Source: Nocardioides potassii (GTDB lineage Bacteria > Actinomycetota > Actinomycetes > Propionibacteriales > Nocardioidaceae). Taken from it: 64,000 bases of DNA. Numbering within the stretch: the first letter of the stretch is position 1; each line of letters opens with the position of its first letter. Positions 1 to 64,000 of this stretch are shown piece after piece. The notes beneath the pieces were generated by a model. It had not been told where the DNA came from. It saw only the letters and a program-made list of their open reading frames with translations, and did no database searches. The stretch lies in contig NZ_JAKJHZ010000009.1 of assembly GCF_021648885.1 (NCBI RefSeq), positions 62,001 through 126,000 of the forward strand. The letters are read 5' to 3'. A program made the translations under genes and the position numbers.

Positions 1-1149
1 ACCCCGTCCGCGGGCCCCGACGGCTCGGTGCGCGCCGCCTTCACGCGGGTGCTCGGCCGACCCGACGCGCGCGACTCCGACTCGTTCGTCGGTCTGGGCG
101 GTGACTCGCTGTCCTACGTCGAGCTCGCGACCCGGCTCGCCGACGTCCTGGGTGGGGCGGCACCCGCCGGGTGGCACACGCTCAACATCGGCGAGCTCGA
201 GCTGCTCGCGTCGACGACGGCGACCGAGGGTGGGGACGAACCACGCCGCTGGGCACGCCTCGACACGACCGTCGCCCTGCGGGCGCTCGCGATCCTCTTC
301 GTCGTCACCAGCCACGTCGACCTCCTCCACCTCGAGGGCGGCGCCCACCTGCTGCTCGCGCTGGCCGGCTACAACTTCGCCCGCTTCCAGCTCTCGAGCC
401 CGGGCGGTGCCCGGGACCGCCTGCGGCACGGCCTGTCGGGCCTCGCGCAGCTCCTCGTCCCGTCGGTCCTGTGGGTGGGGGCCGTCGCCCTCGTGCTCGG
501 CAGCTACGACCTGACGACCGCCCTGTTCGTGCGCGAGCTCGTCAACGACACCGAGTGGGACGACCAGTGGCAGCTGTGGTTCCTCGAGTCGCTGGTGTGG
601 ATCACGGCGGCTGCGCTCGCGCTCACCTGTGTGCCCGCCCTGCACCGTCTCGAACGCCGTACGCCGTTCCGCTTCGCGCTCACCCTCCTCGCCGTCGCGG
701 CCGTGGCGCGATTCGCCGAGGTCGGCCTCCGCGCCGGGCCGACGCAGCGCTACACGACGCTGGTGGTCGCCTTCTTCTTCGTGCTCGGCTGGCTCGGCGC
801 CCGCGCCGACACCACCCGTCGCCGGTGGCTCGTCTCCGCGCTGGCGGCGGCCCTGACGATCGGGTTCTTCGGCCAGCCGCACCGTGAGGCGATCGTGCTC
901 GGCGGCTTCCTGCTCATGCTGTGGCTGCCCACCGTGCGCGTCCCCGCGTGGGCCGCGCGCGCGGCGGGCGTCCTCGCCGGTGCCAGCCTGTTCATCTACC
1001 TCACCCACTGGCAGGTCTACCCACCGCTCGAGGATGCCGGCCACCAGTGGCTCGCTCTCGCCGCGTCGATCGCGGTCGGCATCGCCTACGGGCGCGTCGT
1101 GCGACCCCTGCACAAGGCCGTCGGACGCGCCGTGCTCGGGTCGCGGTAG
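1..1149 (+). CDS. Carrier protein-acyltransferase family 3 fusion, 5' partial
   Basis: The frame is open from the left edge, so the N-terminus lies outside the window. Counting from the first in-frame GTG at 28, a carrier domain shows the phosphopantetheine attachment motif GGDSLS at residues 24-29. After a short linker, from about residue 75, a polytopic membrane domain begins with the acyltransferase-3 (OafA-like) pattern of an Arg-rich start and a His at the end of the first helix (FVVTSH). About nine to ten hydrophobic segments follow. The arrangement suggests that an acyl or aminoacyl group loaded on the carrier arm is passed to a membrane-associated acceptor. An adenylation domain upstream is likely but cannot be seen. 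Substrate unknown. Confidence 0.75.
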
Positions 1150-1205
1150 CCTGCCGGGCGGTGCTTTCCGCGGCCGGCGACCCGGCCACTGACCCAGGAG
1201 TCCGC

Positions 1206-3002
1206 GTGAGCTTGAAGAAGGTCCTGATCGCCAACCGCGGCGAGATCGCCGTCCGCGTCATCCGCGCCTGCAAGGACGCCGGCATCGGCTCCGTCGCGGT
1301 CTACGCCGAGCCCGACCGCGACGCGCTGCACGTCCGGCTGGCCGACGAGGCGCACTCGCTCGGCGGCGCGACGCCCGCCGACTCCTACCTCGACATCGCG
1401 AAGATCATCGCGGTCGCCGAGAAGTCCGGTGCGGACTCGGTGCACCCGGGCTACGGGTTCCTCGCGGAGAACGCCGACTTCGCCCAGGCGGTCCTCGACG
1501 CCGGGCTGATCTGGATCGGCCCGCCGCCGGCGGCGATCGAGGCGCTCGGCGACAAGGCCAAGGCCAAGCACATCGCCGACAAGGCCAAGGCCCCGCTCGC
1601 GCCGGGCACCAAGGACCCGGTGAAGGACGCCGACGAGGTCGTCGAGTTCGCGAGGGCCAACGGCCTCCCGGTGGCGATCAAGGCCGTCTTCGGCGGCGGC
1701 GGTCGCGGCCTCAAGGTCGCCCGCACGCTGGAGGAGATCCCCGACGCCTACGAGTCGGCTGTCCGCGAGGCGGTCACCGCGTTCGGTCGCGGCGAGTGCC
1801 TGGTGGAGAAGTTCCTCGACAAGCCGCGCCACGTCGAGACCCAGTGCCTGGCCGACCAGCACGGCAACGTCGTCGTCGTGAGCACCCGCGACTGCTCGCT
1901 GCAGCGACGCAACCAGAAGCTCGTCGAGGAGGCCCCGGCGCCGTTCCTGTCCCAGGAGCAGCTCGACGAGCTCTACGAGTCGTCCAAGCGGATCCTCAAG
2001 GAGGCCGGCTACTACGGCGCCGGCACGTGCGAGTTCCTCGTCGCGCAGGACGGCACCATCTCGTTCCTCGAGGTCAACACCCGCCTCCAGGTGGAGCACT
2101 GCGTCTCCGAGGAGGTCACCGGCATCGACCTGGTGCGCGAGATGTTCCGGATCGCCGCCGGCGAGGAGCTCGGCTACGGCGACCCGGAGATCCGCGGCCA
2201 CTCCATCGAGTACCGCATCAACGCCGAGGACGGCGGCCGCAACTTCATGCCCGCCCCCGGCACCCTGTCGGCCTGGTCGCCGCCCTCGGGCCCCGGCGTC
2301 CGGCTCGACGGTGGCTACGAGAACGGCGAGACCGTCCCGGGCTCGTTCGACTCCCTCATCGCCAAGCTCATCGTCACCGGTACGACGCGCACCCAGGCGC
2401 TCGAGCGCTCGCGCCGCGCCCTCGACGAGTTCGTCGTGGACGGCATGCCGACGGTCATCCCGTTCCACCGCGCGGTCGTCTCCGACCCGGCCTACGTCGG
2501 TCCGTCGACCCCGTCGGGCGAGGGCGAGTTCACGGTCTACACCCAGTGGATCGAGACCGAGTTCGACAACCGGATCGAGCCCTACGCCGGCGACTCCGCG
2601 GAGGCGGACGGTGCTGGATTTGGGGGCAACGGCGAGCGGCAGAAGGTCACCGTCGAGGTCGGCGGCAGGCGCCTCGAGGTCGTGCTGCCCGCGGGTCTCG
2701 GTGGTCTCTCCGCCGGCGGAGCGGCCGGCGCGGGTGGGGCCAAGAAGGCCAAGCGCGCGGCGAAGAAGGCCGGCGCCGCCGCGTCCGGCGACGCCGTCAC
2801 GTCCCCGATGCAGGGCACGATCGTCAAGGTCGCGGTCGAGGAGGGCGCCACGGTCGCGGAGGGCGACGTCATCGTCGTCATGGAGGCGATGAAGATGGAG
2901 CAGCCCCTCAAGGCCCACAAGGCCGGCACGGTCACCGGCCTGCAGGCCGAGGTCGGCGCCACGGTCACCAACGGCGCGGTGATCTGCGAGATCACCGACT
3001 GA
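1206..3002 (+). CDS. Acetyl/propionyl-CoA carboxylase alpha subunit: biotin carboxylase plus biotin carboxyl carrier domain
   Basis: Carboxylates biotin with ATP and bicarbonate for acyl-CoA carboxylation in the cytosol. The 598 residues hold the biotin carboxylase N-lobe ([11 protein letters not shown] at about 7-17), the ATP-grasp glycine loop GGGGRG at 163-168 and the active-site segment [10 protein letters not shown] at 289-298. A low-complexity Ala/Lys-rich linker precedes the C-terminal biotinyl domain, whose EAMKMEQP motif puts the biotinylated lysine at 563. The GTG at 1206 is chosen because the conserved N-terminus begins there and GGAG lies 7 bases upstream. No carboxyltransferase beta subunit is adjacent, so the partner is encoded elsewhere. 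The family resembles mycobacterial AccA3. Acetyl versus propionyl use cannot be decided from sequence. Confidence 0.95.
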
Positions 3003-3023
3003 CCCGTTCACGAGACCTCCGCC

Positions 3024-3159
3024 GAGCGGTGGTCCACCCACATTCCGCAGACGGATCATGTGGGTGGGCCACCGCTCGCGTCGTGTCGAGGCCCGACACG
3101 CCGGCCAGCGGTGGTGAGGCCACATTCCAGACCAGCAGAAGGTGACTCCACCACCGCTC
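3024..3159. repeat. Composite palindromic repeat unit A (two 54-bp palindromes plus linker)
   Basis: The first palindrome (3024-3077) has 20-base arms at 3024-3043 and 3058-3077 that pair at all positions but one G-T. The linker (3078-3105, 28 bases) contains a perfect 7-bp hairpin CGTGTCG/CGACACG at 3082-3100. The second palindrome (3106-3159) is degenerate: its outer arms AGCGGTGGT/ACCACCGCT still match but the inner part has decayed. The same layout recurs at 62018 and 63200. The unit begins 22 bases after the biotin carboxylase stop codon. No T-run follows, so a simple intrinsic terminator is not obvious. Confidence 0.85.
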
Positions 3160-3179
3160 ATGACCTCGCTCACATAGAT

Positions 3180-3193
3180 AGCGAGCGCTCACT
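3180..3193. promoter_or_regulatory. Putative TetR operator
   Basis: A palindrome with core GAGCGCTC (3183-3190) extends to AG/CT pairs at both ends with one mismatched pair. It lies 6 bases before the TetR start at 3200, which fits autoregulation of the TetR/FAD-dehydrogenase operon. Binding is inferred. Confidence 0.5.
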
Positions 3194-3199
3194 TTTTAT

Positions 3200-3841
3200 G
3201 TGATTGTGGCGGGTGTGACCACCACCCGCGAGCGCCGCACCCAGGCCGAACGCCGTGAGGGCACGATCGCCGCGCTGCTCGACGGCACCGTGCGCTGCCT
3301 CGCCGAGCGGGGGTACGCCGCCACGTCGACGGCCGCCGTCTGCGCGGAGGCGGGCGTCAGCCAGGGGGCGTTGTTCCGCCACTTCCCCACCCGGCAGGCG
3401 CTGCTCGTCGCCACCGCCGAGCACGTCGCGACGCGCAACGTCGACGCATTCCGAGCGACCGCCGGCGCTGACGTCGACACCGTCGACGACGTCGTTGCCG
3501 TGCTCGGTCGGCTCCGCACGATCGTGCTCTCCCCCGCGAACCAGACCTGGCGCGAGCTGCTCGTCGCCGCCCGGTCCGACGCCGACCTCCGCGCGGCCCT
3601 CGTACCGGCCCGCGAGTCCCTGCAGGCTCAGATGCTCGGTGCGGCCGCCGACCTGTGGGGCGACCGGCTCCGCGACCACGACCTCGCTGCCGTGCTCAGC
3701 ATCGTCGTCAACATGCTCGACGGGCTCGCCTTCTCCGCCCTCGACCCCGACCCGGCGGCCGCTCCCGGCCGCACCGTCGAGCGGGCGCTGCGCCTGCTCG
3801 CCGAGATGATCGTCAGCCACTACCCGCAGGAGCACCCGTGA
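3200..3841 (+). CDS. TetR/AcrR family transcriptional regulator
   Basis: A ligand-responsive DNA-binding repressor of 213 residues. The N-terminal helix-turn-helix region (about 15-60) has the typical TetR pattern, ending in VSQGALFRHFPTRQAL. The C-terminal half is a divergent ligand-binding/dimerisation domain that does not reveal the effector. The start is uncertain: in-frame GTGs at 3200, 3206 and 3215 are all possible and no clear Shine-Dalgarno precedes them. The stop codon overlaps the GTG of the next gene (GTGA), so the two are co-translated, and the FAD-dependent dehydrogenase is the likely regulated partner. A GAGCGCTC palindrome immediately upstream is a good operator candidate. Confidence 0.88.
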   Translation: MIVAGVTTTRERRTQAERREGTIAALLDGTVRCLAERGYAATSTAAVCAEAGVSQGALFRHFPTRQALLVATAEHVATRNVDAFRATAGADVDTVDDVVAVLGRLRTIVLSPANQTWRELLVAARSDADLRAALVPARESLQAQMLGAAADLWGDRLRDHDLAAVLSIVVNMLDGLAFSALDPDPAAAPGRTVERALRLLAEMIVSHYPQEHP

Positions 3842-5526
3842 ACGACTTCACCCCCGACGTCATCGTCGTCGGCGCCGGTCTGGCCGGCCTCGTCGCCACC
3901 CACGAGCTGGCGCTCGCCGGCAAGCGGGTGCTGGTCCTGGACCAGGAGAACCGCCACAACCTCGGCGGCCAGGCGTGGTGGTCGCTGGGCGGCCTGCTCT
4001 TCGTCGACAGCCCCGAGCAACGTCGGATGGGCATCAAGGACTCTCCCGAGCTCGCCTGGCAGGACTGGCTGGGCTCCGCACAGTTCGACCGGCTCGGCGA
4101 CGGCACCGACGGACCCGGTCGCGGTGGTGACTTCTGGCCGCAGCAGTGGGCAAAGGCGTACGTCGACTTCGCCCACCGCGAGAAGCGCGCCTACCTGCAC
4201 GACCTCGGGCTCAGGTCGCTGCCGTTCGTCGGCTGGGCCGAGCGCGGCGACGGCCGGGCCACCGGTCACGGCAACTCGGTCCCGCGCTTCCACCTGACGT
4301 GGGGCACGGGACCGGAGGTCGTCCGGATCTTCGCCGAGCCGGTGCAGCGCGCCGAGGCCGCTGGGCTCGTACGGTTCGCCTTCCGCCACCAGGTCGACGA
4401 GCTGGTCGTCGAGGGCGGCGCGGTCGTGGGCGTGCGCGGCACCGTGCTGACCGACGACGACTCCGCACGGGGCGTGAAGTCGAGCCGTGACGTCGCGGGC
4501 GAGTTCGAGCACCGCGCCGCCGCAGTCGCCGTGACGAGCGGCGGCATCGGCCACAACCACGAGCTGATGCGCCGCAGCTGGCCGACCGACCGCGTCGGGC
4601 CCGCGCCCGAGCACCTGATCTCCGGGGTGCCCGCCCATGTCGACGGCCGGATGCAGGGCATCGCCGAGTCGGCCGGTGCCACGATGGTCAACAAGGACCG
4701 GATGTGGGCCTACGTGGAGGGCATCCACAACTGGGACCCGGTCTGGCCCGACCACGCGATCCGGATCCTGCCCGGCCCGTCGTCGATGTGGTTCGACGCC
4801 ACCGGCAAGCGGCTGGAAGGCATGTCCGGCGTCCCGGGCGCCGACTCGATCGGCGCGATGAAGCAGATCCTCGCGGCCGGCCACGACTACTCGTGGTTCG
4901 TGCTGACCCAGTCGATGATCGAGAAGGAGTTCGCGCTCTCCGGCTCCGAGCAGAACCCCGACATCACGGGCAAGGACCTGAAGTTCCTCGCGCAGAGCCG
5001 CCTCGCCAAGGGCGCACCCGGACCGGTCGAGGCCTTCAAGGAGCACGGCGTCGACTTCGTCGTGGCCGACGACCTCGACGAGCTGGTCGCCGGCATGAAC
5101 GAGCTGGCCCGCGGCCCGAAGCTCGACCCGGCCGTGCTGCGCCACCAGATCGAGGCGCGTGACCGCGAGGTCGACAACGCGTTCAGCAAGGACGTCCAGG
5201 TGATGGTGATCCACAACGCGCGTCGCAGCCGGACGGACAAGCTGATCCGCGTCGCCAAGCCGCACAAGGTGCTCGACCCTGCCCACGGCCCGCTCATCGC
5301 CGTACGCCTCAACATCCTGTCCCGCAAGACGCTCGGCGGGCTCGAGACCGACCTCGACGGCCAGTGCGTGGCCGCCGACGGCAGCCGCGTCCCCGGTCTC
5401 TACGCCGCGGGCGAGGTCGCCGGCTTCGGTGGCGGCGGCGTCCACGGCTACAACGCGCTCGAGGGCACCTTCCTCGGCGGCTGCATCTTCTCCGGCCGCG
5501 CCGTCGGGAGGGCGCTCGCCCGCTGA
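3838..5526 (+). CDS. FAD-binding dehydrogenase (flavoprotein of the fumarate reductase/KstD superfamily)
   Basis: A predicted cytosolic flavin dehydrogenase of 562 residues. The N-terminal Rossmann motif VVGAGLAGLVA (about 10-20) binds the ADP part of FAD. The C-terminal block GEVAGFGGGGVHGYNALEG is the second FAD-contact region seen across the FAD_binding_2 family. The overall organisation resembles actinobacterial proteins annotated as FAD-binding dehydrogenase, related to 3-ketosteroid dehydrogenases, but no steroid genes surround it, so no substrate is assigned. It overlaps the upstream TetR gene by four bases and is probably controlled by it. Confidence 0.85.
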   Translation: MNDFTPDVIVVGAGLAGLVATHELALAGKRVLVLDQENRHNLGGQAWWSLGGLLFVDSPEQRRMGIKDSPELAWQDWLGSAQFDRLGDGTDGPGRGGDFWPQQWAKAYVDFAHREKRAYLHDLGLRSLPFVGWAERGDGRATGHGNSVPRFHLTWGTGPEVVRIFAEPVQRAEAAGLVRFAFRHQVDELVVEGGAVVGVRGTVLTDDDSARGVKSSRDVAGEFEHRAAAVAVTSGGIGHNHELMRRSWPTDRVGPAPEHLISGVPAHVDGRMQGIAESAGATMVNKDRMWAYVEGIHNWDPVWPDHAIRILPGPSSMWFDATGKRLEGMSGVPGADSIGAMKQILAAGHDYSWFVLTQSMIEKEFALSGSEQNPDITGKDLKFLAQSRLAKGAPGPVEAFKEHGVDFVVADDLDELVAGMNELARGPKLDPAVLRHQIEARDREVDNAFSKDVQVMVIHNARRSRTDKLIRVAKPHKVLDPAHGPLIAVRLNILSRKTLGGLETDLDGQCVAADGSRVPGLYAAGEVAGFGGGGVHGYNALEGTFLGGCIFSGRAVGRALAR

Positions 5527-5591
5527 GTGATGAGTTCTGCGGCTCCCCGCCGTCATACCTCCAGACGAACACCCCACGACGGAGGATGGCG

Positions 5592-6596
5592 ATGAGCGCG
5601 ACGATGAGCGGGGAGACGGACGTGACCGACCCGGGAGCGATGGGCGAGGCCGAGTTCACGGCCCTGGTCGAGCGGCACCGGCGCGAGCTGCACGTGCACT
5701 GCTACCGGATGCTCGGGTCGTTCGACGACGCCGAGGACGCGGCGCAGGAGACCTTCCTCCGCGCGTGGCGCCGGCGCGAGACCTTCGAGGGACGCTCGAC
5801 GTTCCGCGCCTGGCTCTACCGGATCGCCACCAACGCGTGTCTGGACATGCTCGCCAGGCGGCGCCCGGAGCCGGCGACGGGCGGCGAGGTGCTGTGGCTG
5901 CAGCCCTACCCCGACCGGCTGCTCGACGAGCTCACGGCCGACGACGTCGACGAGCCTGAGACCGCCGCGCTGGCCCGGGAGACCATCGAGCTGGCGTACG
6001 TCGTCGCGGTGCAGCACCTCGCCCCCCGCCCTCGTGCCGCGCTGATCCTGCGCGACGTCGTCGGCTGGCCGGCCAAGGACGTGGCGGACCTGCTCGGCGA
6101 CTCGGTGAACTCGGTCAACAGCGCACTCCAGCGCGCCCGCGCCGGGATGCGCGAGCACCTGCCCGCCGAGCGGCAGGACTGGACCGGCGGCGACGACGAC
6201 GCGGACAACCGCGAGCTCGTACGACGCTTCACCGAGGCGAGCGTCGCCACCGACATCGACGCGATCGCCTCCATGCTCCGCGACGACGTGCGGTTCGCCA
6301 TGCCGCCGTCGCACGGCCTGACAGTCGGGCGCGACGCGGTCATCGCCGACTGGGTCGGCGACGGCTACACGCAGATGACCGGGCTGCGCCCTGTGCCGAC
6401 CTCGGCGAACCGGCAGCCCGCCGTCGCCTACTACCTCTGGAGGGACGACTCGGACGCGTACCTCCCGCTGACCCTCGACGTGCTGAGGATCAGCGGCGGG
6501 CAGGTCACCGAGGTCACGATCTTCGACAGCGACCGGTTCCCGTCCCTGGGCCTGCCGGGCCGCCTGGAGGCTGACGGACCGGAGGCCGGCAGATGA
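5592..6596 (+). CDS. ECF-type RNA polymerase sigma factor with SnoaL-like C-terminal domain
   Basis: Directs RNA polymerase to a specific promoter set. In the 334-residue protein, sigma region 2 is recognisable around HCYRMLGSFDDAEDAAQETF and region 4 around LRDVVGWPAKDVADLLGDS. A C-terminal extension of about 120 residues has the SnoaL/NTF2-like pattern (LVRRFTEASVATDIDAIASM). This is the SigG/SigJ-like architecture, in which the tail is thought to modulate activity instead of a separate anti-sigma factor. The ATG at 5592 is chosen because GGAGG at 5581-5585 is 6 bases away, while the ATG at 5586 directly abuts it. The next gene overlaps by four bases and is not an anti-sigma factor of a recognisable type. 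Confidence 0.9.
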   Translation: MSATMSGETDVTDPGAMGEAEFTALVERHRRELHVHCYRMLGSFDDAEDAAQETFLRAWRRRETFEGRSTFRAWLYRIATNACLDMLARRRPEPATGGEVLWLQPYPDRLLDELTADDVDEPETAALARETIELAYVVAVQHLAPRPRAALILRDVVGWPAKDVADLLGDSVNSVNSALQRARAGMREHLPAERQDWTGGDDDADNRELVRRFTEASVATDIDAIASMLRDDVRFAMPPSHGLTVGRDAVIADWVGDGYTQMTGLRPVPTSANRQPAVAYYLWRDDSDAYLPLTLDVLRISGGQVTEVTIFDSDRFPSLGLPGRLEADGPEAGR

Positions 6597-6973
6597 GCCC
6601 CCGGACGGGCCTGCTGGCCGTCGCCGGGGCGACTGGGGCCGCGGCCGTCGTCGCCGGGGTTGCCCGGGCGGCCGGCGTCGACCTCGCGGTCGACGGGAGC
6701 GACGAGACGATCCCGGTCTCCGGCGTGGCCGTGATGACTGCGGGGTTCACCCTGGTCGGGGTCGCGATGGCGCTCGGCTTCCAGCGGTGGAGCGCGCGAC
6801 CGGCCGACAGGTTCCTCGTCACGGCTGCCGGACTGACCGCACTCTCGCTGGTGCCTCCGGTCCTCTGGGGAGCCGACGGCGCCGCGGTCGGCACGCTCGT
6901 CGCGCTCCACTTGGTCGCGGCCGCGGTCGCTGTCCCGGTGCTGGCGCGGGGTCTCCGTCACCCGCGCGGCTGA
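6593..6973 (+). CDS. Small four-helix membrane protein, DUF6069-like
   Basis: A 126-residue protein with four hydrophobic helices (about 7-28, 45-65, 78-95 and 98-118) and short polar loops. This is the shape of the DUF6069 family of unknown function. It starts inside the stop codon of the ECF sigma gene (ATGA) and is therefore translationally coupled to it. A role in sensing or in the sigma factor's target response is possible, but nothing in the sequence shows one. Confidence 0.7.
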   Translation: MSPRTGLLAVAGATGAAAVVAGVARAAGVDLAVDGSDETIPVSGVAVMTAGFTLVGVAMALGFQRWSARPADRFLVTAAGLTALSLVPPVLWGADGAAVGTLVALHLVAAAVAVPVLARGLRHPRG

Positions 6974-6979
6974 GGCGGC

Positions 6980-7678
6980 TCAGCGCAGCCCGACGGCCTC
7001 GACGAGCGCGGCCAGGTGCTGCTCGAACAGGTCGGCGGGGTCCGAGAGGGTGTCGCGGCCGTACTGCCCGAACACCTCGAAGGACACGCACCCGAACAGC
7101 GCCGCCCAGGCGAGGAGCCCCCGAGCGATGAGCCTGTCGGGCGCGGTCAGCCCCATCTCCCGGCGGAGCCGCGCCAGGTCGCGGGAGAGCCGACGCGGCG
7201 TGAGCGGCGCGTCGTCGAGGTCGACGGCGCCCGCCCGCCACGCGTCCTCCCAGACCTCGACGAGCCGTCGGACGACCCGCGTGCCGGGACCGGTGGTGCG
7301 CTCGGCCGGTGCCTCGTAGCCGGGCACGGGACTGCCGAACAGCAGGGCGTACGTCGCCGGCTCGGCCAGCGCCCAGGCGCGGGTCGCCCGGCCGATCGCC
7401 ATCATCCGGCCTCGGAAGTCGTCGGCGTCGGCGCGGGCGAGCACGCGGTCGACCTCGTCGCCGAGCTCGTCGTAGCCGTCGACGACCAACAACGTCAGCA
7501 GCTCGTCGCGGCTCGCGACATAGCGGTAGACCGCCGAGGAGACCAGCCCGAGGTCACGGGCGACCGCCCGTAGCGACAGGGCAGCGGCGCCGTCGGTGGC
7601 GAGGTGCTCGCGGCCGATGCGCACGATGTCACGCATCGTCTGCTCGCGTGCCCGGGCGCGTGGGGTGGACGGTTCCAT
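6980..7678 (-). CDS. TetR family regulator with WHG-type C-terminal domain
   Basis: A DNA-binding repressor of 232 residues. The N-terminal HTH reads through LRAVARDLGLVSSAVYRYVA. The C-terminal half carries the tryptophan/glycine-rich pattern of the TetR_C WHG group (RATRAWALAEPATYALLFGSP). It is divergent from the epimerase-like gene at 7810, and two copies of the same short palindrome lie between them, so it very likely controls that gene and itself. An alternative upstream ATG at 7696 would add six residues. Neither start has a convincing ribosome binding site. Confidence 0.88.
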   Translation of the reverse strand: MEPSTPRARAREQTMRDIVRIGREHLATDGAAALSLRAVARDLGLVSSAVYRYVASRDELLTLLVVDGYDELGDEVDRVLARADADDFRGRMMAIGRATRAWALAEPATYALLFGSPVPGYEAPAERTTGPGTRVVRRLVEVWEDAWRAGAVDLDDAPLTPRRLSRDLARLRREMGLTAPDRLIARGLLAWAALFGCVSFEVFGQYGRDTLSDPADLFEQHLAALVEAVGLR

Positions 7679-7718
7679 CGCCTCATGGTGCCACATCAGT
7701 GAGCAACGATGCCGAAAG

Positions 7719-7731
7719 AGAGCACCGCTCT
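7719..7731. promoter_or_regulatory. Putative TetR operator, copy 1
   Basis: Inverted repeat AGAGC-ACC-GCTCT, identical in its 13-base core to the site at 7770-7782. It lies on the side close to the TetR gene. Confidence 0.6.
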
Positions 7732-7768
7732 TGCTTTCGTCGCGCTATCGATGCAAGATGGGCCAAAC

Positions 7769-7783
7769 GAGAGCACCGCTCTC
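7769..7783. promoter_or_regulatory. Putative TetR operator, copy 2
   Basis: Perfect inverted repeat GAGAGC-ACC-GCTCTC. Its centre is 51 bases from copy 1 and it lies 26 bases before the epimerase start codon. Confidence 0.62.
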
Positions 7784-7809
7784 TTCTTCGACACACAGAG
7801 GAGAACACC

Positions 7810-8751
7810 ATGCAGACCGTCCACGTCGTCACCGGAGCCGGACCCGTCGGCTCGACCGTCGCCCTGCAGCTCGCCGAGGCCGGCCACCAGGTCCGGCTGC
7901 TGACCCGGTCGGGCAGCGGCCCCGTCCACCCGCTCGTCGACCGCCGTCGCGTCGACGTCTCCCGCCCCGACGCGCTGGCCGAGGCGTTCGACGGGGCGGT
8001 CGCGGTGCACCACTGCATCCACGGGTCGGCGTACGACGCCCGGGTCTGGCGTGCCGAGCTCCCCCGCGCCGAGCGTGCGGTGCTCGGGGCCGCCGGTCGC
8101 GTCGGCGCGGTGGTGGTCTTCCCCGAGAGCCTCTACGCCTACGGCCCCGTCGACGGACCCATCACGGAGGACCTGCCGCGCGCTGCGACCACCGGCAAGC
8201 CCGGCGTCCGCACCGAGCTCCTCGCGCTGCGCGACGAGTCGTCCACCCCGACGGTCAGCGTTGCCGCCTCGGACTTCTACGGCCCGCTGGTCCGCAACGC
8301 CCACGCCGGCGAGCGCATGGTCCCCACGGTGCTCGCGGGTCGGACGATGCGAGTGCTGGGCAGCCTCGACCAGCCGCATTCGTTCACCTACGTCCCCGAC
8401 CTGGCCGCCGCGATGATCGAGGCGGCGGCCCGTCCCGAGCTGTGGAACTCGTTCCTCCACGCCCCGACCGCGGAGCCGGTCACCCAGCGCCGACTGGTCG
8501 AGCTCGTCGCCCGGGCAGGCGGTGTTCCCGTGCCGCGCACCTCGTCGATCCCGGCGTGGGTGCTGCGTGCGTCCGGTGCGGTGTCGCGGGAGATGCGCGA
8601 GCTCGCGGAGACGTCGTACATGTTCACCGACCCCTTCGTCCTCGACTCGTCGGCGAGCGAGCGCCGGCTGGGGCTGTCGCCGACCCCGATCGAGGTCGGT
8701 CTCGCCGCCACCGTCGCCTGGTGGCGCGCCCTGGAGAGCGCCGCGGCCTGA
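7810..8751 (+). CDS. NAD-dependent epimerase/dehydratase-like oxidoreductase
   Basis: A cytosolic Rossmann-fold protein of 313 residues in the extended SDR/epimerase group. The nucleotide-binding motif VTGAGPVGSTVA is at about 7-18. The C-terminal substrate-binding region is typical in length. The usual catalytic YxxxK is not obvious; ESLYAYG occupies the equivalent region, so an atypical or binding-only role is possible. GAGGAG lies just upstream of the ATG as a ribosome binding site. It is divergent from a TetR gene and preceded by two copies of its presumed operator, suggesting induction by a small molecule. The substrate is not known. Confidence 0.82.
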   Translation: MQTVHVVTGAGPVGSTVALQLAEAGHQVRLLTRSGSGPVHPLVDRRRVDVSRPDALAEAFDGAVAVHHCIHGSAYDARVWRAELPRAERAVLGAAGRVGAVVVFPESLYAYGPVDGPITEDLPRAATTGKPGVRTELLALRDESSTPTVSVAASDFYGPLVRNAHAGERMVPTVLAGRTMRVLGSLDQPHSFTYVPDLAAAMIEAAARPELWNSFLHAPTAEPVTQRRLVELVARAGGVPVPRTSSIPAWVLRASGAVSREMRELAETSYMFTDPFVLDSSASERRLGLSPTPIEVGLAATVAWWRALESAAA

Positions 8752-8769
8752 CCCCGTCCTGCCCGGGGT
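8751..8769 (+). terminator. Weak hairpin at the end of the epimerase gene
   Basis: A six-base inverted repeat ACCCCG/CGGGGT with a 7-base loop begins at the last base of the stop codon. No T-run follows, so termination activity is doubtful. Confidence 0.25.
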
Positions 8770-8804
8770 ACGGACGAGTAACCCACGTCACACCCGTCCC
8801 TCGA

Positions 8805-8810
8805 TAGCGT
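8805..8810 (+). promoter_or_regulatory. -10 hexamer of pyc, leaderless configuration
   Basis: TAGCGT ends 7 bases before the ATG at 8818, so transcription would start at or next to the start codon. No Shine-Dalgarno is present. Confidence 0.5.
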
Positions 8811-8817
8811 TCGGCCC

Positions 8818-11800
8818 ATGTTCTCCAAGGTCCTCATCGCCAACCGTGGTGAGATCGCAGTCCGGGCCCTCCGAGCCGCGCGCGAGATCGGCTCGCGGAC
8901 GGTGGCCGTCTTCCCCCACGAGGACCGCTGGTCCGAGCACCGGATGAAGGCCGAGGAGGCCTACGAGATCGGCGAGGTCGGCCACCCCGTGCGCGCCTAC
9001 CTCGACCCCGAGGCGATCGTCGAGGTCGCCGTGCGCTGCGGCGCCGACGCGGTCTACCCGGGATACGGCTTCCTGTCCGAGAACCCCGCGCTGGCCGAGG
9101 CCTGCGCCGCCGCCGGGATCACCTTCATCGGCCCGAGCGCCGAGGTGCTCACGCTCACCGGCAACAAGGCGCGCGCGATCGCCGCCGCCAAGGCCGCCGG
9201 CGTACCGGTCCTCCAGTCGGTGCCGCCGTCGACCGACGTCGACGAGCTGGTGGCCGCGGCCGAGCAGATCGAGGCGCCCCTCTTCGTGAAGGCGGTCGCC
9301 GGTGGCGGAGGTCGCGGCATGCGTCGGGTCGACGACCGTGCGGGGCTGCGCGAGGCGATCGAGACCTGCATGCGCGAGGCCGAGGGCGCCTTCGGTGACC
9401 CCACCGTCTTCATCGAGCAGGCGGTGGTCGACCCGCGCCACATCGAGGTGCAGGTGCTGTCCGACGGCACCGGCTCCGAGGGTGGGGTCATCCACCTCTA
9501 CGAGCGCGACTGCTCGGTGCAGCGTCGCCACCAGAAGGTCGTCGAGATCGCGCCGGCGCCCAACCTCGACACCGACATCCGGGACCGGATGTGCGCGGAC
9601 GCCGTCCGGTTCGCGCGCGAGATCGGCTACAAGAACGCCGGCACGGTCGAGTTCCTGCTCGGCCCCGACGGCCGCTACGTCTTCATCGAGATGAACCCGC
9701 GGATCCAGGTCGAGCACACCGTGACCGAGGAGATCACGGCGGTGGACCTGGTGCAGTCGCAGATGCTCATCGCCGCGGGCGCGACCCTCGCCGACCTCGG
9801 GCTCACCCAGGACTCCGTGCAGCCGCGTGGCTTCGCGCTGCAGTGCCGGATCACCACGGAGGACCCCGCCAACGGCTTCCGCCCCGACACCGGCAAGATC
9901 ACGACCTACCGCTCCCCCGGTGGACCGGGGGTGCGCCTCGACGGCGGCACGACCTACGCCGGCGCCGAGATCAGCCCCCACTTCGACTCGATGCTCGCCA
10001 AGCTCACCTGTCGCGGTCGCACCTTCGAGGCGGCGGTGCAGAAGGCCCGCCGTGCGCTGCTGGAGTTCCGCATCCGCGGCGTCTCCACCAATGTGGGCTT
10101 CCTCCAGTCCGTGCTGGCCGACCCGGACTTCGCCGCCGGCGGGGTCACCACGTCGTTCATCGAGGACCACCCGCAGCTCCTCAAGGCCCAGGTCGGCGGC
10201 GACCGGGCGTCACGGCTGCTGACCTACCTCGCCGACGTCACCGTCAACCAGCCCCACGGCGCGGCGCCGGTGTCCGTGTCGCCCGTGAGCAAGCTGCCCG
10301 CGCTGGACCGCTCGCAGCCCGTGCCCGCCGGCACCCGGCAGCTGCTGCGCGAGGTCGGACCCGAGGAGTTCGCCCGGCGCCTGCGCGCCCAGGACCGGGT
10401 CGCGGTCACCGACACCACCTTCCGCGACGCACACCAGTCGCTGCTCGCCACCCGAGTGCGCTCGCGCGACCTGCTGGCCGTCGCGGAGCACGTCGCGCGC
10501 ACCACGCCCGAGCTGTGGTCGGTCGAGTGCTGGGGCGGGGCGACGTACGACGTCGCGCTGAGGTTCCTCGCCGAGGACCCCTGGGAGCGGCTCGCCGCGC
10601 TGCGCGAGGCGATCCCCAACATCGGCCTCCAGATGCTGCTCCGCGGCCGCAACACGGTCGGCTACACGCCGTACCCGACGGAGGTCACCGAGGCCTTCGT
10701 GCACGAGGCCGCCGAGACCGGCATCGACGTCTTCCGTATCTTCGATGCGCTCAACGACGTCTCGCAGATGCGCCCGGCGATCGACGCGGTGCGTGCCACC
10801 GGCACGTCCGTCGCGGAGGTCGCGCTCTGCTACACCGGCGACCTGTCGTCCCCGGACGAGCGGCTCTACACCCTCGACTACTACCTGCGCCTCGCCGAGC
10901 AGATCGTCGACGCCGGTGCCCACGTGCTGGCGATCAAGGACATGGCCGGCCTGCTCCGCGCGCCGGCCGCCCGCACCCTCGTCACCGCGCTGCGCGAGCA
11001 CTTCGACCTCCCCGTCCACCTGCACACCCACGACACCCCGGGTGGCCAGCTCGCCACCCTCGTCGCGGCGATCGAGGCGGGGGTCGACGCGGTCGACGCG
11101 GCCTGCGCGTCGATGGCCGGCACCACGTCCCAGCCCGCCCTGTCGGCGCTCGTCTCGGCCACCGACCACTCCGAGCGGGAGACCGGTCTGTCGCTGGCGG
11201 CGGTCAACGCGCTCGAGCCCTACTGGGAGGCCACCCGCCGGGTCTACGCGCCCTTCGAGTCCGGCCTGCCCTCGCCGACCGGCCGCGTCTACCGCCACGA
11301 GATCCCCGGCGGCCAGCTGTCCAACCTGCGCCAGCAGGCGATCGCTCTCGGCCTCGGCGAGAAGTTCGAGCAGGTCGAGGACATGTACGCCGCCGCCAAC
11401 GACATCCTCGGCAACGTCGTCAAGGTGACGCCGTCGTCGAAGGTCGTCGGCGACCTCGCGCTCGCCCTCGTCGCCGCGGGCGCCGACCCGGCGGAGTTCG
11501 AGGCCGACCCGGCGTCGTACGACGTCCCGGACTCGGTGATCGGCTTCCTCAACGGCGAGCTCGGCGACCCGCCGGGCGGCTGGCCCGAGCCGTTCCGCAC
11601 CAAGGCGCTCGCCGGACGCACCTGGAAGCAGCCGACGGAGAGCCTGACGCCCGAGCAGCAGCAAGGCTTGGCGGACGACCGTCGTACGACGCTCAACGAG
11701 CTGCTCTTCCCCGGCCCGACCGCGGCGTTCGTCGAGTCGCGCGAGGCCTACGGCGACCTCTCCGTCCTGCCGACCACCGACTACCTCTACGGCCTGCGTC

Positions 11801-12204
11801 GCGGCGGCGAGCACCCGGTGGAGCTGCGCGAGGGCAAGACCGTGCTCTACGGGCTCGAGGCGATCAGCGAGCCCGACGAGCGCGGCTTCCGCAACGTGAT
11901 GGCCACCATCGACGGCCAGCTCCGCCCGGTGCAGGTGCGCGATCGCAGCGTGTCCGCCGAGGTCACCTCCGCCGAGAAGGCCGACCCGAAGAACAGCGGC
12001 CACGTCGCGGCGCCGTACGACGGCGCGGTGACCGTGACGGTCGCCGAGGGCGACACCGTCGAGGCCGGTCAGACCGTCGCGACGATCGAGGCGATGAAGA
12101 TGGAGGCCTCGATCACCGCCCCCGTCGCCGGCACCGTCTCGCGGGTCGCGGTCCGTTCCACCCAGGGAGTCGAGGGCGGCGACCTGGTGCTGGTGATCGG
12201 CTAG
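8818..12204 (+). CDS. pyc: Pyruvate carboxylase
   Basis: Makes oxaloacetate from pyruvate, ATP and bicarbonate, refilling the TCA cycle. The single 1128-residue chain has all domains in the usual order. The biotin carboxylase runs from about 1 to 450, opening with [16 protein letters not shown] and containing GGGGRGM. The HMGL-like carboxyltransferase begins near 523 with [16 protein letters not shown] and has the metal-binding histidines in [10 protein letters not shown] at about 732-741. A PYC/OADA domain follows, and then the biotinyl domain, where the AMKM motif puts biotin on Lys1094. Length matches the family. The 3' end overlaps the convergent NUDIX gene by 4 bases. The only promoter signal seen is a TAGCGT hexamer directly before the ATG. 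Confidence 0.97.
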
Positions 12205-12596
12205 CCCGGCACCGCCCGGACCAGGGCGCCGCGCACGTCGGGGTGCGCCAGTGGCGGCAGGTCGTCGGCGCGGGACCACCGGAGGTCGTCGTGCTCCTCG
12301 GGCGCGAGGTTGGCAGGGGTGCCCCGCCAGCCGTGCACCAACCAGGCGCTGAGCGACACGGGCGCGCGCACCGGCGTCACCTCGACCCGGCACAGGTGCA
12401 CCACCGAGTCCACGTCGGCCTCGACGCCGAGCTCCTCGCGCAGCTCCCGCACGAGCGCCTCCAGCTCGGTCTCGCCATCCTCCCGCACTCCCCCGGGCAG
12501 GTCCCACGTGTCGGGGAAGGCGTGCTTGTCGGGCCGGCGATGGACGAGCAGCACCCGCCCGTCCTCGACCAGCGCGCCGACGACCACCCTCACCAT
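12201..12596 (-). CDS. NUDIX hydrolase
   Basis: Hydrolyses a nucleoside diphosphate linked to another moiety; the exact substrate cannot be told. The 131-residue protein has a full NUDIX box starting at about residue 35 ([20 protein letters not shown] followed by ELG) with the metal-binding REXXEE glutamates. Length is that of a single-domain MutT-like enzyme. It converges on pyc and overlaps its last 4 bases. Confidence 0.92.
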
Positions 12597-12625
12597 GCCC
12601 CGATCCCAGCACGGGGCTCCGACAG

Positions 12626-13546
12626 TCAGCCCTGGTTGAGCACCACGACGTCGGGGTCCGGCTCGGCGTACTCCGTGACCTCGGGGTCCTCACCCGTCAC
12701 CTGCCGGTAGACCTCGGTCGCGATGGCGCGCATGCCGTTGATCTTCGGGTGGAAGGGTGCCGCGATGCCGGCGCGGAAGCGCGGGCCGTTGACCCAGGCA
12801 CGGCCCTTGGCGCACACGTCGTGGCCGCCCGAGACCGCCTCCATGTCGACGTACGACGCTCCGGCAGCCTCGGCGCCCCTGCGCAGCGAGGCGTTGAGGA
12901 GGCCCGCCACCTCGGTGACCGGACCGAGCACCTCGGGCGACGTGCCGATCGCCTTGCAGGTGCCCTCGGTGGGGAGGATGTCCGGGTAGCCGACGACCAG
13001 GACGTCGGCGTCGGGTGCGATCGTCGTGATGCGGCGGACGGCCTGCGCGATGCGTCCGGCGACCTTCCTCGCGTCGGCACCGAGCTGGTCGACCGGGCAG
13101 GCTGCGCCGGGCTGCTGGCAGCGGATCAGGCCGTCGTAGATCGCGAAGTCGTTGCCGCCGATCCCGAGGGTCACCAGGTCCGTGTCGGACGAGACGGCGT
13201 CGATCTGCGGCGGTGCCGTGCCGCCGTCGAACAGCGTCATCGGCGCGTAGAGGTCGGCGGTCGTGGCCGCCGAGCAGGTGACGTCGGTGTAGCTCGCCAC
13301 GTCGAGCCAGTCGGCGAGGAAGGCCGGGTAGTTGTCCTTCGACCGGGCGCACCCCTGCGGGTCGGTGCGCATGGTGCCGATGAACGGACCGGCGGAGAAC
13401 GAGTCCCCCATCGCGACGTAGTCGATGTCGCTGGTGACCTCGGTGTCGACGACCGGGTCGGGCAGGGCGTCGCCGCCGCTCGTCCCACCGGCGCTGCAGC
13501 CGGACACGACGATGGCCAGCGAGGCGACCAGGAGGGAGGGCCTCAC
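12626..13546 (-). CDS. Secreted SGNH/GDSL-type esterase lipoprotein
   Basis: A probable membrane-anchored extracellular esterase or lipase of 306 residues. The N-terminus is a lipoprotein signal peptide with lipobox VSGC, giving lipidated Cys17. The catalytic blocks of the SGNH fold follow: GDSFSAG with the nucleophilic serine, GIGGND for the oxyanion hole, and PFHPKINGM near the C-terminus with the catalytic histidine. Six or more cysteines after the signal suggest disulfides, as in actinobacterial secreted GDSL lipases. It overlaps the upstream SpoIID-like gene by 4 bases, so the two form an operon working at the cell envelope. Confidence 0.9.
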
Positions 13547-14781
13547 TCTCTCAGCTGACCCTTCTGCCGCGGCGTGACCGAGAAGGTGAACCAGTCGGAG
13601 GGCAGCGTGAACGTGTCGCGGACCGTGTCACCGTCCGTGCGCGCCGTCCCGGTCGTCCCGACGAAGGCGACGTCGACGACGCGGCCGCCCCAGTCGCCGT
13701 TGCCGTCACGGGTGGTCACCTCGATGCTGGTGAGGTCGCCGATCGACGGCCACTTCGCCTCGATCTGGGTGTCGTCGATCGCCCTGGTCCAGGTGGAGTA
13801 CGCCGGGTTGGCCACGCCGTCGTACGGGTCGGGCTGGGCCACGAGGTAGGGCATGGAGCCGGCCGCAGAGTATCCGCCGTTGCTGGCGGAGAACTGCGTG
13901 AAGGCCGGGCGCCCGCCGTAGAACAGGCCCTGCTTGGCTGTGGCCTTGATCGCCGCCGTGGCCGCCGGGTGCTCGTCGTCGACACCGCCGTAGACCTGGC
14001 AGCTGCTGGTGTCGCACAGGTCGTAGTGCGGGGCCGGCGGGTGCGAGCGCTCGAAGGCGGCGTACGTGCGGGCCGCGACCGACTGGGCGCTCACCGCGGC
14101 GGGCGCCCACGTCGCAGGAACCTCACGCGGGACGACGCCGCGGAGGTAGGCCTCCAGGCCGAGCCGGTTGACGGTCTCGCGCCTGGTGCTCTGGCGTGGG
14201 GCGACCGACTGGAGCGTGCCGCGGTAGTCACGGCGGCCCGCCGGCGTGACGAGGGTGAGCACACCGGTGGCGGAGACGAACTCGGCCTCGCCGGGCACCG
14301 TGCGCCACGTCCGCCAGCCGCCGCCCTTGGTGTACTGGACGGTCGTGTCGCTCCCGGCACCGATGAGGCGCCACTTCCTCGCTGCGTTGGCCGGCAGCCG
14401 CCAGGTCCGCTGCCTCGTGAGGCTGCCGACCTTCAGGCCCGGCTGGGCGGTCACCTGGACGTCCCGGCCGGTGTCGGCGGTGATGAGGACGCGGATCTTG
14501 CCGCCGATCCGGCCCCAGGTCGTGCCCGGGTAGTAGAACTCGTCGATCTGCTGCCAGGTCAGGCCCTGCTTGGCGGCACCGAGGGCGCCGTACTGCGACA
14601 GGCCCTTGCCGTGCCCGAAGCCGTGCCCGGTGATCGTGATCGCGACGCTGCCCGGCGTCGACCAGGTCTCGGCCTTGCGCCGCGGCTCCGCAGCCACTGC
14701 TCCGCCGGGAGCGAGCACAGGCAGCGCGAGCACGCTCGCGACGAGCGCGAGGAGGAGCCTGGTGGGGCGGGTACGGCGCAT
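13543..14781 (-). CDS. Secreted SpoIID/LytB-domain protein
   Basis: An exported cell-wall-associated protein of 412 residues. A Sec signal peptide (about 1-31, ending near AVAAEP) is followed by GHGFGHGKGLSQYGA, the motif by which SpoIID/LytB proteins are recognised. The SpoIID catalytic-type region follows (LEAYLRGVVPREVPATW, then QSVAARTYA). In Bacillus SpoIID is a peptidoglycan lytic transglycosylase of engulfment. Non-sporulating actinobacteria carry homologues of unclear role, so activity here is inferred. The ATG at 14781 is chosen because the signal peptide begins there and GGGGGAG lies upstream; an in-frame start at 14832 would add 17 unlikely residues. Confidence 0.88.
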   Translation of the reverse strand: MRRTRPTRLLLALVASVLALPVLAPGGAVAAEPRRKAETWSTPGSVAITITGHGFGHGKGLSQYGALGAAKQGLTWQQIDEFYYPGTTWGRIGGKIRVLITADTGRDVQVTAQPGLKVGSLTRQRTWRLPANAARKWRLIGAGSDTTVQYTKGGGWRTWRTVPGEAEFVSATGVLTLVTPAGRRDYRGTLQSVAPRQSTRRETVNRLGLEAYLRGVVPREVPATWAPAAVSAQSVAARTYAAFERSHPPAPHYDLCDTSSCQVYGGVDDEHPAATAAIKATAKQGLFYGGRPAFTQFSASNGGYSAAGSMPYLVAQPDPYDGVANPAYSTWTRAIDDTQIEAKWPSIGDLTSIEVTTRDGNGDWGGRVVDVAFVGTTGTARTDGDTVRDTFTLPSDWFTFSVTPRQKGQLRE

Positions 14782-14852
14782 GGTCTGAGATCTCCCCCGA
14801 GACGTGGCGGAACTGAGTCCATGAGCGTACAACCGCTCACCGAACGACGTGC

Positions 14853-14858
14853 CAGACT
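14853..14858 (+). promoter_or_regulatory. Possible -10 hexamer, leaderless configuration
   Basis: CAGACT ends 6 bases before the ATG at 14865. It deviates from TANNNT at the first base, so support is weaker than at other sites. Confidence 0.3.
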
Positions 14859-14864
14859 TCCTCC

Positions 14865-15533
14865 ATGTCCGGGGGTCTGTTCGGGGGACGGCGCAGGCGC
14901 CGCGAGGAGGAGCTCGCCGCGAAGGACCGTTGGCGCACGGCGCGCAAGCTGATGGACGAGGACGTCACCGCCCTCGGGGAGCAGGTCGCCGAGCTCCACG
15001 TCGACACCCTCGCCGACGACCTCGACCCCGATGCTGTCGATCACTACCGCCGCGCGCTCACCCACTACGACCAGGCCAAGGCCCTCCTCGCGGCGAGTGA
15101 GACGGCGGAGGACGTCATCGCCGTCGAGCAGGTCGTGGCCGACGCCCGCTACCACCGCGCCGCCGTCCTCGCGATCCGAGACGGCGAGCCGCTGCCCCAG
15201 CGCCGCGAGCCGTGCTTCTTCGACCCCCAGCACGGACCGTCGATGCAGGACGTCGAGTGGACGCCGCCCGGCGGAACGCCGCGCGTGATCGGGATCTGCG
15301 CCGCGGACGCCCGACGCCTCGCCGCGGGCGAGGAGCCGCTCGTGCGGATGGTGCGCATCGGCGACCGCTGGGTGCCGTGGCACCTCGCCGGGAGCGTGCA
15401 GGGCGCGATCGACGCCGGAGCCCAGCTCGCCAAGGGGAACGGCCACGGCGTGCACGGCCAGCAGAACCTCGCCCAGGCCTACCTGAACCAGACCCTCGGC
15501 GGCAGCGCCGACCGAGGCGGCTTCGGCGTCTGA
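14865..15533 (+). CDS. Hypothetical soluble protein
   Basis: I do not recognise a family. The 222 residues start with a short Gly/Arg-rich stretch (SGGLFGGRRRRRE). A helical, highly charged segment (about 15-115) with probable coiled-coil character follows, then a compact C-terminal region (about 120-190) rich in Pro and Gly with single Cys residues at FFDPQHG-proximal and GIC positions, and a polar Gly/Asn/His tail. There is no signal peptide or membrane helix. The gene is divergent from the SpoIID-like gene and 38 bases upstream of the DNA glycosylase gene on the same strand. Codon usage looks native. Confidence 0.7.
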   Translation: MSGGLFGGRRRRREEELAAKDRWRTARKLMDEDVTALGEQVAELHVDTLADDLDPDAVDHYRRALTHYDQAKALLAASETAEDVIAVEQVVADARYHRAAVLAIRDGEPLPQRREPCFFDPQHGPSMQDVEWTPPGGTPRVIGICAADARRLAAGEEPLVRMVRIGDRWVPWHLAGSVQGAIDAGAQLAKGNGHGVHGQQNLAQAYLNQTLGGSADRGGFGV

Positions 15534-15559
15534 GGACGAGGGCTGTCGCACCCGCCTGT

Positions 15560-15565
15560 GACACT
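15560..15565 (+). promoter_or_regulatory. Possible -10 hexamer of the Nei-like gene, leaderless configuration
   Basis: GACACT ends 6 bases before the GTG at 15572. GGAGG also lies here but only one base from the start, too close to act as a normal ribosome binding site. Confidence 0.35.
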
Positions 15566-15571
15566 GGAGGC

Positions 15572-16483
15572 GTGCCCGAGGGAGACAGCGTCTGGAAGCT
15601 CGCGCGCCGTCTCGACCGCCAGCTCGTCGGGCACACGGTCGCGCGGTCCGACTTCCGCACGCCCCGCCTCGCCACCCGCGACGTCTCGGGACGAGAGGTG
15701 CTCGGTCACGACACCCACGGCAAGCACCTGCTGACCCGGTTCTCCGCGACCGCCGACTCCCCGGCCGCCACGCTGCACAGCCACCTCAAGATGGACGGGT
15801 CCTGGTCGACGCTCGCACCGGGCAAGCGGCTGCCGGCCAAGCTGCAGCCCCACGTGCGGCTCCTCCTCACCCTCGACGACGACCGGGTGGTCCACGGGAT
15901 CCGGCTCCACGACCTCGACCTCGTGCCGACCGACCGCGAGGTCGACCTCGTCGGCCACCTCGGCCCCGACCCGCTGCGCGACGACTGGGACCCCGCGGAG
16001 GCCGTACGACGCCTCGCGGCCGACCCGGCGCGCCCGTTCGTCTCGGCGCTGCTCGACCAGCGCGCGGTCGCCGGGTTCGGCAACCTGTGGGTCAACGAGC
16101 TCGCCTTCCTCACCGGTGTCAGCCCGTGGACCCCGATCGGCGACGTGGACGTCGAGCGCCTCGTCGAGCGCGGCGCGACGATGCTGCACCACTCCGCCAC
16201 CGTCGACGGCGCCTACCAGGTCACCACCGGCTCGCCCGTGCGCGGCGACGACCACTGGGTGACCGGCCGGCAGCGGCAGGGCTGCCGGCGGTGCCGCGGC
16301 CCGATCAGCGTGACGGCCGAGGTGCCCGGCGACGCCCAGAACCGGCGGACGTGGTGGTGCCCCGCGTGCCAGCCGGGACCCGGTCCGGAGGCCCGGGTGG
16401 GAGTGCCGGGAGCGCGGGTCAGACCCGGTGCAGCCGGCGGGCGGCCTCGGCGATCGAGCCGCTCATCGAGGGGTAGACGGTGA
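15572..16483 (+). CDS. Fpg/Nei family DNA glycosylase-AP lyase (endonuclease VIII type)
   Basis: Removes oxidised bases from DNA and nicks the abasic site. The mature N-terminus would be the catalytic proline (PEGDSVWKLARRL), and PEGD rather than PELP points to the Nei side of the family. The helix-two-turn-helix has FGNLWVNE. The C-terminal zinc finger has the four cysteines CRRC and CPAC spaced as in Nei. About 35 residues of low-complexity Arg/Gly sequence follow the finger. This tail lies in the 65-base overlap with the convergent lpdA gene, so it is probably dispensable. The total of 303 residues is slightly longer than usual. Confidence 0.9.
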   Translation: MPEGDSVWKLARRLDRQLVGHTVARSDFRTPRLATRDVSGREVLGHDTHGKHLLTRFSATADSPAATLHSHLKMDGSWSTLAPGKRLPAKLQPHVRLLLTLDDDRVVHGIRLHDLDLVPTDREVDLVGHLGPDPLRDDWDPAEAVRRLAADPARPFVSALLDQRAVAGFGNLWVNELAFLTGVSPWTPIGDVDVERLVERGATMLHHSATVDGAYQVTTGSPVRGDDHWVTGRQRQGCRRCRGPISVTAEVPGDAQNRRTWWCPACQPGPGPEARVGVPGARVRPGAAGGRPRRSSRSSRGRR

Positions 16484-17798
16484 ACGCCTGGGCGAGCTGG
16501 TCGGCCGTCAGCGACTCGGCCACCGCGATCGACACCGGGTGGATGAGCTCGGACGCGCGCGGCCCGACGACCACGCCGCCGACGACGATGCCCGTGCCGG
16601 GTCGGCAGAAGAGCTTCACGAAGCCGTCGCGGACACCCTGCATCTTGGCGCGGGCGTTGCCGGCGAGCGGGAGCATCACGGCCTGGGCATCGATCTCGCC
16701 GGCGTCGACGGCCTTCTGGGACCAGCCGACCGTCGCGATCTCGGGTGCGGTGAAGACGTTGGAGGAGACCTTCTTGAGGTCGAGCGGCGCGACCGCGTCG
16801 CCGAGGAAGTGCCACATCGCGATCCGGCCCTGCATGGCGGCCACCGAGGCGAGCATCAGCACACCCGTGCAGTCGCCGGCTGCATAGATCCCGCGCGCCG
16901 AGGTGCGCGAGACGCGGTCGACGGTGATGAAGCCGCCCTCGTCGGTGGCGACGCCGGCCGCCTCGAGGCCGAGGTCGGCGGTGTTGGGCACGGAGCCGAG
17001 GGCGAGGATGCAGTGGCTGCCCGAGACCCTACGACCGTCCGTGAGCGTCACCGTGACGGTGTCGCCGTCGCGTGTCACCGACTGCATGCGGGACTGCCCG
17101 AGCACGTTCATCCCGCGCCGGGTCAGCACGTCCTCGAGCACCGCGGAGGCGTCCGCGTCCTCGCCGGGCAGCACGCGGTCGCGGCTGCTGACGAGGGTGA
17201 CGTCGATGCCGAGCGAGAGGTAGGCGCTGGCGAACTCGGCGCCGGTGACGCCCGATCCCACGACGATGAGCTTCTCCGGCACCTCGGTCAGGTCGTAGAC
17301 CTGCTCCCAGGTGAGGATCCGCTCGCCGTCGGGCTGCGCGCTGGGCAGCGTGCGCGGCGCGGCGCCGGTGGCGACGATGATCGCGTCGGCCCGGAGCGTC
17401 TCGTCACCGACCTCCACCGTCAGGTCCGGCCCGAGGCGGCCGCGACCGGTGACGACGCGTACGCCGTCGCGGTCGAGCCGGGCCGCGATGTCGGCCGACT
17501 GGTCGGCGGCGAGCTGCTTGACGCGGGCGTTGACCCGGCCCAGGTCGACGGCGATCGCGGTCGCCGCGTCGCCCTCGTGGTCGTGGAAGTTGACCCCCAG
17601 CTCCTGCGCCGTGGTCATGTCGGCCATCAGCTCGGCCGTCGCGATCAGCGTCTTGCTCGGCACGCAGTCGGTGAGGACGGCCGAGCCGCCGACACCGTCG
17701 GTGTCGACGACGGTCACCTCGGCGCCGAGCTGGGCCGCGACGTGCGCGGCCTCGTAGCCACCCGGCCCGCCGCCGATGATGACGATGTGGTCAGCCAT
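16419..17798 (-). CDS. lpdA: NAD(P)H-quinone dehydrogenase, LpdA type
   Basis: A flavoprotein disulfide reductase-like enzyme of 459 residues. The FAD motif IIGGGPGGYEAA opens the chain, a second Rossmann motif (VVGSGVTGAEFA, about 175-186) binds the pyridine nucleotide, and the dimerisation domain is complete. The redox-active disulfide motif is not canonical: the sequence reads GGSAVLTDCVPSKTL, so only one of the two catalytic cysteines is present. That is the hallmark of mycobacterial LpdA, which reduces quinones rather than lipoamide. It is 13 bases downstream of the true lipoamide dehydrogenase gene, so the two paralogues form an operon. The 3' end overlaps the convergent glycosylase gene. 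Confidence 0.88.
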   Translation of the reverse strand: MADHIVIIGGGPGGYEAAHVAAQLGAEVTVVDTDGVGGSAVLTDCVPSKTLIATAELMADMTTAQELGVNFHDHEGDAATAIAVDLGRVNARVKQLAADQSADIAARLDRDGVRVVTGRGRLGPDLTVEVGDETLRADAIIVATGAAPRTLPSAQPDGERILTWEQVYDLTEVPEKLIVVGSGVTGAEFASAYLSLGIDVTLVSSRDRVLPGEDADASAVLEDVLTRRGMNVLGQSRMQSVTRDGDTVTVTLTDGRRVSGSHCILALGSVPNTADLGLEAAGVATDEGGFITVDRVSRTSARGIYAAGDCTGVLMLASVAAMQGRIAMWHFLGDAVAPLDLKKVSSNVFTAPEIATVGWSQKAVDAGEIDAQAVMLPLAGNARAKMQGVRDGFVKLFCRPGTGIVVGGVVVGPRASELIHPVSIAVAESLTADQLAQAFTVYPSMSGSIAEAARRLHRV

Positions 17799-17811
17799 GT
17801 GGCCGCGCCCC

Positions 17812-19215
17812 TCAGAGGTTGATCATGTGGCCGGCGATGCCGTGGACGGCCTCCTTGACGGCCTCACCCAGCGTCGGGTGCGCGAAGACGTTGCGGGCCA
17901 CCTCGTCGGCGGTGAGGTCCCACTTCTGCGCCAGGGTCAGCACCGGGAGCAGCTCGGTCACGTCGGGGCCGATCATGTGGGCGCCGATGATCTCGTTGTG
18001 CTCGGCGTCGGCAACGACCTTGACGAAGCCGACGGCCTCGCCGAGGCCCATCGCCTTGCCGTTGGCGGTGAAGGGGAACGTCGCCGTCTTGACGTCGTAG
18101 CCCTTCTCCCTGGCCTGCGCCTCGCTGTAGCCGAAGGACCCGATCTGCGGCATGCAGTAGGTCGCGCGCGGCACGAAGTCGTAGTCCACCGGCATCGTCT
18201 CGGCGCCGTTGATCGTCTCGGCCGCGACGATGCCCATCGCCTCGGCGACGTGGGCGAGCATCATCTTGCCGGTGCAGTCGCCGATGGCGTAGACGCCGTC
18301 GACGTTGGTGCGGCCGTAGTCGTCGATCTCGATCGCGCCGCGCTCGGACACGTTGACGCCGACGTTCTCGAGGCCGAAGCCCTTCACGCGCGGGGCGAAG
18401 CCGAAGGCGGCGAGGAACTTGTCGGCCTCGAGCACCTGCTCGTCGCCACCGGCAGCGGGCGCGATCGTGACCTTCACGCCGGAGCCGGTGTCCTCGACCC
18501 TCTTGACCGCGGTCGAGGTCAGCACCTTCACGCCGAGCTTCTTGTAGTGCTTGAGCAGCTCCTTGGAGATGTCGTGGTCCTCGGTCGGGACCATCCGGTC
18601 GAGGAACTCCACGATCGTGACGTCGACCCCGAAGTTGGCCATCACGTAGGCGAACTCGACACCGATCGCGCCGGACCCGCCGATGACGATCGAGCTCGGC
18701 AGCTCGTCGGTGAGGATCTGCTCCTCGTAGGTGACGACGTTCTCGCTGAGCTCGACGCCCGGCACCAGGCGGACGGTCGCCCCGGAGGCGATGATCAGGT
18801 TGTCGAAGGAGTACGACGTCGTGCCGCCGTCCTTGCCCCTGACGTCGATCCCCTTGGCGCTGGTGAGGGTGCCCCAGCCGTCGATCTCGGTGATCTTGTT
18901 CTTCTTCATCAGGAAGTGGACGCCCTTGACGATGCCGGCGGACACGTCACGGCTGCGCTTGTGGGTCGGGCCGAACGACATCGTGACGTCGCCCTCGATG
19001 CCGAACTTCGCCTTCTCGTGCTGGAGCGTGTGGGCCAGCTCGGCGTTCTTCAGCAGCGCCTTCGACGGGATGCAGCCGACGTTGAGGCAGACACCTCCCC
19101 AGTACTTCTCCTCCACCACGGCCACCTTCTGGCCGAGCTGGGCTGCGCGGATCGCGGCGACGTAGCCACCGGGGCCGGCGCCGAGGACGAGGGTGTCGAA
19201 GTGCGTGTCGGTCAC
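17812..19215 (-). CDS. lpd: Dihydrolipoyl dehydrogenase (E3)
   Basis: Reoxidises dihydrolipoamide with NAD+ in the 2-oxo acid dehydrogenase complexes. The 467 residues show the FAD motif [16 protein letters not shown], the redox disulfide [16 protein letters not shown] (two Cys), the NAD motif [12 protein letters not shown] and the C-terminal interface with the catalytic His-Glu pair in HPTLGE. The start is the GTG at 19215, supported by a TAGGCT hexamer 6 bases upstream, so the transcript is probably leaderless. lpdA follows at 13 bases. No E1 or E2 genes are nearby. Confidence 0.96.
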
Positions 19216-19221
19216 GGCCCC

Positions 19222-19227
19222 AGCCTA
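19222..19227 (-). promoter_or_regulatory. -10 hexamer of lpd-lpdA, leaderless configuration
   Basis: On the minus strand TAGGCT ends 6 bases before the GTG of lpd at 19215. Confidence 0.5.
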
Positions 19228-19269
19228 GTTGTCGCGTGTGCAGGCGCCACACCCGAGGTCGCGGCTCGA

Positions 19270-19275
19270 TACCCT
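19270..19275 (+). promoter_or_regulatory. -10 hexamer, leaderless configuration
   Basis: TACCCT ends 7 bases before the GTG at 19283 and decides that start. Confidence 0.5.
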
Positions 19276-19282
19276 GCTCCCC

Positions 19283-19735
19283 GTGACGCTGTACGCCGCC
19301 TACGGGACGAACCTCGATCCCGCCCGGATGAGCGAGCGCTGCCCTCACTCGATCCTGCAGTCCACGGGCTGGCTGACGGGCTGGCGGCTGACGTTCGGAG
19401 GCGAGGAGCACGGCTGGGACGGCGCGCTGTCGACGATCGTCCAGGACCCCTTCGAGCAGGTCTTCGTCGCGGTCTACGACGTCACCCCCGAGGACGAGCG
19501 GGCGCTCGACGGCTGGGAGGCCGCCGACAGCGGGCTCTACCGCAAGACCAAGGTGCGCGTGCAGACGATGACGGGGCCGATGGTCGTGTGGGCCTACGTC
19601 CTCGACGCCTACGAGGGCGGGCTGCCCTCGGCGTCCTACCTCGGCGTCCTCGCCGACGCCGCCGAGGCGGCCGGTGCCCCGGAGGACTACGTCCACGCCC
19701 TCCGGAGCCGGGCCTGCCGCTCCACCGGCCTCTGA
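19283..19735 (+). CDS. Gamma-glutamylcyclotransferase-like (AIG2/GGCT) protein
   Basis: A 150-residue cytosolic protein of the gamma-glutamylcyclotransferase fold, which cyclises gamma-glutamyl amino acids to 5-oxoproline. The family signature YAAYGTNLDP is at the N-terminus (about 4-13). The acidic segment ERALDGWEAADSGLYRK contains the candidate catalytic glutamate, followed by the strand that closes the barrel. Length fits. The exact substrate in actinobacteria, which use mycothiol rather than glutathione, is open. The GTG start is supported by the adjoining -10 hexamer. Confidence 0.82.
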   Translation: MTLYAAYGTNLDPARMSERCPHSILQSTGWLTGWRLTFGGEEHGWDGALSTIVQDPFEQVFVAVYDVTPEDERALDGWEAADSGLYRKTKVRVQTMTGPMVVWAYVLDAYEGGLPSASYLGVLADAAEAAGAPEDYVHALRSRACRSTGL

Positions 19736-19776
19736 GGGCACTCCCGGCCGCCCGCGGCACGGCGCCCCGCTGGCCC

Positions 19777-19782
19777 TAGAGT
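19777..19782 (+). promoter_or_regulatory. -10 hexamer of the purine nucleoside phosphorylase gene, leaderless configuration
   Basis: TAGAGT ends 7 bases before the ATG at 19790. It rules out the in-frame GTG at 19781, which would sit inside the hexamer. Confidence 0.5.
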
Positions 19783-19789
19783 GCGGCCC

Positions 19790-20590
19790 ATGAGCGAGAC
19801 GAACCCGTACGACAACGCCCAGGCCGCCGCCGCGAAGCTCGCCGCGCTGACCGGGGTGGAGCGCCACGACATCGCCCTGGTGCTGGGTTCGGGCTGGCTG
19901 CCGGCCGTGGACGCGCTGGGCGAGGCGACCGCCGAGATCGACACCACCGACCTGCCCGGGTTCAGCGCCGCCGCGGTCGCCGGGCACAGCGGCAAGATCC
20001 GCTCGATCAGGAGCGGTGAGAAGAACCTCCTGGTCTTCCTCTCGCGCACCCACTTCTACGAGGGCAAGGGCGTCGCCGCGGTCGTGCACCCGATCCGTAC
20101 GGCGGCCGCTGCCGGGTGCTCGGCCATCGTGCTCACCAACGGGTGCGGAGGCCTCAAGGAGGGTTGGCAGCCCGGTCAGCCGGTGCTGATCTCCGACCAC
20201 ATCAACCTGACCGGCACCAGCCCCATCGTCGGCGCGAACTTCGTCGACCTCACCGACCTCTACAGCCCGCGCCTGCGCGCGCTGTGCAAGGAGGTGGACG
20301 GCAGCCTCGACGAGGGCGTCTACGTGCAGTTCCCCGGCCCGCACTACGAGACGCCCGCCGAGGTCCGGATGGCCGGCATCATGGGCGGCCACCTCGTCGG
20401 CATGAGCACCACCCTCGAGGCGATCGCCGCCCGCGAGGCCGGCATGGAGATCCTCGGCATCAGCCTGGTCACCAACCTGGCGGCGGGCCTGAGCGGTGAG
20501 CCGCTCAACCACGAGGAGGTCCTCGAGGCCGGCAAGGCCGCCGCGAGCCGGATGGGCGGCCTGCTCAGCCAGGTCGTCAGCCGCATCTGA
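19790..20590 (+). CDS. punA: Purine-nucleoside phosphorylase
   Basis: Splits purine (deoxy)nucleosides with phosphate into base and (deoxy)ribose-1-phosphate. The 266-residue sequence is of the trimeric, high-molecular-mass-specific class. It shows the phosphate-binding region VLGSGW and GHSGKIRS, SRTHFYEGKG, GPHYETPAEVRM, and the base-recognition block MSTTLEAIAAREAGM ending in the TNLAAG segment. The ATG at 19790 is supported by the directly adjoining -10. The downstream epimerase gene starts inside this gene's stop codon. Together with add, cdd, deoA and deoC in this window it forms a nucleoside salvage set. Confidence 0.94.
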   Translation: MSETNPYDNAQAAAAKLAALTGVERHDIALVLGSGWLPAVDALGEATAEIDTTDLPGFSAAAVAGHSGKIRSIRSGEKNLLVFLSRTHFYEGKGVAAVVHPIRTAAAAGCSAIVLTNGCGGLKEGWQPGQPVLISDHINLTGTSPIVGANFVDLTDLYSPRLRALCKEVDGSLDEGVYVQFPGPHYETPAEVRMAGIMGGHLVGMSTTLEAIAAREAGMEILGISLVTNLAAGLSGEPLNHEEVLEAGKAAASRMGGLLSQVVSRI

Positions 20591-21399
20591 TGCGCGTCCT
20601 CGTCACCGGGGCCGCCGGGAGCCTCGGCCGCGTCGTCACCGTCGGACTGGCCGGACTCGGCCACGACGTCGTCGGGCTCGACCTCGTGCCGGCGCCCGAG
20701 GGCACCCCCTTTCCCTGGCACGAGGCCGACTGCGCCGACGGCGACGCGGTGGAGGCGGTCTTCGCCTCTCTCTCCACCGGGGGCAGCCTGGACGCGGTGG
20801 TCCACCTCGCGGGCGTGCCGGACGAGGCGTCGCTGCCCGACGAGCTCACCTCGCACGTGATCACCACGGCAGCCCTGCTCGACGCGATGGTCGCCCACCG
20901 CGTGCACCGCATCGTCTACGCCTCCTCCAACCACGCCGTCGGGCGCACGCCCCGCGCCGACGGCGACCTCACCGAGCACGCCCTCCCCCGCCCCGACACC
21001 TACTACGGGGTCGCGAAGGTCGCCGCGGAGGCGCTGCTGCAGCTCTTCGCCGACCGCCACGGCATCGACGCGGTCGCCTGCCGGATCGGCTCGTTCCTGG
21101 ACCGGCCGGCCAGCGTCCGCGGGCTCTCCACCTGGCTGTCGTACGACGACGGCGTCCGGATGGTCGAAGCGGCCCTCACCGCCCCGGCTCCCGGCTTCGC
21201 GGTGCTCTACGGCATCAGCGCCAACACCCGCGGCTGGTGGGACCTCGAGCCCGGACGGCGGCTGGGGTACGAGCCGCAGGACGACGCCGAGGACTTCGCC
21301 GACGAGGTCGAGCCCGGCCCCGACGACGAGGCCGAGGCCGAGTTCGCCGGCGGGCCGTTCACGCTCCCCCGCTTCCACCGCCCCGCGCTCGGGTCCTGA
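20590..21399 (+). CDS. NAD-dependent epimerase/dehydratase (uronate dehydrogenase-like)
   Basis: An extended SDR enzyme of 269 residues. The Rossmann motif VTGAAGSLGRVV is at about 5-16, the catalytic serine region reads YASSNHAVG, and the YxxxK motif is present as YYGVAKVA. The SNHAVG segment and overall length resemble uronate dehydrogenases and related hexose oxidoreductases, but substrate is inferred. The C-terminus carries an acidic tail of about 25 residues (EDFADEVEPGPDDEAEAE). The gene starts at the last base of the punA stop codon, so it is translated in step with it. A link between the two functions is not evident. Confidence 0.85.
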   Translation: MRVLVTGAAGSLGRVVTVGLAGLGHDVVGLDLVPAPEGTPFPWHEADCADGDAVEAVFASLSTGGSLDAVVHLAGVPDEASLPDELTSHVITTAALLDAMVAHRVHRIVYASSNHAVGRTPRADGDLTEHALPRPDTYYGVAKVAAEALLQLFADRHGIDAVACRIGSFLDRPASVRGLSTWLSYDDGVRMVEAALTAPAPGFAVLYGISANTRGWWDLEPGRRLGYEPQDDAEDFADEVEPGPDDEAEAEFAGGPFTLPRFHRPALGS

Positions 21400-21407
21400 G
21401 GCGCACC

Positions 21408-21438
21408 TTGACTTGGAGCGCACTCCAAGTCGGACACT
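21408..21438 (+). promoter_or_regulatory. MerR-type promoter/operator of the merR gene
   Basis: A -35 TTGACT (21408-21413) and a -10 GACACT (21433-21438) are separated by 19 bases, the over-long spacing typical of MerR-controlled promoters. Between them lies the perfect palindrome ACTTGGAG-CGCA-CTCCAAGT (21411-21430). The GTG start follows 6 bases after the -10. The same arrangement recurs at 21839. Confidence 0.72.
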
Positions 21439-21444
21439 GGTGCG

Positions 21445-21819
21445 GTGACCAGCCTGAGCATCGCCGAGGCCGCCGAGCAGACCGGCCTGACCGCGCACAC
21501 CCTCCGCTACTACGAGCGTGACGGGCTGATGCTGCGATCGGTGGAGCGGGCGTCGTCGGGACACCGTCGCTACACCGACGAGGACCTGCGGTGGATCCAG
21601 ATGGTCACGCGGCTACGGGCCACCGGAATGCCCATCCGTGACGTACGGCGCTACGCCGCGCTGGTCCGCGAGGGCGACGGCAACGAGGCGGAGCGGCTCG
21701 ACCTGCTCCTCGCCCACCGCCAGGTCGTCGAGCAGCAGCTGGCCGAGGTGACCTCGCACCTGCGGGCGATCGACCACAAGATCGCGCTCTACGAGCACAC
21801 GGTTCGGCCTGCCTCCTGA
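21445..21819 (+). CDS. MerR family transcriptional regulator
   Basis: A promoter-untwisting regulator of 124 residues. The winged HTH (about 3-72) begins SIAEAAEQTGLTAHTLRYYE, the standard MerR opening, followed by a dimerisation coiled coil (about 80-118). No cysteines are present to bind metal, so it belongs to the small-molecule or stress-responsive MerR-like group often paired with aldo/keto reductases and SDR enzymes. It probably controls itself and the aldo/keto reductase 56 bases downstream, since both carry the same operator at the same distance from the start codon. Confidence 0.92.
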   Translation: MTSLSIAEAAEQTGLTAHTLRYYERDGLMLRSVERASSGHRRYTDEDLRWIQMVTRLRATGMPIRDVRRYAALVREGDGNEAERLDLLLAHRQVVEQQLAEVTSHLRAIDHKIALYEHTVRPAS

Positions 21820-21838
21820 CAGGTCGTCCTGGGCAGGC

Positions 21839-21869
21839 TTGACTTGGAGCGCACTCGAAGGAGTTCGCT
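21839..21869 (+). promoter_or_regulatory. MerR-type promoter/operator of the aldo/keto reductase gene
   Basis: TTGACT (21839-21844), a 19-base spacer and TTCGCT (21864-21869). The operator matches the one at 21411 except for a change in its right arm (CTCGAAG). The distance from TTGACT to the start codon, 37 bases, is identical to that of merR. Confidence 0.65.
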
Positions 21870-21875
21870 GGAGCC

Positions 21876-22877
21876 ATGACCACAGCAGACATCGGACAGC
21901 GCACGCTCGGCACCACCTCCTCGCTCACCGTGAGCACCCTCGGCCTCGGCTGCATGGGGATGTCGGAGTTCTACGGCACCCCTGACGAGCAGTCCGGCAT
22001 CGACACCATCCACCGCGCCCTCGACCTCGGCGTCACCTTCCTCGACACCGCCGACATGTACGGCCCGTTCACCAACGAGCAGCTCGTCGGCCGCGCGATC
22101 GCAGGTCGTCGCGACGAGGTGCAGCTGGCGACCAAGTTCGGCAACGAGCGCAACCCCGACGGGTCCTGGGTCGGCATCAACGGCTCTCCCGACTACGTCC
22201 GCGCCGCGTGCGACGCCTCGCTGCAGCGCCTCGGGGTCGACCACATCGACCTCTACTACCAGCACCGCGTCGACAGGTCGGTGCCGATCGAGGAGACGGT
22301 CGGGGCGATGAAGGAGCTCGTCGAGGCCGGGAAGGTGCGCCACCTCGGCCTCTCCGAGGCTGGCGCGGAGACCATCCGCCGGGCCCACGAGGTCCACCCG
22401 ATCACGGCCCTGCAGTCGGAGTACTCGCTCTTCACCCGCGACCTCGAGGACCAGGTGCTGCCGGTGCTGCGCGAGCTGGGCATCGGCCTCGTCCCGTACT
22501 CCCCGCTGGGGCGCGGCATCCTCACCGGCGCCGTCTCCAGGGAGACGCTGGAGGCCGGCGACTCCCGCGCGGCGGGGCGCTTCCCGCGGTTCGAGGGCGA
22601 GGCCCTCGACGCCAACCTCTCCCTGGTCGAGAAGGTGAAGGAGCTCGCGGCGCAGAAGGACTGCACCCCCGGCCAGCTCGCGCTCGCCTGGGTGCTCGCC
22701 CAGGGCCAGGACGTCGCTCCGATCCCCGGCACCAAGCGCGTGAAGTACCTCGAGGAGAACGTCGGCGCGGTCGGCGTGGAGCTCACCGAGGACGACCTCG
22801 CCGCGCTCGAGCAGGCCGTGCCGCGTGACGCCGTGGTCGGCGAGCGCTACGGCGACATGTCCACCATCGACGCCTGA
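21876..22877 (+). CDS. Aldo/keto reductase
   Basis: An NADPH-dependent carbonyl reductase of 333 residues with the TIM-barrel AKR pattern. The family signature [12 protein letters not shown] (about 48-59) contains the catalytic Asp and Tyr, and the catalytic Lys lies in LATKFG. The C-terminal cofactor region reads [14 protein letters not shown]. It resembles the YakC/AKR13-like group. A MerR operator directly precedes it, so it is likely induced by the ligand of that regulator, perhaps a toxic aldehyde or quinone (inference). The 3' end forms a short hairpin around the stop codon and converges on the DUF2252 gene. Confidence 0.92.
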
Positions 22878-22883
22878 GGCGTC
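22869..22883. terminator. Short hairpin around the stop codon between convergent genes
   Basis: GACGCC and GGCGTC flank the TGA stop codon, which forms the 3-base loop. It could mark 3' ends for both convergent genes, but the stem is short and has no T-run. Confidence 0.25.
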
Positions 22884-22892
22884 ACGCGAGGG

Positions 22893-24203
22893 TCACGTGG
22901 CGGCGATCCCCACGTGGCCCTCGCGGAAGGCGTCGACGAACAGCGCGTGGTCCTCGCGGACGCGGACGGCGTACGCGATCCCCCAGTCGCACAGCCACTG
23001 GACGAAGTCGTTGCGCCGGCCCTCGAGCGACCGCGAGATCGCCGCCTCGACGTCGAAGTCGACGAGGTCCTGCTGGCTGTCCTCGTCGGAGGCGCAGTGG
23101 ATCTTCGCGGTCGCCCGGCCGAGGAGGTCGACGACCGAGCGCATGTCCTCGGGCTCGTTGATCTCCGTCCAGTCGAGGTCGACCTCGTAGGGCGAGACCT
23201 CGGCGATCACGTAGCCGACGCCGTCGATGCTCGTGTGCCCGAGCAGCGGGTCGGTGTGCACCTGCAGCGCGCGCTGGCTGACGACCGTGCGGTGGCCCTC
23301 GTGCTCGAAGTAGGCGTCGACCTCGCTGGTGTCCACGAACCGGCTCAGGGCCGGGATGTTGGCCTGCTTCATGCTCAGCACGACGTCGTTGTCGAGGGCC
23401 TGGCTGTAGCCCTCGACGAGCACGTTGTACGCCGGGAGGCCGGCGCTGCCGATGCCGAAGCCGGACTTCCCCACCACGTCGCGCAGCTCGTAGAACAGGT
23501 CGCGGTCGAAGCGCTTGGACTGCGGGATCGTGTCGAGGTAGCCGCGGAACGCGTTCACCACCTCGGCCCGCTCGTCACGACCCAGGCGGCGTGTGGTGCC
23601 GTCCTCGGTGAACCGCCGCTTCCCGTCCCGCATGAGCGTCATGCCGTCGAGGAGGTCGGCGCGACGCATCTGCCGCGCGGCGACCAACGCGGTCAGTACC
23701 GGCCCCTCGGCCGTGTCGAGGGTGATCTCGAAGTCGTCGTCGGAGTCCGAGGCGACGTAGTGGTTGACCTGGGCCAGGTAGGAGCGGACGTAGCGGCCGA
23801 TCAGCTTGCGGATCGCGTCCTCGGGCAGCGCCTTCTGCCACCCCACCAGCGCCAGGCTGGCCGCGAACCGCTGGAGGTCCCAGGTGAACCGGCCGAGGTA
23901 GGCCTCGTCGAAGTCGTTGATGTCGAAGACCAGCCGGCCGTCGGAGTTGAGGTAGGTCCCGAAGTTCTCGACGTGCAGGTCGCCGTGGATCCAGATCCGC
24001 TCCGAGCCGTGGGCGGCCCAGTCGTCGGTCTCCTGCGTCACGTCGTTGAAGAACAGGCACGCGCTGCCGCGGTAGAAGGCATGCGGGTCGCGCGCCATCT
24101 TGCGGTACTTCGCCCGGAACGCGGCCGGGTCGGCCCGCATCAGCGGCGCGAAGGCGTCGCGCAGCACGTCGATGATCACGTCGGTCCGGTTGCTGGAGGC
24201 CAT
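22893..24203 (-). CDS. DUF2252 family protein
   Basis: A 436-residue cytosolic protein of a family with a kinase-like (phosphotransferase) fold but no proven reaction. Recognisable family blocks are FYRGSACLFFNDV near the N-terminus, RIWIHGDLHVENFGTY and FDINDFDEAYLGRFTWDL. The latter two resemble the HGD and ND/IDFD active-site motifs of aminoglycoside phosphotransferase-like enzymes, which supports an ATP-dependent role by inference. The ATG at 24203 is chosen because the family N-terminus begins there and a TAGAGT -10 ends 7 bases upstream. It is divergent from tpx, with only 37 bases between the two start codons. Confidence 0.88.
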   Translation of the reverse strand: MASSNRTDVIIDVLRDAFAPLMRADPAAFRAKYRKMARDPHAFYRGSACLFFNDVTQETDDWAAHGSERIWIHGDLHVENFGTYLNSDGRLVFDINDFDEAYLGRFTWDLQRFAASLALVGWQKALPEDAIRKLIGRYVRSYLAQVNHYVASDSDDDFEITLDTAEGPVLTALVAARQMRRADLLDGMTLMRDGKRRFTEDGTTRRLGRDERAEVVNAFRGYLDTIPQSKRFDRDLFYELRDVVGKSGFGIGSAGLPAYNVLVEGYSQALDNDVVLSMKQANIPALSRFVDTSEVDAYFEHEGHRTVVSQRALQVHTDPLLGHTSIDGVGYVIAEVSPYEVDLDWTEINEPEDMRSVVDLLGRATAKIHCASDEDSQQDLVDFDVEAAISRSLEGRRNDFVQWLCDWGIAYAVRVREDHALFVDAFREGHVGIAAT

Positions 24204-24210
24204 GCGCCGC

Positions 24211-24216
24211 ACTCTA
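24211..24216 (-). promoter_or_regulatory. -10 hexamer of the DUF2252 gene, leaderless configuration
   Basis: On the minus strand TAGAGT ends 7 bases before the ATG at 24203. Confidence 0.5.
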
Positions 24217-24227
24217 GGTGTGCGGTC

Positions 24228-24233
24228 TAGGTT
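24228..24233 (+). promoter_or_regulatory. -10 hexamer of tpx, leaderless configuration
   Basis: TAGGTT ends 7 bases before the ATG at 24241. The two divergent -10 elements are 11 bases apart, so the -35 region of each promoter lies over the start of the other gene. Confidence 0.5.
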
Positions 24234-24240
24234 GGGGTCC

Positions 24241-24738
24241 ATGGCAACCACACAGTTCGGTGACACCACCGTCAGCACCGTCGGCGAGCTCCCCACGGTC
24301 GGCTCGCAGGCTCCCGGATGGGACCTCGTCGGGCTGAAGTTCCAGCCCCTGACCGACGCCGACGCCGAGGGCAAGCGCGTCGTGCTTAACATCTTCCCCA
24401 GCATCGACACCGGCGTGTGCCAGGCGAGCGTGCGGAAGTTCAACGAGCTCGCCGCCGGCCTCGACAACACGGCCGTCGTCAACGTCTCGGTCGACCTGCC
24501 GCTCGCGCAGGCCCGGTTCTGCGGCGCCGAGGGCATCGAGGACGTCGAGGTCGGCTCGGCCTTCCGCTCCTCGTTCGGGCGCGACTACGGCGTCGAGATG
24601 GCCGACGGCGGCTGGCAGGGCATGCTCGCGCGCGCGGTCGTCGTCCTCGACACCGACCGGACCGTTCTGCACACCCAGCTCACCGACTCCATCGGCACCG
24701 AGCCCGACTACGACGCCGCAGTGGCCGCGCTCAGCTGA
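24241..24738 (+). CDS. tpx: Thiol peroxidase
   Basis: A peroxiredoxin of 165 residues that reduces peroxides with electrons from thioredoxin. The peroxidatic cysteine is Cys60 in FPSIDTGVCQ and the resolving cysteine is Cys94 in ARFCGAEG, matching the atypical 2-Cys Tpx class. Length is typical. The last 8 bases overlap the convergent MOSC gene. Confidence 0.95.
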   Translation: MATTQFGDTTVSTVGELPTVGSQAPGWDLVGLKFQPLTDADAEGKRVVLNIFPSIDTGVCQASVRKFNELAAGLDNTAVVNVSVDLPLAQARFCGAEGIEDVEVGSAFRSSFGRDYGVEMADGGWQGMLARAVVVLDTDRTVLHTQLTDSIGTEPDYDAAVAALS

Positions 24739-25402
24739 CCGAGCCCTGGCTGGCTCGTCCGGACAGCCGGGCGAGCCAGTCGTGCTCGACGGACGGCAGG
24801 ACCCGGGCGTCGAGGAGGACCCTGGCGAGATCCCGGTCGCCCATCGCGGCGCGGAAGAACATCGGCACCGTCAGCCCGTGCCCGGGCCGGTGCACCACCT
24901 CGACCGGGTCGCCCGGCCGGATCACGCCTGGCTCGCGGACGGCGAGGTAGGCGCCCGTCCGCCCGCGTTCGGTGAAGCGTCGTACCCACGCCCGCTCGCC
25001 CATGTGCTTGGCGAACGTCACGCACGGCACGCGCGGCCCGCGGACCTCGAGCAGGGTCTCCCCCACCCGCCACTGCTCGCCGACCTCGGCCTCGTCGACG
25101 CCCACGCCGACCGTGGTGAGGTTCTCGCCGAACATCCCGTCGCCGAGCTCACGCCCGAGGTGCTCGCCCCACCAGTCGAGCTCCTCGCGGGCGACGGCGT
25201 ACACCGCCTGCGTCTCGCCACCGTGGTGCTTGCGACTGATGATCGCGTCGCCGACGACCCCGCTGCCGAGGCCGCCCCGCTTCGGTCCCGGGTCGCGCAC
25301 CTCGATCCGCTCGACCGGGCGCTTGCGGATCCCGCTGGGCCGCTTCATCCCCGGCACCACCTCGGCGACGCCGGCGTTGACGGAGCGGACGACGGTGGGC
25401 AC
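24731..25402 (-). CDS. MOSC domain-containing protein
   Basis: A 223-residue protein with a MOSC (molybdenum cofactor sulfurase C-terminal) domain. The N-terminal strand pattern VVRSVNAG and the block GMFGENLTTVGV are typical of the YiiM-like subgroup. The conserved cysteine thought to carry sulfur or bind the pterin metal lies in GPRVPCVTF. The role is probably in molybdoenzyme chemistry or thiol detoxification, but partners are not in this window. The start is one of two adjacent in-frame GTGs (25402 or 25408). Confidence 0.85.
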   Translation of the reverse strand: MPTVVRSVNAGVAEVVPGMKRPSGIRKRPVERIEVRDPGPKRGGLGSGVVGDAIISRKHHGGETQAVYAVAREELDWWGEHLGRELGDGMFGENLTTVGVGVDEAEVGEQWRVGETLLEVRGPRVPCVTFAKHMGERAWVRRFTERGRTGAYLAVREPGVIRPGDPVEVVHRPGHGLTVPMFFRAAMGDRDLARVLLDARVLPSVEHDWLARLSGRASQGSVS

Positions 25403-25444
25403 GCGCACACGGTAGCCCGGGAGCCGGGTGGGCGCCCGCGGATA

Positions 25445-25450
25445 TAGCCT
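25445..25450 (+). promoter_or_regulatory. -10 hexamer of the phosphosugar mutase gene, leaderless configuration
   Basis: TAGCCT, within TATAGCCT, ends 6 bases before the ATG at 25457. Confidence 0.5.
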
Positions 25451-25456
25451 CCGCAC

Positions 25457-27112
25457 ATGACCGCACCGCAGCAGCTGATCGACGAGGCCCGCGCGTGGGT
25501 CGCCGAGGACCCCGACGACCGGACCAGGGCCGAGCTGGAGGCAGTCGTCGCGGCCGCCGAGCGCGGCGAGGAGACCGACCTGGCCGACCGCTTCGCCGGC
25601 ACCCTCGAGTTCGGTACGGCGGGACTGCGAGGCGCGCTGGGTGCCGGCCCCAACCGGATGAACCGGGTCGTGGTGACCCGCGCGGCCGCCGGCCTGGCGG
25701 CGTACCTCCTCGACACCGGCCACCGCGGCGGGTCCGTCGTGATCGGCTACGACGCCCGGCACAACTCCGATGCCTTCGCGCGCGACACGGCCGAGATCAT
25801 GACCGGCGCCGGGTTCAAGGCGCTCGTCATGCCCCGCACGCTGCCCACGCCCCTCCTCGCCTTCGCGATCCGCGAGCTCGGCTGTGTCGCCGGCGTGATG
25901 GTCACGGCCAGCCACAACCCGCCGGAGGACAACGGCTACAAGGTCTACCTCGGCGACGGCAGCCAGATCGTGCCGCCGGCCGACAGCGAGATCGCGGACC
26001 GGATCGCAGCCGTGGGCCGGCTCTCCGACCTGCCGCGCGGCGGCGCCGGCACGCCCGTCGGCGAGGAGATCGTCGACCGCTACCTCGACACCGTCGCGGG
26101 CCTGGCCGAGGACGGCCCGCGCGACCTCAGCATCGTCTACACGCCGCTCCACGGCGTCGGAGGCACGACGGTCGCGCAGGTCCTCGAGACCGCCGGTTTC
26201 GACGCACCGCACGTCGTGGAGCAGCAGGAGCAGCCCGACCCCGACTTCCCCACCGTGTCCTTCCCCAACCCGGAGGAGCCGGGTGCGATGGACCTCGCGA
26301 TGGCGCTCGCCGCGGAGAAGAAGGCCGATCTCGTGGTCGCCAACGACCCGGACGCCGACCGTTGCGCCGTGGCGGTCCCTGAGGCGCACGGTTGGCGGAT
26401 GCTGCGCGGCGACGAGGTCGGCGCACTGCTCGCCCACCATCTCCTGGCCCGCGGCCGGAGCGGTGTCTACGCCAACTCGATCGTGTCCTCGAGCCTGCTC
26501 GGCAAGATGGCGACGGCCGCCGGCCAGCCGCACGAGGAGACCCTGACCGGCTTCAAGTGGATCGGCCGCGTCAAGGGCCTGGCCTTCGGCTACGAGGAGG
26601 CCCTGGGCTACTGCTGCGACCCCGACAACGTCCGCGACAAGGACGGCGTCTCGGCGCTCCTGCTGGTCTGCGAGCTCGCCGCGGCGGCGAAGGCGGAGGG
26701 CCGCGGGCTCACCGACATCCTCGACGACATCGCCCGCGAGCACGGCCTGCACGCCACCGACCAGCTGTCGGTGCGCTTCGACGACCTCGCGCAGATCCCC
26801 GCCACCATGGACCGCGTGCGCACCACGCCGCCGACCACGCTGGGCGGCCTCGCCGTCGAGAAGGTCGAGGACCTCTCCGAGGGGTCGGCCGAGCTGCCCC
26901 CGACGGACGGCCTGCGCTACACCCTCGCCGAGGGCGCCCGGGTGATCGTCCGCCCGAGCGGCACCGAGCCCAAGGTGAAGTGCTACCTCGAGGTCGTCAT
27001 CCCCGTCGACGCCAGCCCGGACGGAGGTGACGTCGACGCCGCCCGCATCTCCGCCGTCGGCCGGCTCGACGCGATCACCGCCGACCTGCGGGGCGCGGTC
27101 TTCGGCGGCTGA
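25457..27112 (+). CDS. Phosphosugar mutase (phosphoglucomutase/phosphomannomutase family)
   Basis: Moves a phosphate between C1 and C6 (or C5) of a sugar. The 551 residues show the phosphoserine loop VTASHNPPEDNGYKVY, with catalytic Ser152, the metal-binding DPDADR loop at about 296-301, the sugar-binding GEEALGYC-like segment, and the C-terminal phosphate loop RPSGTEPKVK. The long form (about 550 residues) is the PgmB/ManB type, which in several bacteria also acts as phosphopentomutase. That activity would connect punA and deoA products to deoC here, but it is inferred from context. The next gene follows after 1 base. Confidence 0.93.
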   Translation: MTAPQQLIDEARAWVAEDPDDRTRAELEAVVAAAERGEETDLADRFAGTLEFGTAGLRGALGAGPNRMNRVVVTRAAAGLAAYLLDTGHRGGSVVIGYDARHNSDAFARDTAEIMTGAGFKALVMPRTLPTPLLAFAIRELGCVAGVMVTASHNPPEDNGYKVYLGDGSQIVPPADSEIADRIAAVGRLSDLPRGGAGTPVGEEIVDRYLDTVAGLAEDGPRDLSIVYTPLHGVGGTTVAQVLETAGFDAPHVVEQQEQPDPDFPTVSFPNPEEPGAMDLAMALAAEKKADLVVANDPDADRCAVAVPEAHGWRMLRGDEVGALLAHHLLARGRSGVYANSIVSSSLLGKMATAAGQPHEETLTGFKWIGRVKGLAFGYEEALGYCCDPDNVRDKDGVSALLLVCELAAAAKAEGRGLTDILDDIAREHGLHATDQLSVRFDDLAQIPATMDRVRTTPPTTLGGLAVEKVEDLSEGSAELPPTDGLRYTLAEGARVIVRPSGTEPKVKCYLEVVIPVDASPDGGDVDAARISAVGRLDAITADLRGAVFGG

Positions 27113-27113
27113 C

Positions 27114-28277
27114 GTGCGCTCGCTGCTGCTCGCACCCGTGCTGGTGCTGACCAGCGGTCTCCTGGTCGCCGCGCCCGCCTCGTCGTCGTACGACGTCAGG
27201 GCGGGCGCGCACGCGCAGGCCCCGCGCACCTGGCGGGTGGGTCCCGGGCGCGAGCTGGAGGTGCCCAGCGCCGCGGCGGCCGTCGCCCGCGACGGCGACA
27301 CGGTGCTGATCGACCCGGGCACCTACCGCGGCGACGTCGCCACCTGGACGCAGGACGACCTGACGCTGCGCGGCGACGGAGGCCGCGCCCACGTGCGCGC
27401 CGACGGCCGCGACGCGCAGGGCAAGGCCATCTGGGTCATCGCCGGGGACCGCACGACGGTTGACCGGATCGAGCTCAGCGGAGCCTCCGTGCCGGACCGC
27501 AACGGCGCGGGCATCCGCCAGGAGGGCACCGACCTGACGGTCACCCGGAGCTGGTTCCACGACAACGAGAACGGCATCCTCACCGGCGCCGACGCGGGCA
27601 GCGACGTCGTGATCAGGCGCTCGAGGTTCTTCCGCAACGGCTTCGGCGACGGCTACTCGCACAACCTCTACGTCGGCGCCGTGCGCTCGCTCACGGTCAC
27701 CGGCAGCTGGTTCGCCGAGGCAGACACCGGCCACGAGCTGAAGTCGCGGGCAGCCCGGAACACCCTCGTCGGCAACCGGTTCGCCGACGGCGAGGCGACC
27801 GCGAGCTACTCGATCGACCTGCCCGACGGTGGCCTGTCGCTGGTCGCGGGCAACGTCGTCGTCCAGGGTCCGCGCTCGGAGAACCCCGCGCTGGTCTCCT
27901 ACGGCGCCGAGGGCCTCAGCAACCCGAGCCGTACCCTCTGGGTCGTCAACAACACCTTCGTCAACCGCCGCACCTCGGGGACGTTCGTCGCCCTCGCAGC
28001 CGGGTCGTCCGCACACCTGCGCAACAACCTCCTCGTCGGCCCCGGAGACCTCACCAGCGGCCCGGCCGACGCGCGGGCCGACCGCCGCGTCGGCCTCGAC
28101 GGCTTCGTCGCACCGGGTCGCGACGACTTCCGCCTGACCTCGTCCTCGCCCGCCCTCGACCGGGGCGTGAGGGTCCCGAGGCGCTGGCGCGCCCGCTGGC
28201 AGTACGTCGCCCCCGCGGGCCAGGTGCGCCGCCCCACCTCCGGTCGGGTCGACCTCGGAGCCTTCGAGCTCCCCTGA
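27114..28277 (+). CDS. Secreted right-handed parallel beta-helix protein
   Basis: An exported protein of 387 residues. A Sec-type signal peptide (about 1-25) precedes a chain with repeated short strand-turn units typical of a right-handed beta-helix: VPSAAAAVARDGDTVLIDPGTY, then TVDRIELSG, NENGILTG and VIRRSRFFRNG. Such folds usually bind or cleave polysaccharides, but no catalytic residues can be named. The GTG at 27114 is one base after the mutase stop codon, so it belongs to that operon and may act on surface sugars made with the mutase product (inference). Confidence 0.82.
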   Translation: MRSLLLAPVLVLTSGLLVAAPASSSYDVRAGAHAQAPRTWRVGPGRELEVPSAAAAVARDGDTVLIDPGTYRGDVATWTQDDLTLRGDGGRAHVRADGRDAQGKAIWVIAGDRTTVDRIELSGASVPDRNGAGIRQEGTDLTVTRSWFHDNENGILTGADAGSDVVIRRSRFFRNGFGDGYSHNLYVGAVRSLTVTGSWFAEADTGHELKSRAARNTLVGNRFADGEATASYSIDLPDGGLSLVAGNVVVQGPRSENPALVSYGAEGLSNPSRTLWVVNNTFVNRRTSGTFVALAAGSSAHLRNNLLVGPGDLTSGPADARADRRVGLDGFVAPGRDDFRLTSSSPALDRGVRVPRRWRARWQYVAPAGQVRRPTSGRVDLGAFELP

Positions 28278-28296
28278 CGTCGCACCGGCCGAGGGC

Positions 28297-28302
28297 TACG
28301 CT
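28297..28302 (+). promoter_or_regulatory. -10 hexamer of the DUF6412-like gene, leaderless configuration
   Basis: TACGCT ends 6 bases before the ATG at 28309. Confidence 0.45.
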
Positions 28303-28308
28303 CGATCC

Positions 28309-28617
28309 ATGGCAGGCAGCCGGGATGCAGTGGCGCGGGGGCGGTTCGCCCTCGTCGTGGCGCTGCTCGGTGTCGCCTCGGCGCTGACCGCCGTCGCGGT
28401 CGCGCCGACGATGGCGACCCAGGCCGTCGTCGTGCTCGCCGCTGTCTCCGCGGCCGCGGGCCTTGCAGGCGTGCAGAGCCTGCTCGCCGTACCGGGCACC
28501 CGGGTCCACTCCCTGTGGCCTCCGCGCCGCTCCGCGGCGGTGCCCCTCGTGCTCGCCGGACGGTGCACCGACACGGTGCGCCACCCCGTGCGCCCGCGCG
28601 CTCCTGGACGCGCCTGA
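28309..28617 (+). CDS. Small membrane protein, DUF6412-like
   Basis: A 102-residue protein with two hydrophobic helices (about 13-33 and 37-58) and a basic, Pro/Arg-rich C-terminal tail ending RPRAPGRA. Its size, topology and position directly before a YidC-family insertase match small DUF6412 proteins of actinobacteria, though I rely on context for that name. It is probably co-transcribed with the insertase gene 53 bases downstream and may be its partner or client (inference). Confidence 0.65.
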   Translation: MAGSRDAVARGRFALVVALLGVASALTAVAVAPTMATQAVVVLAAVSAAAGLAGVQSLLAVPGTRVHSLWPPRRSAAVPLVLAGRCTDTVRHPVRPRAPGRA

Positions 28618-28670
28618 CCCGTCGCCCCGCGCGACGTCAGGCCCACCCACCTTCGTCCCAGGAGACACCC

Positions 28671-29465
28671 ATGTCCTTGCTCGACCCCGTGAAGCACGTC
28701 CTGTCCACCATCCTCGCGACCACCCACGACGGCCTGACCGCCGTCGGCGCCCCGGCCGACTCCGCCCTGGCGTGGGTGGTCGGCATCGCCACACTCGTCG
28801 TCCTCGTCCGCCTGGCCCTGCTGCCGTTCGTGGTGCACGGCGTCCGGCAGGCGCACGCCGCCGCGCGTGCCAGGCCGCACCTCAGGCAGGTCGCCGACCG
28901 CTACCGCGGCCGCACGGACGCGGACAGCATCCGTCGGCAGATGGAGGAGCGCCGCACGATCTCCGCCGAGCACGGGGTCGGTCGCCTGGGCTGCCTGCCC
29001 GTGCTCGTCCAGCTGCCGGTGTGGCTGGCGCTCTACCACCTCGTCGCGGACGTGGCGTCCGGCACCGCCGTCGGGGCGATGGGCCCCGAGCTCGTCTCGT
29101 CCTTCGGCGCGGCCTCCGTGCTCGGCGTCTCGCTGGCCGGCCGCGGCTACCTCGGGGTCGGGCCGGCCCACCTCGCCGTCGTCGCCGGGCTGGCGCTGAC
29201 GGCGGCCCTGCTGTCCTACGTCACCCAGCGCTACGTCGTGGCGCCCAACACCGTGGTCGACGGGCTGCCGGAGGCGATGGTGACCGCGCAGCGGATGATG
29301 CCGGCCCTGTCGGCGGCCGGGCTGCTCGTGGCGGGCGGCGTCGTGCCGGTCGCCCTGCTCGTCTACTGGGTGTGCAGCTCGACCTGGACGCTCGGCCAGT
29401 CGTTCGTCATCGCCCGGTGGTGGCCGACGCCCGGGACCGCCGCCGCGCTCAGAGGACGAGGCTGA
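28671..29465 (+). CDS. YidC/Oxa1-family membrane protein insertase, paralogue
   Basis: Inserts membrane proteins. The 264 residues begin without a cleavable signal, have a first helix at about 33-53, a charged cytosolic hairpin (about 60-105), then GCLPVLVQLPVWLALY, the family hallmark helix, and three further helices. The gene is not in the rpmH-rnpA-yidC locus, so it is a second, shorter paralogue of the kind found in many actinobacteria. GGAG lies 8 bases before the ATG. The 3' end overlaps the convergent PH-like gene by 17 bases. Confidence 0.87.
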   Translation: MSLLDPVKHVLSTILATTHDGLTAVGAPADSALAWVVGIATLVVLVRLALLPFVVHGVRQAHAAARARPHLRQVADRYRGRTDADSIRRQMEERRTISAEHGVGRLGCLPVLVQLPVWLALYHLVADVASGTAVGAMGPELVSSFGAASVLGVSLAGRGYLGVGPAHLAVVAGLALTAALLSYVTQRYVVAPNTVVDGLPEAMVTAQRMMPALSAAGLLVAGGVVPVALLVYWVCSSTWTLGQSFVIARWWPTPGTAAALRGRG

Positions 29466-30072
29466 GCACCAGCAGGAGGAGGGCGGCGGAGATCAGGCCG
29501 AGCGGAACCCACGCCGGCTCGCGTCGTACGGCGCCGGGCAGGGCGAGCTGCTCCGGCGACCCCGGACGGATCTCGGCGCGCCTGCGCGCCGTGTCGACCA
29601 GGTCGTAGAGGCGGTTCTCGACGAAGTCGGCGTAGTGCATGCCCTCGGTGGGCGCCAGCGCCGCATCGCCGGCGAGCCCGCCCGGTCGGTGGCGCGAGGT
29701 CAACGCCTTGCGCCAGGTGCGGCCCACGACCGTGGACACGAACCGGCGGTCGGCGGCCCGGACGACCAGGACCTGGCGCACGGCCATCTCCTCGATCGCC
29801 GCCAGCCGGATGTGGAGGGTCTCGCCGAGGTTCTGCATCACGAGGTGCTCGGTCGTCACCCACAGCGCGGGTCGCAGCATCACCGCCCAGGCCAGCACCC
29901 CGACGAGGACACCGGCCGCGGCCACCCAGAGCGGGAACCCCTCGTCGGCGTAGGCCACGCCGGCCACCGCCAGGACCGCGGTGAGGACCACGGTCATCCA
30001 GCCGGAGACCCGGCCGCTGGTGGGCTCGAAACGCTCGACCACTTCGTCGTGGTCGTCCTGCAGGGATGCCAT
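29449..30072 (-). CDS. PH-like domain membrane protein
   Basis: A 207-residue protein with two membrane helices near the N-terminus (about 24-43 and 47-66), a cytosolic middle domain and a C-terminal helix (about 186-206). The middle segment (LWVTTEHLVMQNLGETLHIRLAA split over two strands) resembles bacterial PH-like domains. A disordered Arg/Pro linker leads to the last helix. Function unknown. It is divergent from deoC with 78 bases between them, and its 3' end overlaps the yidC-like gene. Confidence 0.72.
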   Translation of the reverse strand: MASLQDDHDEVVERFEPTSGRVSGWMTVVLTAVLAVAGVAYADEGFPLWVAAAGVLVGVLAWAVMLRPALWVTTEHLVMQNLGETLHIRLAAIEEMAVRQVLVVRAADRRFVSTVVGRTWRKALTSRHRPGGLAGDAALAPTEGMHYADFVENRLYDLVDTARRRAEIRPGSPEQLALPGAVRREPAWVPLGLISAALLLLVLSLVL

Positions 30073-30138
30073 GTGGTCCTCGTCGATTTGGGCAGGGTTT
30101 GGCCCTCTGCGGATTCCCGGGCCGTTCCGCGCCAACTC

Positions 30139-30144
30139 TATGCT
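30139..30144 (+). promoter_or_regulatory. -10 hexamer of deoC, leaderless configuration
   Basis: TATGCT ends 6 bases before the GTG at 30151 and favours that start over the in-frame GTG at 30199. Confidence 0.5.
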
Positions 30145-30150
30145 GGGTCG

Positions 30151-31140
30151 GTGACACCGACTCCCAGCTCGACGGCGAGCGCCCCCTCGGAGCACGCAGT
30201 GACGCACCAGATGTTCGACGACGTCGTGCGCTCCGACTCCTCGCTCCGCCGCTTCCTCCACGGCCTCCCCGGGGTCGACCAGGTCGGCTGCGAGGCACGC
30301 GCCGCCGGTCTCGGCACCCGCTCGATCAAGACGACGGCGAAGGCCTTCGCCATCGACCTCGCGATCCGGATGGTCGACCTCACGACCCTCGAGGGCCAGG
30401 ACACCCACGGCAAGGTCCGCGCGCTCGCGTCCAAGGCCATGCGTCCCGACCCGGCCGACCCGACGTGCCCGGCGACCGCGGCCGTCTGCGTCTACCCCGA
30501 CATGGTCGCCACGGCCAGGCAGACCCTGGGCGACAGCGGCGTCCACGTCGCCGCCGTGGCCACCGCCTTCCCCAGCGGCCGCGCCGCGATGGACATCAAG
30601 CTGGCCGACACGCGTGACGCCGTCGAGGCCGGTGCCGACGAGATCGACATGGTCATCGACCGTGGCGCCTTCCTGTCGGGCCGCTACCTCGAGGTCTTCG
30701 AGGAGATCGCCCAGGTCCGCGAGGCATGTGGGGACGCGCACCTCAAGGTGATCTTCGAGACCGGCGAGCTGCAGACCTACGACAACGTCCGTCGCGCCAG
30801 CTGGCTGGCGATGATGGCGGGCGGCCACTTCATCAAGACCTCGACCGGCAAGGTGCAGCCCGCGGCGACCCTGCCCGTCACCCTGATCATGCTGGAGGCC
30901 GTGCGCGACTTCCGCGAGCAGACCGGCCAGATGGTGGGCGTGAAGCCCGCGGGCGGCATCAAGACCACCAAGGACGCCATCAAGTACCTGGTGATGGTCA
31001 ACGAGATCTGCGGCGAGGACTGGCTCGACCCGGACTGGTTCCGCTTCGGCGCGTCCACGCTGCTCAACGACCTGCTGATGCAGCGGACCAAGATGACGAC
31101 CGGTCGCTACTCCGGTCCCGACTACTTCACGCTGGACTGA
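30151..31140 (+). CDS. deoC: Deoxyribose-phosphate aldolase
   Basis: Cleaves 2-deoxyribose-5-phosphate into acetaldehyde and glyceraldehyde-3-phosphate. In the 329-residue chain the Schiff-base lysine is Lys229 in HFIKTSTGK and the proton-relay lysine is Lys265 in VGVKPAGG. The actinobacterial long form has an extra N-terminal segment of about 60 residues, seen here. The aldehyde dehydrogenase gene 8 bases downstream can remove the acetaldehyde, and the truncated paralogue follows by overlap, so the three form one operon completing deoxynucleoside breakdown begun by deoA and punA. Confidence 0.95.
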   Translation: MTPTPSSTASAPSEHAVTHQMFDDVVRSDSSLRRFLHGLPGVDQVGCEARAAGLGTRSIKTTAKAFAIDLAIRMVDLTTLEGQDTHGKVRALASKAMRPDPADPTCPATAAVCVYPDMVATARQTLGDSGVHVAAVATAFPSGRAAMDIKLADTRDAVEAGADEIDMVIDRGAFLSGRYLEVFEEIAQVREACGDAHLKVIFETGELQTYDNVRRASWLAMMAGGHFIKTSTGKVQPAATLPVTLIMLEAVRDFREQTGQMVGVKPAGGIKTTKDAIKYLVMVNEICGEDWLDPDWFRFGASTLLNDLLMQRTKMTTGRYSGPDYFTLD

Positions 31141-31148
31141 GGCACCTG

Positions 31149-32600
31149 ATGAGCAACGTGTTCGAGTACGCCCCCGCGCCGGAGTCCCGCGCGATCGTCG
31201 ACATCAAGCCGTCCTACGGCCTGTTCATCGACGGTGAGTTCGTCGACGGCGGCGGCACGGCCTTCAAGACCGTCAACCCGGCCACCGAGGAGGTGCTCGC
31301 CGAGGTCGCCGAGGCGAGCGACGCCGACGTCGACGCGGCCGTCAGGGCCGCCCGCCGCGCCTACACCCGCGTCTGGTCGCGGATGTCCGGCGCCGAGCGT
31401 GCCAAGTACCTCTACCGCATCGCGCGCATCATCCAGGAGCGCGGCCGCGAGCTCGCCGTGCTGGAGTCGATCGACAACGGCAAGCCGATCAAGGAGTCGC
31501 GCGACGTCGACGTCCCGATCGTCGCGGCGCACTTCTTCTACTACGCCGGCTGGGCCGACAAGCTGAAGTACTCCGGCTACGGGGACACCCCGCTCGGCGT
31601 CGCCGGCCAGGTCATCCCGTGGAACTTCCCGCTGCTGATGCTGGCGTGGAAGATCGCCCCGGCGCTGGCCTGCGGCAACACCGTCGTGCTGAAGCCCGCC
31701 GAGACCACCCCGCTGACCGCGCTCCTCTTCGCCGAGATCTGCCAGCAGGCCGACCTCCCGCCCGGGGTGGTCAACATCGTCACGGGCGCCGGGGACACCG
31801 GTCGCGCGATCGTCTCGCACCCCGACGTCGACAAGGTGGCCTTCACCGGCTCGACCGAGGTCGGCAAGGCGATCGCCCGCGCGGTCGCCGGGACCGACAA
31901 GAAGGTCACCCTCGAGCTCGGCGGCAAGGCTGCCAACATCGTCTTCGACGACGCCCCGCTCGACCAGGCCGTCGAGGGCATCGTCAACGGCATCTTCTTC
32001 AACCAGGGCCACGTCTGCTGCGCCGGCTCGCGCCTGCTCGTGCAGGAGTCCGTGGCCGACGAGGTGATGACGCGCCTCAAGCGGCGGATGGCCACGCTGC
32101 GCGTCGGCGACCCGCTCGACAAGAACACCGACGTCGGCGCGATCAACTCCGCCGAGCAGCTCGCCAAGATCCGTGAGCTGTCGGAGATCGGTGAGGCCGA
32201 GGGCGCCGAGCGCTGGTCTGCCCCGTGCGAGCTCCCCTCCAACGGCTACTGGTTCGCCCCGACCGTCTTCACCGGCGTCTCGCAGGCACACCGCATCGCC
32301 CGCGAGGAGATCTTCGGCCCCGTCCTGTCCGTGCTGACCTTCCGCACGCCCTCGGAGGCGGTCGAGAAGGCCAACAACACCCCGTTCGGCCTGTCGGCCG
32401 GCGTGTGGACCGACAAGGGGTCGCGGATCCTCTCGATGGCCAACCGCCTCCGCGCGGGCGTGGTGTGGGCCAACACCTTCAACAAGTTCGACCCGACCTC
32501 GCCCTTCGGCGGCTACAAGGAGTCCGGCTACGGCCGCGAGGGCGGCCGCCACGGGCTCGAGGCCTACCTGAAGACCGACGAGAACGGAGGGACCGCCTGA
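31149..32600 (+). CDS. NAD(P)-dependent aldehyde dehydrogenase, probably for acetaldehyde
   Basis: Oxidises an aldehyde to the acid. The 483 residues are a complete ALDH. PWNFPLLM lies in the cofactor site, the general base is Glu256 in LELGGKA, and the nucleophile is Cys290 in GHVCCAGS, 34 residues later as in active family members. The C-terminal block is SPFGGYKESGYGREGG. Its position between deoC and a truncated ALDH suggests acetaldehyde from DeoC as substrate (inference). Its stop codon overlaps the start of the next gene, which fits a fixed ratio of the two products. Confidence 0.93.
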   Translation: MSNVFEYAPAPESRAIVDIKPSYGLFIDGEFVDGGGTAFKTVNPATEEVLAEVAEASDADVDAAVRAARRAYTRVWSRMSGAERAKYLYRIARIIQERGRELAVLESIDNGKPIKESRDVDVPIVAAHFFYYAGWADKLKYSGYGDTPLGVAGQVIPWNFPLLMLAWKIAPALACGNTVVLKPAETTPLTALLFAEICQQADLPPGVVNIVTGAGDTGRAIVSHPDVDKVAFTGSTEVGKAIARAVAGTDKKVTLELGGKAANIVFDDAPLDQAVEGIVNGIFFNQGHVCCAGSRLLVQESVADEVMTRLKRRMATLRVGDPLDKNTDVGAINSAEQLAKIRELSEIGEAEGAERWSAPCELPSNGYWFAPTVFTGVSQAHRIAREEIFGPVLSVLTFRTPSEAVEKANNTPFGLSAGVWTDKGSRILSMANRLRAGVVWANTFNKFDPTSPFGGYKESGYGREGGRHGLEAYLKTDENGGTA

Positions 32601-33460
32601 TGTCCCGCATCGACGTCCGCAAGACCTACAAGCTCTACATCGGCGGCCAGTTCCCCCGCTCGGAGTCCGGTCGCTCCTACGTCGTCAACGACGCCAAGGG
32701 GCGCCTGCTGGCCAACGCCGCGCAGGCCTCCCGCAAGGACGCCCGGGACGCCGTCGTCGCCGCGCGCGCCGCCTTCGGTGGCTGGTCCGGCAGGACGGCG
32801 TACAACCGTGCACAGGTCGTCTACCGCATCGCCGAGGTCCTCGAGGGCCGCCGCGACCAGTTCGAGGCCGAGCTCCGCGCGAGCGAGGGCATCACGCCCG
32901 CGAAGGCGCGCTCCTACGTCGACGCCGCGATCGACCGCCTCGTGTGGTACGCCGGCTGGGCGGACAAGATCACCCAGGTCGTCGGCAACGCCAACCCGGT
33001 CGCCGGCCCCTACTTCAACCTGTCGACCCCGGAGCCCAGCGGCGTCATCGCCGTCGTCGCACCGCGCGGTCCCCTCCTGGGCCTGGTCAGCGTCGTGGCG
33101 CCGCTCATCATCACCGGCAACACGGTGGTCGTCATCGCCAGCGAGCAGCACCCGCTGACCGCGATCACGCTCGGCGAGGTGATGGCCACCAGCGACCTGC
33201 CCGGCGGCGTCGTCAACGTGCTCACTGGCTCCGTCGCGGAGATCGCCCCGTGGCTGGCCTCGCACATGGACGTCAACGGCATCGACCTGACCGGCGTCGA
33301 GGACGCCCAGCTCGCCGCCGACCTCGAGGCCGCCTCGGCCGACAACCTCAAGCGCGTCCGCCGGCCGGCCCCCGGCACCGACTGGCTCGCCGAGCCCGGC
33401 CTCGACCGGATGACGCGGTTCCTGGAGACCAAGACCGTCTGGCACCCGATCGGCGTCTGA
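32600..33460 (+). CDS. Truncated, catalytically incomplete aldehyde dehydrogenase-like protein
   Basis: A 286-residue homologue of the ALDH N-terminal NAD-binding domain. It follows the family from the first strands (KLYIGGQFPRSESGRSYVV) through PSGVIAVVAPRGPLLGLV and the GGVVNVLTG turn. It then ends with a short unrelated tail and lacks the whole catalytic half, including the cysteine. The usual proline-tryptophan-asparagine of the active site is replaced by APRG. No frame beyond the stop encodes the missing half, and a terminator follows after 18 bases, so this is an intact short gene rather than a broken one. It overlaps the active ALDH and probably forms a complex with it. Confidence 0.85.
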   Translation: MSRIDVRKTYKLYIGGQFPRSESGRSYVVNDAKGRLLANAAQASRKDARDAVVAARAAFGGWSGRTAYNRAQVVYRIAEVLEGRRDQFEAELRASEGITPAKARSYVDAAIDRLVWYAGWADKITQVVGNANPVAGPYFNLSTPEPSGVIAVVAPRGPLLGLVSVVAPLIITGNTVVVIASEQHPLTAITLGEVMATSDLPGGVVNVLTGSVAEIAPWLASHMDVNGIDLTGVEDAQLAADLEAASADNLKRVRRPAPGTDWLAEPGLDRMTRFLETKTVWHPIGV

Positions 33461-33478
33461 GCGCGGCCCAGCACATGG

Positions 33479-33511
33479 CGAAGGCCCCCGGAGATCCTCC
33501 GGGGGCCTTCG
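33479..33511. terminator. Bidirectional intrinsic-type terminator
   Basis: A perfect 14-bp stem (33479-33492 with 33498-33511) and a 5-base loop GATCC lie between two convergent genes. It is very stable and GC-rich, without a long T-run on either side, as usual in actinobacteria. Confidence 0.8.
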
Positions 33512-33522
33512 TCGTTCGGGCG

Positions 33523-35178
33523 TCAGCGGTTGAGCAGGGCCTGCGCCAGGATCCCGAGGATCTCGTTGGGGTCGTTGACGACGTACTTCTGGCCGCCCGT
33601 GGCGGTCGCGATCTCGTCGAGCTCACCGGTGTCGGACTCCTGCGAGAGCCCGATGATGATCACCTTGACCGGCTTGGCCGGGTCGCGCAGCGTCTTGAGC
33701 TGGTTGACCAGCGAGTCCAGCGACAGCGAGCTGGTGTCGTCGGAGGCGCCGTCGGTGAAGATCACGACCGAGTTGAACCAGGCCGGGTCCCACTTCTGCT
33801 GCGCGTACTTGTAGGCCGCCAGCGTGGTGTCCATGACGCCCGTGCCGCCGCGGACGCGGTCGACGAGCTGGGCCGCCTCCGCCCGTACGACGTCTCCGTG
33901 CGTGCCGCCGCTGCCGTCGGGCGCGTCGAGCCGGTCGAGGGTGGCGTACTCCTCCCACGAGGCGCCGTCCTGGCCGCGGTTCTTCGAGAAGCCCCAGATC
34001 CCGATGCGGGCCTGGGCCGGGAACGCGTCGAGCGCGAGCTCGGAGGCCTGCACGGCGAGCTTGATGCGAGTGGTGTCGCCGATGGCGGTCTTCATCGAGC
34101 CCGAGAGGTCGACGACGGCCAGGATGCTCGACGGCACCGACAGCACGCGCCACTGGCGGAGCGTCTCGTCGGTGGTCTTCTGCGCCACCGTCGGGAGCAC
34201 CTTGGTATCGCCGAGCCCGATCTCGTTGGGCAGCGGCGCCCCGTCGGGGCCGCGCAGCTCGGCGGCCGCGATCGCCTCGACGCCGGCGCTGGAGGTGAAC
34301 CAGCGGGTCAGCGCGCGACCCACGCGGGCCGACAGGTCGCCGCCCGTGGCGAGGATGTCGCCGCTGCCGCGGTTCACGTCGATGAGCGGGTAGCGCAGCA
34401 TCGGCACGCCGGTCGTGGGCGCGACCAGGTTCAGCTGGTCGTTGCTGCGACGGGCCGCGAGGTAGGCGGCCTCGGTCGCGGGGACCAGCTGGGTGCTGGA
34501 CGCGGAGATCGTCGACAGGTCGGTCTCGTTGGCGCTGCCGGCCACCGCGCGCTCGCCGTACGTCTGCGCGACGGGGACCGTCTTCTCCTCGATCGACTCC
34601 GGGGTCTCGCCGGTCTGCTTCATCTCGGCGTAGGGCGCGAGCAGGGCGAGGGCGGAGGCGCCCTCGGCGCTGGGGTCGGCCATCGCCAGGTTGCCGCCGT
34701 CGAGGACGGAGGCCCACGACTGGGGCGCCTTGGCCGCGGGACCGCCGATGAGGCCGACCGGGGTCTGGGCGAGGACCTGGGCGATCGGGGTGCCGGTCCA
34801 TCCGGCCGCGGTCAGCTGGCCCTTCCACGTCGGGCTGTCGGGGATCCAGATCTCGGGCAGCTTCGCGTTGGGGTCGGCGAGCGAGGCGACGACGTCCTTC
34901 ACGGTGCCCGAGGTGACCACGATGTCGATGCACGGCTCGTCGGCGTTGACGTCCTCGACGGCCTGTTGGACGAGGTCCTCCATCACCGGCGCAGTGGTCA
35001 GGGTGACCTTCTCGGAGACGCAGTCGGCCTGGGCCGGCGTCTCGTCACCACCGAGGAAGGTGAAGGCGGCGACGAGCCCGAGCGCGACGACGAGGACCAG
35101 CCCCGCGACGAGCGGGACGTTTCGCTTGCGAGGCGCTGGCTGCCCGGTTCCGGGCACGGCGGAGTCGTCCAGACTCAT
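33523..35178 (-). CDS. Membrane-anchored solute-binding-like protein with C-terminal von Willebrand factor A domain
   Basis: An extracytoplasmic protein of 551 residues. A basic N-terminus (PRKRN) and one helix (about 21-42) anchor it. Residues of about 55-310 resemble an ABC-type extracellular solute-binding domain (LPEIWIPDSPTWKGQL). The C-terminal 200 residues are a VWA domain with the MIDAS motif DLSGS at 357-361 and the later Thr/Asp positions (TGVMDTT, IFTDGASDD). The fusion suggests metal-dependent adhesion or sensing of a bound ligand. No transport genes adjoin it. GGGAGGA lies 5 bases before the ATG. It shares a terminator with the convergent ALDH operon. Confidence 0.85.
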   Translation of the reverse strand: MSLDDSAVPGTGQPAPRKRNVPLVAGLVLVVALGLVAAFTFLGGDETPAQADCVSEKVTLTTAPVMEDLVQQAVEDVNADEPCIDIVVTSGTVKDVVASLADPNAKLPEIWIPDSPTWKGQLTAAGWTGTPIAQVLAQTPVGLIGGPAAKAPQSWASVLDGGNLAMADPSAEGASALALLAPYAEMKQTGETPESIEEKTVPVAQTYGERAVAGSANETDLSTISASSTQLVPATEAAYLAARRSNDQLNLVAPTTGVPMLRYPLIDVNRGSGDILATGGDLSARVGRALTRWFTSSAGVEAIAAAELRGPDGAPLPNEIGLGDTKVLPTVAQKTTDETLRQWRVLSVPSSILAVVDLSGSMKTAIGDTTRIKLAVQASELALDAFPAQARIGIWGFSKNRGQDGASWEEYATLDRLDAPDGSGGTHGDVVRAEAAQLVDRVRGGTGVMDTTLAAYKYAQQKWDPAWFNSVVIFTDGASDDTSSLSLDSLVNQLKTLRDPAKPVKVIIIGLSQESDTGELDEIATATGGQKYVVNDPNEILGILAQALLNR

Positions 35179-35259
35179 GAATTCCTCCCACAAGGAAATT
35201 CGATCAGGGGTCCGGGCGAGACTAGTGTCCAGGCGTTACCGCCGTGGCCGAACGACGAA

Positions 35260-35877
35260 ATGAGATGGAAACACGTGAGCGCTGCCCAGGTGGTCGTCCT
35301 GGCCGGTCCCAGCGGGGCCGGGAAGTCCCGGCTCGCTGAGCGGCTCGGCCTCCCCGTCCTCCGGCTCGACGACTTCTACAAGGACGGTGACGACCCGTCG
35401 CTCCCCCGCATCACCGTCGGCGCCAATGCCGGCCTGGTCGACTGGGACGACCCGGCCTCGTGGCACGAGGAGGACGCCCTCGCCGCGATCCGCGCGCTCT
35501 GCCTCACGGGCCGCTGCGACGTGCCGGTCTACGAGATCTCCCGGAACGGTCGCGTCGGCCACCGACCCGTCGACCTCGACGGCAGCTCCCTCTTCGTCGC
35601 GGAGGGCATCTTCGCCCCCGAGGTGGTGACCACCTGCCGCGAGGAGGGCCTGCTCGCGGCGGCCTACTGCATCACCCAGCACCCGCTCGTCACCTTCTGG
35701 CGCCGGCTCACCCGCGACCTGCGCGAGCACCGCAAGCCCCCGCTGGTGCTGGTTCGCCGCGGCCTGGCCCTGATGCGCGACCAGCAGCGGGTCGTCGGGC
35801 ACGCCCTGCGGGCAGGCTGCCGCCGGGCCACCGGCGACCAGGCCTACGCCGAGCTGACGGCGTCGACGGTCCGGTGA
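35260..35877 (+). CDS. Uridine kinase-like P-loop protein
   Basis: A 205-residue nucleotide-binding protein. The Walker A loop GPSGAGKSRLAERL is near the N-terminus, followed by LRLDDFYKDGDD, which resembles the substrate-binding DDFY segment of uridine/cytidine kinases. SLFVAEGIFAPEV is the next strand, where uridine kinases have the lid-proximal acidic residue. This suggests phosphorylation of a nucleoside or related small molecule. The start may instead be the GTG at 35275; no ribosome binding site decides. The next gene is 7 bases downstream on the same strand. Confidence 0.8.
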   Translation: MRWKHVSAAQVVVLAGPSGAGKSRLAERLGLPVLRLDDFYKDGDDPSLPRITVGANAGLVDWDDPASWHEEDALAAIRALCLTGRCDVPVYEISRNGRVGHRPVDLDGSSLFVAEGIFAPEVVTTCREEGLLAAAYCITQHPLVTFWRRLTRDLREHRKPPLVLVRRGLALMRDQQRVVGHALRAGCRRATGDQAYAELTASTVR

Positions 35878-35884
35878 CCCGTCC

Positions 35885-36400
35885 GTGCGCCTGAGGCAGC
35901 CCGACCGCCGCTCCTGCGGTGCCGCCGCGCTCGTCATGGCGCGCCGCCTCGTGCACCCGCGCTACGCCGGGCTGGTCGGCGACCAGGCGACCTTCGCCCA
36001 CGAGGTCGCGACCCTGCACCGCAGGGTGACCTCGCTCGCCGACACCGCGGGCGGGTGGCAGGTGCCGTGGCCACGCGCGCTCGGCACGCCGCCGTGGGCG
36101 GTGGCCCGCGAGCTGCGCATCCTCACCGGGACGCCGTACGACGTCCGCGCGGTGCGGCTGGGCAGGCGGGTCTGGCCGCACCTCGAGCACGTCGCCCCGG
36201 GCCGGCCGGCCGCGGTCTTCGTCGGCGACCGGCTCCTGCCGCGCCACGTCGTGCTGGTGACGGCCGTCGAGGACGGCCGAGCCCGCACCTACGAGCCGGC
36301 GTCGGGCACCACCCAGGAGGTCGTGCGCCCGCGGTGGGAGGCCGGCAACCTGCGCCTGGCCGGCTGGGACCGGCCGTGGCTCGTGGTCAGCCCTCGCTGA
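35885..36400 (+). CDS. Small protein with a C39-like cysteine-peptidase pattern
   Basis: A 171-residue protein lacking a signal peptide. It has the order of residues seen in papain-like C39 peptidases: a Gln before the Cys at the N-terminus (RQPDRRSCGAAALV), then a His preceded by a hydrophobic strand (RHVVLVTAV) and a following Pro-containing acidic turn (TYEPASG). Activity is therefore possible but unproven. Function and substrate are unknown. It follows the uridine kinase-like gene by 7 bases and is convergent with add. The GTG at 35885 is the only reasonable start. Confidence 0.65.
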   Translation: MRLRQPDRRSCGAAALVMARRLVHPRYAGLVGDQATFAHEVATLHRRVTSLADTAGGWQVPWPRALGTPPWAVARELRILTGTPYDVRAVRLGRRVWPHLEHVAPGRPAAVFVGDRLLPRHVVLVTAVEDGRARTYEPASGTTQEVVRPRWEAGNLRLAGWDRPWLVVSPR

Positions 36401-37480
36401 TCACGCTTCGTCGATGAGCGCGGCGTAGCCCGGCTTCACGACCTCGTCGATGATCGCCAGCCGCTCGTCGAAGGGCAGGAACGCCGACTTCATCGCGTTG
36501 ATGGTGAACCAGCGCAGGTCCTCCAGCGAGTAGTCGAACGCCTCGACCAGGCCGTGCATCTCCTCGGTCATCGACGTCCCGCTCATCAGCCGGTTGTCGG
36601 TGTTGACGGTGACCCGGAACCGCAGCTCGGTCAGCAGCCCGATCGGGTGCGCGGCGATCGACTCCGCGGCGCCGGTCTGGATGTTGGAGCGCGGGCACAT
36701 CTCGAGCGGGATCCGCATGTCGCGGACGTAGGCGGCGAGCCGGCCGAGCTCCACCGACCCGTCGTCGTGGACCGTGACGTCGTCGATGATCCGCACGCCG
36801 TGGCCGAGGCGGTCCGCCCCGCACCACTGGATCGCCTCCCAGATCGACGGCAGCCCGAAGGCCTCGCCCGCGTGGATCGTGAAGTGCGAGTTCTCCCGCT
36901 GGAGGTACTCGAACGCGTCGAGGTGGCGGGTCGGCGGGAAGCCCGCCTCCGCGCCGGCGATGTCGAAGCCGGCCACGCCCCGGTCGCGCCACGCGACGGC
37001 CAGCTCGGCGATCTCCATCGACCGGGCCTGGTGCCGCATCGCGGTCAGCAGCTGCCGTACGACGATCCTGCCGCCGCTCGCGGCCACCCCGGCCTCGAAG
37101 CCCTCCTGCACCGCTGCGACCACCTCGTCGAGCGTCAGGCCGCCGGTGACGTGCTGCTCGGGCGCGTAGCGCACCTCGGCGTAGACGACTCCGTCCGCGG
37201 CGAGGTCCTCGACGCACTCGCGCGCGACCCGCGCGATGGCCGGACCGTTCTGCATGACCGCCACGGTGTGGTCGAAGGTCTCGAGGTAGCGCACGAGCGA
37301 CCCGGAGTCGGCCGACTCGGTGAACCAGCGCTCCAGCGACTCCGCATCCGGGGCCGGGAGCTCGTGTCCGATCTCCGCGGCCAGCTCGACGATCGTCTGC
37401 GGGCGGAGACCGCCGTCCAGGTGGTCGTGGAGCAGCACCTTGGGGGCGCGGTGGACCTGGTCACGGGTGGGAGTGCTCAC
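36401..37480 (-). CDS. add: Adenosine deaminase
   Basis: Converts (deoxy)adenosine to (deoxy)inosine. The 359-residue TIM-barrel enzyme shows the zinc ligands HDHLDGG near the N-terminus, HAGEAFG with the catalytic region, RLGHGVRI and [13 protein letters not shown] with the last metal ligand Asp. The GTG at 37480 gives the usual N-terminus. Other in-frame starts (GTG at 37486 and TTG at 37492) add four residues or fewer. It feeds deoxyinosine and inosine to punA. Divergent from the MaoC gene, convergent with the C39-like gene, with no intergenic space to the latter. Confidence 0.94.
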
Positions 37481-37511
37481 CGGCACATCCAAGCACTCCC
37501 CGCCCCTGGTC

Positions 37512-37517
37512 TATGTT
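37512..37517 (+). promoter_or_regulatory. -10 hexamer of the MaoC-like gene, leaderless configuration
   Basis: TATGTT ends 7 bases before the ATG at 37525. It overlaps the alternative upstream ATG at 37513, which is therefore unlikely to be used. Confidence 0.5.
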
Positions 37518-37524
37518 CGGCCCC

Positions 37525-37977
37525 ATGCGCACCTTCACCACCCTCGAGGACGTCGCCGCGGCCGCCGGTCAGGAGATCGGCACCAGCGAGTGGCTCGAGA
37601 TCGACCAGGCCCGCATCGATGCGTTCGCCGAGGCGACGCTCGACCACCAGTGGATCCACGTGGACGTCGAGAAGGCGGCGGCCGGGCCCTTCGGCACCAC
37701 CATCGCGCACGGCTTCCTGACCCTGAGCCTGCTCCCCCGCTTCGCCTCGCAGGTCTTCCAGCTCGAGACGCCCGGCGCGCGGCTCAACTACGGCCTCGAG
37801 AAGGTCCGCTTCCCCAACCCGGTACCCGTCGACAGCCGGCTGCGCTCGCACGTCCGCTTCGGCGAGGTGCGCGAGCTGCCGACCGGCCTGCAGCTCATCG
37901 TCGAGCACACCGTCGAGATCGAGGGCCACGACAAGCCCGCCTGCGTGGCCGAGCACGTGGTGCTGCTCCTGTCGTAG
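37525..37977 (+). CDS. MaoC-family enoyl-CoA hydratase-like protein
   Basis: A single hot-dog domain of 150 residues. The hydratase-2 motif is present: DHQWIHVD (Asp and His) and FGTTIAHGFLTLSLLP. The hydration catalytic pair Asp/His is therefore conserved, and a role in fatty acid or side-chain degradation is expected. The substrate cannot be told. It stands alone between add and deoA, converging on deoA with a 7-base gap. Confidence 0.9.
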   Translation: MRTFTTLEDVAAAAGQEIGTSEWLEIDQARIDAFAEATLDHQWIHVDVEKAAAGPFGTTIAHGFLTLSLLPRFASQVFQLETPGARLNYGLEKVRFPNPVPVDSRLRSHVRFGEVRELPTGLQLIVEHTVEIEGHDKPACVAEHVVLLLS

Positions 37978-37984
37978 GGGTCTC

Positions 37985-39267
<1,283 letters not shown>

Positions 39268-39268
<1 letters not shown>

Positions 39269-39720
39269 CAGCTGGCTCCGTCCTGGTCGGTCCGGTCCAT
39301 GGTGGTCTGGGCGGGGGTGGTGGAGGCGATGACCGCAAGGTCGTCGGGCCCGAAGGCGTCCGGGAGCACCTCGGACATCGGGCGGACGCCGGAGACGGTC
39401 CACAGCTCGAGGTCGCGCCCGCCGTGCTCGAACAGGAGCTGGCGGCAGCGGCCGCAGGGCATGATCACGTCGCCGTCGCCGTTCACGCACACGAAGTGGG
39501 TCAGCCGTCCGCCGCCGGTCGCGTGCAGCTGGGACACCAGCCCGCACTCGGCGCACAGGACGACGCCGTAGGCCGCGTTCTCGACGTTGCAGCCGACGAT
39601 CGTGCGGCCGTCGTCGGTCAGGGCCGCGGCCCCCACGGGGTAGCGCGAGTAGGGCGCGTAGGCGCGGCCCATCACCTCGACGGCGGCCTGCTTGAGCTGG
39701 TCCCAGTCCTTCTGATCCAC
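39268..39720 (-). CDS. cdd: Cytidine deaminase
   Basis: Deaminates (deoxy)cytidine to (deoxy)uridine. In the 150-residue homotetrameric-type enzyme the zinc ligands are Cys56, Cys89 and Cys92 (CAEC, MPCGRCRQ) and the proton shuttle is Glu58. CNVENAAYG binds the substrate. A tail of about 25 residues after the core is low-complexity. The GTG at 39720 is preferred over the ATG at 39738 because it matches the family N-terminus and a CATAGT hexamer ends 6 bases upstream of it. deoA is coupled downstream. Confidence 0.94.
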
Positions 39721-39726
39721 GGCGCA

Positions 39727-39732
39727 ACTATG
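39727..39732 (-). promoter_or_regulatory. -10 hexamer of cdd-deoA, leaderless configuration
   Basis: On the minus strand CATAGT ends 6 bases before the GTG at 39720. Confidence 0.4.
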
Positions 39733-39780
39733 GCGCATGACGCGAACCGAGGGTCTTTGGCAGGTTTCGCCGAAAGATGT

Positions 39781-39838
39781 CCCGCAGGTTTTATGTCACA
39801 GACGTATTTCGGTGGTCTGTAACTGCGTGACCTGCGGG
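39781..39838. promoter_or_regulatory. Nested inverted repeats between cdd and the BMP lipoprotein gene
   Basis: Outer arms CCCGCAGG (39781-39788) and CCTGCGGG (39831-39838) enclose inner arms ACAGAC (39798-39803) and GTCTGT (39815-39820). The spacings are nearly symmetric (9 and 10 bases). This could be a pair of operators for a regulator controlling the divergent nucleoside genes, or an RNA structure in the lipoprotein leader. I cannot tell which. Confidence 0.45.
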
Positions 39839-39906
39839 CAGCGGGGAGGCAATATGACGCCCGAACGCTGACCCCGACCCCCGGGGTGCACGAATTTGGA
39901 GGCATT

Positions 39907-41034
39907 GTGTTGAAGACGAGGAAGGTCGTCTCGAGCGGCCTCGTGGCGCTCCTGGCTGCCGCGACCCTGGCCGCGTGTGGTGACGCGCCCGAGGAAGACA
40001 CCAACACCGGGAGCGACAACAGCTCGAGCTCGTCCTCGCCCGCCGTCGAGGACTACCTGCCCTGCATCGTCTCCGACGCGGGCGGCTTCGACGACAAGTC
40101 GTTCAACCAGCTCAGCTACGAGGGCGTCCAGCAGGCCGCCGACGAGCTCGGCACCGACTTCAAGTCGGTCGAGTCCAACAGCGAGAACGAGTACGCCCCG
40201 AACATCGAGAGCCTGGTCAGCCAGGGCTGCAACACCATCGTGACCGTCGGCTTCGCCCTCGCCGCGGCGACCAAGGAGGCCGCTGCGGCCAACCCCGACA
40301 TCGAGTTCGTCCTGATCGACGACTCCGCCGACGGCGGCGACGACGGCGCGACCTTCGACGGCAAGGCCGACGAGGACAACATCAAGCCCCTCCTCTACAA
40401 CACCGCCCAGGCCGCGTTCCTGGCCGGCTACGCGGCTGCTGACTACAGCAAGACGGGCGTCGTGGGCACCTACGGCGGCATGCCGTTCCCGACCGTCACC
40501 ATCTTCATGGACGGCTTCAAGCAGGGCGCGGAGTACTACGCCAAGGAGAAGAAGAAGGACATCAAGGTCGTCGGCTGGGACGGCAAGGACGGCTCCTTCA
40601 CCGGTGGCTTCGAGGCCAACGAGGCGGCGACCAACACCGCCAAGCAGCTCATCGACCAGGACGCCGACGTGATCCTGCCCGTCGGTGGCCCGATCTACCA
40701 GGGCGCCGTCACGGCCATCGAGGACTCCGGCAAGGACGTGGTCATGCTCGGCGCCGACGCCGACGTGTTCGAGACCGACCCGAGCACCCAGGACGTCATC
40801 TTCACCTCGGTCCTCAAGAACATGAAGGTCTCGACCTACGAGGCGATCATGTCCGCGGGCGCGGGCGACATCGACTACACGCCCTACGTCGGCACGCTCG
40901 AGAACGACGGCGTGGGCATCGCCCCGTTCCACAACTTCGAGGACAAGGTCAGCCCCGACCTGCAGGGCGAGCTCGACACGATCAAGGCCGGCATCATCGA
41001 CGGCTCGATCAAGGTGAACTCCTACCTGGGCTGA
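39907..41034 (+). CDS. BMP-family ABC transporter substrate-binding lipoprotein, nucleoside type
   Basis: Binds nucleosides or related compounds outside the membrane. The 375-residue precursor has a lipoprotein signal peptide with Cys24 in LAAC, then a Ser/Asn-rich linker (about 30-48). The BMP fold follows, with DAGGFDDKSFNQLSYEG marking the first ligand-binding loop and ILPVGGPIYQGA in the second lobe. The GTG at 39907 has GGAGG 4 bases upstream. A strong terminator separates it from the ATPase and permease genes, so it can be made in excess. Its neighbours cdd, deoA and add support nucleoside import (inference). Confidence 0.93.
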   Translation: MLKTRKVVSSGLVALLAAATLAACGDAPEEDTNTGSDNSSSSSSPAVEDYLPCIVSDAGGFDDKSFNQLSYEGVQQAADELGTDFKSVESNSENEYAPNIESLVSQGCNTIVTVGFALAAATKEAAAANPDIEFVLIDDSADGGDDGATFDGKADEDNIKPLLYNTAQAAFLAGYAAADYSKTGVVGTYGGMPFPTVTIFMDGFKQGAEYYAKEKKKDIKVVGWDGKDGSFTGGFEANEAATNTAKQLIDQDADVILPVGGPIYQGAVTAIEDSGKDVVMLGADADVFETDPSTQDVIFTSVLKNMKVSTYEAIMSAGAGDIDYTPYVGTLENDGVGIAPFHNFEDKVSPDLQGELDTIKAGIIDGSIKVNSYLG

Positions 41035-41076
41035 TCCACCCCGAGTAGTAGCCAGCCAGCACCACTGCTCCACCGC

Positions 41077-41107
41077 GAGGGAGGCCGACGGTCCGTCGGC
41101 CTCCCTC
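41077..41107 (+). terminator. Strong intrinsic-type terminator after the BMP lipoprotein gene
   Basis: A perfect 14-bp stem (41077-41090 with 41094-41107) with a 3-base loop, followed by TGCTTGT. It probably lowers read-through into the ATPase/permease genes. Confidence 0.82.
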
Positions 41108-41111
41108 TGCT

Positions 41112-41143
41112 TGTGCCACACGACCCGACCCAGGTTTGGCACA
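41112..41143. promoter_or_regulatory. Inverted repeat before the ABC ATPase gene
   Basis: TGTGCCA (41112-41118) and TGGCACA (41137-41143) are separated by 18 bases. It lies between the terminator and the ATPase start and could be an operator. Weak evidence. Confidence 0.3.
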
Positions 41144-41211
41144 TCTGACCCCAGACCCGGGGCGCTCCAGCGGCTAGCCTTCCCCGCGGCCAGCACGCCC
41201 GTTCCGACCCC

Positions 41212-41217
41212 TAGGAT
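41212..41217 (+). promoter_or_regulatory. -10 hexamer of the ABC transporter operon
   Basis: TAGGAT ends 8 bases before the ATG at 41226, so the transcript would have a leader of at most one or two bases. Confidence 0.4.
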
Positions 41218-41225
41218 GCGATGCC

Positions 41226-42745
41226 ATGAGACTCGTCCTGCGAGGCATCACCAAGCGCTTCGGCAGCGTGGTGGCCAACGACTCGATCTCCCTCACCGTC
41301 GAGCCGGGCGAGATCCACTGCCTGCTCGGCGAGAACGGCGCCGGCAAGTCGACGCTGATGAACGTGCTCTACGGGCTCTACAAGGCCGACGAGGGCGAGA
41401 TCGAGCTCGATGGCGTCGTCCAGCACTTCTCCGGCCCGGGCGACGCGATGGCCGCCGGCATCGGCATGGTCCACCAGCACTTCATGCTCATCCCCGTCTT
41501 CACGGTCGCCGAGAACGTCATGCTCGGCAACGAGTCGACCGGTTTCGCCGGCTCGCTCGACGTCCAGGCCGCCCGCGCGCGCGTCACGGAGATCTCCGAC
41601 CGCTTCGGCTTCCACGTGAAGCCCGACGCGGTCGTCGAGGACCTTCCGGTGGGCGTGCAGCAACGGGTCGAGATCATCAAGGCCCTCTCCCGCGACGCCG
41701 AGCTTCTCGTCTTCGACGAGCCCACGGCGGTGCTCACCCCGCAGGAGACCGACGAGCTGATGGACATCATGCGGCAGCTCCGCGAGGCGGGGAAGGCCAT
41801 CGTCTTCATCACCCACAAGCTCCGCGAGGTCCGCGAGGTCGCCGACCGCATCACCGTCGTGCGCCACGGCAGGATCGTCGGCGAGGCCGACCCCAAGGCC
41901 AGCAACGCCGAGCTCGCCTCGATGATGGTGGGGCGCCCGGTCGAGCTGGTCGTGCACAAGGAGGAGCCCACGCTCGGCGCCGACGCCCTCGTGGTCAAGG
42001 ACCTCCGCGTCGTCGACGCGGCCGGCGTGACCCAGGTCGACGGCATCAGCTTCACGATCCGCGCGGGCGAGGTGCTCGCCGTCGCGGGCGTGCAGGGCAA
42101 CGGCCAGACCGAGCTCACCGAGGCCCTCCTGGGCCTGCAGGACGACGTCAGCGGCTCGATCGTCCTCGACGGCGTCGAGCTCGTCGGGAGGTCGACCCGG
42201 CGGATCCTCGACTCCGGTGTCGGCTTCATCCCCGAGGACCGACAGGTCGACGGCCTGGTGCCCAACTTCACCATCGCCGAGAACCTGATGCTCAACCGCA
42301 GCTTCAAGTCGCCGTTCGTGCGGAACGGGAGCCTGCGCATCGGCGCCCTGCGCGAGTTCGCGCAGAAGAAGCTGCAGGAGTACGACGTCCGCGCCCGCGA
42401 CATCGACTCGCTGGCCGGCAACCTGTCCGGCGGCAACCAGCAGAAGGTCGTGGTGGCGCGCGAGCTCTCGCGCGACCTGCGCCTGCTCGTCGCCGCACAG
42501 CCGACCCGCGGCGTGGACGTGGGCTCCATCGAGTTCATCCACAAGCAGATCGTCGCGACCCGCGACAGCGGCATCCCGGTGCTCGTGGTGTCGACCGAGC
42601 TCGACGAGGTGGTCGCGCTCGCCGACCGCATCATGGTGCTCTACCGGGGCCAGGTCGTCGGCATCGTGCCGGCGGACACCCCGCGCGAGACCCTCGGGCT
42701 CATGATGACCGGCGAACGCCCTGACGACGTGAAGGACGTGGTCGC

Positions 42746-42749
<4 letters not shown>
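41226..42749 (+). CDS. Sugar/nucleoside ABC transporter ATP-binding protein (two NBDs)
   Basis: Energises import with the two following permeases and the BMP lipoprotein. The 507 residues contain two ATPase halves. The first has Walker A GENGAGKST and Walker B LLVFDEPTAVLTP. The second has a degenerate P-loop (GVQGNGQTE), signature LSGGNQQKV and an altered Walker B (LVAAQPTRG). This asymmetry is normal for the RbsA/NupO-type proteins that pair with BMP receptors. It overlaps the first permease gene by 4 bases. Confidence 0.94.
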
Positions 42750-44004
<1,255 letters not shown>

Positions 44005-44008
<4 letters not shown>

Positions 44009-45309
44009 GCACCGCGACCGACCAGCCCACCCCCGAGAGCGGCGGCCTGGCCCCCGACACCGTGGTGGTGCCCACCAAGCGATCGGGCTCGCGCAAGCTG
44101 CCGATCATCCTCGGCGTCCTGGCCGTCGGCCTGGCGATCGTGCTGCTGACCGCGGGTCGGTCCGGCGACACGACCTTCCGCCTGGCGACCGACACCGACT
44201 TCGCCGGCCTGCCCGACATCGTCGTACCGTCCGCCGCGACCGCCTGGCTGATGATCGTGGTGTGCCTGGCCCTGACGGCCGAGGCCGTGCGGCGGATGCT
44301 GGCGCACGTGGCCCAGCCGATGTGGATCCCCGTCGGGTTCGCCGCGGCGTGGATGGTCGGGTTCCTGAGCTGGGCGGCCGCCGACGGCCGGATCCTCGTG
44401 GTCAGCCTGCTCGGCGGTGCCATCGCACTGGCCGTCCCGCTGGTCTTCGGCGCACTCGGAGGCGTCCTGGGCGAGCGGGCGGGCGTGGTCAACATCGCCA
44501 TCGACGGCCAGCTCCTCCTCGGCGCCTTCGCGGCCGCGATCACCGCCTCGCTGACGGGATCGCCGTGGGCCGGCCTCGTGGCGGCCGGCCTGGCCGGAGC
44601 GCTGGTCGCACTGGTCCTGGGGCTCTTCGCCATCACCTACTTCGTCGACCAGGTGATCGTGGGCGTCGTGCTCAACGTGCTGGTGGTCGGACTGACCAAC
44701 TTCATGTTCCGCCAGGTGCTCACGCCCAACGCCGCGTCGCTCAACTCCCCCGACCGCTTCCCGCGCGTGCCGATCCCGGTCCTGGGCGAGATCCCGCTGG
44801 TGGGCCCGATCTTCTTCCGCCAGACGGCGGTGGTCTACGTGCTCTACGTCATCGTCGCGCTGGTCGCGTGGGCGCTCTACCGCACGCGGTGGGGCCTGCG
44901 GGTCCGCGCGGTCGGCGAGCACCCCAAGGCCGCCGACACGGTCGGCATCAAGGTCAACCGCACCCGCTACCGCACGATCCTGCTCGCCGGCGCGATCGCC
45001 GGCCTCGGCGGCGCCTACTTCAGCCTCGTGTCCGTCGCCGGGTTCAACCGGGAGATGACCGGCGGCGCCGGCTACATCGCCCTGGCCGCGGTCATCTTCG
45101 GCAAGTGGGACCCGATCCGCGCCACCCTGGCCGCGCTGCTCTTCGGGTTCGCCTCCAACCTCCAGGGCGTGCTGTCGGTCCTCGGCTCACCCGTGCCGAG
45201 CCAGTTCATGCTCATGCTCCCCTACGTCATCACGATCTTCGCCGTGGCAGGACTCGTCGGCCGCTCGCGGCCGCCCGCGGCGGACGGGGTTCCCTACAAG
45301 CAGCAGTAG
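44005..45309 (+). CDS. ABC transporter permease, BMP/nucleoside type, subunit 2
   Basis: The second channel subunit, with 434 residues. After a short cytosolic N-terminus there are two extra helices (about 33-50 and 80-100), then the BPD_transp_2 core with ERAGVVNIAIDGQLLLGAF, which has the NI(A/G)IDGQ loop diagnostic for this subunit, and VRAVGEHPKAADTVG. The GTG at 44005 overlaps the stop codon of subunit 1. It ends the operon and is followed after 4 bases by a convergent gene. Confidence 0.93.
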
Positions 45310-45313
45310 CGGC

Positions 45314-45970
45314 TCAGCGCAGCTGCTTCCAGGTCCCCTCGGAGACCACCTCGACGCGCCCGCCGGCGACGACGATCGCGGAGTCGTCGTCGAGGGCGTA
45401 CGACGGCAGGCCCAGGTCGGCGGCCCACCGCTCGGCCTCGGCCATCGTGTTCTCCGGCATCATCGGGTGGCCGACGTGCGGGAAGATCGAGAAGTCGACG
45501 ACCCCGAGCGTGCGGTCGTCGGGAGCGCCCGACCACGCGACGAAGTCGGGTCCGATCCGCGGTGTCATCACCATGCTCCCCGCGCTCAGGCCGACCCAGA
45601 CCCCGTCGAGGGACGGCAGGAGGTCGGCGAGCCCTGACTCGCGCATCCAGTGAGCGAGGTACGTGGCGTCGCCACCGTCGACGAGCAGCACGTCGGCCTC
45701 GCGCACCCACGGCTCCCACCGCTCGCGTCCGATCGTCGACAGGGCGCTGAGCTCGAGCAGGCCGACGGACGCCCAGGCCAGGCCGGTCATGTCGTCCGGA
45801 CCGCCGGCGACGAAGCGACGCGCCCCCAGCGGACCGCACATCGGGTGCCCCCACTGGGCGGTGGGCACGCACAGGGCGTGCGAGTCGCGGACCGGCTTGC
45901 CCAGCAGGTCGACCATGGCCGACTCGATGCTGGGGTTGGTGATGCCTCCGGAGGTGAGCAGGAGCTTCAC
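45314..45970 (-). CDS. Peptidase S51 (dipeptidase E)-like protein
   Basis: A class-I amidotransferase-like fold of 218 residues. The nucleophile elbow GLSAGSM carries a Ser, as in peptidase E, and VDGGDATYLAHWM is the preceding family block. A His (FPHVGHP) completes the probable triad. The substrate, if it is active, would be N-terminal Asp dipeptides, but family members vary. The GTG at 45970 is chosen because GGAGG is 6 bases upstream; an in-frame GTG at 45982 overlaps that site. Confidence 0.85.
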   Translation of the reverse strand: MKLLLTSGGITNPSIESAMVDLLGKPVRDSHALCVPTAQWGHPMCGPLGARRFVAGGPDDMTGLAWASVGLLELSALSTIGRERWEPWVREADVLLVDGGDATYLAHWMRESGLADLLPSLDGVWVGLSAGSMVMTPRIGPDFVAWSGAPDDRTLGVVDFSIFPHVGHPMMPENTMAEAERWAADLGLPSYALDDDSAIVVAGGRVEVVSEGTWKQLR

Positions 45971-46073
45971 GGGTTCCTCCACTGCTGTCGGGTCGCCGGG
46001 GACCCGGTCATGATGTCATCTCGGTGACGGACGAGAGGGTCGGCATTCGACAGCCCCGCCCGACCGGTCGTGC

Positions 46074-46079
46074 TCTACT
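46074..46079 (+). promoter_or_regulatory. Possible -10 hexamer of the PAS histidine kinase gene
   Basis: TCTACT ends 6 bases before the GTG at 46086. It departs from TANNNT at the second base. Confidence 0.3.
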
Positions 46080-46085
46080 GGCCTC

Positions 46086-47225
46086 GTGCCTGGAGACCAC
46101 TCGGAGGAACCCGACATCGCGCTCGTCGAGGCTCGCGAGCGCTACACCTCGCTCTTCACCCACCACCCCCACGCGTCGTACTCCGTCGACCGCCGTGGCT
46201 ACTACACCGACGCCAACGAGCGCGCCCTCGAGATGACCGGCCTGGACCTCGAGCAGATGCGCCGGACGCACTTCTCCGAGGTCATCCACCCCGAGGACGT
46301 GCACCTCCTGCAGGACGCGTTCGCGCGCGCCCTCGCGGGCGAGCCGCAGGTGGTCGACGCCCGGGTGCTGCGCGCGGACGGCGAGGTGGTCGACATCCGC
46401 TGCACGGCGATCCCCGTCGTGGTGGACGGCGAGGTGGTCGGGGTGCACGGGATCACCGAGGACACGACCGAGGCGCAGCGGGTGCTGCGCGAGCTCCGCG
46501 AGGCCAACGCCGCCAAGAACCGGTTCCTGGCCACGGTGAGCCACGAGGTGCGCACGCCCCTCGCCGCGCTCATCGGGTCCGCGGACCTGCTGATGGAGAC
46601 CGACCTCGGAGCCGAGCCCGAGCACTACGCCCGGATCGTGCACCGCTCCGCCGAGCGCCTGATGCGGCTCGCGCAGGACCTCCTGACCTTCTCCGAGCTC
46701 GAGGCGCACCGCACCGTGCTCGCCCGGCGACGTGTCGACGTGCGCGAGCTCGTCGAGGACGTCGTCGCGTGGGCGGAGCCGCTCGCGGAGGCCCGGGACC
46801 TCGAGCTCACCGTCACGCTCGACGACGCGGTGCCGTCGTCGGCCCTCGGCGACGGCCCGAGGATCGCCCAGGTGCTGCGGACCCTGGTGCACAACGCGGT
46901 CAAGTTCACCGAGCACGGGCGCATCGACGTGCGCGCGTCGTCCAGGGCGGGCGCCGAGGGCGGCGTGTGGGTGGACGTCGAGGTCGCGGACACCGGTATC
47001 GGGATCGCCGACGACCACCTCCCCCGCCTGTTCGAGCCCTTCACCCAGGCCGACCCGCACGCCGCCGGCGACCGTCAGGGCAACGGCCTCGGCCTCGCCA
47101 TCGCCGGCGAGCTCGCGGAGCTCATGCGGGGACGGCTCGGCGTCGTCTCGGCCCCCGGCCGAGGCAGCACCTTCACGTTCGGCGTCCCGCTGGGCACGGT
47201 CCCGGAGGACGGGTCAGCCGGCTGA
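46086..47225 (+). CDS. Soluble PAS-domain sensor histidine kinase (orphan)
   Basis: A cytosolic kinase of 379 residues with no membrane helix. A PAS domain with its PAC extension (about 12-130; YTDANERALEMTGL is typical) leads into the HisKA helix with phosphorylated His153 in SHEVRTPL. The ATPase domain has the N box LVHNAVKFTE, the G1 box DTGIGIADDHL, and the F and G2 regions (LFEPFTQ, GNGLGLAI). No response regulator is adjacent, so its partner is encoded elsewhere. The signal is probably intracellular. The 3' end overlaps the convergent M20 gene by 12 bases. Confidence 0.9.
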   Translation: MPGDHSEEPDIALVEARERYTSLFTHHPHASYSVDRRGYYTDANERALEMTGLDLEQMRRTHFSEVIHPEDVHLLQDAFARALAGEPQVVDARVLRADGEVVDIRCTAIPVVVDGEVVGVHGITEDTTEAQRVLRELREANAAKNRFLATVSHEVRTPLAALIGSADLLMETDLGAEPEHYARIVHRSAERLMRLAQDLLTFSELEAHRTVLARRRVDVRELVEDVVAWAEPLAEARDLELTVTLDDAVPSSALGDGPRIAQVLRTLVHNAVKFTEHGRIDVRASSRAGAEGGVWVDVEVADTGIGIADDHLPRLFEPFTQADPHAAGDRQGNGLGLAIAGELAELMRGRLGVVSAPGRGSTFTFGVPLGTVPEDGSAG

Positions 47226-48404
47226 CAGGGCGGTGACCGCCGCCTCGGCCAGCACCCGCGCCGCGATCGGCGTGGCGGCCTCGTCGATGCGCAGGTTGCC
47301 CTGGTGCAGGTCGTACGTCGGCCCGCCGGGCGTGCGCGTGCCGAGGCGCGCCATCGCACCGGGGACGGAGTCGAGGTACCAGCCGAAGTCCTCGCCGCCG
47401 AGGCTCTGCGTCGTGGACACGTGGCCGTGCGGGCCGAGCACCCGCTCGAGGGCGGTGCCGAGCAGCTCGGTCGAGACCGCGTGGTTGACCACCGGGGGCA
47501 CGCCGCGCTGGTAGGTCACCTCGGCGGTGACGCTGTAGGGGGCGACGATGGCGGTGATCAGCTGCCGGATGAGGTGCTCCGCGTCCGCCCACGCGACCGC
47601 GTCGAGCATCCGGACCGTGCCGGCCGCGACCCCGCCGTGCGGGATCACGTTGGGAGCGGACCCGGCGCGCACCATCCCCCAGACCACGCTGACCCCGGCC
47701 CGCGGGTCGAGGCGACGGCTGAGGATGGCCGGGAGCTCGGTGATCACCTTGCCGAGCGCGAAGGTGAGGTCCTCGGTCAGGTGCGGGCGTGAGGTGTGGC
47801 CGCCCTTGCCGATGAGCCGCACGGTCAGGGAGTCGGCGGCACCCGTCAGAGGACCCTCCCGGAGACCGAGCCGGCCCACGTCGAGGCTGGGGTCGCAGTG
47901 CAGGCCGAAGACGTGCGAGACACCCTCGAGCGCCCCGCTCGAGATCAGGTGGAGCGCACCGCCCGGCATGACCTCCTCGGCCGGCTGGAACAGCAGCCGC
48001 ACCCGGCCCGGCAGCAGGCCACGGGTGGCGACCTCGGCGAGCGCGAGACCGGCCCCGACGAGCCCGGACGTGTGGACGTCGTGGCCGCAGGCGTGCGCGA
48101 CGCCGGGCACCGTGCTCTTCCACGGGTCCGAGATCAGGTCGTCGATGGGCAGCGCGTCGAGGTCGGCGCGCAGCGCCACCAGCGGGCCGTCGTGCCCGAT
48201 CTCGGCCAGCACTCCCCCGCCGTCGGGGCGCGTGATCGACCATCCGGCGGGCTCGAGCGCGCTCACCACCGCGTCGCTCGTGCGGCGCTCGGCCCAGCTC
48301 AGCTCGGGGTGGGCGTGCAGGTCGCGTCGCAAAGCAACGAGGTCGTCGGTGTGCTTGTCGACGACCTCGGTGATGACGGCTGTGGTGTGGGTTGATGACG
48401 GCAT
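47214..48404 (-). CDS. M20-family amidohydrolase (HipO/AmhX-like)
   Basis: A metal-dependent hydrolase of N-acyl amino acids or related amides, with 396 residues. The metal ligands are visible in HACGHDVHT, FQPAEE and the C-terminal GGEDFGWYL. The small dimerisation domain lies between (about 190-300, with GKGGHTSRPH). The exact substrate is unknown; hippurate- or N-acetyl-amino-acid-type amides are usual. It ends inside the convergent histidine kinase gene. Confidence 0.9.
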   Translation of the reverse strand: MPSSTHTTAVITEVVDKHTDDLVALRRDLHAHPELSWAERRTSDAVVSALEPAGWSITRPDGGGVLAEIGHDGPLVALRADLDALPIDDLISDPWKSTVPGVAHACGHDVHTSGLVGAGLALAEVATRGLLPGRVRLLFQPAEEVMPGGALHLISSGALEGVSHVFGLHCDPSLDVGRLGLREGPLTGAADSLTVRLIGKGGHTSRPHLTEDLTFALGKVITELPAILSRRLDPRAGVSVVWGMVRAGSAPNVIPHGGVAAGTVRMLDAVAWADAEHLIRQLITAIVAPYSVTAEVTYQRGVPPVVNHAVSTELLGTALERVLGPHGHVSTTQSLGGEDFGWYLDSVPGAMARLGTRTPGGPTYDLHQGNLRIDEAATPIAARVLAEAAVTALSAG

Positions 48405-48427
48405 GACCGACCCAGTCTAGGCGCTGC

Positions 48428-49442
48428 TCAACCGGCGTCACCGTCGTACGCCGCAAGCAGCCGGTCCGCGGCCAGGGGTGCGGGCAGCTCGCCCGCGAGC
48501 ACGGCGCGTCGTACGTCGTCGCGCACCGCGGCCACGCCAGGCGAGGTCCGCAGCCGCTGGGCGAGCTCGTCGCGCACGAGCGCCCAGGTGAACTCGAGCT
48601 GCTGCCCCGCCCGCTTGTGCGCGAGCCCGTCGGCACCGAGGTGCTCGCGGTGCTGCCCGACGCGCGACCAGACGTCGTCGATCCCGGTCCCGGTCAGCGC
48701 CGAGCAGGTGACGACGGGCGGTGCCCACTCCGCGTGGCCGCGGACCAGGCGCAGCGCCCCGGCGAGCTCGCGGGCGGCCACGCGCGCCTCCCCCTCGCGG
48801 TCGTCCCCTCCATGGCTGTCGGCCTTGTTGACCGCCACGACGTCGGCGATCTCGAGGATGCCCTTCTTGATGCCCTGCAGCTGGTCGCCGGTGCGGGCCA
48901 GGGTGAGGAACAGGAAGGTGTCGACCATCCCCGCGACCGTCACCTCGGACTGCCCGACGCCCACCGTCTCGACCAGCACGACGTCGTGGCCGGCCGCCTC
49001 GAGCACGAGCATCGCCTGGGTGGTGGCCCGGGCGACGCCGCCCAGGGTCCCCGCGGAGGGTGAGGGCCGGATGAAGGCGCGGGGGTCGACCGACAGCGAC
49101 GCCATCCGGGTCTTGTCGCCGAGCACCGACCCGCCGGTGCGCACCGACGAGGGGTCCACCGCCAGCACGCCGACGCGGTGGCCGGCGGCGGTGAGGCGGG
49201 TGCCCAGGGCCTCGATGAAGGTGGACTTCCCGACCCCCGGCACGCCCGAGATGCCGACCCGCGTGGCGGGCGGCAGGTCCGAGTCCGCCAGCTCGGTCAG
49301 CAGGTCGCGTGCCGCGGCCCGGTGCTCGGCCCGTGACGACTCGACGAGGGTGATCGCCCGGGCCACCGCCGCGCGCCGGCCCTCCCTGATGCCCTGCACC
49401 AGGGCGGGGACGTCAGGCTTCGAGGCTCGCTGCGCTCGCACC

Positions 49443-49450
<8 letters not shown>
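48428..49450 (-). CDS. meaB: Methylmalonyl-CoA mutase-associated GTPase
   Basis: A G-protein chaperone that protects and reloads the B12-dependent mutase. The 340-residue sequence shows the P-loop GVPGVGKST, the metal-binding DPSS region ([11 protein letters not shown]), [10 protein letters not shown] for switch function and the base-recognition VNKAD. Length matches MeaB/ArgK proteins. It starts 8 bases inside the 3' end of the mutase large-subunit gene, so mutA, mutB and meaB are one operon. Confidence 0.95.
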
Positions 49451-51637
<2,187 letters not shown>

Positions 51638-51641
<4 letters not shown>

Positions 51642-53482
51642 CGGTCCAGCTCCTCTCGCACGCGCCCCAGGAACGCGAGCGCATCGACCCCCATCGCGGC
51701 CCAGTCATCAACCGTGTCGTCGCCACCTTCTCCCAGGGTGACGGTCCGCTCCCCCGGCTTGCCCGCCAGGACGACGTACGACGCCCCTGCCGCGCGCAGC
51801 GCCGTGACGAGCTCGGCGCCCCACTCGGCGTAGGCCGCGTCGGTGCCGGCCAGGCAGACGACCCGCTGGCCGGCGTAGGCGTCGACCACGGCTTCCACCG
51901 AGTCGGTCGCGCCGGCGGCCTCGACCGCGACGCCACCGGCGGCGAGGAGGTTGGTGGCGAACGTGGCGCGCGCGGTGTGGGCGGCCACCGTGCCCATCGT
52001 GGCCAGGAAGACCGGCTGGTCCGCGGGCTGCGCGCGCATGTCGTCGAAGGCCCAGCCGTAGTGGTGGGAGTACCGGTGCGGCTTGCGCGGCCGCTCGGGC
52101 AGCGACTCGTCCAGGTGCGGAAACTCCGAGACGCCGGTCAACGGCCGCGACCGGTCGGCGACCTGTCCGTCACGAACGGCGGCGACCTCCTTGACGCGCG
52201 CCTTCACGGCGAGCCGCGCGGCGTCCGCCAGCGAACCGCCGTCGGCCTCGATGCGGCCGAGCTCGGCCCACCCGGCGATCGCGAGGTCGTCGGTCAGCTT
52301 CTCGACGGCGTAGGACCCGCCCGCGGGGTCGGTGACGGAGGCGACGTGCGACTCCTCGATCAGGAGCGACGAGGTGTTGCGCGCGATCCGGCGCCCGAAC
52401 GCGTCGGGCAGCCCGAGGGGCTCGTCGAACGGGACCACGGTGACCGCGTCCGCTCCCCCGACACCTGCGGCGAACGCCGCCACCGTGCCGCGCAGCATGT
52501 TGACCCAGGGGTCGCGGCGGCTGGTCATCGGGCGACTGGTGACGGCGTGGAGCGCCATCTCGCCGGTGCCGCCGGATGCCTCCAGAACCCGCGCCCACAG
52601 CCGACGGGCCGCTCGCATCTTTGCGATAGTGGGGAACTGCTCGTCGGTCGCGGCGAGGCGGAACTCGATGAGCCGTGCCGACTGGTCGACGGTGAAGCCC
52701 TCGTCGGCCAGGAGCCGGAGGTACGACGCGCCGGTGGCGATCGCCCAGCCCAGCTCCTGCGCGTCGCTCGCGCCCTGGTCGTGCAGGGCAGTCCCGTCCA
52801 CCAGCAGGGCGCGCACCCCGAGCTGGAAGCCGCGGCGCACGACCGGGCCGAACAGCTCGCGGGCCGACACCTCGTCGTCGCGGACCCGGTAGGACAGCAT
52901 CTCGAGGGTCTGGAGGTCGAAGGACAGGTTCGTGCCCGGGTGGAGCGCCCCCTCGACGCCCTCGAGGAATTCGGCGAACCCCTCGACCTGCTCGGTCGAG
53001 GCCCGGTCCAGCACCACGGGCGCGAGGTCGAGCAGGACACCGTCCAGCACCGCGTTCCAGTCGGGGGAGTCGTGGCCGTCGAGGTGCAGCGCCAGCGACG
53101 TCGCGCCGTTCTCGAGGTCCTGGAGGGCCGCCTCGTTGGCCTGCTTCTCGTCGACGACCTCGAGCTGCGTACGCACGTCCCAGGCGCCGGTGCGCTGCGG
53201 ACGGCCACTCGTGACGAGGCCGTCGAGGTCGGCGGGCTGGCCGATCGGCGCGACCTCGATGCCGTCCAGGGTGGTGCGAGTGAGGGCGGACCAGACGTCG
53301 GAGTCGGGAGCGTCCTTACCGAGGCGGCGCGCCTTGCGCAGCACGGCCGCGGTCGCCGCCTCCCAGGCCGCGACGTCGTACGTGTCGCGCTCGCCGACCA
53401 GCCGCAGCGATCCCTCGGCCGGCTGCAGGTCCGTGGGCTCGTCCAGGCCGCCGTCGACAGGGCCGGCATCGCGGTCGGTCAT
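51638..53482 (-). CDS. mutA: Methylmalonyl-CoA mutase small subunit
   Basis: The structural partner of MutB, with 614 residues. It keeps the barrel-like N-terminal domain but its C-terminal domain lacks the DxHxxG cobalamin motif (the corresponding segment reads [15 protein letters not shown]), as in all MutA-type subunits. The start ATG at 53482 is supported by a TATTGT hexamer ending 6 bases before it. First gene of the mutA-mutB-meaB operon. Confidence 0.95.
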
Positions 53483-53488
53483 GTCCGC

Positions 53489-53494
53489 ACAATA
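53489..53494 (-). promoter_or_regulatory. -10 hexamer of the mutAB-meaB operon, leaderless configuration
   Basis: On the minus strand TATTGT ends 6 bases before the ATG at 53482. Confidence 0.5.
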
Positions 53495-53575
53495 GGACGG
53501 TCGTCACGGAGGGCGACACCCTGACGACTGTGCGATGGGTCACCGTTTGGGGGTACCGATCCCCGTCTCGGCCAC

Positions 53576-53581
53576 TACGCT
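53576..53581 (+). promoter_or_regulatory. -10 hexamer of the DUF4328 gene, leaderless configuration
   Basis: TACGCT ends 6 bases before the ATG at 53588. Confidence 0.45.
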
Positions 53582-53587
53582 CCCGCC

Positions 53588-54370
53588 ATGTCACTCCAGG
53601 GGGAGGGTTGGTACGCCGACCCGCAGGACGGGCGCAGGCTCAGGTGGTGGGACGGCGAGCGGTGGACCGAGCACACCCACGCGCGGGAGGCCGCCGGCTC
53701 CGGCCGCTCCCACCCCCGCCTGGGCACGGGGTGGCGCGCGCTGGCCGTCGTCGTGCAGCTCGCGCTGCTCGGCTGCGTCGCGACGTCGGCCTTCGTCCTC
53801 TACACCGACCTGGCGATCCTCGACTTCGTCGAGGAGCTGGCCCTGCGTCCCGACGGCGTCGACGTCGAGGACGGCGTCCGCATCGACCGGCTGATGGCGC
53901 TCTCGCTCGTCGATGTCGGGGCCACGCTGCTCACCGGTGTCCTGTTCATCTCCTGGCACTACCAGCTGCACAACAGCTCGCGGATGGACCGCTCGGCGAT
54001 GCGCCACGGCACCGGCTGGACCATCGGCGGGTGGCTGGTGCCCGTCCTCAGCCTCTGGCGCCCGTTCCAGATGGTGACCGACGTCCGCCGCGGGCTCACC
54101 GGCGACGGGGCCGCGCGGCCGTGGCGGCTCCAGGGCTGGTGGTGGGGCTGCTTCGCGACGTCGCTGGCGATCGGCCAGGTCGCGTCGTACTTCTACAACC
54201 GCACCAACGCGATCCCCGAGGACGACTTCCCCGGATACGTCGACCTCATCGGCACTGCCGCGGCGTGGGAGCGCTGGTCGGCCGGGCTGTCGATGGTGGC
54301 CGCGATGCTCGCGATCGTGCTCGTCCGGCGGATGACGCGGCAGGCGGTCGCCGAGCCGGCAGCCGCCTGA
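53588..54370 (+). CDS. DUF2510-DUF4328 membrane protein
   Basis: A 260-residue membrane protein. The N-terminus has the small DUF2510 motif (GWYADPQDGRRLRWWDGE with tryptophans). The rest has the DUF4328 pattern: a first helix at about 50-72, two conserved polar loops (ISWHYQLHNSSRM, GWWLVPVLSLWRPFQ-like WLVPVLSLWRPFQM) and further helices at about 95-118, 165-190 and 220-245. Function is unknown; these proteins are common in actinobacteria. It is divergent from mutA. Confidence 0.85.
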   Translation: MSLQGEGWYADPQDGRRLRWWDGERWTEHTHAREAAGSGRSHPRLGTGWRALAVVVQLALLGCVATSAFVLYTDLAILDFVEELALRPDGVDVEDGVRIDRLMALSLVDVGATLLTGVLFISWHYQLHNSSRMDRSAMRHGTGWTIGGWLVPVLSLWRPFQMVTDVRRGLTGDGAARPWRLQGWWWGCFATSLAIGQVASYFYNRTNAIPEDDFPGYVDLIGTAAAWERWSAGLSMVAAMLAIVLVRRMTRQAVAEPAAA

Positions 54371-54384
54371 GCCGGTCGGCTGCC

Positions 54385-54894
54385 TCAGGGGTGCCGGAAG
54401 TCGATGACCAGGCGGCGGGGCGACTCGAGCCGGATGACGCGGTGGTCGGCGCGTCGACGCAGCGCCACGACGAGGCTGAACACGCCCTCGGAGTCGCCAC
54501 CGACGGCGAGGGCCTTCACGCAGGGGAACCCGGGACGGGCCAGCCGTGGCCCCTCGTACACCTCACCACCGTCGTCACGGTGGCCGGCGGCGAAGAGGTT
54601 GATCCACATCCCTGACCGACCCCGGATCGGAATCGGCTCGCCGCTGCCTTCGTAGCGAAATGTGCGGGAGTAGCGTGTGTTGTAGTCCGGGATCGGGCCG
54701 GTGAGGTCGATGACGACGCGGTCGAAGCCGTCGTGGACGGCGAAGCGCACGTCGCGCACCAGGGTGCGGCGACCGCCCTGGTCGAACGACGCCGAGGTGC
54801 CGTGGTCGAGCCAGTCAGGGCTCGCGCTCGCCGGGGCGCCCGGGACCAGGGTCGCGAGCAGCGCGACGACGACGGCCAGGACCTTCGCGCCCAT
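54385..54894 (-). CDS. Secreted AMIN-like domain protein
   Basis: An exported protein of 169 residues. A signal peptide (about 1-24, ending ASAS) is followed by a single beta-rich domain with the AMIN-like pattern: RDVRFAVHDGFDRVVIDLTG, RYEGSGEPI and a C-terminal RLVIDFRHP. Related domains bind cell-wall or surface polymers, so envelope binding is likely but unproven. It starts 10 bases after the sdhB stop codon on the same strand and so appears to be the last gene of the Sdh1 operon, an unexpected place for a secreted protein. Confidence 0.75.
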   Translation of the reverse strand: MGAKVLAVVVALLATLVPGAPASASPDWLDHGTSASFDQGGRRTLVRDVRFAVHDGFDRVVIDLTGPIPDYNTRYSRTFRYEGSGEPIPIRGRSGMWINLFAAGHRDDGGEVYEGPRLARPGFPCVKALAVGGDSEGVFSLVVALRRRADHRVIRLESPRRLVIDFRHP

Positions 54895-54904
54895 CACGAG
54901 CTCC

Positions 54905-55681
54905 TCACACCTCGGTGCGGCCGTTGGCGTCCTTGTTGCGGATCCCAATCTTGTTGCCGAGCCACACGAGCGGGTCGTACTTCTTGTCCACCACGCGCTC
55001 CTTCATCGGGATGATCGCGTTGTCGGTGATGTGGATGCCCTCGGGGCAGACCTCGGTGCAGCACTTGGTGATGTTGCAGAGGCCGAGGCCGGCGGCACCC
55101 TGGGCCAGCTCGCGCCGGTCGTGGGTGTCGAGCGGGTGCATGTCGAGCTCGGCGTAGCGAAGGAAGAAGCGCGGACCGGCGAAGGCCTCCTTGTTGTCCT
55201 CGTGGTCGCGCACGACGTGGCACACGTCCTGGCACAGGAAGCACTCGATGCACTTGCGGAACTCCTGGCCCCGCTCCACGTCGATCTGGGCCATCCGTCG
55301 CTTGCCGTCGGCGTCCCGCGGGCCGAGCTGCACGCCCGGCAGCTGTCGCGCCTTCCGGTAGTTGAAGGACACGTCCGTGACCAGGTCGCGGATCACCGGG
55401 AACGTCCGCATCGGCGTGACGGTGATCGTCTCGGTCGGCTCGAAGTCGGACAGCCGGGTCATGCAGAGCAGCCGCGGGCGCCCGTTGATCTCGGCGCTGC
55501 ACGAGCCGCACTTGCCGGCCTTGCAGTTCCACCGGATCGCGAGGTCGCCGGTCTGGGTCGCCTGGAGGCGGTGGAGCGCGTCGAGGACGACCTCGCCCTC
55601 CGACACCTCGACGGTGTAGTCCGCGAGCTCGCCGCCGCTCTCGTCGCCGCGCCACACGCGCATCTTCAGGTCGTATCCCAT
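54905..55681 (-). CDS. sdhB: Succinate dehydrogenase iron-sulfur subunit, Sdh1 type
   Basis: Passes electrons from the flavoprotein to the membrane subunit. In the 258 residues the [2Fe-2S] cluster cysteines are in CKAGKCGSC with a later LLCM. The [4Fe-4S] and [3Fe-4S] cysteines are in CIECFLCQDVC and CNITKCCTEVCPEG. Compared with the other complex in the window the sequence is clearly distinct. It follows the flavoprotein gene by one base and precedes the secreted AMIN-like gene. Confidence 0.94.
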   Translation of the reverse strand: MGYDLKMRVWRGDESGGELADYTVEVSEGEVVLDALHRLQATQTGDLAIRWNCKAGKCGSCSAEINGRPRLLCMTRLSDFEPTETITVTPMRTFPVIRDLVTDVSFNYRKARQLPGVQLGPRDADGKRRMAQIDVERGQEFRKCIECFLCQDVCHVVRDHEDNKEAFAGPRFFLRYAELDMHPLDTHDRRELAQGAAGLGLCNITKCCTEVCPEGIHITDNAIIPMKERVVDKKYDPLVWLGNKIGIRNKDANGRTEV

Positions 55682-55682
55682 G

Positions 55683-57551
55683 TCAGGCCCCCTCGAAGTA
55701 CTTCTTGAGCTCGGCTGGCATCTCCGGCAACGGCTGCTCCTGGAGCGTGACGCCGGTGCCGTGCTCGTCGAGGCGTACGACGAGGTTCCTGGTGCCCCAC
55801 TCGGGGCTGGTCTTCGGGAAGTCGTCGCGCGTGTGACCGCCGCGCGACTCCTGCCGCGCGAGCGCCGCCTTCGCGATCGACTCCGACACCAGGAGCATGT
55901 TGCGCAGGTCGAGGGCGAGGTGCCAGCCGGGGTTGTACTGCCGGTGGCCCTCGACGGTCATCCCCTTCGCGCGCTCCTTCAGCTCCTCGATGCGCACGAG
56001 TGCGTCCTCGAGCTCGCTCGCCGTGCGGATGATGCCGACGAGGTCGTTCATCGCCTGCTGGAGCTCCTGCTGGATCGTGTAGGGGTTGTCGCCCCCCTCC
56101 GCCTGGAAGGGCGCCAGCGCCGACCACCCGCCGGCCCGCACGGACTCCTCGGAGACCGCGGGCCGCTGCGCCAGCCCGGCGACGTACGCCGCTGCGGACT
56201 CACCGGCGCGGCGGCCGAAGACCAGCAGGTCCGAGAGGCTGTTGCCGCCGAGCCGGTTGGACCCGTGCATGCCGCCCGAGCACTCACCGACGGCGTAGAG
56301 CCCGGTGACCGAGCTCAGCTCGGTGTCGGGGTCGACCTCGATCCCGCCCATCACGTAGTGGCAGGTCGGGCCGATCTCCATCGGCTCCTGGGTGATGTCG
56401 ACGTCGGCCAGCTCCTTGAACTGGTGGTACATCGAGGGCAGCCGCTTGCGGATGAAGTCGGCGTCGCGGCGCGAGGCGATGTCGAGGTAGATGCCGCCGT
56501 GCGGTGAGCCGCGGCCGGCCTTGATCTCGGAGTTGATCGCGCGGGCGACCTCGTCCCTCGGCAGCAGCTCCGGCGGCCTCCGGTTGTTCTTCTTGTCCTC
56601 GTACCAGGCGTCGGCCTCCTCGACCGTGTCGGCCGTCTCCGCCTTGAAGAACTCGGGGATGTAGTCGAACATGAACCGCTCGCCCTCGGAGTTCTTCAGG
56701 ACGCCGCCATCGCCGCGCACCGACTCCGTCACCAGCAGCCCCTTCACCGAGGGGGGCCAGACCATCCCCGTCGGGTGGAACTGCACGAACTCCATGTTGA
56801 TGAGCGAGGCCCCGGCGCGCAGCGCCAGCGCGTGGCCGTCCCCGGTGTACTCCCAGGAGTTGGAGGTCACCTTGAACGACTTGCCGATGCCCCCGGTCGC
56901 GAGGATCACGGCCGGCGACTCGATCGTCACGAAGCGGCCGGTCTCGCGCCAGTAGCCGAAGACGCCCGCGATGACGTCGGCACCGTCGGCGCCCGGGGAC
57001 TGCAGCAGCTCGGTGACCGTGCACTCCATGAAGACGTCGATGCCGATCTGCACCGCCCGCTGCTGGAGCGTGCGGATCATCTCCAGGCCGGTGCGGTCGC
57101 CGACGTGGGCGAGGCGCGCGTACTTGTGGCCGCCGAAGTCGCGCTGGCTGATCAGCCCGTCCTCGGTGCGGTCGAAGAGGGCGCCCCAGTCCTCGAGCTC
57201 CATGACGCGCTCGGGAGCCTCCTGGGCGTGGAGCTGGGCCATCCGCCAGTGGTTGAGCATCTTGCCGCCGCGCATGGTGTCGCGGAAGTGGACCTCCCAG
57301 TTGTCCTCCGGCCACCGGTTGCCCATCGCGGCGGCGATCCCGCCCTCGGCCATCACCGTGTGCGCCTTGCCCAGCAGCGACTTGCAGACGATCGCGGTGC
57401 TGGCGCCCGCCTCGTGCGCGGCGATCGCAGCGCGGAGGCCCGCACCGCCGGCGCCGACCACCACGACGTCGTACTGGTGCCGCTCGATGCCGCCCTCGGC
57501 GTAGTAGGACATCTCGTTGCCCGTCATCGGGTGACGGCTGCTCTCGCTCAT
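55683..57551 (-). CDS. sdhA: Succinate dehydrogenase flavoprotein subunit, Sdh1 type
   Basis: Oxidises succinate to fumarate. The 622-residue protein has the FAD Rossmann motif VVGAGGAGLRAA and a covalent-FAD histidine, His64, in GKAHTVMAEGG. Substrate and catalytic regions include NMEFVQFHPTG and the active-site Arg region GRGSPHGG, and the capping and C-terminal helical domains are complete. Order in the operon is membrane subunit, flavoprotein, iron-sulfur subunit, as in mycobacterial Sdh1 (Rv0249c-Rv0247c). Confidence 0.94.
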   Translation of the reverse strand: MSESSRHPMTGNEMSYYAEGGIERHQYDVVVVGAGGAGLRAAIAAHEAGASTAIVCKSLLGKAHTVMAEGGIAAAMGNRWPEDNWEVHFRDTMRGGKMLNHWRMAQLHAQEAPERVMELEDWGALFDRTEDGLISQRDFGGHKYARLAHVGDRTGLEMIRTLQQRAVQIGIDVFMECTVTELLQSPGADGADVIAGVFGYWRETGRFVTIESPAVILATGGIGKSFKVTSNSWEYTGDGHALALRAGASLINMEFVQFHPTGMVWPPSVKGLLVTESVRGDGGVLKNSEGERFMFDYIPEFFKAETADTVEEADAWYEDKKNNRRPPELLPRDEVARAINSEIKAGRGSPHGGIYLDIASRRDADFIRKRLPSMYHQFKELADVDITQEPMEIGPTCHYVMGGIEVDPDTELSSVTGLYAVGECSGGMHGSNRLGGNSLSDLLVFGRRAGESAAAYVAGLAQRPAVSEESVRAGGWSALAPFQAEGGDNPYTIQQELQQAMNDLVGIIRTASELEDALVRIEELKERAKGMTVEGHRQYNPGWHLALDLRNMLLVSESIAKAALARQESRGGHTRDDFPKTSPEWGTRNLVVRLDEHGTGVTLQEQPLPEMPAELKKYFEGA

Positions 57552-58373
57552 CTAGAAGAACCTCACGTCCTGGATCGTGCCGGTGGCGAGCAGGAACACG
57601 TACAGGTCGACGATCGCGACCGAGAACAGCGAGTACCACGCCCACCGGCCGTGGCTGCCGTTGAGCCGCGAGACCCAGGTCCACAGCCGGTAGCGGACCG
57701 GGTGCTTCGAGAAGTGCCGCAGCCGGCCACCGACGATGTGGCGGCAGGAGTGGCACGAGAGCGTGTAGAGCCAGATGAGCACGACGTTGGCGATCATCAG
57801 CAGGGTGCCGAGGCCCATGTGGATCCCGCTGGTCTCCCCGTCGCCGACGGCGTACTCCGCCGGCATGGGCCGGAAGGCGAGCAGCACGTCGTAGGTCAGC
57901 ACCAGCCCGACGAGAACGGCGGCGTACCAGAACCAGCGGTGGACGTTCTGCAGGATGAGCGGGAACCGCGTCTCGCCGGAGTACGACGCGTGCGGCTCGG
58001 CCACCGCGCACGCCGGCGGGCTGAGCCAGAACGCCCGGTAGTAGGACTTGCGGTAGTAGTAGCAGGTCATCCGGAAGCCAAGCGGGAAGATCAGGATGAT
58101 CAGCGCCGCGGACAGCGGCCACCACCCGAACGGCTGGCCGAAGTCGGACGCACCCTCGACGCAGTCGCCCAGGCAGGGCGAGTAGAACGGCGAGAGGTAG
58201 GGCGAGGCGTAGTAGTCGCGGCCCATGAACGCGCGGCTGGTCGCGTAGACGACGAAGGCCGAGAAGACCACGAAGGTGGCCAGTGGCTGGAGCCACCACC
58301 GGTCCTCGCGGAGGGTGCGCGCGTCGATGCGTGCCCGGCCCGGACTGGTGACCCCGTGATCCGTCGTAGCCAT
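57552..58373 (-). CDS. sdhC: Succinate dehydrogenase membrane anchor, Sdh1 type
   Basis: A 273-residue membrane subunit with about five helices (31-50, 85-104, 145-167, 188-206 and 243-265), the same length as the mycobacterial Sdh1 anchor Rv0249c. It carries the compact metal-ligand-like segment Cys207-His208-Ser-Cys210-Arg-His212 at the end of helix four, plus Cys67 and Cys71. Mycobacterial Sdh1 anchors are reported to hold a membrane-embedded Rieske-type iron-sulfur cluster instead of haem, and this motif is a good candidate for such a site here (inference). One base separates it from the flavoprotein gene. Divergent from the second complex, with 106 bases between the starts. Confidence 0.9.
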   Translation of the reverse strand: MATTDHGVTSPGRARIDARTLREDRWWLQPLATFVVFSAFVVYATSRAFMGRDYYASPYLSPFYSPCLGDCVEGASDFGQPFGWWPLSAALIILIFPLGFRMTCYYYRKSYYRAFWLSPPACAVAEPHASYSGETRFPLILQNVHRWFWYAAVLVGLVLTYDVLLAFRPMPAEYAVGDGETSGIHMGLGTLLMIANVVLIWLYTLSCHSCRHIVGGRLRHFSKHPVRYRLWTWVSRLNGSHGRWAWYSLFSVAIVDLYVFLLATGTIQDVRFF

Positions 58374-58380
58374 GCCTGAC

Positions 58381-58396
58381 TATGACCTGTGTCACA
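58381..58396. promoter_or_regulatory. Crp/GlxR-like binding site between the two SDH operons
   Basis: TATGA-N6-TCACA differs from the classical TGTGA-N6-TCACA at one base. It overlaps the probable -10 region of the Sdh1 operon and lies about 72 bases upstream of the -10 of the other operon, so one bound protein could repress the first and activate the second. Confidence 0.5.
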
Positions 58397-58467
58397 CGCG
58401 AGCGGAAGGCAACGCGCCAACGAAAACGTCACACGCCCTCGGCGCGTCGCGCTCGCGGAGCGCGCGA

Positions 58468-58473
58468 TACCGT
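58468..58473 (+). promoter_or_regulatory. -10 hexamer of the second SDH operon, leaderless configuration
   Basis: TACCGT ends 6 bases before the GTG at 58480 and decides that start rather than the in-frame ATG at 58372. Confidence 0.5.
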
Positions 58474-58479
58474 GCAGGT

Positions 58480-59193
58480 GTGGCAACCCAACTCAAGACT
58501 CCCACCCTGGTGAAGGGCGCTCGAGCCTCCCGTACGACGATCGCCCTCAAGCTGGGCATGGCGGTCAGCGGCATCCTCTTCCTGGGGTTCGTGCTGGCGC
58601 ACATGTACGGCAACCTCAAGGCCTTCGCCGGCCACGACGCCTTCAACGAGTACGCCGAGCACCTGCGCGAGATCGGCGAGCCGATGCTCCCCCACGAGGG
58701 CCTGCTCTGGATCCTCCGCGTCGGCCTGATCGCCGCGCTCGTGGTGCACGTCTACTGCGCCGTCGTGCTGTGGCGCCGCGCCGCTCGCGCCCGCGGGACG
58801 CACTACGTGATGAAGAAGCACACCGGCGCCACCCGCGCGAGCCTGATGATGCGCTGGGGCGGCGTGACGATCCTGCTCTTCCTCATCTGGCACCTGCTCA
58901 ACTTCACCATCGGCAAGGTCAACGTGCAGGGCGGGGCGACCAACGACCCCTACAACCTGCTCGTCGACACGTTCGACGTGTGGTGGCTGACGCTCATCTA
59001 CATCGTCGCCATGCTCGCCCTCGGCGCCCACCTGCACCACGGCATCTGGAGCGCCGCCCAGACGCTCGGCTGGACCGGCACCGCGGCCAAGCGCCAGCGG
59101 GCCAAGACGGTCGGCTTCGTCATCGCGCTGATCGTCACGGTCGGCTTCTCCCTCGTCCCGCTCGCCGTCCTCGCCGGCATCATCACCAAGTAA
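58480..59193 (+). CDS. Succinate dehydrogenase/fumarate reductase cytochrome b subunit
   Basis: The membrane anchor of the second complex, with 237 residues. Five helices and histidines placed as haem ligands ([43 protein letters not shown]) are the pattern of the dihaem cytochrome b558 family seen in B. subtilis-type SDH. The GTG at 58480 is supported by an adjoining -10. The flavoprotein gene follows after 13 bases. Divergent from the Sdh1 operon. Confidence 0.92.
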
Positions 59194-59206
59194 GGGGTCA
59201 CCGCAC

Positions 59207-61248
<2,042 letters not shown>

Positions 61249-61252
<4 letters not shown>

Positions 61253-61992
61253 AACTGACCCTGAAGATCTGGCGCCAGAGCGGCCCCACGGCCGAGGGTG
61301 CGATCCACACCTACCAGCTCGACGACGTGTCCCCCGACATGTCGTTCCTGGAGATGCTCGACGTCCTCAACGAGCAGCTCAACGACCAGGGTGAGGAGCC
61401 GGTCGCGTTCGACTCCGACTGCCGCGAGGGCATCTGCGGCATGTGCGGGCTGATGATCAACGGCGAGGCGCACGGGCCGGAGGTCACCACGACCTGCCAG
61501 CTCCACATGCGCTCCTTCACCGACGGCGAGACGATCACGATCGAGCCGTGGCGCTCGGACGCCTTCCCGGTCGTCAAGGACCTCGTCGTGGACCGCGGCG
61601 CCTTCGACCGGATCATCCAGGCCGGCGGCTACGTCTCGGTCAACACCGGCTCGGCGCCCGAGGCCCACTCCGTACCAGTCCCCAAGGACGACGCGGACCG
61701 TGCCTTCAACGTCGCGACCTGCATCGGCTGCGGCGCCTGCGTCGCGGCCTGCCCCAACGGCTCGGCCTCGCTGTTCATGGGCGCCAAGGTGACCCACCTC
61801 GGCCTGCTCCCCCAGGGCCAGCCCGAGCGCGACGAGCGCGTGGTCAACATGGTCGCCCAGCACGACCACGAGGGCTTCGGCGGCTGCACCAACATCGGCG
61901 CCTGCACCGCCGCCTGCCCCAAGGAGATCCCGCTCGACGTGATCTCCCAGCTCAACAAGGACCTCCGCACGGCCATCAAGCACGGCCACTGA
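61249..61992 (+). CDS. Succinate dehydrogenase/fumarate reductase iron-sulfur subunit, second complex
   Basis: A 247-residue iron-sulfur protein. The [2Fe-2S] site is [10 protein letters not shown]. The two C-terminal clusters use [12 protein letters not shown] and a second set beginning [12 protein letters not shown]. It overlaps the flavoprotein gene by 4 bases and ends the operon. A composite palindromic repeat unit starts 26 bases after its stop codon. Confidence 0.94.
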
Positions 61993-62017
61993 GCGTCGTC
62001 TGCTGTTTCGTCCGCCC

Positions 62018-62154
62018 GAGCGGTGGTCCACCCACATTTCTGGGCTCAGGAATGTGGGTGGACCACCGCTCGTCCGCGTGTTGGGCGACGACGCGCCCGT
62101 GGGCGGTGGTCCAGCCACATTCGGTGCTGCAGGAATGTGGCTCCACCACCGCTC
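62018..62154. repeat. Composite palindromic repeat unit B (two 54-bp palindromes plus linker)
   Basis: The best-preserved copy. The first palindrome (62018-62071) has perfectly complementary 22-base arms at 62017-62038 and 62051-62072. The linker (62072-62100, 29 bases) holds a 5-bp hairpin CGCGT/ACGCG. The second palindrome (62101-62154) pairs in its outer and inner parts but has a fixed central mismatch, with the right arm reading GGCTCCACCACC. The last bases of the unit form part of the stop codon of the DUF559-like gene. The unit lies between convergent genes. Confidence 0.9.
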
Positions 62155-63094
62155 AAGCCGCTCGCAACCTGCGAACGAGGTCCGTGATCGGCCGGAACAG
62201 GCTGTCCCAGTGCTCGCCGAAGTGCGGCGGGGGTCCGTCGTACCCGCGCTCGACCAGTGCATGGTGGACCAAGCGCACGACGGACTTCGGTGATCGCATC
62301 CGCTCCTTGGTGACCAGCTCGTAGGGCACGGCGTGCCGGCGGTAGAGGGCGTACCGGTCGATGTCGGCGAGGTACTGGCCCCGCTCGCCCTGGTGCTGCC
62401 CGCCTTCGAACTCGACGACCTGCTCGTAGTGCGCGAACCGGAGGTCAGGCGTCAGCTCGACCCCGGGAGCCACCTCGATCGCCACGTTGACGTCGGGCAT
62501 CGGCATACCCGCGAACACCACGTAGGACAGCAGCTCCGCCTCCTTCATGGATCTGCAGCGCCCGTCGAGGAACGGCAGGACGTACGCCGTCTCCGGCACG
62601 CCGCGACGCCACTTCTCCTCCGTCAAGACCTGGTCGAGGAGGCCGAGATCGAGCCGTTGCTTGTTGAGCAGCACACAGCCCATCGTGATCGCGTCGATCA
62701 GGCGTGAGTCTGCGCACAGAGCGACGAAAGCGGCTTCGACGCTCACCCCCGCGTCGTCGGACGGCGGCATCTTGACGGTGCGGTGGAGGAACACGCCGTC
62801 CAGCTCGAGGTGGAGGTCGCCCTCCACCACGAAGTGGAGCGGCCACGCGTTGCCCAACGAGAACCCGAGCTGGCGCAGTCGGGTCGTCGCCGTCGTACGC
62901 GCTGACTCCGGGAGGGCCAAGCGTGCCGCCTCGACGTGGTCGGCCCAGGTCATGTCGTGGTCGCGGTGGACGTAGACGCCCTTGTGCAGCCGCCGGAACC
63001 GCACACCCTCGAGCACGCGAGCCGGGACGCCCGCGTCGAGGGCGTCCAACCGTCCGAAGGGCCCGTGGAGGAAGTCGTCGGGAATCGTGAACAT
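62153..63094 (-). CDS. DUF559/AbiEi-like endonuclease-domain protein
   Basis: A 313-residue cytosolic protein. The N-terminal part (about 15-45; ARVLEGVRFRRLHKGVYVH) resembles the winged-helix start of AbiEi-type proteins. The C-terminal part (about 225-285) has the Vsr/DUF559 nuclease-like pattern: an Asp in LTPDLRFAHYEQVVEFEGG with Glu and Gly further along, then GQHQGERGQYLADIDRYALY. Such proteins are numerous in actinobacteria and their role is not established. No toxin partner gene adjoins it. It is bracketed by two copies of the composite repeat, with its stop codon inside unit B. An upstream start at 63154 is possible. Confidence 0.78.
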   Translation of the reverse strand: MFTIPDDFLHGPFGRLDALDAGVPARVLEGVRFRRLHKGVYVHRDHDMTWADHVEAARLALPESARTTATTRLRQLGFSLGNAWPLHFVVEGDLHLELDGVFLHRTVKMPPSDDAGVSVEAAFVALCADSRLIDAITMGCVLLNKQRLDLGLLDQVLTEEKWRRGVPETAYVLPFLDGRCRSMKEAELLSYVVFAGMPMPDVNVAIEVAPGVELTPDLRFAHYEQVVEFEGGQHQGERGQYLADIDRYALYRRHAVPYELVTKERMRSPKSVVRLVHHALVERGYDGPPPHFGEHWDSLFRPITDLVRRLRAA

Positions 63095-63199
63095 CCGCCC
63101 ATCGCCCCACGTCGGCGGACACTCGCGCTCGTACGAGCACGTGGGCCTGTGCACACGTCGCCCTCACGCCCGACTGTGGACGATCAGTGGCCCGGTGGG

Positions 63200-63336
63200 A
63201 AGCGGTGGTCCACCCACATTCGGCGATGCGAGAACGTGGCTCCACCACCGCTCGGTGGTGTGTCAGGTGCGGACACGCCCGTGAGCGGTGGTCCACCTAC
63301 ATTCCGACGCACGGAAATGTGGCTCCACCACCGCTC
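63200..63336. repeat. Composite palindromic repeat unit C (two 54-bp palindromes plus linker)
   Basis: First palindrome 63200-63253, linker 63254-63282 with the 5-bp hairpin GTGTC/GACAC at 63260-63276, second palindrome 63283-63336. Layout and length (137 bases) are the same as unit B. Both right arms read GGCTCCACCACCGCTC, so each palindrome has mismatches at the same central positions, and the orientation is the same as in units A and B. It ends 9 bases before the stop codon of the YihY-like gene and lies upstream of the DUF559-like gene. Confidence 0.9.
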
Positions 63337-63345
63337 GGCGCAGGG

Positions 63346-64000
63346 TCAGTGGCGGCGGCGTACAACGGCTACGACCGCGAGCATCGCGGCGGCACCGGCG
63401 GCGAAGGGGCCGACCGGGGAGGCGGGGGCGGCCGACGCGGATGCGGGAACGGCGCCGGCGACTGCGGCGAGGTCGATCCGCGGGCCCTCCACGGTCTGCT
63501 CGGCGACGAGGCCGGCCTCGCGGGCGGCGCGGGCCTCGGGCGTCGTGTACGCCCACGATGCGGCGTACACCACGACGCGGGAGAAGTAGTTGATCCACAC
63601 CAGGAGGATCAGGGCGATGCCGAACGCCTGGAAGGCGTCCGAGCTCGCCGTGGACTTCAGCAGCAGCGTCGAGACCTGCTTGAGGACCTCGAAGGCGATC
63701 GCACCCAGGAGCGCCCCGGACCACAGCGATCGGGTCGGGATCTCGGGGGTGGCGAGGAGCTTGAAGAAGGCGAAGAAGAGGACGGTGTTGGCCGCCATGC
63801 CCACGGCGACCGCCAGCACCACGAGCACGACCGCGCCGACGGGCCCGAGGTCGAGGAAGTCGAGGATCGGTCCCAGCACCTTGGTCGCCACGCCGGACAC
63901 CGCGACGCTCACCAGCAGGATCGATCCGAGCGTGAGCAGCGCCAGCACGTCGCGCACCTTGCCCGCCACGAAGCTCGGCTGGTCCCGATCCGGCTCCTCG
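63346..64000 (-). CDS. YihY/BrkB-family membrane protein, 5' partial
   Basis: The frame is open through the right edge, so the N-terminal part is missing. The visible C-terminal 218 residues have at least four membrane helices, with the YihY/BrkB pattern: LFFAFFKLLATPEIPTRSLW, GALLGAIAFEVLKQ and ALILLVWINYFSRVVVYAAS. A linker (about 60 residues, Ala/Pro-rich) leads to one more helix ending in RRRH. The family was once annotated as ribonuclease BN, which is not supported; its function is unknown. The stop codon lies 9 bases from repeat unit C. Confidence 0.85.
   Translation of the reverse strand, partial: EEPDRDQPSFVAGKVRDVLALLTLGSILLVSVAVSGVATKVLGPILDFLDLGPVGAVVLVVLAVAVGMAANTVLFFAFFKLLATPEIPTRSLWSGALLGAIAFEVLKQVSTLLLKSTASSDAFQAFGIALILLVWINYFSRVVVYAASWAYTTPEARAAREAGLVAEQTVEGPRIDLAAVAGAVPASASAAPASPVGPFAAGAAAMLAVVAVVRRRH

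Follow-up and report, generated by a model that had tools for sequence, protein, structure and literature searches.

Palindromic Repeats in Nocardioides and a Candidate Partner Protein with AbiEi-Like and Vsr/EDxHD-Like Halves

Introduction

The window considered here, that is, the whole stretch of DNA that was analysed, comprises 64,000 nucleotides of Nocardioides potassii. Towards its end, two arrays of palindromic units (B and C) enclose a gene, and the question raised by this locus is what these units are and whether the protein encoded between them reads them. In Nocardioides, a genus of soil bacteria, dozens of evenly spaced hairpin-shaped DNA repeats are found at gene ends. The known dedicated partner of REP palindromes is the RAYT transposase. 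The earlier note on this DNA had described the copies as sharing one polarity, marked by a fixed non-pairing core, and had proposed a directed element read by a protein or copied by a mechanism with polarity.

Palindromic Units in the Window

Each unit is an imperfect palindrome of 50 nt (Table 1), and the typical layout consists of GCGGTG, 6 core bases, CCACATTC, 10 loop bases, GAATGTGG, 6 core bases, and CACCGC. The left arm is GGTGGTCCA in all four units of arrays B and C, which agrees with the earlier reading, as do the positions of both arrays; the right arm is likewise GGCTCCACCACC in B2, C1, and C2. The combined arm pattern gives 3 matches in the window and 0 in 100 shuffles, and the left half-site, with up to 3 mismatches, occurs 8 times as compared to 0.01 expected. 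As RNA hairpins, four window units reach -25 to -55 kcal/mol, and unit B1 forms a 26-bp stem of -54.7 kcal/mol, which has no polarity. Searching positions 61900-63500 against Rfam gave just sub-threshold chance matches to microRNAs and one weak sRNA.

Table 1: Positions of the arrays, their units and spacers, and the gene in the window.
Feature	Position	Strand	Remarks
Array A (third window array)	3026-3157		82-nt spacing; next to tRNA-Ala; cores unlike arrays B and C
Palindrome unit A1	3026-3075	+	adjoins tRNA-Ala
Palindrome unit A2	3108-3157	+	
Array B	62020-62152		two 50-nt palindromes with starts 83 nt apart
Palindrome unit B1	62020-62069	+	fully paired
Array B spacer	62070-62102	+	33 nt; hairpin signal not above shuffles (z -0.50)
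Palindrome unit B2	62103-62152	+	touches stop codon of nuclease-like gene
Gene of AbiEi-like plus Vsr/EDxHD-like protein (predicted)	62153-63094	-	313 aa; between arrays B and C
Array C	63202-63334		two 50-nt palindromes with starts 83 nt apart
Palindrome unit C1 (H1)	63202-63251	+	arms 63202-63221 and 63232-63251; unpaired core
Array C spacer (H2)	63252-63284	+	33 nt; small hairpin possible, -19.7 kcal/mol, z -2.76
Palindrome unit C2	63285-63334	+	

Spread, Spacing, and Placement

The window's own genome (G000) has 4.28 Mb in 15 contigs. Two overlapping searches with half-sites found 67 and 75 places in it, as compared to 2 each for the reversed controls, and 23 sites carry 1-5 units each (20 loci and the window). 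A set of 210 units, selected by consensus, was obtained from five genomes, namely G000, G012, G021, and G020 (20 loci each), together with the window and G005 (4 loci); for G012, G021, and G020, the 20 loci each are those among the half-site matches listed, so that their arrays number at least as many. Unit counts refer either to the 206 of 210 that are exactly 50 nt long or to the 199 that are distinct, and the unit of L117 falls below the threshold.

In the five genomes, unit starts are 83 nt apart in 76 cases and 82 nt apart in 25, with other distances (61 to 165) in 18. At the loci with homologues of the gene, 117 of the 149 calls have a unit length of 50-51 and 20 have one of 58-61, and the centre spacing is 72-73 in 19 of 63 cases and 82-83 in 31, with composite calls at 30-41 in 9 and others in 4. 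Such increments of roughly one turn of the helix suggest that the DNA is read by a protein as a duplex, with a folded strand as a conceivable alternative.

Arrays prefer the ends of genes. With a simple gene caller of our own, 59 of 90 arrays, which include orthologous sites and hence are not independent, lie between convergent genes, 31 between codirectional genes, and 0 between divergent ones; for comparison, the 55 gene pairs of the window comprise 12 convergent, 32 codirectional, and 11 divergent pairs. In the window's genome only, the 21 arrays divide into 14, 7, and 0, respectively. For the 90 arrays, the median distance from a facing 3' end is 27 nt.

Unpaired Core and Polarity

Pairing over the 199 distinct units is found in 26-48% at core positions 7-10 and 12, in 57-69% at positions 17, 18, and 20, and in 89-100% at positions 1-6, 11, 13-16, and 19. 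The high pairing at positions 1-6, 14-16, and 18-20 is partly built in, because the unit consensus fixes these positions and leaves only 7-13 and 17 free. Position 9 pairs at 0.29 as compared to 0.39 predicted from base composition, and position 10 at 0.26 as compared to 0.50; the central mismatch is thus conserved in position, as had been claimed. The mean number of core mismatches is 3.20 versus 2.95 ± 0.09 when the arms are reassorted (199 units, those of the same array not being independent), with corresponding values of 2.70 versus 2.24 ± 0.15 in G000 and 3.68 versus 2.91 ± 0.16 in G020.

Arms were classified by positions 9-10 as A (CC) or B (TG or GG), classes that were defined after the cores had been inspected, and on this basis 206 units comprise 31 AA, 51 AB, 68 BA, 4 BB, and 52 others (P 1.5e-14; about 2.5e-6 taking one unit per array). 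Where polar units adjoin each other in an array, 54 of 55 cases show the same polarity (90 arrays, five genomes), an agreement which derives in part from tandem duplication. Among the arrays of the window's genome, 10 are AB, 5 are BA, and 6 are without clear polarity, contig directions being arbitrary; of its 13 exact copies, 9 lie on the plus and 4 on the minus strand of their contigs, and those on contig C9 are distributed 4 and 4 per strand. Both array polarities are present in each of the four well-sampled genomes. In G012, which is a single contig, one half contains 7 BA and 6 AB arrays and the other half 2 BA, and an AB array near 3.256 Mb lies close to a BA array near 3.274 Mb. The first 6 kb of this contig, inspected by eye, carry nitrate-type genes and are unlike dnaA. 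Given that opposite arrays lie close together, polarity probably tracks replication direction in no simple way. The non-pairing core and the polarity hold for the family, and polarity belongs to the array, not to the genome. The shared polarity originally attributed to all copies is therefore true within arrays and fails genome-wide, where both strands and both AB and BA arrays occur; in the window it applies to B2, C1, and C2 and does not apply to B1, which is a perfect palindrome.

The Protein Encoded between Arrays B and C

It is plausible that this polar element is read by a protein, and the gene lying between arrays B and C encodes a candidate. The frame of this gene is open to 63154, and the start was set by alignment with relatives, of which those with names are mostly from Nocardioides. 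The structure predicted for the 313-aa protein has a pLDDT of 93.7. Residues 1-177 align with the AbiEi antitoxin 6y8q (Z 9.4, 170 aligned, rmsd 5.0) and residues 182-285 with the catalytic domain of I-Bth0305I (Z 10.1, rmsd 2.7, 97 of 97 residues), the C-terminal half being more weakly similar to Vsr (Z 7.9). Foldseek gave no match at E <= 0.001, its best values being 0.0015 for AbiEi and 0.26 (probability 0.99) for I-Bth0305I. All 48 members share six invariant residues, E185, D217, E228, E230, H234, and D244, of which E185, D217, H234, and D244 are candidate catalytic residues of nuclease type (EDxHD). The protein is thus predicted to consist of an AbiEi-type half, presumably DNA-binding, and a Vsr/EDxHD nuclease-like half.

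Profile matches are weak and concern MTES_1575 in 7 of 48 members, AbiEi_4 in 6, DUF559 in 6, and NCBIfam vsr in 2 (best E 0.0017), while with the PADLOC AbiEi models as many as 24 members give a match. A sequence search of the PDB returned just two weak matches (E 0.081 and 0.87), and PHROGs, searched for a phage origin, gave no match for the 5 members tested. The structure alignment omits L233 and L258 (in-frame stop), L263 (truncated), L282-L289, and L238, L240, L260, L273, and L279 (matched span not a multiple of three). The homologue looks broken at 7 of 55 loci, which are the two with the stop in frame and the five with the irregular span, and this suggests that the gene is dispensable.

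Palindromes beside Close Homologues

Arrays stand on either side of the gene in the window, and the same holds for its homologues of 57-65% identity in G012, G021, and G020. A full-length or nearly full-length homologue with at least 44% identity is present in 14 of 37 genus genomes, the window's own included, and all six genomes rich in the window-type half-site are within the seven that have a homologue of at least 57% (Fisher 3e-6). The excess of GCGGTG-N37-40-CACCGC over the control has a median of 42 in the 14 genomes with the gene versus 6 in the 23 without it (P 5e-6, kinship ignored). An excess is also seen where no close homologue was detected, in G031 (44 versus 11 in the control), G016 (45/21), and G011 (37/11), where the gene may have been lost or a different enzyme may be at work, and G005 has four palindrome sites without a close homologue. 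Conversely, the homologue is accompanied by little excess in G008 (21/14) and G023 (27/15), and a first scan found no framed palindrome beside the homologues of G023 and G010.

A scan by homologue alignment gave 63 loci, 50 of them with at least 40% identity (L227-L275 and the broken L279); some named loci probably duplicate G genomes, e.g., L241 and G020, and the sets are not independent. Units in the CGGTG frame lie within 800 nt of the gene in 47 of the 50 and on both sides in 39, the unit finder having called none at L261, L265, and L279. Over 55 loci, the gene flanks (86 kb) contain 149 units, some of them composite, versus 5 in 334 kb elsewhere. Similarity between upstream and downstream flanks reaches at least 15 in 49 of 52 loci (3 of 55 were skipped for short flanks, and the score of L277 may partly reflect G and C runs) as compared to 4 of the 406 shifted positions taken from those loci. 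Inside the palindrome the sequence varies by clade, and the outer CGGTG is mostly constant. The link between palindrome and gene holds almost throughout the closest subfamily and becomes patchy among more distant members.

Distant Homologues and Private Palindromes

At three loci, the Actinomadura homologues (27-28% identity) stand between copies of a GTTGA-ended palindrome, which a fourth locus has downstream, and four Actinomadura genomes contain 124-217 half-sites each versus 3-8 in the control. The same palindrome on both sides is found also at a homologue of Homoserinibacter and at distant homologues in G045, G027, G049, and G038. G049 has 64 half-sites versus 0 in the control; 24 of these 64 are an identical single arm, CATCAAACTGTGGGGTTCTGG, whose partner arm is not among the matches listed. 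In 16 more distant loci (L211-L226), the same palindrome is present on both sides in 4, a single palindrome in 5, and none in 7.

The 30 PF18741 loci include 13 large proteins, and among the 17 others a strong hairpin is nearby in 6 and on both sides in 1. Flank similarity is at least 16 in 11 of the 14 scored loci other than those of large proteins (3 of 30 loci being too short), whereas the 13 large MTES_1575 proteins score 10-13, which is the chance level because the upstream scoring stretch falls inside the gene.

Several paralogues may coexist in one genome, some of them with a palindrome of their own. In G064, a palindrome is next to 7 of 11 paralogues examined; all differ, and two paralogues have it on both sides. 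In the window's genome, a paralogue of 27% identity (L377, G000:C7:271781-272692) is flanked by ACACGTGTCCGNGANGTGGCCC palindromes, whose half-site occurs 60 times in G000, 18 in G012, and 21 in G021, as compared to 0-3 in the other genomes and 0-4 in the control. ACACGTGTCCGNGANGTGGCCC palindromes also flank the L377-type paralogue in G012 and G021, and the palindrome of the G017 paralogue differs from ACACGTGTCCGNGANGTGGCCC.

History and Turnover

The gene has sdhB and brkB as its neighbours in 21 loci of the closest clade, and from this constancy it follows that the gene was inherited in place there. In other clades, the ten neighbours of seven loci are unrelated genes, i.e., the chromosomal homes are different. 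Many G000 arrays occupy the same intergenic sites as arrays in G012, G021, or G020. At variable arm positions, G000 arms have a likeness of 0.75 to one another, 0.50 to the orthologous array, and 0.51 to any array of the other species, and 23 of 23 site pairs across species fall below the first of these means; in the closer pair G012-G021, orthologous arms are 0.70 alike versus 0.57 for unrelated sites. Loops of different arrays are near random (0.475 versus 0.433 for random sequence, G000). Within arrays, loop identity is 0.69-0.79 and unit identity is 0.85, and the units of one array look like tandem duplicates.

Since arms evolve jointly and loops do not, either the arms are selected to fit the protein or the arms alone are copied. 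Shared sites and near-random loops leave recent copying of whole units between sites unsupported. Slow turnover or selection on target sites is supported. Recent transposition is likewise unsupported. One site was compared in 30 genomes over 420 nt beside a conserved block, with G029 giving no usable alignment; arrays are present in G000, G012, and G021, a remnant in G007, and none in 25 genomes, and no clean insertion boundary or target duplication was definable among the 30.

Relation to Known Systems

The REP/RAYT system, or REPtron, resembles the present one in a gene flanked by its own palindromes, in dispersed intergenic copies, in tandem arrays, and in a stem mismatch, which is conserved in E. 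coli REP as well (PMC8266576, PMC2817692). The REP head is a conserved tetranucleotide, GTAG (PMC8266576). In contrast, units here are mostly 50-61 nt long, have phased spacing and no GTAG-like head, and belong to Actinobacteria; in the last four spacer positions before units the commonest base reaches 42-54% (74 spacers), so that no tetranucleotide is fixed. The enzyme also differs, as it is predicted to have an AbiEi-like plus Vsr/EDxHD fold and no HUH. The transposase search, carried out with the PF01797 profile (HUH Y1 transposase), had no match in the 37 genus genomes, among them that of the window, and was positive in 2 of 58 relatives, which both belong to another genus, and in 5 of 14 control genomes. 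The system would work like a REPtron but is not a member of REP/RAYT.

As regards EDxHD homing endonucleases, the predicted structure shares the catalytic-domain fold of I-Bth0305I. That enzyme is described as forming a dimer on a target of nearly 60 bp (PMC3943268), which is close to the unit length here. Unlike I-Bth0305I, the present gene is free-standing, with none seen in an intron or intein, is fused to an AbiEi-like half, and is flanked by palindromes that are also dispersed over the chromosome. The N-terminal half has the fold of the AbiEi antitoxin of type IV AbiE systems, but here it is joined to a nuclease-like C-terminal domain, and no adjacent AbiEii toxin gene was seen in the loci examined. 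Indeed, there is no AbiEii neighbour in the window (sdhB, brkB) or in the 21 sdhB-linked loci and no toxin among the 10 neighbour proteins of the seven other loci; one ABC-type ATPase neighbour matches AAA_21, whose description mentions AbiEii.

The predicted C-terminal fold is shared with Vsr, DUF559, and MTES_1575 nucleases, whose profiles some members match weakly. Vsr is a mismatch-repair enzyme, and to our knowledge no palindrome partner is known for any of these. MTES_1575 was named from a giant multidomain protein (PMC3710099). No paper linking such proteins to palindromes was found in the open-licence PMC literature, which is not proof of absence. The pairing of repeat and enzyme looks not to have been described before.

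Proposed Explanation and Its Rivals

The protein whose gene lies between arrays B and C probably has the units as its targets, and the two together would form a REP-like system with an unrelated enzyme. This proposal starts from the association with the gene, the dispersal of the palindromes and their stepwise spacing, the types private to several homologues, the fold, and the invariant residues, all of which are observed, and adds binding, cutting, and copying by the protein, which we infer. A dimer would bind the two inverted arms, with half-sites 30 bp (about three helical turns) apart and a centre of about 10 bp of free sequence, and units seven or eight turns apart would put neighbouring dimers on one face of the DNA. 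The protein would nick or cut in or beside a unit, and repair from, or duplication of, another unit would then keep and multiply the copies. As the specificity of the protein changed, the arms would change with it, and sites at gene 3' ends would persist because they do the least harm there or because the hairpins end transcription.

The main rival is that the palindromes are fixed binding sites of the AbiEi-like protein, a regulon or a DNA-organising set, kept under selection without copying, whose arms change together as every site must follow the protein. This is a serious reading that we consider rather unlikely. It accounts well for array sites common to several species, for helical phasing, and for arms that are alike within G000 and no closer between orthologous than between unrelated sites, with loops not homogenised; by itself, however, it does not explain the tandem duplicates within arrays, the different chromosomal homes of gene and palindromes in different clades, or the conserved nuclease-type residues, and the site with arrays in just part of the genus argues against it. 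We lean towards a system of target sites that the nuclease maintains and gradually spreads, rather than towards purely selected binding sites.

That the units are ordinary bidirectional terminators or mRNA-stabilising hairpins, with the nuclease gene as a bystander, would fit the placement of arrays between convergent genes and close to facing 3' ends, as well as the strength of the RNA hairpins. It is nevertheless improbable, given that no T run follows arrays B and C on either strand, that the arm sequence is conserved beyond pairing alone, and that members of one gene family in several genera have palindromes on both sides, with some paralogues having their own; a terminator role may coexist with the target-site explanation. 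Inverted repeats that are dispersed would also be expected of MITE-like non-autonomous insertion elements moved by an unlinked transposase, a very unlikely origin in view of loops that differ between arrays, phased spacing, and the same gene family flanked in several genera. Classical REP elements mobilised by a RAYT (HUH tyrosine) transposase recall the present case in their dispersed palindromes, flanked gene, and E. coli-type stem mismatch. They can hardly be at issue here, since units have no fixed tetranucleotide before them, and the lack of a PF01797 match in the 37 genus genomes contradicts this origin.

On the target-site explanation, a protein family without known function gains a candidate substrate that is readable from the genome for many members, and homologues with different palindromes offer ready cognate and noncognate pairs for specificity, cutting, and the unpaired core. 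Whether AbiEi-Vsr fusions, of which some Actinobacteria have several paralogues, constitute a new class of repeat-maintaining enzymes is in our opinion evenly balanced. Each gene would then have a private palindrome family, recognised by its protein as a long, helically phased dimeric target, kept uniform in its arms, and spread slowly, and a REP-like structure would arise by homing-like chemistry instead of RAYT transposition.

Other Palindromes beside the Arrays

A second palindrome type, GCGGTGCGTGAGGAGG..CCCCTCACGCACCGC, adjoins arrays L102, L107, L109, L110, and L113 of the window's genome, and it also flanks the homologue in G007 and in N. furvisabuli L232, which are perhaps one genome. 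In addition, the arrays at L198, L199, L200, L229, L232, and L234 are accompanied by a perfect hairpin, CGAGGGCCGGGGGAGACCCCCGGCCCTCG in form, which is conserved and may be a terminator.
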